Assembly: GCF_007120195.1 (NCBI RefSeq)
Contig: NZ_SKOG01000160.1
Location: forward strand, 1 to 38,311
DNA: 38,311 nucleotides
Direction of reading: 5' to 3'
Source of the DNA: Aquisalimonas sp.
GTDB taxonomy: Bacteria; Pseudomonadota; Gammaproteobacteria; Nitrococcales; Aquisalimonadaceae
The translations under genes were made by a program, and so were the position numbers. The notes beneath the pieces are model-generated. The model was not told where the DNA came from, made no database searches, and was given only the letters and a program-made list of their open reading frames with translations. Of the stretch, positions 1 to 38,311 are shown in pieces. Every line of letters starts with the position of its first letter. The stretch's first letter is position 1.

Positions 1-838
1 AGCTTACGTTCAGTACCGTCAGTATCGGCCAGTAACGTGGTCTGGGTCGGTCTGCCGGTCGTGCGCCACAGGTGAGAAAGTCCGCGCCGGCATTGCGGAG
101 CAGCCGGATCTGGATGGTGATCGCGATAGCCACCAGGGTGACCAGCACGGCGGCCAGGACCGCGGCGCCCTCGAAAGAGACAGGAACGGTTTGGATCTCT
201 TGCCGTATGATGTAGGGGATCAGCGGGAAGCGGAACGCCGACAGGAACGCCGCGGGCAGGCCGAAATCGCCCACCGTGTCCACGAAGACCAGGATCGCAG
301 CGGACAGCAGGGCCGGTAGCAGGAGCGGCAGTTTGATGGTGCGCAGAACCTGTGCAGGGCTGGCACCGCCGAGGCGTGCGGCCTGTTCCAGGTTGCGCAC
401 GTTCCATTGCAGTGCGGCACTGAAGGCCAGATAGGCCAGCGGGAAATTGGCCAGGCTCATGACCATGACCAACCCTGGCAGCGAGAAAATGAACTCGCCC
501 AGCCAGGGCAGTCCCATCTGGTGAGCGGTGCCGCCACTGCGCCCGAACAGGACCCAGCCCTGGGCGATGATGAACGACGGCATCACCAGCACGAACCACG
601 CCGCGAAGTCGATCAGTCCGGCCGTGGGAAAGTTGTAATTGTGCCGGATGTACGCCATTCCGGCGCCGATGAAGGTGCCGATCACCATGGTGCCGAGGGA
701 AAGGTACAGTGAATTCTGCACCGCCGTCCGCCACAGACGGCGCTCCCAAAGATCAGTGAACAGGTCGAAATCGCCCAGATCGAGAATGCCCAGGTAAAGC
801 TGGGGGAAGGCGCCGCCGTGCAGGTTTGTCATCCCCAT
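1..838 (-). CDS. ABC transporter permease, iron/FbpB-like type (3' part cut by window edge)
   Basis: Open on the minus strand from an ATG at 838 (a second in-frame ATG is at 832) to base 1 without a stop. The translation is very hydrophobic with several membrane spans and carries the cytoplasmic EAA loop typical of BPD permeases (EQAARLGGAS, then a run of Leu/Pro), about 190 residues in. The segment FAAWFVLVMPSFIIAQGW and the loop resemble FbpB/SfuB-type two-lobed permeases for ferric iron or related solutes. A weak AGG lies about nine bases before the 838 start. An in-frame stop at 917-919 bounds the reading frame, so the N-terminus may reach residue M at 913. The solute cannot be told; no ATPase or binding protein is in the window. 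Start and family are reasonably sure, substrate is not. Confidence 0.8.
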   Translation of the reverse strand, partial: MGMTNLHGGAFPQLYLGILDLGDFDLFTDLWERRLWRTAVQNSLYLSLGTMVIGTFIGAGMAYIRHNYNFPTAGLIDFAAWFVLVMPSFIIAQGWVLFGRSGGTAHQMGLPWLGEFIFSLPGLVMVMSLANFPLAYLAFSAALQWNVRNLEQAARLGGASPAQVLRTIKLPLLLPALLSAAILVFVDTVGDFGLPAAFLSAFRFPLIPYIIRQEIQTVPVSFEGAAVLAAVLVTLVAIAITIQIRLLRNAGADFLTCGARPADRPRPRYWPILTVLNVS

Positions 839-927
839 GCAACACACCTGAGATAGGACGGTGGCAATGCCCCGGCGAGGGGTGGTGTCGTCCTCCCTGC
901 AAGGCGAGTACATTCTTCAGGATCTGA

Positions 928-1051
928 ATCGGGATTGAGGAACCGGGCTCCGACGTGACCAGCATGACGTCCGAAGGCTACTAACGTGCAGACCAGCTAC
1001 TTCGTAACCGGGGAGACGCGCGATTATCGGCCCTTCAGTGGCGACTATTGA
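928..1051 (+). pseudogene. C-terminal remnant of a phosphate-selective porin (OprO/OprP-like)
   Basis: Two overlapping short frames join into a porin-like tail: GSDVTSMTSEGY (ending 981) in one frame and TNVQTSYFVTGETRDYRPF (ending in TGA at 1049-1051) in the next. The SYFVTGE-R-Y pattern is the conserved last-strand signature of the Porin_O_P family (known family feature). There is no upstream coding region, so only the last strands remain, with a frameshift in the Gly-Tyr codons. It is followed at once by an intrinsic terminator. The call rests on motif recognition alone. Confidence 0.4.
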
Positions 1052-1074
1052 CCCCGCAAAGCGGGGTCTTTTCT
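1051..1074 (+). terminator. Rho-independent terminator after the porin remnant
   Basis: Perfect 7-bp stem ACCCCGC/GCGGGGT around an AAA loop, followed by CTTTTCT. It faces rightward and has no intact gene before it, so it is likely the surviving terminator of the lost porin gene. Confidence 0.75.
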
Positions 1075-1090
1075 ATGCAGGACTGTTCGT

Positions 1091-1612
1091 TTATCGGAAT
1101 GGCCCGCAACTGCGCAGGGACGCCAGGCTCCTGCTCTCGTCAACGACCCGGAACCAGCCGCGTCGGCCGTCATCCAACTCCAGAATCGCATGGCTGCGTC
1201 GCCCGATTTGGCGGGTTTGAACACCGACCAGGGACACGTGCGCGTGCCACATAAACTTCCTGCTGACTACTTCCCTCTGGATGACGATGTGGTCACTGCT
1301 CAGCAGCGTGCGCCCGTCGCGGATCAGCCGTCCCTCTCCGGTTTCCCAATGCATGAAAGCTGCGCTCACCTGACCATTGACCGGGTGCTCATTCTCCGGG
1401 CTGATTGCGACAAACTGCTTACCGGCTGCTGACCCGACGATGACGGGATTGGCGGGTTGGCCATGGCGCCGTGCACTGTCACGGCACTGCCGCGCATGCG
1501 ACACACCCCCTTCAAAACGCCGCGTCACGGTCCCCGATAACTTCTGGACGCCGACCGCGACGCCGCCCTCGAACACGCGCAGGACACGGTGGCCTCGTTC
1601 AATGTGTTGCAT
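1091..1612 (-). CDS. Hypothetical protein, doubtful
   Basis: A 173-residue open frame with fairly balanced composition in its C-terminal two-thirds (for example FMHWETGEGRLIRDGRTLL and ELDDGRRGWFRVVDE). I recognise no family, signal peptide or membrane span. The first 40 residues read like noise, so the true start may be internal. Frames on the other strand overlap it and none is more convincing. It sits between the porin wreck and tenA in a region of gene decay and may itself be a remnant. The interval 1613-1834 shows nothing recognisable. Confidence 0.3.
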   Translation of the reverse strand: MQHIERGHRVLRVFEGGVAVGVQKLSGTVTRRFEGGVSHARQCRDSARRHGQPANPVIVGSAAGKQFVAISPENEHPVNGQVSAAFMHWETGEGRLIRDGRTLLSSDHIVIQREVVSRKFMWHAHVSLVGVQTRQIGRRSHAILELDDGRRGWFRVVDESRSLASLRSCGPFR

Positions 1613-1834
1613 GTGGAGGGGAGAGAAGCAGATGGGATCTCCAAAGCAGGCAGCGGAACGGCTGAATCCGCCGGCAGAACCCTACCGAAGATGCGACATT
1701 TATGGGTGCAGAACACAGAGCGTCGAGCTCGGGACTGTCTTCGCCGTGCATCGGTGTTTGCCGCATGGACGACGATGTTTGCATTCATCGAAACCCGGCG
1801 TGCGTGTGTATTTGATAGGGAGAATTTTACTATG

Positions 1835-1855
1835 GAGCGCGGTGCAGACGCGCTC
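1835..1855 (-). terminator. Hairpin at the end of tenA, possible terminator
   Basis: 7-bp stem GAGCGCG/CGCGCTC with a 7-base loop beginning at the tenA stop codon. The downstream tract on the minus strand is only moderately A/T-rich, so termination strength is uncertain. Confidence 0.4.
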
Positions 1856-2523
1856 TAGAAAGCGCGATCGAGGCCCATTTGCCAGAAATCGATTTCCAGG
1901 CGCGTGGCATCCCGGAAGACCGCAGCCAGTTCATTGAAGCGGGCCCGGGTGACACCGGCGAGCCGGGCGTCCAGCCACGCGCGCTCTGCACGCATGCTCG
2001 CCTGAAAGTCGTCACTCTCGTACATTCCGATCCAGGCGTCGAACGGGTTGCTGTCGCCTCTTACCGTGCCTGGCTGATCGTTCAGCCAGTTGGCAATCTC
2101 CCCGTACCCAACCAGGCATGGCGCCAGAGCTACGTGCAGATCCAGCAAGTCTCCGCGGTTGCCTGTGTCTAGTACATACCGGGTATACGCCATGGTTGCC
2201 CGGGCTTCGGGTAGCTGTGCCAAGTCGTCTTCGGATATCCCCCATTCCTGACAGTACTGCACGTGCAGGTCCATCTCCATGTCCACGATGGCTTTCATGC
2301 CCTCGTGGGCGTGCCGAAGATCCTCGAGGCTGCGGCTCTTGTACGCAGCTAGCGCGAAGGCTCGAGCGAAGTGGATCAGGAACAGGTAGTCCTGCTTCAG
2401 ATAGTGACGGAAGGCATCTTCCTGCAGAGTGCCTTCACCCAGTGTGCGCACGAACTCGTGCCCGATGTAAGCATTCCAGTCCGGTGCACAGGCACTAGCC
2501 AGATCATCGAACGAAAAAGCCAT
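1855..2523 (-). CDS. tenA: Aminopyrimidine aminohydrolase / thiaminase II, TenA
   Basis: Full-length 222-residue TenA family protein. The family hydrolyses 4-amino-5-aminomethyl-2-methylpyrimidine, salvaging the pyrimidine half of thiamine, in the cytoplasm. Visible active-site residues match the family: Asp45 in QDYLF, the nucleophile Cys136 in LAPCLVGYGEI and the late acid Glu210 in RLEIDFW. The start is set by a strong AAGGAG about six bases before the ATG at 2523. It stands alone: no thi genes lie beside it, and I found no TPP riboswitch in the 170 bases upstream. The gene looks intact, unlike many neighbours. Confidence 0.95.
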   Translation of the reverse strand: MAFSFDDLASACAPDWNAYIGHEFVRTLGEGTLQEDAFRHYLKQDYLFLIHFARAFALAAYKSRSLEDLRHAHEGMKAIVDMEMDLHVQYCQEWGISEDDLAQLPEARATMAYTRYVLDTGNRGDLLDLHVALAPCLVGYGEIANWLNDQPGTVRGDSNPFDAWIGMYESDDFQASMRAERAWLDARLAGVTRARFNELAAVFRDATRLEIDFWQMGLDRAF

Positions 2524-3173
2524 GAAGTCTCCTTCAGGAGTGCGGGAATGTCGCCGGCATGGGCGCGTGCGGGATCGCCGGGCTATCCAGGACCAACTTA
2601 AGTAACAAAGTCGTGGCGACGGCCGCAGAGCTTAGCCTCATACGCGTTGCTGCTGGTGTCCATGCTGACCACACGCCTGCTCAGCCCAGTTGTCAGCACT
2701 GACGTTGTATGACGCATGGTCGCGAGAGTATCGAAACGCAATCATATTGCAAGACGGGCCAGCGAGTGATTGTTTCGTAGGGAAATATAAACAGTGCCGC
2801 ATCCCTGGGCCTCACGGGCGGGGAGTCCTTCTCTATCTCCTCACTGAAAGGGGAATCGAAGATGGTGACAGTCACCGCCACCTGCCCGGACGGCAAGGAA
2901 ACCACCTTCGCGCCTGGAATATGGCACGCGCTCGAGCATGCGCGGTCGCCTGGCCATGGCGTGAGTATCTCGCTGGGGAAGCTGGCAGCCGCCCGGGTAT
3001 CAGTTACACCACGGATCCTGACGGTACACGCCAGTACGTCACCGGCGTGCGGGCACTGATGGAGCGCAACGCGATGCGCTACTTCCTGGCCTTTCCGGCT
3101 CTTCTGGAGGCGGAGAACCAGACAGGCGCGGCGGCTCGCCCGTCGATCCATCAGTCAGAGGACCGTGGCGCGA
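2524..3173. other. Gap without a confident gene; possible broken small ORF
   Basis: About 650 bases with no recognisable family. On the plus strand an ATG at 2862, preceded by AGGGG, opens MVTVTATCPDGKETTFAPGIW; after about 33 residues the sense seems to move to the frame that reads YTTDPDGTRQYVTGVRALM near 3000-3060 and stops at 3226. This could be one frameshifted gene of unknown type or chance. Nothing else is seen. Confidence 0.3.
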
Positions 3174-3365
3174 TCATGCCGCGTCGCTCCGCGCGACCAA
3201 CTCCAATGCCTTACGGCCGGCCTTGAACTGTTTGGCGTGCCGCGACTCCAGCGTGATCAGCGCGAGGTCATCTGTGTGCACGACTCGGTACACCTCGCAC
3301 TGGCCGAGAATGCGGACCTGGTCGCCAACGATGGGCCCGTATGCGGGTTGCTGTTGGTTCATCAT
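3174..3365 (-). CDS. Small conserved-looking hypothetical protein
   Basis: A 63-residue protein starting at the first of two adjacent ATG codons (3365), chosen because AGGTGA lies seven bases upstream; the frame itself opens further up at 3425. The sequence has a beta-rich look, VGDQVRILGQCEVYRVV then LALITLESRHAKQFKAGRKAL, like a small SH3-type barrel that ends in a helix. No signal peptide and no Cys pairs. I do not recognise the family and no function can be given. It lies in the accessory region, upstream of nothing obviously linked. Confidence 0.5.
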   Translation of the reverse strand: MMNQQQPAYGPIVGDQVRILGQCEVYRVVHTDDLALITLESRHAKQFKAGRKALELVARSDAA

Positions 3366-3516
3366 GGCTTCACCTACTGGTCGAGGGATAGGCAAAAATT
3401 CGCCAAGATATTGAACTGAAAGCATGACAATCTTATGTCATTCGACAATTGTGGTTTCGCTCGTTTCAGTGACGATCTGGGCACCTCTCGATCAAAGATA
3501 AGCCGCCCATTGCCTG

Positions 3517-3894
3517 CTAGTCGCGCTCAAGGCGCACGCAGTCCGAGGCGCACCCCGAGTCGGGGGCCGGCGCGTCGGGGCGAGGAGGGCGATGCAGCAC
3601 CGCCACAGTCGGCGTCACGACAAGGCCGTCGTCGCGCACTGAGGCATTGCCGTCGACGATCAGCGAGTAACCACCGACAGTCGCGGGCGGATAAACCAGT
3701 GCCACGATCGGGCGCTCGGAGGCATTCGCTCGGCTTCGCCATCCAAAGCCGCTCACCTGCAAATCCTGACCGATCAACTCGGTACGCACGGCCACGGCGT
3801 GTGGGCGGCCGTGGTCGTCACTCGTGATCAAGTACGCGTATGTATAAGCCTTCAGCGTTTTCGCCAGGCGATCAAGATCCACCTTCGTACCCAT
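3517..3894 (-). CDS. Pyridoxamine 5'-phosphate oxidase-like split-barrel protein
   Basis: A 125-residue protein. The N-terminal half, LAKTLKAYTYAYLITSDD through GRPHAVAVRTEL, and the motif WRSRANASERPIVALVYPP have the look of the FMN-binding split-barrel (PNPOx-like) fold, in which the first beta hairpin binds flavin phosphate. The C-terminal tail holds Cys residues and many prolines and is less typical. Start: ATG at 3894 with AGAGGTG about seven bases before; the frame upstream to 4077 is low-complexity and not used. Substrate unknown. The 370 bases upstream on the minus strand contain no other gene. Confidence 0.7.
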   Translation of the reverse strand: MGTKVDLDRLAKTLKAYTYAYLITSDDHGRPHAVAVRTELIGQDLQVSGFGWRSRANASERPIVALVYPPATVGGYSLIVDGNASVRDDGLVVTPTVAVLHRPPRPDAPAPDSGCASDCVRLERD

Positions 3895-4265
3895 GGCAAG
3901 CACCTCTTGTTGCAGTCCATAACCACGGCGCGGTCTCGCCGCGGTGGAGGGGAAAACGCATCCCGGTGGCCGCTTCGCCCGCCTGGAATCCCGCGGGTCG
4001 GATCGCTGCACAGGCTCGAGCGTCAGGCTGGAACTGGCAGTTGCCACACACCTTAACCCAATCCGGCCGCTCGACAATGACCCCGGGGCGGTCTACCTGA
4101 ACACCGGCGAGTGCCGGGGGACTCGTCGGGAGGATGACCCCTCCGTCGTTGGGGCGATGCGCGGTACCGCGCCATACGCTGACTTGACAGCGCGGCGGGT
4201 CGCAGCTAACTCCAAGTGTAGACGTGTCCGCGTCCAGAAGACTAATACCAAAGAGGAGAAGCCTT
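3895..4265. other. Intergenic stretch between divergent genes
   Basis: No gene recognised. It holds a possible promoter for the rightward hydrolase near 4184-4212 and a GAGGAG ribosome site at about 4251-4258. Confidence 0.5.
4184..4212 (+). promoter_or_regulatory. Possible promoter of the exported hydrolase
   Basis: Perfect -35 hexamer TTGACA at 4184-4189; the hexamer 17 bases on, TAACTC, is a weak -10. Placement 54 bases before the start codon is reasonable. Confidence 0.3.
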
Positions 4266-5363
4266 ATGACCATGCAGTCCGTGCGCATCGTACACTGCAC
4301 CTGGCTGCTAGGAGCAGGTCTTTTTCTGGCACTCGGATCGCTTGGTGCTCAAGCAGAGGAGACCCAGCGGTTCGATCTCGGTGACTTCGAACTCGAATCC
4401 GGGGAAGTCATCGAGGACGCCTATCTCACCTATGTAACCCACGGGCAGCTGAACGAGGCCCGCGACAACGCCATCCTTGTGCTGCCGTCGTTGATGGCGG
4501 ACCACACCCGTCACGACTTCCTGATCGGTGAAGGGCTCGCCCTGGACCCAGACGAGTACTTCATCATTGCCGCCAACACGCTAGGTAACGGACATGCGAT
4601 CTCGCCGAGCAATAGCGAGAGTCAGCCGGGCATGGAGTTTCCGCAGTTCTCCATTCGGGACATGGTCAACGCGCAGCATGAATTGATCCAGGAGCAATTC
4701 GAGCTTGACGAACTCTTTTCGGTTGTCGGTCTATCCATGGGTGGCATGCAGGCCTACGAATGGGCGGCGAGTTATCCGGACGTGACGGAGTCCATCGTTC
4801 CGATTATCACCATGGCGCGGACCACCGGCTGGGTCACCGCGATCTGGGAAACCCAGCGACAGGCGATCATGCAGGATGACGCCTGGCAAGGCGGTGACTA
4901 TGACGAACAACCCGATGGATTCCGTTCCGCCATCGGCAGCCTCATGGTGTGGGTTCGCCACTGGCACTGGATGGACGAGGAATTTGCCGATGACAACATG
5001 GATGCCGTCGATTGGCTGCACGAGCAGGAAGATGCGCTCATGGAAGTCTGGGATGCCAACAATTACATCTACCAGACCCGCGCCGAGGATCGGCACGACA
5101 TCTCGGAAGCACCCGGGCTCGAAATCGGCTACGAAGAGGCTTTGGCCTCCATTGAGGCTCACGCGCTTATCATGCCAGGCACGAAGGACATTCTTCATCC
5201 ACCGGATGACTCCCGACTGGCTGCGGAACAAATGCCCCACGCCCGCCTTGCCGAAATCGACAGTGATCATGGCCATCTGGGGGGCGGAGGCGTGGACCAG
5301 GACGACATCGACTTCATCAACGAGGAGATGACGTCCTTCTTCAACGAGCTTCGCACCCAGTGA
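4266..5363 (+). CDS. Exported alpha/beta hydrolase of the homoserine acetyltransferase (MetX)-like family
   Basis: A 365-residue protein with an N-terminal signal peptide (hydrophobic stretch LLGAGLFLALGSLGAQA, cleavage likely after AQA), so periplasmic. The fold is alpha/beta hydrolase: nucleophile elbow GLSMGGMQAYEW, acid candidate in MPGTKDILHPP and final His in DSDHGHLGG. The elbow GLSMGGMQ and the early NTLGNGHA-SPS stretch are characteristic of MetX-type acyltransferases, but a signal peptide is unusual for a methionine enzyme, so an esterase or acyl hydrolase role is more likely. The start has GAGGAG eight bases upstream; a TTG/ATG start further up at 4224 would spoil the signal peptide. 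The mature part is acidic. It stands alone and is followed by a hairpin. Confidence 0.85.
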   Translation: MTMQSVRIVHCTWLLGAGLFLALGSLGAQAEETQRFDLGDFELESGEVIEDAYLTYVTHGQLNEARDNAILVLPSLMADHTRHDFLIGEGLALDPDEYFIIAANTLGNGHAISPSNSESQPGMEFPQFSIRDMVNAQHELIQEQFELDELFSVVGLSMGGMQAYEWAASYPDVTESIVPIITMARTTGWVTAIWETQRQAIMQDDAWQGGDYDEQPDGFRSAIGSLMVWVRHWHWMDEEFADDNMDAVDWLHEQEDALMEVWDANNYIYQTRAEDRHDISEAPGLEIGYEEALASIEAHALIMPGTKDILHPPDDSRLAAEQMPHARLAEIDSDHGHLGGGGVDQDDIDFINEEMTSFFNELRTQ

Positions 5364-5369
5364 CCCTTG

Positions 5370-5397
5370 GCCGGCACTCGGTTTGCCGAGTGCCGGC
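5370..5397 (+). terminator. Strong hairpin after the exported hydrolase
   Basis: Perfect 12-bp stem (5370-5381 with 5386-5397) and a four-base loop, starting seven bases after the stop codon. The following tract is not a clear T run. The 240 bases beyond it up to 5639 hold no recognisable gene. Confidence 0.6.
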
Positions 5398-5639
5398 GCT
5401 TACCGGTCGTCTAAACCTCCGAAGCCCTTGAGACGTGTCCCTTGGCTTCGGCGCACATGAGGGAAGGCGGTGCGCCAGGGCGGCACGCTACCGCAGTCGG
5501 CGGCGCATGGGTCGGTGAGAAATGTCGGCTGCCTCGAACGGTGGACCCTTGGCGACAAATTCTTGCCCGTTTTAAACGGCCAACGTTAACGTTCCGGGCC
5601 TTGGTCAGACCTTGAAGGACGCAGAAACGTGCTGCGGTG

Positions 5640-6881
5640 TCAGTTGTCGGGGTTTCGTACAAAAGGCCGCTTTTCCCAGCGAGTCGCCACCCCTGCAAGG
5701 AGCGAAGCAGATAGGGCGTATGCTGCGAACAACAGGGCGATGTCCGAGGGGTTCAGGCCCCAGTCCAGCAGGGCACCTGCAAGCACCGGCGACGCGGCTG
5801 TGGCCAGCACCATCACCGCGTGCACCAGTGCCCGGATGGCACCGATGTGCTGCGTGCCATACAGCTCCGCCCATAACGCCCCCATGAGCGTTCCCGCGCC
5901 GCCGACGCTTACTCCCACCAGCAGCAGATAGACCGGAGCCACCCACTGCCCCGAGGCCACCGCGAGCATGACAATGCCGAGCATGAGCGGCGCGAGGAAG
6001 ACCGGTACCAAGTGACAGGCACCGATGCGGTCCACCAGTGGCCCGGCAAGCATCAGTGACACGATGTGGGATGCCGCGAACGCAAAGAAGCTCGATGCCA
6101 ACCAATGCAGACTCCAGCCCTTTTCCTCGGCCAGGGGCACCTGGTGGAAAAAGAGCGCGGTGATGATGAACGGCGGTGCCATCACGGCGGGGAGCAGGGC
6201 GTAGAACAGCGGATGGCGCAGCACGTCCCGGCGTCGCCAGCTTGCGGCGGGAGGCGCCTGGTGAACGCTGGGCATCGCGGGGATAGGCTCGACGTCGCGC
6301 CGGTCATGGTAGCGAAGCAGTGCCAGGGCCACGGGCAGCATGACTATGACGACGATGATCGCAAGTACGGCCCAGCTCGACCGCCACCCGATCAGCGCCA
6401 GGGCAGTGACCACCAGGATGGGCATGACTCCCTCGGCGAGAGGGAGTCCCAGCATGGCAACGCTGACCGCCTTGCCACGGTTGGCGGTAAAGTAACGGGC
6501 CATGGTCGTCTGCGCGACGTGGACCATCATCCCCTGGCCGCTGAGCCGCAGGAGAAAGAAGCCGAGGCCGAGCATGACCACGCCCTGGCTGCCGGCGAGG
6601 AGGCCGCACCCCACCGCCGCAGTGGCCAGTACGCCGGTGGTGAGTGCTCGCAGATCGACGGTGTCCACCAGTCGGCCCACCCAGACCAGCGACAACGCGC
6701 TGGCCACGGTGGCAAGACCGTAGAGCAGGCCGAAATCCGCATTGCTTAGCGCGAACGCGGCGCGCAGTTCTCCGCCGAACAGGGAGATAACGAATGTCTG
6801 GCCAACGCTGGAGAGGGCCGTGAGCAATGCCCCGAATGCGAGGAATGCTCTGTTCTCCAGAATGAAACGCGCATAGTTCAT
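5640..6881 (-). CDS. Major facilitator superfamily permease
   Basis: 413 residues with about twelve hydrophobic segments and the central hydrophilic loop near residue 200 (RYHDRRDVEPIP, SWRRRDVLRHP). The loop after TM2, VWVGRLVDTVDLRAL, fits the MFS loop 2-3 signature G-x-x-x-D-R, and the second half repeats it as AGPLVDRIGACHL. The ATG at 6881 overlaps the stop of the upstream helicase frame in an ATGA, so it was once translated in coupling with that gene. Transported compound cannot be told. The helicase ahead of it is broken, so expression may depend on another promoter; none is obvious. Confidence 0.85.
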   Translation of the reverse strand: MNYARFILENRAFLAFGALLTALSSVGQTFVISLFGGELRAAFALSNADFGLLYGLATVASALSLVWVGRLVDTVDLRALTTGVLATAAVGCGLLAGSQGVVMLGLGFFLLRLSGQGMMVHVAQTTMARYFTANRGKAVSVAMLGLPLAEGVMPILVVTALALIGWRSSWAVLAIIVVIVMLPVALALLRYHDRRDVEPIPAMPSVHQAPPAASWRRRDVLRHPLFYALLPAVMAPPFIITALFFHQVPLAEEKGWSLHWLASSFFAFAASHIVSLMLAGPLVDRIGACHLVPVFLAPLMLGIVMLAVASGQWVAPVYLLLVGVSVGGAGTLMGALWAELYGTQHIGAIRALVHAVMVLATAASPVLAGALLDWGLNPSDIALLFAAYALSASLLAGVATRWEKRPFVRNPDN

Positions 6882-8133
6882 GGCGTTTGGAGAAACGGCG
6901 TCATCGCGCCCGTGTGGGTCAGAACCACTCGGTGCATGGCCCGCGTACCCCCAACGTAGAGCAGGTTGCGATCCATGGGGGAGTGGTACGTGCCGGCGCC
7001 GACGTCCGGCACGATGACCTGATCGAACTCCAGACCCTTCGCCATGTGCGCTGTACACACGATGACGCCGGTGGCGTAGGTGTGGCGCTGTTCCTCGAAC
7101 AGATGCACCTCGACGTCACGCTCCCCGAGCGCTCTCGCCATGCGCCGCGCCTGCTTCGGGGTTTTGCAGATCACACCCAGTGTATTGTGCGCCGACTCGC
7201 GGAACGCCTCGGCGTCGTCAACGAGGCGCGCCATTTCTTCCTTCTTCGTGCGGCACTCGACGACCTGCGGCTCTTCGCCGTGGCGCTCGATGGCGACCAG
7301 GTCCGGATTGGGCGAAATGTGTTGGGCGAACTGGGTGATCTCGTAGCTGGAACGGTAGCTGGTGTGGAGCGTGACACAGGAGGCGGTGTTGAACACCGCC
7401 TGGATGTCGTCGGCCTTCGACGCGCCGTGGGGATTGATGGACTGGTTGGCGTCGCCGAGGATGGTCTTGTTGCAGGGGAACAGCCGCGCGAGCGCGGCGT
7501 ACTGCACCGGGGTGTCGTCCTGCATCTCGTCCACGAGCAGGTGCTTCGCGGAGCGATACTGCGAGCGGATGCCTTCGAGCGCATCTTCAGGCAGATCAGC
7601 GGAAAGACGTCCGCATACTCGAGCTTGCCACCCGCGGGCTTGAACAGCTCCGGCTTACCCTGCCACGTATAGAACTGCTTGAACGTCTCACGCAGGGTGG
7701 ACTGATTCACGATGCCGCGGACGGCATCCCGGAGCTGTCGCCGTTCTGCCGGCTCCAGATCGTAGTTGTACTCGAGGCCGATTTTCTGCTCGGCCTCGCG
7801 CACCACCTGATTGACGCGCTCGGTCATGGCCATGGAGCGGTGCTTGCGGAAGATCTCCTCCAGCAGCCAGCCCGGCATCAGCCGCCGGGCGATCCAGACA
7901 TCCTCGGCCTGGAAGCGACTCTGTTCCACATGGTCCATCTCCGCGCGGCTCGCCCAGAGATACCGCTTCTGGTCCTGGATTTCCCGGGCGTGGTGGTTCA
8001 GGCGGGCATCGGCATCCCGGAGCGCCTGACGCAAGCGAGCCTGGACCGTCTCCAGATACTCGCGTTCGGCCTGCTCGGCAGGATTGGCCACCTCCGCCGT
8101 GCTGGCGCTTGCCGGTTCGGTCTGTCGTGTCAT
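6878..8133 (-). pseudogene. HelD-type superfamily 1 helicase, internally deleted and frameshifted
   Basis: The N-terminal coiled part (EREYLETVQARLRQALRDA, then KRYLWASRAEMDHVE) and the C-terminal motor lobe (DEMQDDTPVQYAALARLFP, LGDANQSINPHG, AHMAKGLEFDQVIVPD, NLLYVGGTRAMHR) match HelD-family ATPases, which act on RNA polymerase or DNA. Between MDHVE and QSRFQAED, near 7920, the whole region with the Walker A motif is missing. A second lesion lies near 7579: KMR continues as LEGIRSQYRSAKHLLVDEM only after a one-base shift. The remaining length is about 418 codons against roughly 700 in the family. The best ATG is at 8133. Even if the frameshift were a sequencing error, the loss of Walker A means no ATPase. 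Confidence 0.85.
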
Positions 8134-8472
8134 GGTCGGGAGTGCTGGTGAATCGTGAAGAGCGCGGAGTATCGGCGATCGCGCCGCGGTCGTCAAAGCG
8201 CAGCTGGCGTGGGTGCTACACAGTCGCCTGACGGTGGTGGCATCATCAAGAGAACTTCACACAGCACACGACGCCTGCCCTCTCGGAAGGCTCTCCTGGT
8301 TCTGTCTGACACGCCCGGGTCGCCGTGCGGCGATGCGGTAGTGCGTCGTCACGACAAGGCCGCAACCCGCTGAGAGTGGCCGGAATTGGCCGTCATGACC
8401 GTTCGAAGGGGGCATCGGGTCGGATCATGGTCTTAAGCGGCACGAGGCAGCCACAAGTGGCTATCGGTGGTG
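8134..8472. other. Gap without a recognised gene
   Basis: About 340 bases between the helicase wreck and the antitoxin remnant. Frames on both strands are short and low in complexity. No promoter, repeat or RNA could be supported. Confidence 0.4.
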
Positions 8473-8586
8473 TTACCTATGATCGACCGCCTCCAGAATA
8501 TAGAGGTGGTACTGGATATCCTTATAGCTGCTGTCGTCCGGAAGGTTTCGGAGGAGTTCCTGGACGTGTTGTTTGGCCGTCTGCAT
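8473..8586 (-). pseudogene. Truncated antitoxin-like small protein (N-terminal part)
   Basis: A 37-residue frame, ATG at 8586, with GAGGTG seven bases upstream. The sequence (LLRNLPDDSSYKDIQYHLYIL) matches by eye the N-terminal helix-rich part of a common small antitoxin-type family whose members read L-x-x-LPDD-x-x-x-EDIQYHLYVLE and are about 65-80 residues long. After ILEAV it ends abruptly at DHR and stop, with no partner toxin gene behind it. I take it as the surviving 5' end of a toxin-antitoxin cassette. It could still be translated. Confidence 0.5.
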
Positions 8587-8962
8587 TGACCGCACCTCGG
8601 GTAGCTGATGTGCTCCCATTCAGGTGAACAAAATCCAGGATTTGTTCGTCTGGGGCGGACTTGCTGCCAGCAAAACCGGCCGCTCATCAGCTCCGAACCG
8701 ATGACGCTGTCGGGTCGAACTTGGCCGGACGATGCCTTCAACGGTGTGTTCCTCCTGCATGTCTACGCAGCGTATCGCTGCAAGGCTTGCCTTACGAGTG
8801 AGCGGAGGTCAGTCGTCCTTGCCTTGAGGGTGCCTATCGCTGCACTCGGCATGGGGAAACCGAAACCGTTCGAATTACTTGCCCTGTCGGATAGGTGTTG
8901 CCTAAGCGTCACGGGTAAGTGTTCGCGATTCGCACGCGAGACAATCAGCAATGGAGACCGCC
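8587..8962. other. Upstream region of the antitoxin and hydrolase remnants
   Basis: About 375 bases that hold the divergent leader sequences of two broken genes. A leftward open frame beginning with TTG at 8741 has an AGGAGG before it but no recognisable product. No clear promoter hexamers. Confidence 0.35.
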
Positions 8963-9091
8963 ATGAGCGACCAATTCCAGTACAAGCGTTTAAACCGCGA
9001 TGACGCCGCCCTATTGCTCGTCGATCACCAGTCGGGACTGAGCTCGCTGGTGCAGGACTTCTCGCCCGGTGAGTTCAAGAACAACGTCCTC
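8963..9091 (+). pseudogene. Isochorismatase-family hydrolase (YcaC-like), first 43 codons only
   Basis: ATG at 8963 with GGAG upstream, then KRLNRDDAALLLVDHQSGL, LVQDFSPGEFKNNVL, which is the conserved N-terminus of YcaC-like cysteine hydrolases, including the first catalytic Asp in LLVDHQ. Homology stops sharply after codon 43 (about 9091). The following bases are the reverse complement of a LysR gene tail. The catalytic Lys and Cys, about 100 residues further on in the family, are gone. Confidence 0.8.
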
Positions 9092-9645
9092 GGCTCCGAC
9101 GGCTCACCACCTTGGTGTTCCACCAATCCCGGACTCGCGAGCAGGCATTGGCACCGGTCGGCCTACACGCGCATGACGAGGTCGCTGTCCGCCAGCGGCG
9201 GCGGGCGCACGCGGATTGCCACATCGATGCCTTCCCCGACCACATCCACCCGGCGATTGGTGGCGTCCAGCATGACGTTGACCAGTGGATACTGCGCCAT
9301 GAAGTCGGCCAGAATGTCACCGACGTACGACTGCAGCAGCGCCACAGGGCAACTCACCCGAACGGTGCTCTGGGGCTCGGAGCGGCTGGTCTCCACAGCT
9401 TCTTCGGCGGCCTCGGCCTCTACCAGCATGGCCTTGCAGTGCCGGTAGTAGGTTTCGCCGATGGGGGTAACCGTGAACCGGCGGGTTGTCCGGTGGATCA
9501 GGCGAATGCCGAGGCGTTCTTCCAGCAGGGCGATGCGGCGGCTGAGGCGCGACTTGGGCATTCCCAGAGCGCGGCCGGCGGGAGCAAAGCCGCCTTGATC
9601 AACCACCTGGACGAAGAAGTAGAGATCATTGAGGTCGTACGTCAC
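9092..9645 (-). pseudogene. LysR-type transcriptional regulator, nonsense mutation and C-terminal deletion
   Basis: GTG start at 9645 with AGGA nine bases upstream. The N-terminal winged helix-turn-helix is intact (LYFFVQVVDQGGFAPAGRAL, RLSRRIALLEERLGIRLIHR) and is followed by the start of the effector domain. An in-frame TAG at 9163-9165 replaces what should be a Leu codon after DSDLVMRV; the frame then goes on sensibly (ADRCQCLLASPGLVEHQ) to about 9092, where it meets the isochorismatase fragment. Residues beyond about 184, most of the second effector subdomain, are lost. It is divergent from pirin, the order seen for yhaJ/yhaK in E. coli, so it was probably the pirin regulator. A 160-residue product with a DNA-binding domain may still be made. 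Confidence 0.85.
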
Positions 9646-9755
9646 GCCATCGTTCCTTTTGGTGAACGCTCCGGTGCAATTATAGGGACTACTGGCGTGA
9701 TTGTCCTGCCTGTATCCTACTGTGCCATGTTTGGATCAACACGCAGGAGGTTCTC

Positions 9756-10625
9756 ATGAAGGCCATTCGCAGTGTCCACGCCGCGCCTCGCCACCACTGG
9801 GTGGGCAACGGATTTCCCGTGCGGTCACTGTTCTCTTACGACAACCACGGCCGGGAGCTCGACCCCTTTCTGCTCCTGGACTATGCCGGCCCGGTGACGT
9901 TCGAGCCGGCCGGGCACCGCCGTGGCGTGAGCGAGCACCCGCACAAGGGTTTCGAGACGGTGACCATCGTCTACCAGGGTGAGGTGGAACATCGGGACTC
10001 CACCGGCGAGGGTGGCGTCATTAATCCCGGCGACGTGCAGTGGATGACCGCAGGCGCCGGCATTCTCCACGAGGAGTTCCACTCCGAGGAGTTCACCCGT
10101 ACTGGTGGCCCCCTCCAGATGGTCCAGCTCTGGGTGAACCTGCCTGCCCGCGCCAAGGAGACAGATCCGGGCTACCAGGCCATCCGGGCAGCAGACATCC
10201 CCAGAGTGCCGCTGGCAAACGATGCAGGCGTGGTGCGGGTGATTGCGGGAGATCTCCAAGGGCATGCGGGACCCGCCCGAACCCACACGCCCATGCAGGT
10301 ATGGGACGTGAGGCTCAACCGCGACGGCCAGACGGCATTGAGCCTGCCGGAGGGCTGGCCCGCCGCCGCAGTGGTGCTTGAGGGAACGGTTCAGGTGAAT
10401 AACACGACCATTGCCCGCGAGGCGGATCTGGTCATTCTCGATCGCGTCGGCAGCAGCGCATCGCTCGAGGCGAATAACGACGCCAGGGTGCTGGTACTTA
10501 GCGGTGAGCCGATCGGAGAACCGGTTGCCGGTTATGGCCCGTTCGTCATGAACCACCAGCACGAGATTGACCGCGCACTGGCTGACTTTCGGCGCGGCCG
10601 GCTACCCGTCAACACCGCCTCGTAG
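9756..10625 (+). CDS. Pirin family protein (YhaK/quercetinase-like bicupin)
   Basis: 289 residues, AGGAGG seven bases before the ATG. The cupin metal site is present: His61 and His63 in SEHPHKGFETVT, and His105 with Glu107 in AGAGILHEEFHS, matching the Fe ligands of pirins. The C-terminal cupin domain follows. Bacterial pirins are cytoplasmic redox or electrophile-responsive proteins, some with quercetin dioxygenase activity; the substrate here is unknown. The gene is divergent from a LysR regulator (now broken), with about 110 bases between them, so control by that regulator is inferred and may be lost. A strong terminator follows. Confidence 0.93.
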   Translation: MKAIRSVHAAPRHHWVGNGFPVRSLFSYDNHGRELDPFLLLDYAGPVTFEPAGHRRGVSEHPHKGFETVTIVYQGEVEHRDSTGEGGVINPGDVQWMTAGAGILHEEFHSEEFTRTGGPLQMVQLWVNLPARAKETDPGYQAIRAADIPRVPLANDAGVVRVIAGDLQGHAGPARTHTPMQVWDVRLNRDGQTALSLPEGWPAAAVVLEGTVQVNNTTIAREADLVILDRVGSSASLEANNDARVLVLSGEPIGEPVAGYGPFVMNHQHEIDRALADFRRGRLPVNTAS

Positions 10626-10631
10626 CCCCGT

Positions 10632-10664
10632 CCAGCCCCAACCCATGACCGCGGTTGGGGCTGG
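10632..10664 (+). terminator. Rho-independent terminator of pirin
   Basis: Perfect 12-bp stem CCAGCCCCAACC/GGTTGGGGCTGG around a nine-base loop, six bases after the pirin stop, then CTCTTGTC. Confidence 0.75.
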
Positions 10665-10701
10665 CTCTTGTCGGTGGCGATCCAGCGTCGCGCAATGCGG
10701 A

Positions 10702-10931
10702 GTGTTCGTCAGCCCGGGCCAGCGTGACTTGGTGCATCGGGTGATGGGTTCCGGACCGGGCCATGCAGCGCCGCTGTTCGAGCACCACGGCCGCGCTCGC
10801 CTGATGATGCTCGGTGGAGCACGCTGGGCGGACCGCGATACATCTGGTGGAACTTCGTTGCCTCGTCCAGAGGGTGCATTGAAGAAGCCAAGCGGCAGTG
10901 GCGCGCTCAGAACCGGGGCGCCGGACTGTTC
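10702..10931 (+). pseudogene. C-terminal remnant of a second pirin
   Basis: One frame reads VFVSPG then ARLMMLGGA up to about 10820, and a frame shifted by one base continues GGPRYIWWNFVASSRGCIEEAK and QWRAQNRGAGLF. The run RYIWWNFVSS-x-x-x-IEQAK-x-W is the hallmark C-terminus of many pirins; the intact pirin just upstream does not have it, so this is a different paralogue, not a duplication of the same gene. No N-terminal half is present. The stretch 10932-11123 holds nothing recognisable. Confidence 0.7.
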
Positions 10932-11123
10932 GATTCCCCCCCGGGGATTGTGCGGAGCATATCCCCTTGCCTGATTAGTTGGGATCCACCCACTTCAATT
11001 GCGGCTGCCCCTGAACCCAATAAATTCACGAGCGAGGTATGTCAAGAACAATACGGTACCGTAACCCCGCCTACATTAGAGTGTCTTGCGGATCGTGACG
11101 AAAAATAGGGGCGCTACATCACG

Positions 11124-11362
11124 GGTGAAACGCCATCGGTGTTCCTGCCGTCGCTCAATGCCTCCGTGCGTAAGGGGAACGCGGGCGGAGAGTCTCAGCG
11201 GCGATTCCGGCTTCCTACTCTTGCGCGAAGTCCTGGATGGCACGGCCGTTATTGAACGTCTCCCCAGGCGCCTCTAGGGCCTGAGGTGTCGGGAGCATGT
11301 GGTGAAAACTCGCTCCTCTGAGCGGCTGCACGCAGCCTTTGTCATGATCGTCCAGGGCCGAT
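11124..11362 (+). mobile_element. IS1380-family transposase fragment, left copy
   Basis: Translated in pieces it gives VFLPSLNASVR, then in another frame AESLSGDSGFLLLREVLDG and ERLPRRL, stop, RCREHVV and FVMIVQG. The SGD-x-G-LLLRE block is the conserved N-terminus of IS1380-type DDE transposases. The DNA lines up base for base with the start of the right copy at 12447, in the same orientation. It has a frameshift and an in-frame TAG at 11275-11277. The interval 11363-11484 shows nothing else. Confidence 0.7.
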
Positions 11363-11484
11363 AAAGGGGCCGCGGGTTGCCGAGACTCTGTGTGTTGATC
11401 AGATGCTAGCGGCTTTACCTGTAGCTGTTGTCACGGCCATCTCCCGCAAGCCACCATTAGCGCGGGTCATCATCACCGCCCCGC

Positions 11485-12330
11485 TCATTCGTCCTCTGGG
11501 GTAATGAAACCATACTCAGCCAGCACCTCCCGCCCGGATTCACTGAGCACGAAGTCGTAAAACGCCTGCGCCGTTTCCCCAGCGCCTCTCACCAGCGCCA
11601 TTCGCTGACGCAGCGGCTCATGCGTGTCCTCAGGCAGCAGCGCCCAGTCCGACCGGCGATCCAGTTCCGGCGCCAGCGCAAGTGACCACGCCACGATGCC
11701 GCCATCCACCTCCGCGGTCAGGGCCAACCGGGCCGCCGAGGAGACGTTCTCGCCGAGCACCAGATGTGGCTCGATGACCTCCCACAATCCAGCGGACTGC
11801 AGGGCCTGCTTCGCCGCCACGCCGTAAGGCGCATGCTCCGGGTTGGCGATGGCGAATCGACCGATCTCACCTGCTTCCAACGCCTCGGCCAACCCGGCGA
11901 GACCGGCGTCAGGGTCAAGAGCGCTCCCCTTGTTGGTCATCAGGACTACACGGCCGATCGCATACAGGTCACCGCCATCCTCCAAATGCCCAGACTGGTG
12001 AAGTGCCTCCACGTAGGCCTCATCTGCGGACATGTAGAGCTCAAAAGGGGCATGCTCGGCGATCTGTCGCCGGAAATTGCCCGATGAGCCGAAGTTCAGC
12101 CGTACCCGCAGCCCGGTTTCGGCGGTGAACCGCTCTGCCAGGTCGTCAATGGCGAACTGCAGGTCAGACGCGGCGGCGACTATGGGGGGGCGTTCGGCCA
12201 GGGCCGGTGCTGTCGCGCCAGAGAGTAAACCCGCGAGCAGCGCTAAACCGGCACAGTGAACGAGGCCATGGCGACGGGTATCCCTGCGACTCGCGTTGGC
12301 CCATACGATGACCCGTCTAACCCATGACAT
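11485..12330 (-). CDS. modA: Molybdate ABC transporter substrate-binding protein, ModA
   Basis: 281-residue precursor. The signal peptide has an extended N-region with several Arg (ASRRDTRRHG) and the core LALLAGLLSGATAPALA, cleaved after ALA. The mature protein shows ModA-type ligand segments: AASDLQFAIDDL, NFGSSGNFRRQIAEHAPFEL and ANPEHAPYGVAAKQAL, the last being a signature of the family. ATG 12330 is preferred because GGGAG lies seven bases before it; frames upstream to 12390 have no ribosome site. No modB or modC follows; both flanks are IS1380-family fragments, so this is an orphan binding protein that would need a transporter encoded elsewhere. Tungstate binding is equally possible. 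Confidence 0.9.
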   Translation of the reverse strand: MSWVRRVIVWANASRRDTRRHGLVHCAGLALLAGLLSGATAPALAERPPIVAAASDLQFAIDDLAERFTAETGLRVRLNFGSSGNFRRQIAEHAPFELYMSADEAYVEALHQSGHLEDGGDLYAIGRVVLMTNKGSALDPDAGLAGLAEALEAGEIGRFAIANPEHAPYGVAAKQALQSAGLWEVIEPHLVLGENVSSAARLALTAEVDGGIVAWSLALAPELDRRSDWALLPEDTHEPLRQRMALVRGAGETAQAFYDFVLSESGREVLAEYGFITPEDE

Positions 12331-12446
12331 ACTTTGACTCCCGTACGATTTCATGACTGAGGCGGGAAGAGATTGGCGAGGCACAGTCATCCCCTCAAAC
12401 TCGGCGTTGTGCAGACCTCACCCAAGAAGTAGTTCGCCGCACAAGA

Positions 12447-13015
12447 GGTGAGACGCTATCGCTGTTCCAGCCATCGTTCAATGCTTGCGTCCGAGTGGAG
12501 ACGCGAGCCGAGCGTCTCAGTGGTGATGCCGGTTTTCTGCTGCTGCGCCCGGTGCCGGATGACCCCGGATGACACCGGCCTCATCCCCCATCTTGCCGGG
12601 CGAGTCCATGACCCGCGCTGCCGGGAGCGCGTCGTGCATTCCCTCCCAATTGTGCTTCTACATCGTCACCAACCTGCCCGCATCGACCCACAGCGGCGAG
12701 TAGGTACTGGCGCTGTACCGCCGCCGCGGCAAGGCCGAGGGGCACATGGGCGAGTTCAAGGACACCATCGGCACCTCGCTGCCGTGCACCTCGCGGGGCC
12801 GCGCCAGTGTGGCCGAGGTTTTCGCCCCGTCGCAGGCAGGTGCTGCTGTCGCTGCGGCTCATCGCCTAGGAGCTGCTACACGTGTTGCGTGCGCAGATGG
12901 ACGTGGCCACCCGCCCGCGGCCGGAGCCTGCGCCGGCTGCACGTGATTCTGGAGCGCCGCGCCGCAACGCTCTGGCACCAGCTTCTGGGGCGGCGTCACC
13001 GATAGCGACTGACCG
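12447..13015 (+). mobile_element. IS1380-family transposase, internally deleted and frameshifted (right copy)
   Basis: Starts LSLFQPSFNACVRVETRAER, LSGDAGFLLLR in one frame; then RVHDPRCRERVVHSLP; then jumps to the C-terminal domain FYIVTNLPASTHSGE, YRRRGKAEGHMGEFKDTIG, and ends LRRLHVILERRAATLWHQ. The RGKAE-x-H-x-GEFK block carries the conserved Glu of the DDE triad. About 260 central residues, a stop inside and at least two frameshifts show it is dead. Clear inverted-repeat ends were not identified. Confidence 0.8.
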
Positions 13016-13110
13016 CATGACTCTGCCCGGATCAGCGACAAACGCCATCATGGACACGCTGGAATCCCCAGGCGACGGTGGCGCTCGTCTGATTCGTGAA
13101 CAACGGGCCT

Positions 13111-13704
13111 TCAAAGCCGCTTGTGACGCCGCTCACGCCGGGCGCCACACCCGGTTCGGCAGGGTTGAGCCCGTAACCGGTCACTCTGTTCATGCCGACG
13201 CCCGTTATTTGACTGAAAATTCACCAGCCTTCGGTTCCTGCGTTCACCTTTGAAAGGGCCCTTGATAGCGCTGGTGATCCAGCCGCCATAGAAACGTCCA
13301 GACTGAGCTTGGACCTGTTCGCCATCGACATAGCAAGCGTCGACACCTCCAGCATAGAAGGACACTAGCCCGGCGATCGCCGCATGAGACGCGACTGGAT
13401 CATCGTAGGCCCAACAGACAACTGCGATCAGGCCGTTGTCAGAATGCAGGCTCCAGTAACGCGCCGTGCCCTTGAACTCGCAGAATGTTCGCGTAGGACT
13501 CACCTCCAAACGACTCCAATCCACGGATGCTTGCGGCAGGTAGTAACAAGGCGGGTGCGACGTCTCCAGTACACGGTAGCCGCCGGAGGCGTCTGCCAGC
13601 ATCTGGCCATCATGGACCACCTGCAGGCGGGCCACGACGGGTTCAACTCGGGGTGGCCGAGGATACGACCAAACCGATTCCCTAGTTGTGATCGCTTCTG
13701 TCAC
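13111..13704 (-). CDS. DUF427 protein with a frameshifted C-terminus
   Basis: 197 residues from a GTG at 13704. The body is a typical DUF427 domain: SVWSYPRPPRVEPV, RVLETSHPPCYYLP, FCEFKGTARYW and FYGGWITS-IKGPFKG. Family members usually end a few residues later in GT-x-GW. Here that ending (GTEGW and a TGA at 13221-13223) sits one base out of frame, so the present frame runs on for about 37 unrelated, Arg-rich residues. It lies 27 bases after the EgtB-like gene on the same strand and is probably in its operon. Function of DUF427 is unknown. The product may still fold, since the lesion is after the domain. Confidence 0.85.
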   Translation of the reverse strand: MTEAITTRESVWSYPRPPRVEPVVARLQVVHDGQMLADASGGYRVLETSHPPCYYLPQASVDWSRLEVSPTRTFCEFKGTARYWSLHSDNGLIAVVCWAYDDPVASHAAIAGLVSFYAGGVDACYVDGEQVQAQSGRFYGGWITSAIKGPFKGERRNRRLVNFQSNNGRRHEQSDRLRAQPCRTGCGARRERRHKRL

Positions 13705-13731
13705 TGGTGCATGTTCTCCAATCGGACGTCG

Positions 13732-14934
13732 CTACCGATCAAACGCGAGCCGCAGCCCGCCGATGTGATGCCGGACGTGGGGTTGGAAGAAGTTACGAAA
13801 CGCGTGGCGTCTCAATCCAGTATCGGTATAGATGCTACTTCCGCGCAGAACGAAGTGGTGACCGTCAAACCAGGGTGTGGAGTAGCCGTCATAGGGGAAG
13901 GCTCGGAAACCAGGGTAAGGAGCAAGCGTGTTGGAACACCACTCCCACACATTCCCGATGTTCTGCAGGAGCCCCAGGTCAGCGGCTGCTTCCCACTCAA
14001 ATTCGTGCGGCAGCCGGGCACGCGCCCAGGCCGCAAAGGCATCCGCCTCGTAAAAGTTCACCCCGCTAACAGGTGACTCCGCTGCGAGGGCCTTGAATCC
14101 ATGTGCTCCCTTCCATGCGAAACGGCCCACGCGATCCATCTGCCAGGTTGAGGGACAATCGACGCCCGTGGCGCGTAGCCACCTGGCCCCCTCGTGTGAC
14201 CACCACGGCGCTGAGGAGTCGTAGCCGCCTGCGGACATGAACGCGAGCCACTGCGCATTGGTGACGGGCGAACACGCCAACTCACTACCAGCGATAGACA
14301 CTGTGTGCGCCGGGCGCTCATTGTCGTAACCACGCACACCATTGGTTCCAACAGAATAATGGCCCGCAGGCAGCCTGACAAAGGTGCTCGGGACAGGGTC
14401 AGATCGGACTGCCTCCGACAGAGGTAGATCTGCTCTCTCGTGATCACCAACCCGCCTCGCCGCCAGGCAGTAACACATCGTCTCGCGATGCTGGGCGTAG
14501 TGCTGCTCCAGGAAATGCGCCAGATATCCTTCGCGCATCATAGGGTGCTCAGCCATGGGCGCAGGTGGCTCTGCGATGCGTTCTAACGTGCGACGGTGCA
14601 CGGAGTCGAGCCAGCGTCGCAGTGCCTCGCCACTGGGAAGACGGCTGCTACGTTCTTGTTTGAAATTGCGCTCTGGGAAGTAGAGATTATGGAGTTGTTC
14701 ATCAGCCTTACTCCCCAGGATGAATTCTTCGATCCAGAAATGCTCGACCAGGGCACAGTGCCCGAGGTGCCATCCAACTGGACTGAGCTCCGGGTGATAC
14801 TGGGTGCGAAGCTGGGAGTCGTCGAGCTGGCTCACAAGTTCAAGCGCCCACGCATGATGCTGGGCCAACGCTTCGATTGGGTCATAGTGAAGCGGAGCCC
14901 GGTCGGCTTTAGAGTGGGAAAATTCGGACATCAT
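13732..14934 (-). CDS. EgtB-like non-haem iron sulfoxide synthase (DinB plus FGE-sulfatase domains)
   Basis: 400 residues with an N-terminal DinB-like helical domain and a C-terminal formylglycine-generating-enzyme-like domain (from about 180). Iron ligands of EgtB are matched by His59 in WHLGH and His145/His149 in EQHYAQH. The C-terminus carries NVWEWCSN, then FPYDGYSTPWFDG, VLRGSSIYT and FRNFFQP-R. EgtB joins histidine betaine to a thiol through a C-S bond on the way to ergothioneine. No EgtD methyltransferase or EgtC/E is adjacent; the middle segment (LYFPERNFKQERSSR) departs from classical EgtB, so an OvoA- or SenA-like role in another thiohistidine or selenoneine pathway is possible. Start has GGAG nine bases upstream. 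The IS91-type remnant begins only about 20 bases upstream. Confidence 0.85.
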   Translation of the reverse strand: MMSEFSHSKADRAPLHYDPIEALAQHHAWALELVSQLDDSQLRTQYHPELSPVGWHLGHCALVEHFWIEEFILGSKADEQLHNLYFPERNFKQERSSRLPSGEALRRWLDSVHRRTLERIAEPPAPMAEHPMMREGYLAHFLEQHYAQHRETMCYCLAARRVGDHERADLPLSEAVRSDPVPSTFVRLPAGHYSVGTNGVRGYDNERPAHTVSIAGSELACSPVTNAQWLAFMSAGGYDSSAPWWSHEGARWLRATGVDCPSTWQMDRVGRFAWKGAHGFKALAAESPVSGVNFYEADAFAAWARARLPHEFEWEAAADLGLLQNIGNVWEWCSNTLAPYPGFRAFPYDGYSTPWFDGHHFVLRGSSIYTDTGLRRHAFRNFFQPHVRHHIGGLRLAFDR

Positions 14935-14952
14935 GATCCGGCTCCAGGACTG

Positions 14953-15475
14953 CTACGTGATGGGGCGGTACGGTATCCCAACCAGGGTCATCGTCCAGCG
15001 GGCGTCGGGATCGCCCGCAGCGCATGCCGCGGCGTCGATGGCATTGTCCGTCGCGTCTTCGTACCACTGCGGCGGTCCCCGCGCTTGGGCGATACGGGGC
15101 GGCTTGGCGGGTTCGCCGATGGACTCCAGGATGGCGCGCACGGGCATCGCCTCGGTGATGAAGGCGATGATCGGCATCTCGGCCCCGCACACTGAGGGCA
15201 CGTCATGGGAAACGCCTCGTCGATGCGCGCGGGCAGCCTGACCCAGAGGTAGCGGGCGGGAGAGCGCCGGATCGTCTCGGGGGGGAGTCTCCGCTGCCGA
15301 GTCCACCGCCGGATTCGATGCCGGTGCCGGGACCACGGCCTCGGGCGCCAGGGCGGTGACCGCTGGGCGTAGGGGCGAGTTCGGGGCGAGCACGCCGTCG
15401 GACCGATGGCGATGCGGCCTGGGCGGTGGGAGCAGTGCGGCGATGCGGCCGATCAACTCCAGCGGCGAGAGGATG
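14953..15475 (-). mobile_element. IS91-family transposase, C-terminal remnant
   Basis: The minus strand reads LSPLELIGRIAALLPPPRPH, HRSDGVLAPNSPLRPAVTAL in one frame, then a second frame YLWVRLPARIDEAFPMTCPQC and back to the first frame AEMPIIAFITEAMPVRAILES and EPAKPPRIAQARGPPQW. These are the conserved last third of IS91-type (Y2, rolling-circle) transposases, including the CPQC zinc half-site. The catalytic tyrosines, which lie further N-terminal, are missing, and at least two frameshifts are present. Bases 15476-15657 to its right have no clear assignment. Confidence 0.8.
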
Positions 15476-15657
15476 ATCTGACTGAGGGCAGGGGAGGGGA
15501 GGCGCGGCGAGCAACCCAAGACCGAGGGGCCATGCTGAATGGCGCGGTCTGTGCCGAACGAGGCCACCTTGGACCGAAGTTCTTTTTGCGTGAATGGCTT
15601 TCGCCGTGGCCGACATCGAACAGGCCGCGGCGCGCTGGGTTCACCCCGGGGCGCGCA

Positions 15658-15687
15658 GTGACGAGAGCAACGATTTCGGCGTATACT
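15658..15687 (+). promoter_or_regulatory. Promoter of the Xre/RES operon
   Basis: -35 GTGACG at 15658-15663, 18-base spacer, -10 TATACT at 15682-15687 (five of six consensus bases). The only good promoter in front of the antitoxin start. Confidence 0.6.
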
Positions 15688-15705
15688 CGTGTCGGATTTG
15701 ACACG
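15688..15705. promoter_or_regulatory. Palindromic operator of the toxin-antitoxin operon
   Basis: Perfect inverted repeat CGTGTC-N6-GACACG beginning right after the -10 box and ending 15 bases before the antitoxin ATG. An Xre-type antitoxin is expected to bind such a dyad and repress its own promoter; binding here is inferred. Confidence 0.6.
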
Positions 15706-15720
15706 CCCTGGAGAGCTGCG

Positions 15721-16239
15721 ATGACTGTCGCCGAGAAGGTCTCGACCGTACGCCACGCCGGTACGGGTCAGCATGCGAAATGGCTGATCTACTATCTCGG
15801 AGAGAACATCTTCCAGCGGCAGGCGCGGGGCGGCCGGAAGGCATCCCGCGCGATCGTCACCACGGTTTCAGGCACCGAGCTCGCCGGTATCGTGGAGGCC
15901 GGTCTGCCCGTCTCCGCCGCGGAATTCCTGCGCCAGCGCACCCACATGAGTGTGAAGCGCTTCGGGCAGTTCATCCCGCGCAGCACGCTCGAGTCCAAGC
16001 GCAAGAGCGCCGAGCAGACCCTCTCGGCCGAGCAGTCCGACCGAATCATGCGCATCGCCGAGATCTACGCCCGCGCCGCCGAGGTCTTCGGCGACAGCGA
16101 CCGGGCCGAGCGGTGGATGAAGCGGACCAATCCGCAGATGCCCGACGGGCGTACCCCGGAGGAGATGCTGCTCACCTCCTACGGCGCCCGGCATGTCGAC
16201 GATGTGCTCACGCGCCTCGAGCATGGCATCCCCGCGTAA
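15721..16239 (+). CDS. Antitoxin of the Xre/MbcA/ParS family
   Basis: 172 residues, GGAGAG before the ATG. The N-terminal two-thirds contain the Xre-like helical DNA-binding part (LAGIVEAGLPVSAAEFLRQR). The C-terminal 60 residues, with IAEIYARAAEVFGDSDRAER, WMKRTNPQMPDGRTPEEMLL and the final DDVLTRLEHGI, form the DUF2384/ParS toxin-binding domain. Such antitoxins neutralise RES toxins by inserting this C-terminus in the toxin active site. The stop TAA touches the ATG of the toxin gene with no gap, so the two are translated together. Intact and probably functional, although beside an IS91 wreck. Confidence 0.9.
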   Translation: MTVAEKVSTVRHAGTGQHAKWLIYYLGENIFQRQARGGRKASRAIVTTVSGTELAGIVEAGLPVSAAEFLRQRTHMSVKRFGQFIPRSTLESKRKSAEQTLSAEQSDRIMRIAEIYARAAEVFGDSDRAERWMKRTNPQMPDGRTPEEMLLTSYGARHVDDVLTRLEHGIPA

Positions 16240-16668
16240 ATGCGGCTCTACCGGATCAGCCGCCGGCCCCATGCCGAGGACCGCACGGGCGAGGGCGCGC
16301 GGCTGGTGGGCGGGCGCTGGAATCACAAGGGTCTCCCGGCGCTCTACTTCGCGGAGCATCCCGCCCTGTGCGCCCTCGAGCTGATGGTCCACAATCGCAT
16401 CGATCGCGAGGTCGCGCCCACGGAATTCGTGCTGGTGGCCGCCGAAGTCCCCGACGACAGCGTCCACCGGATCGACCAGATGGTCGATGATCCGGCCGAC
16501 GTCGGCTCGCGCTGGCTGGAGAGCGGCGAGAGCCTGATCCTGGATGTGCCATCGGTGCTGCTGCCCCATTCGCGCAACATGGTCATCAATCCGGTGCATC
16601 CGCGCATGGCGGAGGTCTCGATCGAGATCCTCGCGGCCGTGCCGTTCGACAATCGACTGACTGAATGA
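16240..16668 (+). CDS. RES-domain toxin (NAD-consuming)
   Basis: 142 residues, the usual size for a RES toxin. The name-giving Arg, Glu and Ser are visible: Arg in GARLVGGRWNHKG, Glu in FAEHPALCALELM, and Ser in VPSVLLPHSRN. The fold is related to ADP-ribosyltransferases; characterised members degrade NAD+ or ADP-ribosylate phosphoribosyl pyrophosphate synthetase, stopping growth. It is the second gene of the operon with its Xre antitoxin and starts on the base after the antitoxin stop. No sign of mutation. The stop at 16666-16668 overlaps the tail of a small gene on the opposite strand. Confidence 0.92.
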   Translation: MRLYRISRRPHAEDRTGEGARLVGGRWNHKGLPALYFAEHPALCALELMVHNRIDREVAPTEFVLVAAEVPDDSVHRIDQMVDDPADVGSRWLESGESLILDVPSVLLPHSRNMVINPVHPRMAEVSIEILAAVPFDNRLTE

Positions 16669-16786
16669 GGCGTGGCGGACTGCCGTGCGTCCGCGAGATG
16701 CGCACGCGCCGGGTCCGCCGCAAGACCTGCACCGGCGTGAGGTTGATCGTTGCCCCGTCCGGGGTCTGGTAGGTAATCACTCGCAT
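16586..16786 (-). CDS. Small protein, possibly truncated at its C-terminus
   Basis: 66 residues from an ATG at 16786 with a full AGGAGG seven bases upstream, which is the best argument that it is real. The first 18 residues, MRVITYQTPDGATINLTP, look like a genuine small protein; the rest is Arg/Pro-rich and antisense to the last 83 bases of the RES toxin. I infer that the toxin-antitoxin cassette was inserted into the 3' part of this gene and replaced its natural end. Family not recognised. Upstream of it, toward the tmRNA, is only the 16858-16884 hairpin. Confidence 0.45.
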   Translation of the reverse strand: MRVITYQTPDGATINLTPVQVLRRTRRVRISRTHGSPPRLIQSVDCRTARPRGSRSRPPPCADAPD

Positions 16787-16857
16787 GGTCTTGCCTCCTG
16801 GTTCGGTCGTGGGAACAGGGAAGGCAATCAAGCGTTTCAGGGATGGTAGCAGGAATG

Positions 16858-16884
16858 TTGGGAGAGGCTTAAAACCTCTCCCAA
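16858..16884 (-). terminator. Hairpin downstream of tmRNA
   Basis: Perfect 10-bp stem TTGGGAGAGG/CCTCTCCCAA with a seven-base loop, 22 bases beyond the tmRNA 3' end. The expected U run is missing on the minus strand, so it may act in end processing or as a weak terminator. Confidence 0.5.
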
Positions 16885-16906
16885 GTTCCTGATTTTGCAG
16901 GGTGTT

Positions 16907-17270
16907 TGGTGGAGGTGGGGGGATTCGAACCCCCGTCCGCAGGAGCTCCACCCTCGGATCTACATGCTTAGCCCGCCTATTGCGTTCGCCGAGCGCTCCC
17001 CGGCAGGCAGCGGAACACGCTCGACTAGCCTGATTGATTTAACAGCGTGTGGTGCAGGCGGAACCACATCGCTGCTGTCCTGTGATCTACGACCCCTGAT
17101 TCGGCAGCACAGGCACTTGCCGGTCAGAGGCTAGCGGGATTTAGGCCGCTAGAGCGTAGTTTTCGTCGTTGGCAACTATTTTAAGTTGGCCATCATGTTT
17201 TACGAGGTGAGATGACGTCCTCGGCATGCACCTAAGGCTTCACGACCCGCGTCGAGACCATGTCACCCCC
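16907..17270 (-). ncRNA. ssrA: Transfer-messenger RNA (tmRNA)
   Basis: The minus strand begins GGGGGUGACAUGGUCUCGAC and ends with the T arm GGGGGTTCGAATCCCCC followed by CACCTCCACCA. The 5' GGGGGUG pairs with 3' CACCUCC to form the acceptor stem. The internal tag frame at 17141-17173 encodes ANDENYALAA and a TAA stop, the classic gammaproteobacterial tag. With SmpB it rescues ribosomes stalled on broken mRNA and marks the product for proteolysis. The CCA is encoded. It is one-piece, not permuted, and 364 bases long. smpB follows about 90 bases upstream on the same strand. Confidence 0.97.
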
Positions 17271-17361
17271 GTAGCAAATCGTTTCACGTCGTACTACGAG
17301 ATGAGGATAGTGTACTGGAAACTCAACAGTTTGTGTAATGCGCCAATGCGTGTGTCGAACA

Positions 17362-17853
17362 TTAGACCCGGTGCTTGAGCAGTCGTTCCTTTTGCCGCTG
17401 CCAGTCCTGCTGCTTCTTGGTTTCGCGCTTGTCGTGTTTCTGCTTGCCCTTGGCAAGCCCGATCGCCAGTTTGGCGAGGCCGCGCTTCCAGTAGAGCTTG
17501 AGGGGGACCAGCGTATAGCCTTGCTGCTGCGTTGCGCCCATCAAACGGGCGATCTCGCGGCGATGGAGCAGTAGTTTCCGCGTGCGTGTCGGGTCCGGTT
17601 TGACGTGGGTCGAGGCGGTGGGCAGGGGCGGGATGTTGGCACCGATCAGCCAGGCCTGGTTGCGCCGTATGACCACATAGCCTTCCTGCAGGTTCACCCG
17701 GCCGCTGCGCAGGCTCTTGACCTCCCAGCCTTCGAGCGCAAGCCCGGCCTCGAAGGTGTCTTCGATAAAATACTCGTGACGGGCACGGCGATTGACGGCG
17801 ATGACGTTGCTGTCATCCGTCTTTTTGCTGGTTTTCTTGTTCACGGCGCGCAT
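17362..17853 (-). CDS. smpB: SsrA-binding protein SmpB
   Basis: 163 residues. Typical SmpB features are present: [39 protein letters not shown], and the basic C-terminal tail with [16 protein letters not shown] that enters the ribosome decoding channel. It binds the tRNA-like domain of tmRNA. ATG 17853 gives the usual length though no clear Shine-Dalgarno precedes it; an in-frame GTG lies three codons further in. It is upstream of ssrA on the same strand, so both halves of the trans-translation system are side by side. Confidence 0.95.
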
Positions 17854-17975
17854 TGTAACGGGCGGCGCTGTGCGCTGCCACCGTCGGTCGGTGCCGGCCT
17901 GGTGGATAATCGCTGCGTGCGCGCTTCGCCCGGCCCGGTTATGGTGGCTTGTGGGTGGGGCAGGCCTTCGTGACC

Positions 17976-19421
17976 ATGCCCTGCAGGAGATGGCCTTGGG
18001 TGTCGCGGGCAACGGGAAGCCTGCGTGGGGGGAGTTTGGCAATTCCAAAGCGCTCGCTCCAGGGCGAGTGGAGCGGGCCGTTGGCATTCGTTTTCGCCTT
18101 GGCCGGCGTCTCAATCGGGCTGGGCAACGTGTGGCGTTTCCCGGCGCTTGCTGCCGAGCACGGCGGTGGGGCGTTCTTGCTCGTGTATGGCGGCTTTCTC
18201 GCCACACTCACGCTGCCGCTTTGGCTCGCCGAGATCGGTATTGGCCGTTCCATGCGGCGCACCTTGCCGGATGGCCTGGGACGCCTGGCGAGGGAGCAGG
18301 GGAGCAGCCGCGCCTGGCGGGGAATGGGATGGCTGGCCGTGATTGCTGCTGCCGGGCTGCTCGTCGCCCAGATTCTTCTTGGGGGATGGGTGGGTGCCTA
18401 TCTCTATCAGGTCTCGGCGGATGCCGCCCTGTCCTTCGACGCGGTGACAACCGCGGCCATGTTCTCCGATCTGCTCGCTTCCCCGGAACGCTGGCTGCTC
18501 TGGTGCACCCTGGCGATTGCCGCCGCGGCGTTGGTGGTGGGGCGGGGGATTGCGGGTGGAATTCAGCCGCTGATGCGGGTTCTGGTACCGGGGTTGTTGA
18601 CCGCTCTGCTGGGCCTGGCGGTCTGGGCGACCGAGAACCTTGGCGGCGGAGCAGCCTGGGGGCCTGTTTTCGAGATACGCCTTCACGCCCTGGGTTGGAA
18701 CGGCGTGCAGGCGGCGGCTGAGCACGCGCTCTTTTCTGTGGCTGTGGCAGTGGGCGTGGCGGCGGCGTTTGGCGCCGCGCTACCGGACCGCTGGCCGACG
18801 GTGAGCACGGCGGGCGCGGCACTGGCAGTGGACACGTTGTTCGGACTCGTGGCCGCGGTGTTCGTCTTCTCGCTGCTTGCGCCGCATGGTGGCGATGCGA
18901 CTGTTTCCGGGCCGGTGCTCGCCTTCCATGCGATGCCGGAATCGATGGCCGCCTTGCCGGGTGGTCGTCAGGCGTTACAAGTCTTCTATCTGGTGCTTTT
19001 CGTCGCGGCGTTGACGACGATCGTCGGATTACTGGAGGTGGTGGTGGGCGCCGTGGTGGAGCAAGGGCGTGTCACGCGGGTGCAGGCCACAGTTCTTGTG
19101 GCGTCCACGCTCTGGCTGGGGGCCGTGTTATTGGTCGCGACCGTGCCGGGGTGGGTTGAACACGGCCTGACTGCGGCGCAACCTGGGGGCGGATTGTCCG
19201 TCTCTTGGCTGCTCCAGCTCGGTGCGTGGACGCTCATCCCGGCGATCGCACTGGGACTGCTTTTGTTCGTCGGCTGGCTGGTGCCCGGGGAGACATTGCG
19301 AGGGGCGCTGCGGCTGCGCGAAGACTGGCGCTATCGTTCTTGTCTGCCGGTGCTGCGCTACGTGGCCCCCTTGATTCTGCTGGTCCTTTTAGCGAGAGTT
19401 GCGGGCGTGTCGCTAACATAA
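17976..19421 (+). CDS. Sodium-dependent transporter of the NSS (SNF) family
   Basis: About 481 residues and eleven or twelve membrane spans. The hallmark TM1 motif [20 protein letters not shown] is present, with the unwound Na+/substrate site of LeuT-like proteins. It imports amino acids or similar solutes with sodium. The start is uncertain: ATG 17976 is used, but it adds about 28 Arg-rich residues before the first span, and TTG or GTG starts near 17949-18040 are possible; none has a strong ribosome site. Solo gene; substrate unknown. It diverges from smpB, with only about 120 bases between them. Confidence 0.9.
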
Positions 19422-19479
19422 TCGTTCTCAGGGAAGCGATCCCCCGCTCTTGCTTGAGCCATATACACGGGACTAAGCC

Positions 19480-19926
19480 ATGACAACAATATCCCGCAGC
19501 GCCCTGGTACATCACTCCGCCCGCACCATGTTCGATCTGGTCAACGACGTGGATCGGTACAAGGAGTTTTTGCCCTGGTGCAGCGACAGTGGCGTGATCG
19601 AGCAGCATGGCGACGAGCTCAAGGCGTTTGTCACGATCAGCAAGGGGGGCGTCTCGCGGTCGTTTACCACGCGGAACCGCGCTCAACCGGGCAAGATGCT
19701 CGAGGTCCGGCTGGTGGAGGGGCCTTTCAAGCGCCTTGATGGCTACTGGCGGTTCCAGTCTCTGGGTGACAACGCCAGCAAGGTGGCGCTGGACATGGAG
19801 TTTGAGTTCAGCAACGCGATCGTGCGAATGGCCTTCGGCCGGGTGTTTGATCAGGTGGCGAATCGGCTGGTGGATTCCTTCGTAACGCGGGCGGATCAGC
19901 TCTATGGACGTAAGAAAAAGGCCTGA
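19480..19926 (+). CDS. ratA: RatA / COQ10-like START-domain protein
   Basis: 148 residues of the polyketide cyclase/START superfamily: MFDLVNDVDRYKEFLPWC at the N-terminus, LVEGPFKRLDGYWRF in the middle and a final amphipathic helix. In E. coli RatA has been described as an inhibitor of 70S ribosome formation; the family also includes Coq10, a ubiquinone-binding protein, so its true role here may concern quinone handling. It overlaps rnfH by 23 bases, the normal gammaproteobacterial arrangement. Confidence 0.93.
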   Translation: MTTISRSALVHHSARTMFDLVNDVDRYKEFLPWCSDSGVIEQHGDELKAFVTISKGGVSRSFTTRNRAQPGKMLEVRLVEGPFKRLDGYWRFQSLGDNASKVALDMEFEFSNAIVRMAFGRVFDQVANRLVDSFVTRADQLYGRKKKA

Positions 19927-20203
19927 GTTGGTGACCGTTCAGGTGGCGTATGGGCGCCCGGAGCGGCAACTCATCCTGTCCGTGGAGGTGGAGCCCGGGA
20001 CGAGTGCGCGCGAGGCCGTGCGTCAATCCGGTATTCTGCAAGCCTTCCCCGAGATCGACGCGGACAACGCAGTGCTGGGGGTCTACGGACGGCTCGTTGA
20101 TGGCGACCACTCTGTCAGGGCGAGTGATCGCATTGAGATCTACCGCCCATTGAAAGTCGATCCGAAAGAGGCACGGCGCCAGCGGGCGAGGCTGCCTGAA
20201 TAA
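19904..20203 (+). CDS. rnfH: RnfH family ubiquitin-like protein (RatB)
   Basis: 99 residues, beta-grasp fold. Matches family motifs VQVAYGRPERQ, ASDRIEIYRPLKVDPKEARR and the Arg-rich tail RRQRARLPE. Function is unknown although named after Rnf electron-transfer loci. Start at 19904 overlaps ratA; a GTG at 19931 with AAGG upstream would give a protein that begins directly with TVQVAYG and is a credible alternative. Convergent with bamE, 35 bases away. Confidence 0.9.
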   Translation: MDVRKRPELVTVQVAYGRPERQLILSVEVEPGTSAREAVRQSGILQAFPEIDADNAVLGVYGRLVDGDHSVRASDRIEIYRPLKVDPKEARRQRARLPE

Positions 20204-20238
20204 TGGCGGTTGCGCCCTGGTGGCTGTGCAGAGTCCGG

Positions 20239-20583
20239 TTAGGAGTCACCGAAATTATCCGGTGCGAGGTTGCCCTCCAGGCGGACGAGGCGGTCCCCTT
20301 CGAAGTACACGGTGAGCCGGTCCGGCTTGCCGCCTCCGCCGGGTGCGTGGGTGTGAATGTAGTCCCAGCGGTCATTGCGGAACATGTCCTCAATGGCGGG
20401 TGTGCCCAGCACGAAGCGCACTTGCCGGCGGGTCATGCCGGGCTCGAGCTCCTCGATCATGTCCTCGGTGATGATGTTGCCCTGCTGCACCGGCACTTCG
20501 TAGGCGAACGGGATGTCGCTGTAGGAACACCCGGTGACGACCGCAGCGGTGCCGAATAGTAGTGAGAAAAGTAAGACTCGCAT
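20239..20583 (-). CDS. bamE: Outer membrane assembly lipoprotein BamE
   Basis: 114 residues with a lipoprotein signal peptide whose lipobox is VTGC (Cys19), so anchored in the outer membrane facing the periplasm. The mature part has the SmpA/OmlA fold: ITEDMIEELEPGMTRRQVRF, VLGTPAIEDMFRNDRWDYI and the strand LTVYFEGDRLVRLEG. BamE is part of the BAM complex inserting beta-barrels. It usually sits with fur and recN; here recN is next but fur is absent from the interval. Confidence 0.96.
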   Translation of the reverse strand: MRVLLFSLLFGTAAVVTGCSYSDIPFAYEVPVQQGNIITEDMIEELEPGMTRRQVRFVLGTPAIEDMFRNDRWDYIHTHAPGGGGKPDRLTVYFEGDRLVRLEGNLAPDNFGDS

Positions 20584-20621
20584 GATCAGTACGGCTTTAA
20601 TTTCTGTGTGAATGATGCGCG

Positions 20622-20650
20622 ATCATAACCTAAGCGCGCCCGATTGTTCA
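20622..20650 (-). promoter_or_regulatory. Promoter of bamE
   Basis: On the minus strand -35 TGAACA (20645-20650), 17-base spacer, -10 TATGAT (20622-20627). About 38 bases before the bamE ATG. Confidence 0.6.
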
Positions 20651-20713
20651 GCGATTCCCGCGGGCGCCAGAGCGGGCACGCTTGTGTTGCGTCGGGCACC
20701 GTTCGCCCGTCGT

Positions 20714-22387
20714 TCACGCGGATTCCGCCTTCTGCACCATCTCCGTGGCGTGCTCGACGGTCGCCTGGGTGAGTTCCATTCCGCCGAGCATACGCGCCAC
20801 TTCCTGAATGCGCTCTTTGCGGGCGAGTGGCGTCACGGTCGTGGCGGTGCTGTTGTTGGCCGTGCGCTTGTGCACCTGCATATGATGGTGCGCCTGTGAT
20901 GCCACCTGGGGCAGGTGGGTAACGCAAAGCACCTGGTGGTGCTGACCAAGGGCCCGCAATTGCCGCCCGACGACCTCTGCGACACCGCCGCCGATACCGG
21001 CGTCTGCCTCATCGAAAATGAGAGTCGGAATATGCGTCGTGCCGGCGGCCGCCACCTGGATGGCGAGGCTCAACCGTGAGAGCTCGCCGCCCGAGGCAAT
21101 GCGGTTGAGCGGACCGAAGGGTTGGCCGGCATTGGTGCGCACCTGGAAGTTGACGTCGTCCAGGCCGTGCGGTGTGGGCGTCGCGTTGTCTCGCGCCGAG
21201 ATATCGATGTGGAACGCGGCGCCGCCCATGCTGAGCTCTGCCAGCTGAGCAGTGACCCCCTGGGCAAGCTCCTCCGCCGCCGCCCGCCGGGCCGCATGCA
21301 GGCGTTGCGCCGTGGCTCGATAGGCTTCGGTCAGCCGTTGGTGCTGCTGCCGAAGTTCGGCCAGACGCTCCCCGCTGTGTTCAAGGTCATCGAGCTCGCG
21401 CCGCAGCCGATCGTAGACCTCGGCGAGTTCCTCTTCGCGGACATGGTGCTTGCGGGCCAGGTCGCTCAGCGTGCTGATGCGTTCCTCGACCTCGGTCAGC
21501 CGCCCGGGATCGAGTTCGAGGCCATCGGCGTAATTGCGGAGCCCGTCGACGGCGTCCTCCATCTGCGCCTGGGCACCGGTGAGCTGTTCGTGCATCTCCG
21601 CTAGTGCCGGGTCCTTGTCCAGCAGGCCGTCCAGCTCCCGGATAGCTTGGCCGATGATGGTTTGTGCCGAGTGCTCGTCCTCGTAGAGGCATTGCAGCAG
21701 CCGCTGGCTCGTCTCCGCCAGGGTGCCGGCGTGGGCCAGGCGCCGGTGCTCGGTGTTGAGGGCTTCCAGGGCCTCGGCGGACAGGTCCAGTGCCGCGAGT
21801 TCCTGGGTCTGATAGTCCAGGAGATCCCGGCGGGCGTCCTGGTCCTCGAAACCGCCCTGGAGGTGCTGCATGGCCCGCTCACACTCTTGCAGGTCCTTGA
21901 ACAAGCGTCCCACCTCGGCGGCGAGTTCGCCATTGCCCGCGTGGTTGTCGACAATCATGCGCTGGATATCTCGGCGCATCAGTGACTGGTGCTCGTGCTG
22001 GCCGTGGATGTCCACCAGGTACTCGCCCAGGTCGCGCAAGTGCTGCAGCGGCACCGGGCGGCCATTGATGAAGGCCCGCGAACGCCCGGTCGACTGGATC
22101 ACCCGGCGCAACAGGCACTCGCCGTCGTCGTCCAACTCCCGTTGCGCGAGCCAGGTCTGACATTCCGGCAGCGCTTCGATATCGAAGGCCGCGATGACCT
22201 CCGCACGCTCGGCGCCGGGACGGATGCTTTCCGCCGAAGCACGATCGCCCAGGGCCAGACCCAGGGCGTCCAGCAGTATGGATTTGCCCGCGCCGGTCTC
22301 CCCGGTGAGTGTGGTCATGCCCGAGCCGAAGTCCAGTTCCAGCTCATCGACGATAGCAAAGTCACGTACGTGCAGGTGATTCAGCAT
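20714..22387 (-). CDS. recN: DNA repair protein RecN
   Basis: 557 residues, the family length, from ATG 22387; the open frame extends up to 22474 but residues before MLNHLHVRDFAIVDELE are not RecN-like. SMC-like ATPase: Walker A TGETGAGKSILLDAL near residue 30, central coiled coils, then signature SGGELSRLSLA and Walker B TLIFDEADAGIGG. Acts in double-strand break repair. In many gammaproteobacteria recN is one of the strongest SOS genes; I found no CTGT-N8-ACAG box and only a half-match to the GTTC-N7-GTTC type of this window upstream. Confidence 0.96.
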   Translation of the reverse strand: MLNHLHVRDFAIVDELELDFGSGMTTLTGETGAGKSILLDALGLALGDRASAESIRPGAERAEVIAAFDIEALPECQTWLAQRELDDDGECLLRRVIQSTGRSRAFINGRPVPLQHLRDLGEYLVDIHGQHEHQSLMRRDIQRMIVDNHAGNGELAAEVGRLFKDLQECERAMQHLQGGFEDQDARRDLLDYQTQELAALDLSAEALEALNTEHRRLAHAGTLAETSQRLLQCLYEDEHSAQTIIGQAIRELDGLLDKDPALAEMHEQLTGAQAQMEDAVDGLRNYADGLELDPGRLTEVEERISTLSDLARKHHVREEELAEVYDRLRRELDDLEHSGERLAELRQQHQRLTEAYRATAQRLHAARRAAAEELAQGVTAQLAELSMGGAAFHIDISARDNATPTPHGLDDVNFQVRTNAGQPFGPLNRIASGGELSRLSLAIQVAAAGTTHIPTLIFDEADAGIGGGVAEVVGRQLRALGQHHQVLCVTHLPQVASQAHHHMQVHKRTANNSTATTVTPLARKERIQEVARMLGGMELTQATVEHATEMVQKAESA

Positions 22388-22766
22388 GGGGTATCGTTCC
22401 TGACGGCATTCGCCCCTGGTCCGCACGGCTATGCCGGGGAGAGCGGCCTTCCAAGTGTCTGCGCCCCGGGGCATCCTGACCCGGCTCCGGGTCAGTGTAA
22501 CGAAGCTTCTGCCCGAAGTTCACACAATTGACTTGCTCGTGAGGCGTTGGTAGCTTGCAGATAGCACTTGCTGACATGGGTGCCATCTTCAAGCTGGACA
22601 GGCCCGAGTCCATCTCTCGTCAGTGACCCACGTATCGGGCGGAGTCGTTGTCCACGATCGGCTCGTTTTCCTTTCGATGCGACACCGACTTGCGTCAGGG
22701 GGCACGTCCGGCGCGGGCTGGCTCTGGTACGCAAGTTGTCCGGCAAAGTCGAGCGCGGATGACGAC
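22388..22766. other. Divergent recN-hrcA gap
   Basis: 380 bases without a supportable gene. It contains a perfect 9-bp dyad CTGACCCGG/CCGGGTCAG at 22476-22495 with a two-base centre. No CIRCE element of proper spacing. Confidence 0.4.
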
Positions 22767-23825
22767 ATGAGCAGGCAGCCCCAGGATCCTGAGCTGAACG
22801 AGCGCGCGCGCCACCTGTTGCGGGTGGTTGTGCGGCGGTATATTCGTGACGGCCAACCGCTGGGTTCCCGCACGCTCACGCGCGAGGCGGGCCTGGACGT
22901 CAGTCCGGCAACCATCCGCAACGTCATGGCCGATCTCGAGGAGCTTGGCTACGTCCGTTCGCCCCATACCTCGGCGGGACGGATTCCCACTGACAAGGGT
23001 TACCGATTTTTTGTCGATACCCTGCTCTCGGCGCAGTCGCTCAATGTGCACACGCTGCATGTGACGGAGCTAAGGCTCCCGAGCGGACAGAGTCCCGATG
23101 CCCTGGTGGACTCGGCTTCGAATCTGCTGTCCGGGCTCACGCGCCTGGCCGGGGTTGTCACGCTGCCGCGTCATGTGACCCGCTCGCTTCGCCATGTGGA
23201 ATTTCTGCCCCTGTCCGATCGGCGCGTGTTGGCGATCCTTGTCTATAACGAGCAGGACGTGGAAAACCGCATCGTCCATACGGACCGCGACTATTCCCAC
23301 AATGAGCTCCAGCAGGTGGCGAACTTCCTGAATGCCGAGTTTGCCGGCCAGGGCGTCGATACCGTGCGTAGCGAACTGCTCAAGAGCATGGAGTCTGACA
23401 AAGAGCGCATGAATGCGCTCATGGCCTCCGTCATCGAGCTGGGGGGCAAGGTCTTCAACGATCAGTCCGATGGGGATAGCGAGGACTACGTGGTGGCCGG
23501 GCAGACGAATTTGATGGAGTTCGAGGAGCTGTCGAACGTCGAGAAGCTGCGCAGCCTGTTTCAGGCATTTACCGAGAAACGCGACATTCTGCATATCCTG
23601 GATCAGTGCCTTGCGGCCGACGGGGTACAGATCTTCATCGGCGAGGAATCCGGCTATCACGTGTTCGACGGTTGCAGCCTGGTCACCTCGCCATACTCCG
23701 CCGAGGGCGAGGTGCTTGGTGTGCTCGGCGTTATCGGCCCGACCCGCATGGAGTACGACCGGGTTATCCCCATCGTGGATATGACGGCGAAATTACTCGG
23801 CGCTGCCTTGAATCAGTCGCATTGA
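22767..23825 (+). CDS. hrcA: Heat-inducible transcription repressor HrcA
   Basis: 352 residues. N-terminal winged helix: LLRVVVRRYIRDGQPLGSRT, VSPATIRNVMADLEELGYV, then SPHTSAGRIPTDKGYRFFVD, followed by the GAF-like central domain ending VLGVIGPTRMEYDRVIPIVD. HrcA binds CIRCE elements and represses class I heat-shock genes, generally groESL in gammaproteobacteria. ATG 22767 is chosen by family start; upstream codons to 22623 are not HrcA-like. It heads the hrcA-grpE-dnaK-dnaJ cluster. I see no CIRCE before grpE or dnaK, so its targets are likely elsewhere. Confidence 0.95.
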   Translation: MSRQPQDPELNERARHLLRVVVRRYIRDGQPLGSRTLTREAGLDVSPATIRNVMADLEELGYVRSPHTSAGRIPTDKGYRFFVDTLLSAQSLNVHTLHVTELRLPSGQSPDALVDSASNLLSGLTRLAGVVTLPRHVTRSLRHVEFLPLSDRRVLAILVYNEQDVENRIVHTDRDYSHNELQQVANFLNAEFAGQGVDTVRSELLKSMESDKERMNALMASVIELGGKVFNDQSDGDSEDYVVAGQTNLMEFEELSNVEKLRSLFQAFTEKRDILHILDQCLAADGVQIFIGEESGYHVFDGCSLVTSPYSAEGEVLGVLGVIGPTRMEYDRVIPIVDMTAKLLGAALNQSH

Positions 23826-23834
23826 GCCCCATTT
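23807..23834 (+). promoter_or_regulatory. Sigma-32 heat-shock promoter of grpE
   Basis: CTTGAA at 23807-23812, 14-base spacer, CCCCATTT at 23827-23834: an essentially perfect RpoH promoter. Its -35 lies inside the last codons of hrcA, 120 bases before grpE. Confidence 0.85.
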
Positions 23835-23955
23835 CCCCGCTGTAGAGCACTGACGCCCGCTGGGGGGCGTGCATCTTGCTATCGATGGCGGCTGCCCTTG
23901 GCGGCAAATTGCCGCGCACGGGCTGCGCCAGACAACGCGAAACCGGAGAGAGTGC

Positions 23956-24627
23956 ATGTCTGAGAAGGATCAGAAAGCGCGGACCGACGAAAGCGACAAG
24001 CGGGAAGAGCAGGATCCTGAGACCGAGGCCATGGAACCGGGCGAGGTTGTGGAGCCGGACGATGGCGGTGAGGACACAACCGATTCGCCCATCCAGGAAC
24101 CTGAGGCGACCGATGCGCGCATTCAGGAGCTGGAGGAGAAGCTCCAGGAAGCCGAAACAAAGGCCGAGGAGAACTGGAATCAGTATCTGCGTGCCCGTGC
24201 GGATATGGACAATACCCGCCGCCGCCTGGAAAAGGACGTGGAGCAGGCGCGACGCCAGGGGCTGGAAAAGCTCGCCGGTGAGCTGCTTCCCGTAAAAGAT
24301 AGCCTGGAGATGGGGCTCGCCGCCTCTCAGGAAGCCAACGCGGATGTGGCGAAGCTGAACGAGGGAATGGAACTCACGCTGAAGATGTTGACCCAGGCGA
24401 TGGAGAAGTTCGACATCGCCGAGGTCGATCCCATGGGTCAGAAGTTCGATCCCGAGCGGCACGAGGCGATGGCCACACAACCGTCGGCTGAGCACGCGCC
24501 AAACACGGTCATCCATGTGGTACAGAAGGGCTATCTCCTCAACGATCGCCTGCTGCGCCCGGCGATGGTGATTGTCTCCAAGGAAGCCCATCAGCAACCG
24601 GGCGATCAGATCGACGAGCAGGCCTGA
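23956..24627 (+). CDS. grpE: Nucleotide exchange factor GrpE
   Basis: 223 residues, GGAGAG before the ATG. Acidic, disordered first 55 residues, then a long coiled coil (LEEKLQEAETKAEENWNQYL with RARADMDNTRRRLEKDVEQA) and the beta-wing domain HEAMATQPSAEHAPNTVIHV and GYLLNDRLLRPAMV. Releases ADP from DnaK. Under the heat-shock promoter in the end of hrcA; dnaK follows after 100 bases. Confidence 0.96.
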   Translation: MSEKDQKARTDESDKREEQDPETEAMEPGEVVEPDDGGEDTTDSPIQEPEATDARIQELEEKLQEAETKAEENWNQYLRARADMDNTRRRLEKDVEQARRQGLEKLAGELLPVKDSLEMGLAASQEANADVAKLNEGMELTLKMLTQAMEKFDIAEVDPMGQKFDPERHEAMATQPSAEHAPNTVIHVVQKGYLLNDRLLRPAMVIVSKEAHQQPGDQIDEQA

Positions 24628-24636
24628 GGGCCGTGG

Positions 24637-24662
24637 CTTGAAAAACGTTCCGTCGCCCAAAT
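24637..24662 (+). promoter_or_regulatory. Possible second sigma-32 promoter before dnaK
   Basis: CTTGAA at 24637-24642 and GCCCAAAT at 24655-24662. The spacer of 12 bases is short, so it is weaker or spurious. Confidence 0.35.
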
Positions 24663-24729
24663 CTAAGGAAGCAGCAAAATTGTTTGCCGTAACGTGAGAT
24701 TTGGCAGAATCATCGAGGGGAGCATCGAA

Positions 24730-26658
24730 ATGGGTAAGATTATCGGTATTGACCTGGGCACCACGAACTCTTGTGTGGCCGTCATGGATGGCGGGAAGTC
24801 CCGTGTCATTGAAAACAGTGAAGGGGATCGCACCACGCCGTCCGTGGTGGCATTCGGCGAAGACGGGGAAATCATGGTGGGTGCGCCGGCCAAGCGCCAG
24901 GCGATCACCAACCCGGAAAACACCTTGCACGCGGTCAAGCGGCTCATGGGGCGGCAGTTCAAGGAAGATGTCGTGCAGCGGGACGTCCGGGAGATGCCGT
25001 ACCACATCGTCCAGGCAGACAACGGTGATGCGTGGCTGAAGGTGCGTGACAAGAAGATGGCGCCGCCGGAAATCTCTGCCCGCGTGCTGCAGAAAATGAA
25101 GCAGACCGCGGAGGATTATCTGGGCGAGGAGGTCACAGAGGCGGTGATCACCGTGCCCGCCTACTTCAACGACAACCAGCGCCAGGCCACCAAGGACGCC
25201 GGCAAGATTGCCGGTCTTGAGGTCAAGCGCATCATCAACGAACCCACGGCGGCGGCGCTGGCCTACGGCCTGGACAAGAAGAGCGGTGACCGTAAGGTGG
25301 CCGTGTACGACCTGGGCGGTGGCACGTTTGATATCTCGATTATCGAGATCGCAGAAGTGGACAAGGAGCACCAGTTTGAAGTGCTGGCCACGAACGGCGA
25401 CACATTCCTCGGTGGCGAGGATTTCGACCGCGCGATCATCGAATACCTGATCGCCGAGTTCAAGAAGGATCAGGGCATCGACCTCGGCGGTGACCGGCTG
25501 GCGATGCAGCGCCTCCGGGAAGCCGCCGAGAAGGCCAAGATCGAGCTCTCCTCCAGCCAGCAAACCGAGGTCAACCTGCCCTACATTACGGCCGATCAGA
25601 ACGGGCCGAAGCACTTGGCCGTGAAGGTAACCCGGGCCAAGTTCGAGTCCATGGTCGAGGACCTGGTCAAGCGCACCATCGAGCCGTGCAAGATCGCGCT
25701 GAAGGACGCCGGCCTCAGTGCCTCGGAAGTCGACGAGGTGATCCTGGTGGGTGGGCAGACCCGCATGCCCAAGGTGCAGGAAGCGGTGAAGAACTTCTTC
25801 GGCAAGGAGCCGCGCAAGGACGTCAACCCGGACGAGGCCGTGGCCATCGGTGCGGCGATTCAGGCCGGCGTGCTCGGCGGTGACGTCAAGGACGTGCTGC
25901 TGCTCGATGTCACCCCGCTGTCTCTCGGCATTGAGACCATGGGCGGCGTGATGACCAAGCTCATCGAGAAGAACACCACCATCCCAACCAAGGCGAGCCA
26001 GGTGTTCTCCACTGCCGAGGACAACCAGACCGCGGTGACGGTCCACGTCCTCCAGGGTGAGCGTGAGATGGCGAGCGGCAACAAGTCGCTCGGCCGGTTC
26101 GATCTCTCGGACATTCCGCCGGCGCCGCGCGGCGTGCCGCAGATCGAGGTCAACTTCGATATCGATGCCAATGGCATTCTCCATGTCTCGGCGAAGGACA
26201 AGGCGACTGGCAAAGAGCAGTCCATCGTCATCAAGGCCTCCAGCGGACTCAGCGACGACGAGATCGAGCGTATGGTCAAGGATGCCGAGGCGCATGCGGA
26301 GGAAGACCGCAAGATGCGCGAACTCGTCGATGCCCGGAACCAGGCCGAGAACCTGATTCACGCCACGCGCAAGTCGCTTGGCGAATTGGGCGACAAGATT
26401 TCGGCGGACGAGAAGCGCGAGATCGAGAAGGCCATCAGCGAGCTCGAGGAAGCCAACAAGGGTGACAGCAAGGCCGATATCGAGGCCAAGACCCAGAAGC
26501 TTGGTGAAGCCTCGGGTAAGCTGGCCGAGAAGATGTACGGCCAGCAGTCGCAGACCGGGGGTGCAGAAGGCGGTGCCGAGACCCATGGCGAAGCTAAATC
26601 GGACGACGTGGTCGATGCCGAGTTCGAGGAAGTCAAGGAGGACGACGACAAGAAGTAA
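24730..26658 (+). CDS. dnaK: Chaperone Hsp70, DnaK
   Basis: 642 residues. Nucleotide-binding domain with [13 protein letters not shown] near the start, [15 protein letters not shown] and [10 protein letters not shown]; linker [16 protein letters not shown]; substrate-binding beta domain and helical lid; acidic C-terminal tail [14 protein letters not shown] typical of proteobacterial DnaK. GGGGAG lies about nine bases before the ATG at 24730. Works with GrpE and DnaJ encoded on both sides. Long open frames on the opposite strand are GC-driven shadows. Confidence 0.98.
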
Positions 26659-26682
26659 CCGGGCCGCCTATCTGGACCACGG

Positions 26683-26711
26683 ACGGGCGCAGGGGTAGAC
26701 CCTGCGCCCGT
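26683..26711 (+). terminator. Hairpin between dnaK and dnaJ (terminator or attenuator)
   Basis: Perfect 12-bp stem ACGGGCGCAGGG/CCCTGCGCCCGT with a five-base loop, 25 bases after dnaK, followed by TCTGCGTG. Probably lowers dnaJ expression relative to dnaK. Confidence 0.6.
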
Positions 26712-26739
26712 TCTGCGTGACGAACGGGGGTTTAATGGC

Positions 26740-26759
26740 ATTCGCCGGCGCCGGCGAAT
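26740..26759. repeat. 20-bp perfect palindrome before dnaJ
   Basis: ATTCGCCGGC joined directly to its reverse complement, no spacer, ending 21 bases before the dnaJ ATG. It could be a protein-binding dyad or fold in mRNA next to the ribosome site. Confidence 0.6.
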
Positions 26760-26780
26760 CTAGCAGGGGACGAGTCGATC

Positions 26781-27914
26781 ATGGCGCAGCGTGATTACTA
26801 CGAGATTCTGGGGCTGCAGAAAAACGCCTCCGATGACGAGATCAAGAAGGCGTACCGGAAACTCGCCATGAAGTACCACCCGGACCGGAACCCCGGGGAT
26901 AAGGACGCGGAAGTCCATTTCAAGGAAGCCAAGAACGCCTACGAAGTGCTCGCCGATCCGCAGAAGCGCGCGGCCTACGACCAGTTTGGCCATGCCGGAG
27001 TCGAAGGTGGCTTTGGCGGCGCCGGCGGGCGCAGTGCGGGCGGAGCCAACTTTTCGGATATCTTCTCCGACGTGTTCGGCGACATCTTCGGCGCTGGCGG
27101 GCGTGCGGGCAGTCGCGTGTTCCGCGGGGCTGACCTGCGCTACAACCTGGAACTCACGCTCGAAGAGGCGGTGTTCGGCAAGGAGGCCGTGCTCAATATC
27201 CCGACCTGGCGCAAGTGTGATGCATGCGACGGGCAGGGCCAGGCGAGTGGTAAAGAACCGGATACCTGTCCCACATGCCACGGCCATGGCGATGTGCGTG
27301 TGCAGCAGGGCTTTTTCTCCATTCAGCAGACCTGCCCCAGCTGCGGCGGCATGGGGGTCGTGATCACTGACCCCTGCGGCACCTGTGGCGGTGACGGACG
27401 CGTCCAGGAGGCCAAGGAACTCAACGTCAAGATCCCTCCCGGGGTGGATACGGGGGACCGGATTCGCCTCTCCGGTGAGGGTGAGCCGGGCGAGCGCGGG
27501 GGGCCGCCGGGGGATCTCTACGTGGAGGTGCTGGTCAAGGAGCACCCCATCTTCACCCGCGACGGCGCGAATCTCCATTGCAATGTCCCCATCAATGTTG
27601 TGACAGCGGCGCTCGGCGGCGAGCTGGAAGTCCCAACACTGGAAGGGCGCGTCAATCTGCGCGTTCCCCCCGGCACACAGACCGGCAAGACGTTCCGCAT
27701 TCGCGGCAAGGGCGTCAAACCCGTACGCGGCGGGTCTCAGGGGGATCTATTCTGCCGCGTCACCGTTGAGACGCCCATCAACCTCACGCGGGAGCAAAAG
27801 GAGCTGCTGCAGCGCTTCGGGGAAACCTTGGACGAAGGTGGTCGCAGGCATAATCCGGAGGGCAGTTCCTGGCTTGATAAGGCGAAGCGATTCTTTGAAG
27901 AGCTGAAATTCTGA
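26781..27914 (+). CDS. dnaJ: Chaperone Hsp40, DnaJ
   Basis: 377 residues. J domain at 1-70 with the HPD motif in [12 protein letters not shown]; Gly/Phe-rich linker with [13 protein letters not shown]; four zinc-binding CxxCxGxG repeats [24 protein letters not shown] and CGTCGGDG around 145-210; then the two C-terminal substrate domains. Stimulates the ATPase of DnaK. The gene is 122 bases after dnaK, beyond a hairpin and a palindrome, so its expression is partly separated from dnaK. Confidence 0.97.
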
Positions 27915-27951
27915 GACCGTGGGGCCCAATTCTGAATCAGGTGGAGCGTGA

Positions 27952-28776
<825 letters not shown>

Positions 28777-28822
28777 GGCATCAGCGCGCCCTCCGATTCG
28801 CCGCGGCGGCAGACGAAGAATG

Positions 28823-28847
28823 GGTGGATAAGCGAAGCGTATCCACC
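28823..28847. repeat. REP-like hairpin GGTGGATA-N9-TATCCACC
   Basis: Perfect 8-bp dyad with the central AGCGAAGCG, in the gap between the convergent dapB and glcB. The form resembles dispersed short hairpin repeats of proteobacterial genomes. It may act as a bidirectional 3' barrier. Confidence 0.5.
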
Positions 28848-28910
28848 GTCAAACCACCCGCGCCGCAGGCGCACCACCTGAAAGCCACCGCCCCACGCGC
28901 AGCCCGTGGA

Positions 28911-31085
28911 TTACCGGCCGTACTTGGCCTTCGCCTCCTGACGCCGCCGGTGCAGGACCGGCTCGGTGTAGCCGCTGGGCTGCTCGCGGCCCTTGAAGAC
29001 CAGATCGCAAGCAGCATGAAACGCCACGCTGTCCTCGAAGTTCGGCGCCATGTTGCGGTACGTGGGGTCACCGGCGTTCTGGCGGTCCACCACCTCGGCC
29101 ATGCGCTTCATGGTGTCCATGACCTGGGCCTCCGAGGCGATGCCGTGATAGAGCCAGTTGGCAATATGCTGGCTGGAGATCCGCAACGTGGCGCGGTCTT
29201 CCATGAGGCCCACATCGTTGATGTCCGGCACCTTCGAGCAGCCGACGCCATGTTCGACCCAGCGCACCACGTAACCGAGGATGCCCTGGGAGTTGTTGTC
29301 CAGTTCCTGCTGGATTTCCTCGGCGGACCAGGACGGGTTGGTCTCCACGGGCACGGTGAGCAGATCGTCCAGGCTCGCGCGCGGCCGGTTCTTGATCTCG
29401 GCCTGCACGGCGTGGACGTCGACCTGATGGTAGTGAATGGCGTGCAGCGTGGCCGCCGTGGGCGAGGGCACCCACGCCGTGTTGGCACCCGCCTTGGGAT
29501 GGCCGATCTTGGTCTCAATCATTTCCTTCATGCGGTCTGGCTTCGGCCACATGCCTTTGCCGATCTGCGCATGGCCTTTGAGGCCGCATTCCAGGCCGAT
29601 ATCGACGTTCCAGTCCTCGTAGGCCTTGATCCAGGGCTCGCCCTTGATGTCATCCTTGCGCTTGAAGGGGCCCATCTCCATGGAGGTATGGATCTCGTCG
29701 CCGGTGCGGTCCAGGAACCCGGTGTTGATGAAGATCACCCGGTCCTTGGCCTGGCGCAGACACTCCTTGAGATTGACTGTGGTCCGCCGCTCCTCGTCCA
29801 TGACGCCGATCTTGAGGGTGTTGCGCGCCAACCCCAGGGCGTCCTCCACGCGGTTGAGGATCTCGCAGCCGAAGGCAACCTCGTCGGGGCCGTGCATCTT
29901 CGGCTTGACGATGTACATGCTGCCGGCGCGTGAATTGCTCAGCGTGCCGAGCCCCTTGAGGTCATGCACAGCGCCCAGGGCCGTCATCATCGCGTCGAGC
30001 ATGCCCTCGGGGATCTCGTTGCCGTCCTTGTCGAGCACCGCCGGGTTGGTCATCAGATGGCCGACGTTGCGTACCAGCATGAGCGCGCGCCCGTGCAGCG
30101 TCAGGGAACCACCGTTGGGCGTGGTGTACTGGCGGTCGGGGTTGAGCTCGCGGGTGAATGTCTTGCCGCCTTTTTCCATTTTTTCCTGCAGCTCGCCCCG
30201 CATCAGTCCCAGCCAGTTGCGGTAGACGAGCGTCTTGTCCTCGGCGTCCACTGCGGCCACGGAGTCCTCGCAGTCCATTATTGCTGTCATCGCGGATTCA
30301 ATCACCACGTCCTTGACGCCGGCGGCGTGATCCTTGCCGACGGGGTCGCTGCCGTCGATCTGGATTTCCAGATGCAGACCGTGACGGTTGAGGAGTACGG
30401 CGCTGGGAGCGTTGGCGTCGCTCCGATAGCCGACCAGCTGCGCCGGATCTTTCAGGCCGGTCTCCCCGCTGGACGTGCGCACCGCAAGCTTGCCGTCCTT
30501 GATTGCGTAGGCGGTGGCATCGGCATGGCTGCCTTGTGCCAGCGGCGCGGCATCGTCGAGCACACGGGCGGCGTGCTTGACCACTTCGGCGCCGCGCTTG
30601 GGGTTGTAACTTGTGCCTTTTTCCAGACCGCCGTCCTCGGGAATGATGTCGGTGCCGTAAAAGGCGTCGTACAGGCTGCCCCAGCGGGCATTGCCGGCGT
30701 TGAGCGCGAAGCGTGCATTGCTGATGGGCACGACCAGCTGCGGCCCCGCTACTTGGGCAATCTCCGGGTCCACATTCTTGGTGGTCACCTGGAAGGTGTC
30801 GCCCTCCGGCAGGAGGTAGCCGATGTCTTGGAGAAACTGCTTGTAGGCGGAGTGGTCGTGCGGCTGGCCCTTGTGTTCCCGGTACCAGTTGTCCATCTGC
30901 TCCTGGATGCGGTCGCGCTTGTCGAGAAGCTCGCGATTGCGCGGACCGAGCTCATTGACCATGGATTCCAGGGCACTCCATACGGCGGACGCTTCCACGC
31001 CGGTCCCCCGGGTTAACTCGTTGGCGACCAGATCGTGCAGTTCCTTTGCAACCTGAAGCCCCCCCTCCTGCACTCGTTTGGTCAT
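28911..31085 (-). CDS. glcB: Malate synthase G
   Basis: 724 residues, the length of the G isoform. Conserved regions include [60 protein letters not shown] and [20 protein letters not shown]. Condenses glyoxylate with acetyl-CoA to malate, completing the glyoxylate shunt or glycolate use. GAGGAG seven bases before the ATG. It lies 157 bases after lexA on the same strand and has no glc or aceA neighbours in the window. Confidence 0.97.
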
Positions 31086-31242
31086 GTTACGACTCCTCGC
31101 CTTGGTCTTGATCCGGGCTGCAATTGGGAGACGGTGGTCACCGGCGCGGCCCGGAATGTTAGGTTTCGCGCGACATCACGGTGCGTATGTTACCCGATCG
31201 TGCGCATCGATTCATGCCTCGCCGGTGACCGTTGCCGAGGGC

Positions 31243-31842
31243 TCAATAACGCCGCATCTGTCCCACCACCACGCCCTGGATGCGTACGCGCCCTGGGTGG
31301 TAGTCCAGCGGGGCGTACGCGGCGTTGGCCGGATGCAGCCGGACGACGCCCGGGCGTTGCTCAATGCGTTTCAGGGTCGCCTCCTCGTCGTCCACCAGGG
31401 CAACGACGACTTCACCGTTGCGGGCGTGGTCGCGTTGCTCCACGACCACCCAGTCGCCGTCTAGGATGCCGTCGTCGCTCATGGAATCGCCTCGCACCTC
31501 GAGGACATAGCACGGCCCCTGCGTGCGCAGGGCGGCGGGAACCTGTATGCGGCTGTCGTGTGTGACGGCCTCGATCGGGCGTCCGGCTGCAATGCGGCCG
31601 AGCAAAGGCAGGCCATCCTCGTCGGGTATTGCCGCCTGTGTGAGTCGCACGCCCCGGTGCTGGCCGCCCATGGGTTCCACCAGCCCGGCGGCCACCAGCG
31701 CCCGAATGTGCTTGTGCAGTGAGCCACGCGAGCGCAGCCCCATGTCCCGGCAGATGGTATCGAGCGTTGGGGCGTGCTCCTCGGCCGCGCAGCCGCGGAG
31801 GTAGTCGAGGAGGTCTTGTTGGCGCGGGGTCAGGGATCGCAT
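31243..31842 (-). CDS. lexA: LexA-family SOS repressor
   Basis: 199 residues from ATG 31842. N-terminal winged helix at 1-67; the recognition helix region (MGLRSRGSLHKHIRALVAAG) departs from E. coli LexA. C-terminal S24 peptidase domain complete: cleavage pair Ala86-Gly87 in GRIAAGRPI, nucleophile Ser120 in RGDSMSDDG and Lys158 in EATLKRIE. When RecA filaments form, it cuts itself and frees SOS genes. It diverges from mrfA across 73 bases holding two GTTC-N7-GTTC repeats, which I take as its operators. Start lacks a clear ribosome site. A second LexA may exist elsewhere in the genome. Confidence 0.93.
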   Translation of the reverse strand: MRSLTPRQQDLLDYLRGCAAEEHAPTLDTICRDMGLRSRGSLHKHIRALVAAGLVEPMGGQHRGVRLTQAAIPDEDGLPLLGRIAAGRPIEAVTHDSRIQVPAALRTQGPCYVLEVRGDSMSDDGILDGDWVVVEQRDHARNGEVVVALVDDEEATLKRIEQRPGVVRLHPANAAYAPLDYHPGRVRIQGVVVGQMRRY

Positions 31843-31860
31843 GCACTGGAGCGTTTCATC

Positions 31861-31889
31861 TTGTCGGTTCTCTCTTTGTTCTCTACAGT
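31861..31889 (+). promoter_or_regulatory. Promoter of mrfAB
   Basis: -35 TTGTCG (31861-31866), 17-base spacer, -10 TACAGT (31884-31889). The spacer is filled almost exactly by the left LexA box. Confidence 0.55.
31867..31881 (+). promoter_or_regulatory. LexA operator, left box (GTTC-N7-GTTC)
   Basis: GTTCTCTCTTTGTTC: direct repeat of GTTC with seven bases between, the alphaproteobacterial LexA box. It lies between the -35 and -10 of the mrfA promoter and 25 bases before lexA. Confidence 0.75.
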
Positions 31890-31897
31890 ACCAGGGA

Positions 31898-31912
31898 GAA
31901 CAAAAGGAGAAC
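31898..31912 (-). promoter_or_regulatory. LexA operator, right box (GTTC-N7-GTTC, opposite strand)
   Basis: GAACAAAAGGAGAAC, which is GTTCTCCTTTTGTTC on the minus strand, almost the same word as the left box and in mirror orientation. It overlaps the mrfA ribosome site AAGGAG. Confidence 0.75.
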
Positions 31913-31915
31913 AGG

Positions 31916-34312
31916 ATGGCCGCCTCCCACGCCGTAGCGGAACCCGCACTGGAACCGGTTCGCCTACTGGTGAGCCGCCTGCAACGGAAATACGCAGGCC
32001 GAATCACCGGGCAGCTGGTGATACCGGCTCGGGAGGCACGCTACGCCGACATGCCCGATGGCCTGGACGCGGCGTTGCGCGGCGCGCTCAAAGCCCGCGG
32101 TATCAGCCGATTATACAGCCACCAGCGGCAAGCCTGGGAGGCCATCCGCGCCCGGCAGCACACGGTGGTGGTCACGCCAACGGCCTCGGGCAAATCCCTG
32201 TGCTACAACCTGCCCGTGCTTCAGAGCGCGATGGCCGAGGGCGGCAAGGCGTTGTATCTCTTCCCCACCAAAGCCCTGTCGCAGGATCAGGTGGCCGAGC
32301 TCACGGAGCTCAACCAGGCCGGTGGGCTAGGCGTGCGGGCGTATACCTTCGACGGCGACACACCCGGGGATGCCCGCAAGGCCGTGCGCACCCGGGGCGA
32401 TATCGTCGTTACCAATCCGGACATGCTGCACAAGGGCGTCTTGCCCCATCACACCAAGTGGGCACAGTTTTTTGAGAGCCTCCGGTACGTGGTCATCGAC
32501 GAGACGCATACCTACCGTGGCGTGTTTGGCTCCCACGTGGCCAACGTCATGCGGCGGCTGCGCCGGGTCTGTCGTTTCTATGGCGCTGATCCGGTGTTCA
32601 TTCTGTCGTCGGCCACGATCGCCAATCCCGGGGAGCTGGCGGCGGAGCTGGTGGGCGAGCGCGTGACTGCCATTACCGACAGTGGAGCACCGGCAGGGGA
32701 GAGGCAGCTGCTGTTGTGGAATCCACCGGTGATCAACCCTGAGCTCGGGATTCGCGCCTCCTCCCGTTCCCAGAGCACGCGCATTGCACGCATGGCTGTG
32801 CGCGCGGGGCTCAAGTCTATCGTCTTCGCCCGCAGCCGGCTCATGGTCGAGGTGATCACCAAGTACCTGAAGGATGTCTTCGACAGCGATCCACGCAAGC
32901 CCACGCGGGTGGCGGCGTATCGCGGCGGCTACTTGCCCGGCGAACGGCGGGAGACGGAGCGAGCGTTGCGGGCCGGGAAGGTCGACTGTGTTGTCGCCAC
33001 CTCCGCGCTGGAGCTCGGCGTTGATATCGGTGCCCTGGATGTGTGTGTGCTCGACGGCTATCCGGGTACCATCGCGGCCACCTGGCAGCGCCTGGGGCGT
33101 GCCGGTCGTCGCAATCGCACGGCGCTGGGCGTGCTGGTGGCCTCCAGCCAGCCGTTGGATCAATACATTGTGCGCAATCCCGATTTCTTCCTCGGCGCCT
33201 CGCCGGAACACGCCCGGATCGATCCGGATCAGCTGCTGATTCTGCTGGATCACGTTCGCTGCGCAGCCTTCGAGCTGCCGTTTCGCCAGGGCGAGTGCTT
33301 TGGAGGCGCGAACGTGGAAGCGCTGCTCGCTTATCTGGAAGAGCAGGGCGTGCTCCATCGTGAGGGCGATCGCTGGCACTGGACGGAGGACAGCTACCCC
33401 GCTAACAGCGTCAGTCTGCGCTCCGTGGCGGAGGGGAATTTCGTGGTCGTCGATGTCACGCACGGCGGGCAGCGGATCGTCGCCGAGGTGGACTACTCGA
33501 GCGCGGCAGAAACGCTCTACGAGGGGGCCATTTACCTGATCCAGGCGAGCCCGTACCAAGTCGAGACCCTGGACTGGGAGGGTCGCAAGGCCTGGGTGCG
33601 CCAGACCCGCGCGGACTATTACACCGACGCCATCGAGTACACACGGCTCAAGGTGCTGGAGAGCTTCGAGAGTGCGCAGGGGGAACGCTCCCAGGCCGCC
33701 AACGGCGAAGTGCACCTGGTGCGCCGCATCCCCGGGTTCAAGAAAATCCGCTACTACACCCACGAGAATATCGGCTACGGCAACATCAACCTGCCGGACC
33801 AGGAGATGCACACCACCGCCGTCTGGTGGGAGGTGCGGCCAGACGCACTGGCTTGGGCCTTCCCGAGCCGCCAGGAAGCGCTGGACGGCTTTCTGGGCGC
33901 CGCCCACGCCATGCATCATGTGGCGGCACTGCGGGTGATGTCTGAGCCCGCCGATCTCGGCCGGGCCGTGGGGGACGGCAATGCCCGCTGGTTTGCGACC
34001 ATCGGCCCCGCCGGACGCGGGCAGATTCGAAGCTTCAACAACGGCGTCATGGATCCGCAGCAGGAGCAGCGTTTCCGCCCGGCTGTATTCCTGTATGACA
34101 ACTACCCGGGCGGTGTGGGCTTGTCGGCGCCCCTCTACGAGCAGCGTCAGACCGTGGTGGATGCCGCCCGGGCACTTGTTGCCGCGTGCGGCTGCCAGTT
34201 CGGCTGTCCCGGTTGTATTGGTCCCATTCTGGCCGCGGACGAGCAGCGGGGCTTCTCGCCGCGGGCAGCGGCTTTGCGGGTGCTGGAGCTGTTGAGCGGT
34301 GATGGACCTTAA
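31916..34312 (+). CDS. mrfA: MrfA/YprA-type DEAD/DEAH helicase
   Basis: 798 residues; AAGGAG six bases before ATG 31916. Superfamily 2 helicase: TPTASGKS at 87-94, DETH at 195-198 followed by TYRGVFGSHVANV, SATIANPGE near 232, and WQRLGRAGRRNR as motif VI. A long C-terminal DUF1998-like domain ends in four Cys (758, 760, 764, 767) in CGCQFGCPGC, the Zn-binding signature of MrfA. In Bacillus subtilis MrfA works with the nuclease MrfB to remove mitomycin C damage independently of UvrABC. The next gene here is the MrfB homologue, overlapping by 11 bases, which makes the assignment strong. Divergent from lexA with shared operators. Confidence 0.92.
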   Translation: MAASHAVAEPALEPVRLLVSRLQRKYAGRITGQLVIPAREARYADMPDGLDAALRGALKARGISRLYSHQRQAWEAIRARQHTVVVTPTASGKSLCYNLPVLQSAMAEGGKALYLFPTKALSQDQVAELTELNQAGGLGVRAYTFDGDTPGDARKAVRTRGDIVVTNPDMLHKGVLPHHTKWAQFFESLRYVVIDETHTYRGVFGSHVANVMRRLRRVCRFYGADPVFILSSATIANPGELAAELVGERVTAITDSGAPAGERQLLLWNPPVINPELGIRASSRSQSTRIARMAVRAGLKSIVFARSRLMVEVITKYLKDVFDSDPRKPTRVAAYRGGYLPGERRETERALRAGKVDCVVATSALELGVDIGALDVCVLDGYPGTIAATWQRLGRAGRRNRTALGVLVASSQPLDQYIVRNPDFFLGASPEHARIDPDQLLILLDHVRCAAFELPFRQGECFGGANVEALLAYLEEQGVLHREGDRWHWTEDSYPANSVSLRSVAEGNFVVVDVTHGGQRIVAEVDYSSAAETLYEGAIYLIQASPYQVETLDWEGRKAWVRQTRADYYTDAIEYTRLKVLESFESAQGERSQAANGEVHLVRRIPGFKKIRYYTHENIGYGNINLPDQEMHTTAVWWEVRPDALAWAFPSRQEALDGFLGAAHAMHHVAALRVMSEPADLGRAVGDGNARWFATIGPAGRGQIRSFNNGVMDPQQEQRFRPAVFLYDNYPGGVGLSAPLYEQRQTVVDAARALVAACGCQFGCPGCIGPILAADEQRGFSPRAAALRVLELLSGDGP

Positions 34313-35546
34313 GACGCGTTTGCACACCCTGCGTGAGCAGGCTGGCGCCGCAGCGCCGGGTACGCGTGCAGGGAAACCCGACGGGGAGAAAAGCCCCAGC
34401 AGCGCCGGGCTGCAGCAGCGGCTTGCCCGGATGCGGGCTGCTGGAGCGCCTGTTCGCCAGCCGGGTGTGGGTGGCGCTGATCCAGCGGCCCTGGCTGCGG
34501 AGTTGGGTGCCGAGCAGGTGGCGCCAGGGGTTTTGTGCATAGACCAAGACCAGGGTCTGGGTGAGTTCCATGGGGCTGTGGCGTTACCGGACCCTGGGTC
34601 TCGGGTCCGGGTTCCGGGGCTGCCGGATGTGTCCCTGGGTGAGCTGGCTTTTGTCGACACGGAAGCCAGCGGCCTTGCCGGGGGCACGGGGACACTCGCA
34701 TTCAATGTCGGCCTTGTCCGCTGGCACGACGGCCGCTGGTGCACGCGGCAGTATCTGCTCACCGGCTTCGCGGGTGAGGCCGCGATGCTAACCGCGCTGG
34801 CGGATGACCTCCGTGAGCCGGGCGGACTGGTGACCTACAACGGCAGCAGCTTCGATTTGCCCCTGCTGCGCGATCGATACCGCCTGAATGCTTGGCGCGA
34901 AGCACCGCTGCCGGGGCAGCATTTGGATCTGTTGCATCCGCTGCGGCGGTTGTACCGCCGCCAATGGCCCGATTGCCGGCTGGCCACGGCCGAGGCCCGG
35001 TTGCTGGGGCTCAGGCGCACCGACGATTTGCCGGGCAGCCAGGTGCCGACCGTGTGGTTTGACTGGATCCACCGGGGTGAGGGGCGACGCATGGCCGATG
35101 TCCTGCGTCACAACCGGCTGGATGTTCGCTCGTTACTGGCGCTGATTTCCCTGCTCGCAGGCGTTGTGCGCGAGCCGGAATCGCTCGGAGCAGACCCGCT
35201 GGGCGCCGCCAGAATCTGGTGCCGGCACGGGCACGAGGAGCGTGCTCTGCATATTCTTGATGCGGCAAACGAGCTGAGTGGCCCGGGCCTGCTTGAGCTG
35301 GCGCGGCTGTGGCGGCGTGTCGGCCGGATCGACGATGCCGTGGCGATCTGGGAGCGGCTGGCGAGCGAAGGCTGTCCGCATTCCCTCGAGCAGTTGGCGA
35401 AATTTCACGAGCACGTCCGCGGTGATCTGCGAACGGCGCTGGCGCTCACTGAGCGCCTGCCCGCCGGGGATGCCACTGAACGTCGCCGCACCCGGCTGCG
35501 GCGACGCCAAAAGGCAGACCAGGATGGCTGCGGTTCGACCCGGTAG
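34302..35546 (+). CDS. mrfB: MrfB/YprB-type DEDD exonuclease
   Basis: 414 residues. Variable, Arg/Ala-rich first 110 residues; RNase H-like exonuclease core with Asp119 and Glu121 in FVDTEASGL, Asp185 in YNGSSFDLPLL, and His270 with Asp274 in LRHNRLDVRSL, matching a DEDDh nuclease; then a helical, TPR-like C-terminus (LELARLWRRVGRIDDAVAIW). In B. subtilis MrfB is the nuclease partner of the helicase MrfA. The ATG at 34302 (or GTG 34299) lies inside the end of mrfA, so translation is coupled. No further gene belongs to the operon; the next gene is convergent. Confidence 0.9.
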   Translation: MDLKTRLHTLREQAGAAAPGTRAGKPDGEKSPSSAGLQQRLARMRAAGAPVRQPGVGGADPAALAAELGAEQVAPGVLCIDQDQGLGEFHGAVALPDPGSRVRVPGLPDVSLGELAFVDTEASGLAGGTGTLAFNVGLVRWHDGRWCTRQYLLTGFAGEAAMLTALADDLREPGGLVTYNGSSFDLPLLRDRYRLNAWREAPLPGQHLDLLHPLRRLYRRQWPDCRLATAEARLLGLRRTDDLPGSQVPTVWFDWIHRGEGRRMADVLRHNRLDVRSLLALISLLAGVVREPESLGADPLGAARIWCRHGHEERALHILDAANELSGPGLLELARLWRRVGRIDDAVAIWERLASEGCPHSLEQLAKFHEHVRGDLRTALALTERLPAGDATERRRTRLRRRQKADQDGCGSTR

Positions 35547-35571
35547 ACGCCCCACCGCGACCGACCCCTCG

Positions 35572-35916
35572 TCAGCCGCGCTCCTCAATGTAGACCAGGG
35601 TCATGCCTGAGTCCTGGAGTGCGTCCGCGATTGCGGCGCGTTCGGGTTGTTCGTCGCTGCGCACGGCGATACGGTTGCGGTCAGGGATCACCGAGAGGAT
35701 TTCCAGGTTGTCGATGTCTCTGAGTCCGCCCGCCGCGTTCCACGCGCGCCCGATGCCCGATGGCATTCCACGCACCACGAGCTCGTAGACTTGCTCGGGC
35801 GCGTCCTGCGCCGTGTCGGGGCTGGCATCCGGGTCGTCGGCCTCCGGGGCTTGCGCGAATGCGTGACCGGATACGGCGAGCAGGGTACTCAGTAGCAGGA
35901 CTCGCAGTGCATTCAT
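35572..35916 (-). CDS. Small secreted protein of unknown function
   Basis: 114 residues with a clear signal peptide, LRVLLLSTLLAVSGHAFAQA, cleaved after AFA. A short acidic linker (EADDPDASPDTAQDAPEQ) leads to a compact domain of about 70 residues with the pattern strand-helix-strand-strand-helix-strand (VYELVVRGM, NLEILSVIPDRNRIAVRSD, AAIADALQDSGMTLVYIEE), like a ferredoxin-type or heavy-metal-associated fold but without the CxxC. Periplasmic. Family not recognised. Convergent with mrfB and divergent from the lipoprotein gene. Confidence 0.75.
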   Translation of the reverse strand: MNALRVLLLSTLLAVSGHAFAQAPEADDPDASPDTAQDAPEQVYELVVRGMPSGIGRAWNAAGGLRDIDNLEILSVIPDRNRIAVRSDEQPERAAIADALQDSGMTLVYIEERG

Positions 35917-35969
35917 GGAACGATCCTCCGCTCTGATGGGTTCGCCTACTGTCTCATAATCGGTCGGCC

Positions 35970-36725
35970 ATGATGGATTTCAATGCTGATGGTAGTACAC
36001 CGCGGCAGCGCCTCGGCTTGCATGCGGCAACGGCGGGTTGGTCGAGTGCGCCGAGGGCTATTGGTGTGGTGGGTATCTGTGTGGTTGTGGCCTTGGCGGT
36101 GGGATGTGCCGCCCATGAGCCAGCAGCGCAGGGGAGGCCGGCTGATGTCGCGTTGCCGGAAGCGGCGCCCACAGCGCCGGGCGTGCTGGTGCATGTCTAC
36201 GACTGTGCTGACGGCGAACGGTTGGTGACCCGGGGCGCCGGGCGTGAGCAGCTGGAGCTGCATCGGGACGGCGACGAACTGGCCATGGAGTCGGTCCCGG
36301 CGGATGGCGATCTGGCCTATCAGGGCGAAGGCGTAAGCTGGGAGGTCGTTGGTGGCGAGGGCCGGCTGACCCTTGGCGATGGCACACGCGTGCGCTGCGG
36401 CGAGAGCCCTGGCGCCGTCGTTTGGGAAGAGGCTCGTTTGCGCGGCGTGGAGTACCGTGCGCAGGGCTATGATCACTCGTGGGAACTGGAGGTCAAAGAC
36501 GGGGCACTGACGTTTCGTGCCCGCGAGCGCGAGGGGAGCTTGAACGCCGACCGCGTGATCTGGACAGACGACGGCGCGCAGCTGAGGGCCGAGACGGCTG
36601 ATGCCAACGTGCGCGTGGAAATGCTGGATCTGGAGTGTGACAACGCGGATGCGGGCCTGGGCCTGGAGCAGGTTCGCGTCACCGTTAACGACCGTTTGCT
36701 GGAAGGCTGCGGCCGCGCCATGTGA
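35970..36725 (+). CDS. MliC-type lysozyme-inhibitor lipoprotein
   Basis: 251 residues. A hydrophobic segment VGICVVVALAVGC ends in a lipobox with Cys at about 46, late because of a long N-region; an internal start is possible. After a Pro/Ala linker comes an MliC-like domain: VHVYDCADGERLVTRG, then LAYQGEGVSWEVVGGEGRLT and DGTRVRC, where the two Cys would pair as in inhibitors of c-type lysozyme. A second domain, VEYRAQGYDHSWELEVKDGA, resembles the COG3650 heat-shock-type periplasmic domain. Likely outer-membrane or periplasmic. The YkgJ-like gene follows after 12 bases. Confidence 0.8.
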   Translation: MMDFNADGSTPRQRLGLHAATAGWSSAPRAIGVVGICVVVALAVGCAAHEPAAQGRPADVALPEAAPTAPGVLVHVYDCADGERLVTRGAGREQLELHRDGDELAMESVPADGDLAYQGEGVSWEVVGGEGRLTLGDGTRVRCGESPGAVVWEEARLRGVEYRAQGYDHSWELEVKDGALTFRAREREGSLNADRVIWTDDGAQLRAETADANVRVEMLDLECDNADAGLGLEQVRVTVNDRLLEGCGRAM

Positions 36726-36737
36726 GGATGTCCACCA

Positions 36738-36989
36738 ATGCACTGCCGAAGCGGCTGCGGCGCATGCTGTGTCGCCCCCTCCATCTCATCGCCGTTGCCG
36801 GGCATGCCCCACGGTAAGCCGGCGGGTGTTCCCTGCATTCACCTCACCGTGGATTATCGCTGCGGTTTGTTCGGGCAGCCCGAACGGCCGGCCGTGTGCG
36901 TGCAGTTTCAGGCCACGGCAAGCCTGTGTGGCACCAGCCGTAGGGAGGCCTTCGATCGCTTGCAGCAGCTGGAGGCCGCAACCGCGTGA
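36738..36989 (+). CDS. YkgJ-family cysteine cluster protein
   Basis: 83 residues. Cys-rich N-terminus CRSGCGACCVAPSIS, then GMPHGKPAGVPCIHL, YRCGLFGQPERPAVC and a last Cys in SLCGTS, the zinc/iron-chelating CxxCxxC(C) pattern of the family. Function unknown. GAGG lies just before the ATG. Its TGA overlaps the GTG start of tmcA (GTGA), so the two are translated in coupling. Confidence 0.9.
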   Translation: MHCRSGCGACCVAPSISSPLPGMPHGKPAGVPCIHLTVDYRCGLFGQPERPAVCVQFQATASLCGTSRREAFDRLQQLEAATA

Positions 36990-38311
36990 GGCGCTCGGAG
37001 ACAATCTCGGCTGCCGCGGCCTGCGCCACCCGCCTGCAGGCCGAGGCCCGGGCAGCCGGGTACAGGCGGCTCATCATGATCAGTGGCGAGGCACGCTGGG
37101 GGCGGCGTGTCGCCGAAGCCATGCTCGCCGCCGCCTATGGATCCCTGCATGAGGTGCTTTGGGCGGCGTTGGCGCCGCCTCCCAGTACCAGGCCCTGTGC
37201 GCCGGATGGGCTGGTCCAAGTGCTTGGCAGCGAGGCGGCAGCCCTAGTTTTAGACACACACGACGGCCTGGACCCCGACGGGCTGGGGGCTGGAATGGGC
37301 ACCGTCCGCGCCGGCGGGCTGGTACTCGTGCTCACGCCGCCGCTTGCCGATTGGCCGGGGACCACGGATCCCCAGGCGCAACGCCTTGCCGTTGACGGCT
37401 GGGGCATTGAGGCCGTCGGGCATCGGTTTATCCAACGCCTGCAGCGGGTTCTGACGGCGGACCCGCTCACGGTCATCATCGAGCAATCCGGGCCAACGCC
37501 GGAACCGCAGCCGTTACCCGTCGGCGTTCAGGGGCCGGTCCCCAATGATCCTGACTGCGTCACCAGCGACCAGGCCCAGGCCGTAGACGCTGTGCTGCGC
37601 GCGGCCACCGGCCACCGCCGGCGGCCGACGGTGCTGACCGCGGACCGGGGGCGCGGGAAGTCCGCCGCCCTCGGCATCGCCGCGGCGCGCTACCTGCAGT
37701 CGCGCGGCGGCACCGTCGTGGTGACCGGGCCCCGCCGGGCGGCGGTGGAGGCCGTGCTGCGTCATGCGGCACTTTGCCTCGGTCAGTCGATCAGGCGCGC
37801 CCGGGTCGATGCCGGGGGCGGTGCGTCCATTCGATTCCTGCTGCCGGAGGAAATAGCGCGCTGTGAGCCGGCGCCCGCGCTGGTCCTCGTTGACGAAGCC
37901 GCCGCCCTGTCGGCCGCCTTGCTGGGGGACTTGCTGCGGCGTTACAGCCGCATCGTCTTCGCCACCACCATCCATGGTTACGAAGGCACCGGCCGTGGGT
38001 TTGTGTTGCGCTTCCAGCCCACGCTGGAGACGGAATCCCCGCGCTGGCGTCATGTGGCGCTCAGGGAGCCCATCCGCTGGCGCGCGGGTGATCCGGTCGA
38101 AGCCCTGGTGTTTCGGGCGCTCTTGCTGGATGCGGAGCTGCCGGCTATTGATGCCCCGCGTGTGGCGCCGCAGCAGACCCGGCTGCAAATCGTGGACCGA
38201 GATGCCCTGGCACGCGACGAACCATTGCTGCGGGATGTCTTCGGGTTACTGATCCACGCACACTATCGCACCCGCCCGCTGGACCTGCGCAATCTCCTCG
38301 ATGGCCCCAAT
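36986..38311 (+). CDS. tmcA: tRNA(Met) cytidine acetyltransferase TmcA (3' part beyond window)
   Basis: 442 codons, open to the window end. GTG start in the GTGA overlap with the YkgJ-like gene. N-terminal DUF1726-like domain; Walker A LTADRGRGKS at residues 217-226; Walker B ALVLVDEAAAL; and TIHGYEGTGRGFVLRFQPTL, a signature of TmcA. The enzyme uses ATP and acetyl-CoA to make ac4C at the wobble base of elongator tRNA-Met. The acetyltransferase (GNAT) domain and tRNA-binding tail, roughly the last third, are not in the window. Confidence 0.93.
   Translation, partial: MRRSETISAAAACATRLQAEARAAGYRRLIMISGEARWGRRVAEAMLAAAYGSLHEVLWAALAPPPSTRPCAPDGLVQVLGSEAAALVLDTHDGLDPDGLGAGMGTVRAGGLVLVLTPPLADWPGTTDPQAQRLAVDGWGIEAVGHRFIQRLQRVLTADPLTVIIEQSGPTPEPQPLPVGVQGPVPNDPDCVTSDQAQAVDAVLRAATGHRRRPTVLTADRGRGKSAALGIAAARYLQSRGGTVVVTGPRRAAVEAVLRHAALCLGQSIRRARVDAGGGASIRFLLPEEIARCEPAPALVLVDEAAALSAALLGDLLRRYSRIVFATTIHGYEGTGRGFVLRFQPTLETESPRWRHVALREPIRWRAGDPVEALVFRALLLDAELPAIDAPRVAPQQTRLQIVDRDALARDEPLLRDVFGLLIHAHYRTRPLDLRNLLDGPN

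Follow-up and report, generated by a model that had tools for sequence, protein, structure and literature searches.

A mirror pair of GTTC direct repeats as the predicted operator of a second LexA beside the mrfAB repair genes in a gammaproteobacterium

The GTTC-N7-GTTC direct repeat is given as the LexA operator of Caulobacter and the Alphaproteobacteria in Table 1 of PMC9578287 and in passages of PMC8565304. Dual LexA systems are described for Pseudomonas putida and Xanthomonas in parts of PMC9578287 and PMC5261740, with a lexA2-imuABC arrangement in P. putida. How a LexA operator can change while the SOS response stays intact is an open question, for which PMC8565304 proposes a model in which LexA is duplicated, its motif diverges and the regulon is taken over. 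The MrfAB pair repairs mitomycin damage in Bacillus subtilis according to excerpts of PMC11194089, PMC12458937 and PMC6051672. Searching the main texts of both PMC11194089 and PMC12458937 for the word 'SOS' gave no match, and no LexA dedicated to MrfAB appeared in the titles or abstract openings among the matches listed for the open-licence literature. Here we analyse a locus of Aquisalimonas sp. in which mrfAB lies divergently beside a second lexA gene, with a mirror pair of GTTC-type boxes between them. Judging from sequence comparison, this pair very probably serves a second, dedicated LexA (LexA2) as its operator, through which lexA2 and mrfAB would be induced separately from the canonical regulon.

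The box pair and the genes around it

The window, i.e., the whole stretch of 38,311 nucleotides that was analysed, was searched for the pattern and contained an exact GTTC-N7-GTTC at 31867-31881 of the plus strand (GTTCTCTCTTTGTTC) and another at 31898-31912 of the minus strand (GTTCTCCTTTTGTTC), separated by 16 bases, just as the initial annotation had reported. In the extended form GTTCTC-N5-GTTCT, assigned from sequence and comparison, the predicted LexA2 box 1 occupies 31867-31882 (plus strand) and box 2, its mirror copy, 31897-31912 (minus strand), with 30 bp from start to start. By consensus reading, the mrfA promoter consists of the −35-like hexamer TTGTCG (31861-31866, plus strand; a TTG-box-TA pattern is seen in related loci), a 17-bp spacer (31867-31883) that is filled by box 1, and the −10-like hexamer TACAGT (31884-31889, plus strand). 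The sequence GGAG at 31906-31909, inside the plus-strand side of the minus box, precedes the mrfA ATG at 31916 and is likely the Shine-Dalgarno sequence of this gene. The consensus promoter reading and the position of GGAG bear out the earlier placement of one box in the −35/−10 spacer of mrfA and of the other on its ribosome site. No clear lexA2 promoter was evident in the window. A reading frame of nine codons (ATG AAA CGC ... TGA) at 31830-31859 of the minus strand runs across the start codon of lexA2 in a different frame and could be a leader peptide or a product of chance.

The bare GTTC-N7-GTTC motif was present three times in the window versus 0.95 expected, and at least three occurrences were reached in 8 of 100 shuffles. 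Mirror pairs within 60 bp were much rarer, with one in total over 400 simulated first-order Markov windows. The third occurrence in the window, at 20701-20715, has no partner box and is probably due to chance.

The lexA2 gene (31243-31842, minus strand, start at 31842) encodes a LexA of 199 aa that scored above the cut-offs of TIGR00498 (164 bits, cut-off 111), PF01726 (42 bits, cut-off 23.7) and PF00717 (104 bits, cut-off 23.3), and has both the LexA winged helix-turn-helix DNA-binding domain and the S24 peptidase domain. Its Ala86-Gly87, Ser120 and Lys158 align with the cleavage site and the Ser/Lys dyad of E. coli LexA, respectively. The recognition-helix segment, SRGSLHKHI, begins at residue 38 and differs from that of E. 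coli LexA (chain 7b5g) in the alignment (S-R-G-S-L-H-K-H versus S-P-N-A-A-E-E-H). Downstream of lexA2 lies glcB (malate synthase G), so that lexA2 is placed between glcB and mrfA. The mrfA gene (31916-34312, plus strand) encodes a YprA/MrfA-type DEAD helicase of 798 aa with an MZB zinc domain (PF00270, PF00271, PF09369, PF22982), matching the YprA structure 6znp with an E-value of 6.6e-224. The end of mrfA is overlapped by mrfB (34299-35546, plus strand), which encodes an exonuclease (PF13482) matching the MrfB structure 8un9 with an E-value of 1.5e-27, the DTE, FD and HN..D motifs being aligned. The pair thus consists of a YprA-type helicase with MZB and a DEDDh exonuclease of the MrfB type, as expected of MrfAB, for which we infer a role in mitomycin damage in this organism.

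The genome encodes another LexA, on contig C114, which is 37% identical to LexA2 and has an E. coli-type helix (SPNAAESHL); S24 and LexA DNA-binding domains are present in both proteins. The canonical lexA adjoins imuA (NF033429, 217 bits, cut-off 150), and its best box, CTGTATATATTACCAG, has one mismatch to CTGT-N8-ACAG and is located 35 bp before the start. Within 200 bp of this gene, no GTTC box with fewer than three mismatches was found. The second lexA does not form one operon with imuAB/dnaE2, as imuA sits by the canonical lexA instead. With two LexAs of different predicted operator types, the bacterium seems to possess two distinct SOS repressors. The initial annotation had implied a single gammaproteobacterial LexA with altered specificity; the helix comparison upheld that the recognition helix departs from that of E. 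coli-type LexAs, but the single LexA did not stand, since a canonical LexA with a CTGT-type box is also present. Upstream of the canonical lexA (L010), a short segment is bordered on its two sides by a long inverted repeat, GTGTCCTGTAACCGAAATTCGTTGTCTTTT and the complementary copy, which looks like a small MITE-type element.

Operator type and recognition helix of LexA proteins

LexA2 is predicted to read GTTC boxes mainly because the type of box tracks the type of recognition helix across lexA promoters. The 200 bp upstream of 148 lexA loci (151 minus the upstream-DNA duplicates L013, L020 and L028), which had been picked on protein similarity and not on operator, were sorted by the helix of the encoded protein; start codons were set by alignment and positions are approximate. 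GTTCT-N6-GTTCT and CTGT-N8-ACAG were scored at up to one mismatch, and the GTTC-N7-GTTC core as an exact match. For the window-type helix, S[RK]G[STV], GTTCT-N6-GTTCT was present in 54 of the 58 promoters and the CTGT box in four; four promoters of this type were without the GTTCT box by these criteria. The alpha-type helix went together with the exact core in 58/60 promoters, with the longer form in 33/60 and with the CTGT box in 3/60. Promoters of E. coli-type lexA genes carried neither GTTC form (0/24), and CTGT-N8-ACAG was found in 23 of them. Six loci fell into no helix class, two of which had a GTTC box, and one counted box (L185) sits at −199. In off-promoter control windows, the frequencies were 2/752 for the GTTCT form, 6/752 for the core and 27/752 for CTGT. 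These data agree with the earlier assignment of the boxes to the GTTC direct-repeat type of LexA operator, and LexA2, with a predicted direct-repeat operator ahead of its own gene, belongs to this class. They provide a compact helix-to-operator rule, in which S[RK]G[STV]..H goes with GTTC repeats and S.NAAE with CTGT palindromes. A Y-family polymerase gene follows the GTTC-type lexA in two Thiodiazotropha loci, L198 (PF00817) and L215.

The tree of 68 LexAs comprised 22 LexA2 rows (two of them identical), 17 alphaproteobacterial, 17 canonical and 12 other sequences. LexA2 and the alphaproteobacterial proteins formed separate groups with 100/99 each, and the canonical LexAs lay opposite both across a 100/100 branch, values read from a bootstrap that had not settled. 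LexA2, the alphaproteobacterial and the other gammaproteobacterial LexAs stood together opposite the canonical ones (100/100), in an order that the tree does not fix. A place of LexA2 inside the alphaproteobacterial LexA clade was therefore rejected, as it forms its own clade; by sequence, LexA2 is alphaproteobacterial-like at its predicted operator and not a member of that clade.

Linkage to mrfA, operator exchange and extent of the predicted regulon

A LexA2-type match (57-100% identity) was found in 12 of 59 genomes, including the source genome. All 12 had a second LexA match (37-43% identity), the helix of which was read for the source genome and, through L190, for G002, and in all 12 mrfA was the divergent neighbour of lexA2. 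For the class survey, 369 genomes of the class were drawn evenly and the first candidates per genome were scored (LexA2-like matches with E-values up to 1e-48, mrfA up to 1e-150). LexA2-like matches occurred in 33 genomes (48-100% identity, a range reaching low enough for some to fall outside the LexA2 clade), mrfA in 17 and both in 13 (Fisher p 3.6e-12). The two genes were divergent neighbours in 11 of these 13 genomes, and 20 of the 33 genomes with a LexA2-like match were without mrfA at the cut-off. Several LexA2-like genes per genome were observed in G319 (three) and in G192, G306 and G066 (two each), with only some of them adjoining mrfA. In the Thiodiazotropha genome G074, there are two different GTTC-type LexAs (L173 and L186), one beside mrfA and the other in a locus lacking mrfA; GTTCTC-type boxes accompany both, and cross-talk between the two LexAs is possible.

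The operator layout was compared across 26 loci with divergent lexA2 and mrfA, each from a different genome; L013 was left out as the same record as L099. The plus (mrfA-oriented) box was present in 22 loci, the minus box in 21 and both in 17. The start-to-start distance was 30-32 bp in 15 of the 17 two-box loci, and 35 and 39 bp in the other two. A TTG no more than seven bases before the plus box, together with TA after a 17-bp spacer, was found in 20 of the 22 loci with this box, which indicates that the mrfA promoter has the operator as an integral part. Position 6 of the box was C in 43/43 boxes; the boxes had been chosen at up to one mismatch to GTTCT-N6-GTTCT, so that the letters of this pattern are conserved partly by construction, which does not apply to position 6, as it lay outside the search pattern. 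Mirror pairs were also located upstream of lexA genes whose loci lack mrfA (e.g., L016, L017, L028 and L033), and the pair therefore seems to be an autoregulatory site as well. In G155, lexA2 and mrfA are on different contigs, and the mirror pair is kept at mrfA, with no lexA in that locus. The genes are also apart in G205, where a degenerate box was the only one recognised by eye at mrfA.

The mrfA gene was detected in 20 of the 59 genomes, eight of which are without LexA2. Two of these, the congeners G001 and G004, have mrfA directly adjoining glcB and carry canonical boxes at the mrfA promoter (CTGGCATTATATACAG and CTGTCTTTTTATACAG, respectively). A weight matrix built from 23 canonical lexA boxes gave scores of 16.4 (G001) and 15.7 (G004), versus a 99.9% point of 10.9 for a null of 170-bp windows from the analysed loci with known sites not removed; the mrfA promoters of 6 of the 12 lexA2 genomes scored from −9.1 to 4.9. 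In the mrfA tree (29 rows, built without G012, G061, G066, G108, G334 and the mrfA of G019, G020, G025, G029, G033 and G035), G001 and G004 grouped with the lexA2-bearing congeners (100/100). The order glcB-lexA2-mrfA is also present in G006, of another genus. Loss of lexA2 and take-over by the canonical LexA is the simpler reading in view of this tree and the gene order in G006. The remaining six LexA2-less genomes (G019, G020, G025, G029, G033 and G035) had no canonical-like box within 170 bp of mrfA (best scores −10.4 to 0.9), and the predicted damage control of mrfA is therefore not universal. In these genomes outside the genus, no canonical box at up to one mismatch was found within 400 bp in G019, G025, G029, G033 and G035, and G020 has an exact CTGT-N8-ACAG 353 bp upstream of mrfA. 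At the same mismatch limit, G236, G344 and G437, also outside the genus, had no canonical box within 350 bp of mrfA, and the G108 locus begins inside mrfA. In G020 (C87:84590-86949), mrfA is seen as two matches, one with an in-frame TGA, and in L015 (G061) as two overlapping pieces; these are possibly broken copies or assembly errors.

Perfect matches to GTTCTC-N5-GTTCT in the 4.05-Mb draft source genome numbered two, both being the window pair, versus one for the reversed-pattern control. A search with the pattern at up to two mismatches gave 16 matches versus 7 in the control, mostly background. Across the 12 dual genomes, 25 perfect matches comprised 17 at lexA2-mrfA and eight elsewhere, and the reversed pattern gave five. 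The perfect boxes elsewhere are thus near the control level, so that lexA2 and mrfAB look like the sole members of the regulon, and a wide GTTC regulon in the source genome was rejected for the strict pattern. The relaxed GTTCT-N6-GTTC occurred 24 times in the source genome, 22 of them outside the locus (reversed control 15); 17 of the 22 lie inside ORFs by the GC3 rule, and no repair gene was recognised by eye alongside the other five. Upstream of recA (L011, contig C185), neither a CTGT-N8-ACAG-like nor a GTTC-type box was present within 400 bp (best matches with three and four mismatches, respectively). LexA2 hence seems to guard little beyond its own gene and one adjacent DNA-repair gene pair. 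The initial annotation had expected a GTTC-N7-GTTC scan to define an SOS regulon, an expectation contradicted by the near-control counts of the strict motif and by the result for recA. It had further held that absence of the motif before all other SOS genes would refute its reading; no such site was found with the patterns searched, yet binding at this locus is not thereby refuted, because LexA2 is a second, dedicated LexA.

Four genomes of Methylococcaceae or Methylomicrobium (G062, G063, G065 and G068) gave a single LexA match each, to a protein from the LexA2 clade; the lack of others may reflect assembly gaps. The motif precedes umuD in two places in Methylomicrobium G065 and also in G068, in which umuC lies behind umuD; none was found at umuD in G062 or G063. 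Ten genomes with GTTC-type LexAs contained 36 perfect boxes (15 at a lexA, three at umuD and 18 elsewhere), versus 14 in the control. This suggests, at the level of sequence, that the LexA2 family may act as the SOS repressor where it is alone.

Proposed mechanism, rival explanations and known systems

On the reading that we prefer, LexA2 would bind each GTTCTC-N5-GTTCT direct repeat. On the plus box it would occupy the −35/−10 spacer of mrfA and keep RNA polymerase off, and on the minus box it would cover the mrfA start region; both boxes together would also cover the region upstream of lexA2. Two LexA2 dimers could share one face of the DNA, because the boxes are approximately three helical turns apart. 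Upon DNA damage, RecA would be activated and LexA2 would cleave itself at Ala86-Gly87, after which lexA2 and the mrfAB repair operon would be induced together, apart from the canonical CTGT-N8-ACAG regulon of the other LexA.

Repeats arisen by chance, or a site for some unrelated regulator, deserve next to no weight. Bare GTTC-N7-GTTC is common, as the shuffles of the window illustrate, and its count alone would have been insufficient; chance is rejected by the comparison of lexA promoters by helix, with the box in 54/58 promoters of this LexA type against 2/752 control windows, together with the Markov simulation. It is also highly improbable that the canonical LexA of the genome owns the boxes by binding both site types. 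Both LexAs are present, with the same two domains, but none of the 24 promoters of E. coli-type lexA genes has a GTTC box, the source genome's own canonical lexA has CTGTATATATTACCAG at −35 and GTTC matches with at least three mismatches within 200 bp, and the two congeners without LexA2 bear a canonical box at mrfA instead.

The mirror pair could serve lexA2 autoregulation only, with mrfA as a bystander in the shared intergenic space, and the pairs before lexA genes in mrfA-less loci (L016, L017, L028 and L033) are consistent with this. We regard it as unlikely, given that the mrfA-side box fits the TTG-17-TA promoter in 20/22 loci, that G155 retains the pair at mrfA away from lexA2, and that a canonical LexA box is present at the mrfA promoter in two lexA2-less congeners. 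A tentative possibility, to be taken more seriously, is that LexA2 is a wider second SOS regulator, reaching more genes by way of weaker or diverged sites not caught by the strict pattern. In G065 and G068, whose only LexA match is of the LexA2 type, the box ahead of umuD points in this direction, as do the 22 further relaxed sites in the source genome versus 15 in the reversed control and the eight perfect boxes elsewhere in the dual genomes versus five; against it, 17 of the 22 further sites lie in ORFs and the other five are beside no repair gene recognised by eye. The dedicated-operator reading can be extended to a private, orthogonal SOS circuit, a proposal on which our judgement is evenly divided. 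LexA2 of dual-LexA gammaproteobacteria would then run a single bidirectional promoter (lexA2 and mrfAB), insulating this pathway from the main regulon; control would have been handed back to the canonical LexA upon lexA2 loss in two sister species, and LexA2 would be the sole LexA in methanotrophs, over umuD in two of them. If this is true, these genomes would be snapshots of the postulated route of LexA operator turnover. Congeners whose mrfA promoter bears either a LexA2 or a canonical box, and the lineages with a LexA2-type protein as the only LexA match, constitute a natural test set.

Among known systems, the alphaproteobacterial LexAs share with LexA2 the direct-repeat core of the operator and the helix pattern S-[RK]-x-x-x-H-[RK]. 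In contrast to them, LexA2 forms a separate clade with 35-40% identity to the alphaproteobacterial matches, its box is the extended GTTCTC-N5-GTTCT, mostly as a mirror pair, and LexA2 occurs alongside a canonical LexA and is linked to mrfAB. The dual systems of P. putida and Xanthomonas, in the portions of the literature describing them, likewise have two LexAs with independent operators per cell, the second LexA of P. putida being tied to one DNA-damage operon. Here, the partner is the divergent mrfAB rather than a co-transcribed imuABC, and imuA is beside the canonical lexA. The operator of the P. putida LexA2, GTAC-N4-GTGC, is also unlike the box described here. Similarly to the locus studied, MrfAB (YprAB) of B. 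subtilis is a helicase and a DEDDh exonuclease encoded by neighbouring genes (excerpts of PMC11194089 and PMC12458937), whereas here a dedicated LexA is encoded next to mrfAB. The locus thus connects this repair pair, familiar from Bacillus, with a predicted damage-responsive repressor in Gammaproteobacteria. In line with the model of PMC8565304, as set out in its relevant passages, LexAs with different motifs coexist, and elsewhere the diverged type is found alone with umuD downstream of the motif; what is new here is that congeners differ in the operator of a single promoter, where PMC8565304 offers a model.
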